Below are positions 1 through 7,192 of a stretch of DNA of 7,192 nt, in pieces. Position numbers and translations under genes: made by a program. The stretch comes from an uncultured Asticcacaulis sp. GTDB taxonomy: Bacteria > Pseudomonadota > Alphaproteobacteria > Caulobacterales > Caulobacteraceae. The stretch's first letter is position 1, and each line of letters opens with the position of its first letter. A model generated the notes under the pieces. It worked only from the letters and a program-made list of their open reading frames with translations. It was not told the DNA's origin and did not search any database. The stretch covers positions 1 to 7,192 of the forward strand of contig CAMLLA010000213.1 in assembly GCA_946480525.1 (NCBI GenBank), given 5' to 3'.

Positions 1-76
1 CCGCCGCCGCGGCCTCGGTTCCGGCATGCCCACCGCCGACGATGATGACATCGAGATGTTCCATAGTCGGCATCAT
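1..76 (-). CDS. mnmG: N-terminus of an FAD-binding protein, probably MnmG (GidA), partial
   Basis: Only the first 21-25 codons are in the window; the gene continues past base 1. The minus strand reads M-E-H-L-D followed by VIIVGGGHAGTEAAAA, a beta strand plus GxGxxG dinucleotide-binding loop for FAD. The GGGHAGTEAA wording is what I know from the start of MnmG, the FAD protein that, with MnmE, installs the (carboxymethyl)aminomethyl group on U34 of certain tRNAs. Three in-frame ATG codons (76-74, 73-71, 64-62) could start it and none has a clear Shine-Dalgarno; the first is used here. It follows purH on the same strand after a short gap holding a hairpin, so it may be co-transcribed. Another Rossmann-fold FAD oxidoreductase is the main alternative: the flavin-binding fold is much surer than the name. 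In Caulobacter, mnmG usually sits near rsmG/parAB, so this position beside purH is a mild argument against the name. Confidence 0.6.
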   Translation of the reverse strand, partial: MMPTMEHLDVIIVGGGHAGTEAAAA

Positions 77-88
77 AAAGGCGCCCGA

Positions 89-110
89 ACAAAGCGCAAT
101 GCGGCTTTGT
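89..110 (-). other. Hairpin between purH and the downstream FAD-protein gene
   Basis: The arms ACAAAGC (89-95) and GCTTTGT (104-110) are perfect 7-base complements around an 8-base loop. A slightly different fold adds a CGC/GCG pair with one bulged base. No run of U follows on the minus strand, so it does not look like a full intrinsic terminator. It may be a weak attenuator or an RNA-processing or stability structure between purH and the next gene. The symmetry is visible; the role is inference. Confidence 0.4.
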
Positions 111-118
111 GTCCGTAT

Positions 119-1732
119 TTAGTGCCTGAACACGCGAACACCCGTGAACACCATGGCCAGACCCGCTGCATCGGCGGCATCGATCACGGCCTGGTCGTTC
201 ATCGATCCACCCGGCTGGATGATGGCGGTGGCGCCCGCGGCTGCCGCTTCCAGCAGGCCATCAGGGAAGGGGAAGAAGGCTTCCGATGCACAGGCCGAAC
301 CTTGCGCCAGCGACTCCGTCAGGCCCAGGCCCTCGGCGGCTTCCTGGGCGCGCAGACGGGCGATGCGGGCGCTGTCGCGGCGGTTCATCTGACCGGCGCC
401 GATGCCGGACGTGCGGCCGTCCTTGGCGTAGACGATGGCGTTTGACTTGACGTGCTTGGCGACGGTGAAGGCGAACAGCATGTCCTGGATTTCGGTCGGG
501 GTCGGTTGGCGTTTGGTGACGACCTTGAGGTCCGACGCCTTGATGCGGGCGGTGTCGCGCGACTGGACCAGCATGCCGCCGGCCACGGAACGGAAAACCT
601 GACCGCCGGCCAGCGGATCGGGCAGGGCGCCGGTGGTCAGAAGACGCAGGTTCTTCTTGGCGGCGAAGACGGCGATGGCGTCTTCATCGACTTCGGGTGC
701 GACGACGACTTCGGTGAAGATTTCGACGATCTTTTCGGCCGTAGCGCGGTCGAGGCGGCGGTTCAGGGCAACGATGCCGCCGAAGGCCGAGACCGGATCG
801 CATTCCAGGGCGCGCTTGTAGGCGCTGATCAGGTCGTCGCCGACGGCCACGCCGCACGGATTGGCGTGCTTGACGATGACGCAGGCGGCGTGTTCGGCCG
901 GGTCGAACTCGGCGACCAGTTCCAGCGCCGCGTCGGTGTCGGCCACATTGTTGTAACTAAGTTCCTTGCCTTGCAGCTGTTTCGCGGTGGCAACGCCTGG
1001 GCGGTTCTCGCCGGTCTTGTAGAAGGCGGCCGACTGGTGCGGATTTTCGCCGTAGCGCATGGTCTGGAGGCGTGCGCCGCCGATCGTCTTGCGCTCGGCA
1101 TAATCGTCGCCAAGCTGACCGGCAAACCAGGTCGAAACCGAGGAGTCATAGGCGGCGGTGCGGGCAAAGGCGCGTGCGGCCAGCGACTTGCGCAAGGCCA
1201 GGTCTGTCGAGCCCTTCTCGGCGACCGCGGCCAGGACCTGATCCATGCTGTGTTTGTCGACGCAGATGGCGACATAGGGGTGGTTCTTGGCCGACGAGCG
1301 GATCATGGCCGGGCCCCCGATGTCGATGTTTTCGATCGCGGCTTCGAAACCGCCGCCGGACGCCACGGTCGATTCAAACGGGTAGAGATCGATCCACACG
1401 ATATCGATCGGCTGGATGTCGTGGTCGGCCAGCGCCTTGGCGTGCTCAGGGGCATCGCGATAGGCGAGCAGGGCGCCGTGGACCTTGGGGTGCAGGGTCT
1501 TGACGCGGCCATCCATCATTTCGGGGAAGCCGGTGACGTCCGACACGTCCTTGACCGCGATGCCGGCCTTTTCGATCGCCGCCTTGGTGCCGCCGGTCGA
1601 CAGCAGTTCGACGCCGACATTGGCTAAGGCCCTGGCGGCTTCGATCAGACCGGTCTTGTCGGACAGCGAGATCAGGGCGCGCTTGGGCGTTACGAGATCA
1701 GGGGCGGGCGGGAAGTCGGGAGCGGCGGGCAT
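119..1732 (-). CDS. purH: Bifunctional AICAR transformylase / IMP cyclohydrolase PurH
   Basis: This cytosolic enzyme catalyses the last two steps of de novo purine synthesis: formylation of AICAR by 10-formyl-THF to FAICAR, then ring closure to IMP. The 537-residue length is normal for the family (E. coli about 529). An MGS-like cyclohydrolase domain spans residues ~17-160, with LLSTGGT (43-49), [20 protein letters not shown] (67-86) and IDLYPFE (114-120). The transformylase domain follows, with RYGENPHQ (226-233), VKHANPCG (287-294) holding the expected catalytic Lys288-His289 pair, [11 protein letters not shown] (315-325) and [11 protein letters not shown] (429-439). The C-terminus ends in the usual FPFPDG...QPGGS...FTGVRVFRH arrangement. 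The ATG is chosen because ~17 residues precede the first conserved strand, as in relatives; no good Shine-Dalgarno precedes it. It lies 62 bases downstream of ampG on the same strand. No lesion is seen. Confidence 0.98.
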
Positions 1733-1774
1733 GGAGCTTTATCCGTGTGGGGAGGAAATGATGCCGCGCGTTTA

Positions 1775-1788
1775 CACGAGGCCTCATG
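1775..1788. promoter_or_regulatory. Imperfect palindrome upstream of purH
   Basis: The 62-base gap between the ampG stop and the purH ATG contains CACGAGGCCTCATG: a perfect 8-base palindrome GAGGCCTC, one mismatched pair, then CA/TG. It could be an operator for purH or a small hairpin after ampG. It has no U-tract and does not match a regulator site I can name. The rest of the gap holds nothing I can identify, including no clear promoter for purH. Confidence 0.25.
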
Positions 1789-1794
1789 CTTTGC

Positions 1795-3516
1795 CTACCC
1801 CCGGGGTGTCGCTTCTGCTTCGGTTGCGTCGTGCGCCTTCTGGACGCGGATCAGCCAGGCGCTCAGGATGATGGCGATGAAGCCGATGACGGCCGTATAG
1901 ACGAAGAAGACGACATAACCGCTGCCCAAAGCTTCCCGGCTGACGCCCAAAGTCGCGGCAGGCTTTTCGTACGATATGGCGGGCAGGCCGGCAAACAGAC
2001 CTTTCAGCCCTGAGGCCATACCGCCATGGTCGGCGCCCTGGGCGACCGTCTCGATCAGGCGGCCGGATTGTGATGCCAGCAGCTTTCCGGGCAGGGCGTA
2101 GAGCGAGGTGAACAAGGCATATTGCTGCGCCGCATAGCCTTGCGAAATGAGTGATGACATGTAGGCGATCAGGACCGTGCCCGCGACGCCGGCCGAAATA
2201 TTGTCGATAGCCAGCGCGACGGAGAAGGCAAAGATGCTGTTGCCTTGCGTCGCCAGCCAGGCATAGGCGATGTTGGACGCGCCGCAGACGACCGCGCCGA
2301 ATACCAGGCTGGGCCGGATGCCGAAGCGTGTCATGCAGAAACCGCCAAGGCCGACACCGATCATGGTCATGACGACACCGAAAATCTTGCGCACCTCGGC
2401 GATGGCCAGCTTGTCGAATCCAAGGTCGAGATAGAAGGCGCCGTTGACGTTCAGCAGGAAGTCCGAAATCCGGTAAAGGCAGATGGTGGCGAAGATCAGC
2501 CACGCCAGATTGTCGTAACGATTGAAGAAGGCCATGATCGGCACGACGAAGGTCTGTCGCAGATAAGCGCCCGGGCGTGTCACGGCTCCCGGAATGGGCA
2601 GGCAGGTGATGAACAGCAGGCTGACACCGGCGCTGACCGACGCGAACTGAATAAAGATTCCAGTGCCTTTGGCAGTCCACACCTTATTGACCGCGTCAAA
2701 GGCTTCTTGATTTGGGAAGAGGCCCTTGAAAACCTCGATACTTGCCGTCAGCCCGGCTCCGAGCAGGCAGATGGCGAAGGCCATGAGGGCCAGGCGGGCA
2801 ACCCACTCGATCAGTTCGATCGCAGGATTGGCACGGGCGTCGCCGTACTCGATAGGACGAACCGTGTGTTCCGCACCGCGCGGCGCCAGCAGGACACCGA
2901 TAATGCCAAGTCCCATCAGGGCGGCCATCAGGGCATAGGCGAATCCCCACCCCATGGTATCGGCTATGGCCAGTGGCACGATACCCGATACGAAAGGTGC
3001 GATGCGCGCGCCCCAGGCGGCGGCGGTGGCCATGACGGCCTGGCCGCTGGTCTGTTCATTGGCGGTTTCGATACGCCACGCGTCGATGACGATGTCCTGT
3101 GTGGCTCCGGCAAAGCCGATGACGACGGCGGCGAGCGCCATCAGGCCCAGATGCTGCTGGGGGTTCAGGCCGGAGATAACCCACAGACCAGCCATGATGA
3201 CGCATTGGCTGACCAGGATCCAGCCGCGGCGGTGGCCCAGCATGAAGGTCAGGCCGGGCAGGCCGACGCGATCGAGCACCGGCGCCCAGACGAATTTCAG
3301 GCTGTAGACGAAGGTGACGAGCGAGAAATAGCCGATGGTCGTCAGCGATAGTTCGACATCGCGCAGCCACACCTGAAGCGTATCGAAGATCAGCGACAGC
3401 GGCAGGCCGGACGAGAAGCCCAGCAGGATCATGACCAGGGCGGGCCGGCTCAGGAAGGGCCGGATGCTGTCGATAACGGATTTACGCGGTGCGTCCGTCT
3501 GCGGCGTATCGGTCAT
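1795..3516 (-). CDS. ampG: AmpG-type muropeptide permease (MFS)
   Basis: This is an inner-membrane major facilitator protein that imports GlcNAc-anhydroMurNAc peptides released by cell-wall turnover, feeding peptidoglycan recycling and, in many bacteria, beta-lactamase control. AmpG marks are GFSSGLPL (33-40), the FDTLQVWLRD segment (44-53), FVWAPVLDR (75-83), the cytoplasmic GHRRGW loop (94-99) and GATQDIVIDAWR (137-148). Hydrophobic segments continue to about residue 557 (for example 198-211, 239-262, 285-309, 336-350, 376-394, 403-422, 427-455, 533-556), consistent with 12-14 helices. At 573 residues it is longer than E. coli AmpG (491). The extra length lies mainly in the middle (about 215-330) and in the loop at 489-530. 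The short N-terminal tail before the first helix supports the ATG; AGGGA lies 9 bases upstream and is part of a hairpin (listed separately). From memory, Caulobacter ampG and shkA have nearby locus numbers, so this pairing may be conserved. Confidence 0.93.
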   Translation of the reverse strand: MTDTPQTDAPRKSVIDSIRPFLSRPALVMILLGFSSGLPLSLIFDTLQVWLRDVELSLTTIGYFSLVTFVYSLKFVWAPVLDRVGLPGLTFMLGHRRGWILVSQCVIMAGLWVISGLNPQQHLGLMALAAVVIGFAGATQDIVIDAWRIETANEQTSGQAVMATAAAWGARIAPFVSGIVPLAIADTMGWGFAYALMAALMGLGIIGVLLAPRGAEHTVRPIEYGDARANPAIELIEWVARLALMAFAICLLGAGLTASIEVFKGLFPNQEAFDAVNKVWTAKGTGIFIQFASVSAGVSLLFITCLPIPGAVTRPGAYLRQTFVVPIMAFFNRYDNLAWLIFATICLYRISDFLLNVNGAFYLDLGFDKLAIAEVRKIFGVVMTMIGVGLGGFCMTRFGIRPSLVFGAVVCGASNIAYAWLATQGNSIFAFSVALAIDNISAGVAGTVLIAYMSSLISQGYAAQQYALFTSLYALPGKLLASQSGRLIETVAQGADHGGMASGLKGLFAGLPAISYEKPAATLGVSREALGSGYVVFFVYTAVIGFIAIILSAWLIRVQKAHDATEAEATPRG

Positions 3517-3543
3517 GCTTTGCGGTCCCTGTTTCGGCAGGGA
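3517..3543 (-). promoter_or_regulatory. ampG ribosome-binding site inside a hairpin
   Basis: On the minus strand TCCCTG, a 6-base loop CCGAAA and CAGGGA form a perfect 6-bp stem (plus-strand arms 3526-3531 and 3538-3543). The arm nearer ampG contains AGGGA, the only Shine-Dalgarno-like sequence before the ampG ATG, at 9 bases. The ribosome site can therefore pair with sequence just upstream. No U-run follows, so it is not a standard terminator for shkA. Translational control of ampG is inference; the pairing is visible. Confidence 0.4.
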
Positions 3544-3568
3544 GCGTAAGAGGGTTTGCTTGCGCTGT

Positions 3569-5086
3569 CTAGGCGCTGCGGGCCTGCAGCGGGCCTTGCG
3601 TCCAGGTCGCCAGACGGGCGCGCAGGGCGGCGATCTCGATCGGCTTGGTCAGGAAGTCATTCATGCCCGCGGCCATGCAGGCGCGCCGGTCTTCCTCATA
3701 TGCGTTGGCGGTAAGCGCAATGACCGGCGTGTTGCAGCCGAAGGCGCGCAACGCCCGCGTGGTGCCCAGACCATCGAGGCCGGGCAGGCCCAGATCCATG
3801 AAGATCAGGTCGAACGCGCGCGTCTTGATCATGTCCAGTGCATCTTCGCCCGAAGCGGCACGCTCGACACGGCAGCCTTCGCGTTGCAGAAGGATCGACG
3901 CCAGAAGCGCGTTGACCGGATTGTCCTCGACCAGAAGCACCATGGTGTCCTGGCCGGACTCAGCCGCGACGCGTTCGTCGTCCTGGGTGACGGGCTCGGG
4001 CGCGGTTGCATGCGGAGATTTCAAAGCATCGAGACGCTGGATCAGGGAGTTCCGGCGCAAGGGCTTGATCAGGTAGCCCGCCCAGCCGTGATCGCGCCAG
4101 GCCGGGATTTCGCTGCGCTCTTCGGGCGCCAGCAGGATCAGGCTGTGCGCGGACGGGGCGGCCGACGGACCGGTCGATGCGGCGCGGTCGTAGAGGGCGA
4201 TGGTGGCCGACAGGTCGGCGTCTGTCAGCGCCGTGACGGTTTTAAGCGCGGTGTCGAAAGCGCTGAGGTGGCTGTGAGCCCCTTCGGCCAGAACGCTGTT
4301 GGCGGTTATCAGCGTCACATCGTGACCCGTAGTCTTGGCTGGTGCGTCGCGCAGGGTGAAGGGGGCGCGGAACTGAACCGCGAACTCGGAGCCGGTCCCA
4401 ACCTCGCTTTCGAGCGTCAGCGTGCCGTCCATCGCTTCGACCAGCTTCTTCACGACAACGAGGCCAAGGCCCGCTCCGCCATAGCGCGTGGCATGGGTCG
4501 GATCGGCCTGGCCGTATTCCTCGAAGATGCGCGAACGCGCTTCAGGTGCAATGCCGGAACCGGTATCCCGGACGCTCAGGCGAATCTGCTCGTCCTCGGT
4601 CAGCGAAACGCGGATGAGGACGCCGCCGGCTTCCGTAAACTTAAGCGCGTTGCCGGCCAGGTTGAACAGAATCTGGCGCAGGCGGCCTTCGTCGGAAACG
4701 ATCGTGTCCAACCGTGGGTCTAGCGCCCAGACGATTTCCGTACCGGCGGCATGGGCGCGCGGCGACAGCAGCTCGGCGACACCTTGCAGCAGCGGTTCAA
4801 GACGCACTTCCGAGGCTTCGAGTTCGATGCGGCCGGCGTCGAGGCGGGCATAGTCGAGCAGGTCGTTGACCAGGGTCAGCAGGTGTTCGCCGGATTCCCG
4901 CGCGGTCGCCAGGTAGGATTGCTGGTCCGGCGTCAGCGAGGTACGCGCCATAAGCTGCAGCATACCCATGACGCCATTGAGCGGGGTGCGGATCTCGTGG
5001 CTCATCAGGCGGAAGAAATCTTCGCGCGCCTTCAGCCGCTCTTCCAGCGTCCGGCCATCTGTCTCAGGGGTACCGTTTATCGTCAT
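3569..5086 (-). CDS. shkA: Soluble hybrid histidine kinase, ShkA-like (DHp-CA-pseudoreceiver-receiver)
   Basis: This 505-residue protein lacks a signal peptide, membrane segments and any sensor domain. The dimerisation/phosphoacceptor helix carries His30 in MSHEIRTPLNG. The ATPase domain has the N box around Asn142/Asn146 (NLAGNALKFT), G1 box DTGSGI (174-179), F box IFEEYGQ (187-193) and G2 box GGAGLGL (203-209). Residues ~253-353 form a receiver-like fold without a phosphoacceptor Asp but with LIKPLRR (339-345). The C-terminal receiver is complete: Glu387-Asp388, Asp431 in FMDLGLPG, Thr459, Lys481. Caulobacter ShkA has this architecture. Its pseudoreceiver binds c-di-GMP, and from memory Arg324, Tyr338 and Asp369 matter there; this protein has Arg324, Tyr338 and Asp369-Asp370. 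ShkA passes phosphate through ShpA to TacA, controlling stalk genes. The partners are not visible here. The ATG has no clear Shine-Dalgarno. Confidence 0.85.
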   Translation of the reverse strand: MTINGTPETDGRTLEERLKAREDFFRLMSHEIRTPLNGVMGMLQLMARTSLTPDQQSYLATARESGEHLLTLVNDLLDYARLDAGRIELEASEVRLEPLLQGVAELLSPRAHAAGTEIVWALDPRLDTIVSDEGRLRQILFNLAGNALKFTEAGGVLIRVSLTEDEQIRLSVRDTGSGIAPEARSRIFEEYGQADPTHATRYGGAGLGLVVVKKLVEAMDGTLTLESEVGTGSEFAVQFRAPFTLRDAPAKTTGHDVTLITANSVLAEGAHSHLSAFDTALKTVTALTDADLSATIALYDRAASTGPSAAPSAHSLILLAPEERSEIPAWRDHGWAGYLIKPLRRNSLIQRLDALKSPHATAPEPVTQDDERVAAESGQDTMVLLVEDNPVNALLASILLQREGCRVERAASGEDALDMIKTRAFDLIFMDLGLPGLDGLGTTRALRAFGCNTPVIALTANAYEEDRRACMAAGMNDFLTKPIEIAALRARLATWTQGPLQARSA

Positions 5087-5122
5087 CCGGCGGTTCTGCC
5101 ATCCTGCACTTCTGATCGCATC

Positions 5123-5153
5123 ACCCTACATGACAAAAGTTAAGGTTGGTCAA
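5123..5153 (-). promoter_or_regulatory. Weak candidate promoter for shkA
   Basis: In the 86-base gap between the comM stop and the shkA ATG, the minus strand has TTGACC (plus-strand 5148-5153) and, 19 bases on, TAGGGT (5123-5128). The -35-like hexamer is good, but the -10-like hexamer matches the sigma-70 consensus at only three of six positions and the spacer is long. It is offered because it would let shkA-ampG-purH be expressed despite the break in comM upstream. Confidence 0.3.
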
Positions 5154-5172
5154 AGACGCCGGATGTCTGTTG

Positions 5173-5838
5173 TCAGAAACTGTTGAAAGATGCGGGCGCC
5201 CGCACGTTTTCGGCGTCCAGGGCGCCGGTACGGCGATAGACGAGGGCTTCGGCGACGTGGCGGCGCAGCACGGCGCCCGATTGTTCGAGATCGGCAATCG
5301 TGCGTGCCAGCCGCAGTGTCCGCGTCCAGCCGCGCGCCGTCAGTCCGGCTTGCTCGGCCGCCTTGGTCAGGAGGGCGGTGGCCTGCGGATCCAGCGCACA
5401 GATTTTTTCCAGTCCCGCGCCATAGGCGGTGGCATTCAATGCATTTTCCGGCGGCAATTCCAGCTTGAGAGCGCGTTCGGCCTGCATCTCGCGCGCCGTT
5501 GCCACACGCGCGGCGACCTCGGCGCTGCCTTCGGCAGGCGCAGGCAGGGCCAGATCGACGGCGGTGACCGGCGGCACGTCGATCTGCAGGTCTATGCGAT
5601 CCATCAGCGGTCCCGATACACGGCCCTGATAGTCGCGCAGGCAGCGTGGCGCCTTGCCGCATGCGCCCTTGCCTGAACCGCCGACCGGCACACCATGGCC
5701 ACAGCGGCAAGGATTCATTGCCGCAATCAGTTGTACCCTTGCGGGATAGCGGATGTGGTGATTGGCGCGCGCCACCACGACCTCGGAGGTTTCCAGCGGC
5801 TGGCGAAGGGAGTCGAGGGCCTGGGGCGAGAATTCCGG
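5173..5838 (-). pseudogene. comM: 3' remnant of comM/yifB (Mg-chelatase-like AAA+ ATPase), interrupted
   Basis: The native C-terminal 221 codons remain of a protein of about 500 residues. ComM is a hexameric AAA+ helicase that drives branch migration during natural transformation; YifB is the same family in species not known to be competent. Family marks present are PEFSPQALDSLRQPLE, YPARVQLIAAMNPCRCGHG with its Cys-x-Cys and two later cysteines, GRVSGPLMDRIDLQI (sensor/arginine-finger region) and the C-terminal Mg-chelatase helical domain ending RAPASFNSF. The N-terminal Lon-protease-like domain, Walker A and the Walker B aspartate-glutamate are absent: the match stops exactly at Pro-Glu-Phe of the usual D-E-L-P-E-F. 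An in-frame continuation to a TTG at 5877-5875 adds 13 unrelated residues (MSQAVAWCVCYII) encoded by the inserted DNA. Without the nucleotide-binding residues the product cannot be an active ATPase. The other half of the gene should lie beyond the far end of the insertion. Confidence 0.93.
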
Positions 5839-5840
5839 TA

Positions 5841-5903
5841 TTATGTAGCAAACGCACCAAGCGACAGCTTGGCTCAAAGCCGCACTAAATTTACCCTTCC
5901 GGT
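5841..5903. repeat. Element-end region with degenerate direct repeat and hairpin
   Basis: Two related motifs lie 28 bases apart: CAAACGCACCAA (5849-5860) and CAAAGCCGCACTAAA (5875-5889), sharing CAAA, then CGCAC, then AA. Between them CCAAGC (5857-5862) and GCTTGG (5867-5872) form a perfect 6-bp stem around GACA. Subterminal direct repeats are what transposase-binding sites look like at the ends of Tn7-like and Tn5053-like elements. That reading is inference, because only one end is visible. No convincing promoter for the gene at 5904 was found here. Confidence 0.45.
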
Positions 5904-6335
5904 ATGGACAGACCTAACACCGTAGCCGGATTGATCGCCAAGCGAGACGAGCTCCATAAGCTTCGCAAAACGCTTGAGTCCGAAATCTACAAAGTCACCT
6001 GCGACATCGACCATTTGGACGCCGCCGTAGCCTTGTTCGACCCGGCTCAAACGCCGCGCGCAATTACCCGGTATGTAACCAAGCACAGAGCTAAGAAGGG
6101 CAGTGTCACACCCTTCGTGGTCAAGTTCCTGAGAGAAGCAAAAGCACCCGTGACCAGCCGGGAAATCGCAACGGCATGGCTCGAAGCACGTAACCTCAAA
6201 ACCGATGACGCCACATATGTCATTATTAGGAAGCGGATCGGTGCGTGTCTGACGAAGCTGCGTGTCCAGGGTCTGGCAGTCTGTAACGAGATGATCGGGG
6301 AGTACAAGGGGTGGGTGTTATCGCTTAAGGCTTAA
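5904..6335 (+). CDS. Hypothetical protein: N-terminal coiled coil plus C-terminal winged helix
   Basis: This 143-residue protein is the first gene inside the island, starting about 60 bases from the element end and reading inward. Residues ~6-45 (AGLIAKRDELHKLRKTLESE onward, ending AVALFDP) are a charged amphipathic helix likely to form a coiled coil or dimer. A basic linker (HRAKKG, about 63-68) leads to a helix-turn-helix-like region: a helix around TPFVVKFLREAK, then PVTSREIATAW, then VIIRKRIGACLTKLRVQGLA, closing with a wing-like GEYKGWVL. This fits a small DNA-binding protein. I recognise the layout as a recurrent unnamed family of alphaproteobacterial accessory DNA, from memory, but know no function. 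No Shine-Dalgarno precedes the ATG, so the message may be leaderless or poorly translated. Sampled GC is about 48-67%, between the host genes and the next gene. It could be a regulator of island genes or an accessory factor acting at the element end. Confidence 0.82.
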   Translation: MDRPNTVAGLIAKRDELHKLRKTLESEIYKVTCDIDHLDAAVALFDPAQTPRAITRYVTKHRAKKGSVTPFVVKFLREAKAPVTSREIATAWLEARNLKTDDATYVIIRKRIGACLTKLRVQGLAVCNEMIGEYKGWVLSLKA

Positions 6336-6462
6336 ATGGACCGCTGGCAGTAAGCCGGATTCGGCGGGTTAATGCAGTGGACAGGGGCAGTTCCATTCTA
6401 GCGGGAAGCGGGTGTAGACACGGCTAGATTGCAACCTGAAGGTGGATCAAAACTTGCAGATA

Positions 6463-6480
6463 TATTAATGCAGGTTAATA
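6463..6480. promoter_or_regulatory. Palindromic operator-like site upstream of the NA37 gene
   Basis: TATTAA (6463-6468) and TTAATA (6475-6480) are perfect reverse complements around TGCAGG, about 60 bases before the NA37 start. A dyad of this size in an AT-rich patch is typical of a dimeric regulator site. The adjacent winged-helix protein is an obvious candidate binder, which is inference. A weak TTGCAG (6454-6459) and TAATAC (6476-6481) pair with 16-base spacing overlaps it. Confidence 0.3.
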
Positions 6481-6525
6481 CTCTTGTGGCCGTGCAGGGT
6501 GTGATTCGCATGGGATGACAATGGC

Positions 6526-6531
6526 AGGGGG
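6526..6531 (+). promoter_or_regulatory. Shine-Dalgarno that sets a TTG start
   Basis: AGGGGG lies 6 bases before TTG at 6538-6540. No in-frame ATG or GTG occurs between the upstream in-frame stop (TGA 6502-6504) and this TTG, and the protein aligns with E. coli YejK from exactly this codon. The ATGs at 6510, 6515 and 6521 are out of frame. Confidence 0.7.
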
Positions 6532-6537
6532 CCTAAT

Positions 6538-7192
6538 TTGACCAACAATATTCACAACGTCGCCATTCACGACTTGAACCGTACAGCAGCAGGATTTGTT
6601 GTGAACCTGGGCAACCCTGATCTAAAAGTTACCAGCACCATGCAGCGAGTGGTCAATGAACTTTATGACCTGTACGGTCGTCGAGCATCCAAATCCTATG
6701 GAAAATTTTCCGCTGATGAGAGCAATTACCCAACTCAGAAGCATTTAGATGATTATGTGAAAAGTAAATTCACGACGTTTGAAACATTTACGTCTGAACT
6801 AATGAAGACACTATCCTTGCAGGCAGGACATAGAAATGCGTCGACTGGTGGTCACGTGTTTTTTGCTCATTTTGAGCGCGACGGGAAGCAGTACATCCTA
6901 GTTGCGATCATTACCGATAAACTTGGTGCTTCGCTTACAAAAACCTATGATCTTCAAGACGCCGAGTACTTGGATATGGAGGGCTTCCGGTTCGCCGGTC
7001 GAATAAATATTACAGGATGGCTCAATAATGAAGAGAGATATATCGGCTTCCTAAAAGGCCGAGGCAACGTTTCGGAATATTTTAAAGAGTTTCTTGGCTG
7101 TGACGACATGGTGCAGGCGAGAAGAGATACGTCTGATCTCGTGTCCGTCCTAAAGAAATTCACTGAGGATGAGAATATGTCTCAGCCAAATA
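6538..7192 (+). CDS. NA37-family nucleoid-associated protein (YejK/NdpA-like), N-terminal part
   Basis: The first 218 codons are present and the frame is open to the window edge; E. coli YejK is about 335 residues, so roughly the last third is missing. Matches to YejK as I remember it include the start MTNNIHNVAIHDL (MSLDINQIALHQL in YejK), NELYDLYGRRASKSYGKFS (40-58), GGHVFFAHF (104-112), QYILVAIITDK (118-128), EYLDMEGFRFAGRINITGW (143-161) and RYIGFLKGRGNVSEYFKEFLG (167-187). Members bind DNA and associate with the nucleoid; their molecular role is poorly known. Translation starts at TTG with a good Shine-Dalgarno. Sampled lines are about 32-47% GC, far below the chromosomal genes, which marks it as foreign. 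Copies of this family on mobile DNA may act as element-borne chromatin or defence-associated proteins, but nothing visible here decides that. No stop or frameshift is seen. Confidence 0.88.
   Translation, partial: MTNNIHNVAIHDLNRTAAGFVVNLGNPDLKVTSTMQRVVNELYDLYGRRASKSYGKFSADESNYPTQKHLDDYVKSKFTTFETFTSELMKTLSLQAGHRNASTGGHVFFAHFERDGKQYILVAIITDKLGASLTKTYDLQDAEYLDMEGFRFAGRINITGWLNNEERYIGFLKGRGNVSEYFKEFLGCDDMVQARRDTSDLVSVLKKFTEDENMSQPN

Follow-up and report, generated by a model that had tools for sequence, protein, structure and literature searches.

An IS1595-family passenger transposon end in the Walker B segment of comM, with a winged-helix protein as probable target selector

Insertion sequences are generally regarded as weakly selective, and the IS1595 family was reportedly the subject of work by Siguier in 2009. 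Within this family, ISApl4 is present in 39 copies, mostly at A/T-rich 8-bp sites (PMC12561309). The gene comM is the target of two other mobile elements, Tn6022 and Tsy, both of which rely on TnsF; this protein requires a 10-bp conserved stretch of the comM Walker B segment, and AjTn6022 placed 96.7% of its insertions into E. coli comM (PMC10293859). AbaR and further elements frequently inactivate comM in A. baumannii, where transformation falls when the gene is lost (PMC11472951).

In this work we analysed a window of 7,192 nucleotides, i.e., the whole stretch of DNA under study, from an uncultured Asticcacaulis sp. (contig CAMLLA010000213.1), in which comM (yifB) had been read from the sequence alone as interrupted inside Walker B by foreign DNA and likened to the AbaR/Tn6022 insertions. 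The interruption by a mobile element was confirmed, with a transposable element at the Walker B codons, other genes beyond them and a drop in G+C from about 0.64 to 0.44 across the next kilobase; the Tn7-like reading was not. The left-side neighbours of comM are purH, an ampG-like transporter gene and a hybrid histidine kinase gene, and the closest comM among the compared loci is that of Asticcacaulis sp. AC466 (L001; 82% over 194 columns). The minus-strand ORF at 5173-5877 matches the YifB/ComM profile from position 304 onward and aligns to the full-length ComM of locus L012 from residue 311 only; profile and ComM comparison place the 3' part of comM, encoding the C-terminal half from the Glu codon of D-E-L-P-E-F, at 5173-5835 on the minus strand. 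The insertion site is named 312 after the Pro of this motif (309-314) in the L012 ComM ORF, counted from the preceding stop. The sequence-only reading had ended the comM match before Pro-Glu-Phe; a stop inside the motif holds, but comM ends before the Glu codon, and the apparent Pro codon, CCG, is where the terminal inverted repeat of the element ends. This repeat (CGGTATTATGTAGCAAACGCACC; 5836-5858, plus strand) shows 0 mismatches to the consensus from other loci, which none of 200 shuffled windows matched at three or fewer mismatches. The expected copy of the 8-bp target duplication, GAATTCTC on the comM strand, is at 5828-5835 (minus strand), the same position as the duplications in 25 two-sided relatives, and a 9-bp repeat, TTCCGGTAT, is found at 5833 and 5897. 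Beyond the repeat lie a gene for a 143-aa coiled-coil and winged-helix protein (5904-6335, plus strand), a candidate target selector on the evidence of homologues, a structure model and tree tests, and a cargo gene for an NA37/YejK-like nucleoid-associated protein (6538-7192, plus strand; PF04245, 9e-42), which is ended by the window edge. PADLOC gave no match for either window protein; the partial NA37 protein has a match to the anti-phage NA37 family NF053868 below the cut-off (67.5 bits against 330). The window holds one junction, one element end and one duplication copy, and we infer the transposase and the far junction from relatives. Very probably it contains one terminus of an IS1595-type transposon that sits in comM at a genuine attachment site.

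Among 80 loci found with the comM fragment, comM was split by an insertion in three (L060, L047 and L072), four loci were ended by contig ends and one (L055) was irregular. In L060, from an alphaproteobacterial MAG, comM is split at the exact point seen in the window by a 3.6 kb insert with genes for an IS1595-family transposase (PF12762, PF12760) and for a protein homologous to the 143-aa ORF. Inverted repeats of the CGGCATTATG... type form the ends of this insert, and GAATTCGC flanks both sides as an 8-bp duplication. The window has the same repeat at the same comM nucleotide and, as in L060, its winged-helix gene adjoins the C-terminal comM half. A similar element occupies comM residue ~249 in L047 (Bradyrhizobium sp. 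BRP22), and both loci encode an ISXO2-like DDE transposase (PF12762; E-values 2.5e-43 in L060 and 1.7e-45 in L047).

Insertions at the 312 site now number 29 including the window. Identical 8-bp copies are present at both junctions in 25 of them (L060, L115-L123, L126-L130, L132, L133, L168, L170, L174, L194, L195, L231, L232 and L233), and the other four are one-sided (window, L110, L125 and L131). The same point of comM is hit repeatedly in alphaproteobacteria, in support of the earlier suggestion of site-specific targeting. The insertion point lies in the Walker B codons LP|EF, between Pro and Glu, and both orientations are used, the winged-helix gene adjoining the N half in 12/29 and the C half in 15/29 (L194 and L233, where this gene is away from the element end, were not scored). 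The duplication reads GA[AG]TT[CT]NN save in L129, which has GAATACAC, and in L174, where it is displaced by 1 bp (GGAATTCC). No two-fold symmetry of the target about the duplication was found: in 20 emptied sites a fraction of 0.265 positions was paired at the centre, comparable to the values at other centres.

Within the order to which Asticcacaulis belongs, that of G001 (the source genome of L001), matches to the 143-aa protein occurred in 38 of 398 genomes and matches to ComM in 360 of the same 398; a 312-site element is present in 21 of these 360 comM-bearing genomes, counting 19 loci found through the 143-aa protein and two (L194 and L195) found through ComM. The 41 match rows for the protein correspond to 30 loci, 19 of them beside a comM half broken at 312 and one beside a half broken at 249, while ten have no comM in view. 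A closer check covered 35 of the 360 genomes (28 with extra comM matches and seven with a short one), and in four more of them (G285, G231, G161 and G154) the comM match stops at the 312 site. G285 and G231 hold IS1595 elements there (L194 and L195), splits that were detected through comM and yet both contain the winged-helix gene; in G161 and G154 the contig ends exactly at the 312 junction. In further samples (there is partial overlap between samples) the protein was matched in 23 of 385 genomes of the class of G004 (adding L168, L170 and L174 at 312, and L172 at 249), in 43 of 367 of the order of G004 (adding L231, L232 and L233 at 312, and L234 and L246 at 249) and in 16 of 398 of the phylum of G001, where nothing further at comM was seen among L183-L191.

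The complete 312-site elements are 1.9 to 8.1 kb long and are bounded by IS1595-family terminal inverted repeats, which begin CGG and could be aligned at both ends in relatives. Transposase matches span at least 240 residues in 24 of the 25 two-sided elements, L174 having a 116-residue fragment, and the winged-helix gene begins 50-120 bp from the element end in most loci. A small DUF6471 protein (PF20075) adjoins the transposase in 31 of 42 loci (L060:7188-7415 and relatives). It was set aside as target selector because it is missing from the comM elements L047, L132, L133 and L174, and a literature search on the name DUF6471 found no paper. A second, weakly similar winged-helix-type protein occurs in three comM elements (L118:6983-7522, L132:12510-12929 and L133:14914-15447). 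The cargo is variable: in 53 chosen proteins from 19 elements, the window included, Pfam gives 17 families, among them SocA/Panacea (three times), SMODS, DprA/SLOG, GIY-YIG, MIP and LMW phosphatase, and PADLOC gives 45 families, the matches listed including a CBASS cyclase with 2TM effector, ShosA/ShosT, PsyrA and PD-T4-10.

The 143-aa protein has 355 homologues. Its AlphaFold model (mean pLDDT 82.7, pTM 0.55) consists of a long helix at residues 7-45 and a winged helix at 68-139; the best solved match found by Foldseek is a Fur winged helix (E 6.3e-3), with none below 0.001. Relatives were found by tblastn neither among the candidates in viral_contigs nor, at E 1e-5, in plasmids.

Elements of this group have other fixed targets as well. 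Both ends and a duplication (one mismatch at most) were called in 51 of 64 larger loci, a number that includes L124, whose end pair (seven mismatches in the inverted repeat, one in the duplication, 11.5 kb apart) was judged not credible and was not counted. When the flanks are joined, the restored ORFs fall into two groups, comM with 30 loci and a GT2 glycosyltransferase gene (PF00535/PF13641) with 10. The GT2 gene is entered at site GTa in both orientations (L236-L241), at site GTb (L167, with one mismatch between its duplication copies, L242 and L243) and at a third site (L177). The 3' end of tRNA-Gln directly precedes the elements of L144/L175 and L189/L249, with matching duplications in L249 and none in L175, and residue ~249 is the second recurrent site within comM.

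What sets the site was addressed by comparing trees of the two proteins. With the 14 elements at unrepeated sites removed and L233 counted as comM Walker B, there remain 41 elements distributed over five named sites; among these the site changes four times on the winged-helix tree, the minimum being four, and 11 times on the transposase tree, all rows of both trees carrying the winged-helix gene by selection. The numbers were 4-5 and 10-12 in 300 bootstrap trees, and none of 300 label shuffles came as low as 4 or 11 on the respective tree. With all 55 elements that have both proteins (L233 here labelled "other") there are 13 changes against 20, the shuffled means being 26.8 and 26.9, and when each unrepeated site is its own state there are 18 (minimum 18) against 25. 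The transposase tree rejects a single clade for GTa (dlnL 185, p 4e-46), GTb (241, 2e-10) and comM249 (214, 1e-8). GTa and GTb each form a clade on the winged-helix tree, with moderate support (91/91 and 89/51, not starred), and a single comM249 clade is not rejected there (15.3, p 0.06). A 36-row test likewise gave p 8e-41 (transposase) and 0.26 (winged-helix) for comM249, and rejected comM312 (Walker B) as a single clade on both trees. Because of the 4 changes against 11, the winged-helix protein is the probable selector of the insertion site on phylogenetic grounds.

The principal alternative accepts an IS1595-type transposon at comM but lets the transposase, alone or with the inverted repeats, pick the site, the winged-helix protein being a regulator or an end-binding protein. 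Site prediction by the transposase does exceed chance (11 changes, where shuffled labels average 14.5), most winged-helix genes lie 50-120 bp from the end, a position suited to a regulator, and elements found away from the named sites have close relatives of the comM-type winged-helix protein. This alternative has to accommodate, however, the excess of changes and the rejected clades for GTa, GTb and comM249, and also the element L165, which keeps a comM-Walker-B-type transposase yet occupies the comM249 site. Its transposase is 73% identical to that of L129, a comM-Walker-B element, and 56% and 58% identical to those of the comM249 elements L172 and L047, whereas its winged-helix protein is only 32% identical to that of L129 and 68% and 65% identical to those of L172 and L047. 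By these identities L165 reads as a clear module exchange, joining a comM312-like transposase to a comM249-like winged-helix protein and site. We consider site choice by the transposase unlikely and retain the winged-helix protein as the preferred selector.

It could also be argued that there is no real targeting, the insertions being old and inherited, or the product of a weak preference for a CCNGARTTY-like motif plus selection for loss of comM. The motif is found once in comM in 15 of 16 hosts and therefore motif and gene are not separable inside comM; moreover, the off-site elements L192 and L124 sit at GGCCGGAATTTCT and GGGAATTC, respectively. Outside comM, however, the density of CCNGARTTY in 1.31 Mb of related DNA is about 95 per Mb, or ~300 per genome, and the recurrent GT2 and tRNA-Gln sites do not have the motif. 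As to inheritance, a tree of 104 ComM C-terminal halves (a quick tree, in which 77 rows are uninterrupted in view, some of them ended by contig ends) needs 15 changes of the 312 label, at least six of them forced by well-supported branches, and the duplications match each host's own comM codons. With both orientations, the mixed placement on the comM tree and the host-specific duplication codons, the 312-site insertions are repeated independent events, and an absence of targeting is very improbable.

Elements outside the named sites weigh against the winged-helix protein as selector, as do the rejection of a single comM Walker-B clade on both trees and the position of the gene away from the element end in L194 and L233. 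Winged-helix proteins of comM312 type, nested in the comM Walker-B clades, occur at other sites in L161, L162, L163, L169, L171, L114 and L124, and off-site members within the comM249 clade are L173 and L235. The host comM matches are nearly full length for L114 (G401), L163 (G036) and L164 (G313), and the host of L124 has an intact-length or single strong comM match. The genomes of L161 (G283) and L162 (G343) do not figure among the 360 in which comM was matched; either incomplete assemblies or a fallback to other sites in the absence of comM would be consistent with this. In L114 only a remnant is left, one-ended and with a shortened transposase, and the winged-helix gene of L124 has a stop. 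Broken winged-helix genes failed as a cause of off-site elements, the gene being intact in L084 and an internal stop occurring only in L094. A pattern scan of viral_contigs returned two contigs, one of them convincing: L192 (IMGVR_UViG_3300020593_000005), where the inverted repeat of these elements and a winged-helix gene start are found at positions 7039-7062, outside comM. Breaks of comM were also seen at about residues 205-215, 275-290 and 340-348, numbered on the 516-aa query and with as much as about 87 kb inserted between the halves, in G120, G335, G142, G250, G235, G377, G329, G353, G317, G318, G067, G043, G116, G150, G156, G200 and G290 and in locus L072 (Methylocystis), the last a phage-like insert with a tyrosine integrase at comM ~281. 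No IS1595 element was present at these other breaks in seven loci from six genomes.

The shared gene and Walker B segment (PMC10293859) would be consistent with a Tn7-like, TniQ/TnsF-dependent island such as AbaR/Tn6022, the comparison drawn in the sequence-only reading. Complete relatives at the same nucleotides instead carry an IS1595-family transposase and make 8-bp duplications, not the 5-bp duplications proposed as a check. TniA/TnsB-, TniB/TnsC- and TniQ/TnsD-like genes, proposed as a check as well, are absent from the 17 Pfam families found in 53 selected cargo proteins (19 elements, with the window among them), and these 53 proteins include no TnsF-like tyrosine-recombinase protein (Pfam, E <= 1e-5), leaving the island scarcely credible. 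An assembly join at about 5836 has a negligible chance: the contigs of G161 and G154 end at the junction point and therefore assemblers do break there, but in the window a perfect inverted repeat and its own winged-helix gene are correctly spaced, and the repeat-comM junction is exactly as in the 25 two-sided relatives.

We think it likely that the IS1595-family passenger transposon whose end lies in the window, in the comM Walker B segment, has its target set by the winged-helix protein. The end-proximal protein would bind target DNA as a coiled-coil dimer and would bring the transposase there; the element can enter in either orientation because both transposon ends are nearly identical. Exchange of the winged-helix gene would change the target between comM Walker B, comM codon ~249, the GT2 gene and tRNA-Gln. 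Because ComM loss lowers transformation it may protect the element from removal, a benefit extrapolated from other species. We also lean towards a broader reading, of a large IS1595-type family in which a single-gene swap of an exchangeable coiled-coil/winged-helix selector of ~145 residues retargets the element, with the comM Walker B segment chosen as attachment site by three unrelated machineries (Tn7-like, tyrosine recombinase and IS1595). If true, this compact system of one transposase, its destination apparently set by one small exchangeable protein, would be a simple natural model of targeted DNA insertion. About ten shared bases of a DNA-uptake gene attract unrelated mobile elements, which is directly relevant to the unsettled question of why natural transformation is a target of such elements; the cargo includes CBASS-, Shos- and Psyr-like defence genes.

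As a target the comM Walker B segment is already published, for Tn6022 and Tsy; use of this site by IS1595-type elements was not found in print, our literature search having returned no report of such elements in comM and no IS1595-type element whose targets are fixed and conserved or to which a selector protein is linked. With the IS1595 family and its passenger genes the present elements have in common the transposase family, the inverted repeats, the 8-bp duplication and the passenger genes; unlike ISApl4 (PMC12561309), they hit fixed sites in conserved genes and carry a site-linked winged-helix gene. Tsy, which uses TnsF, resembles them in entering comM and in also encoding a small HTH protein, but it moves by tyrosine recombination, and those who described it did not detect inverted repeats (PMC10293859). 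Tn6022 resembles them in entering comM at the Walker B segment, and the convergence anticipated from the window sequence alone agrees with that report (PMC10293859). Tn6022 has TnsABC, TniQ and TnsF, whereas the present elements have one IS1595 transposase, and its selector derives from a tyrosine recombinase (TnsF), whereas the candidate selector here is a 143-aa coiled-coil/winged-helix protein.
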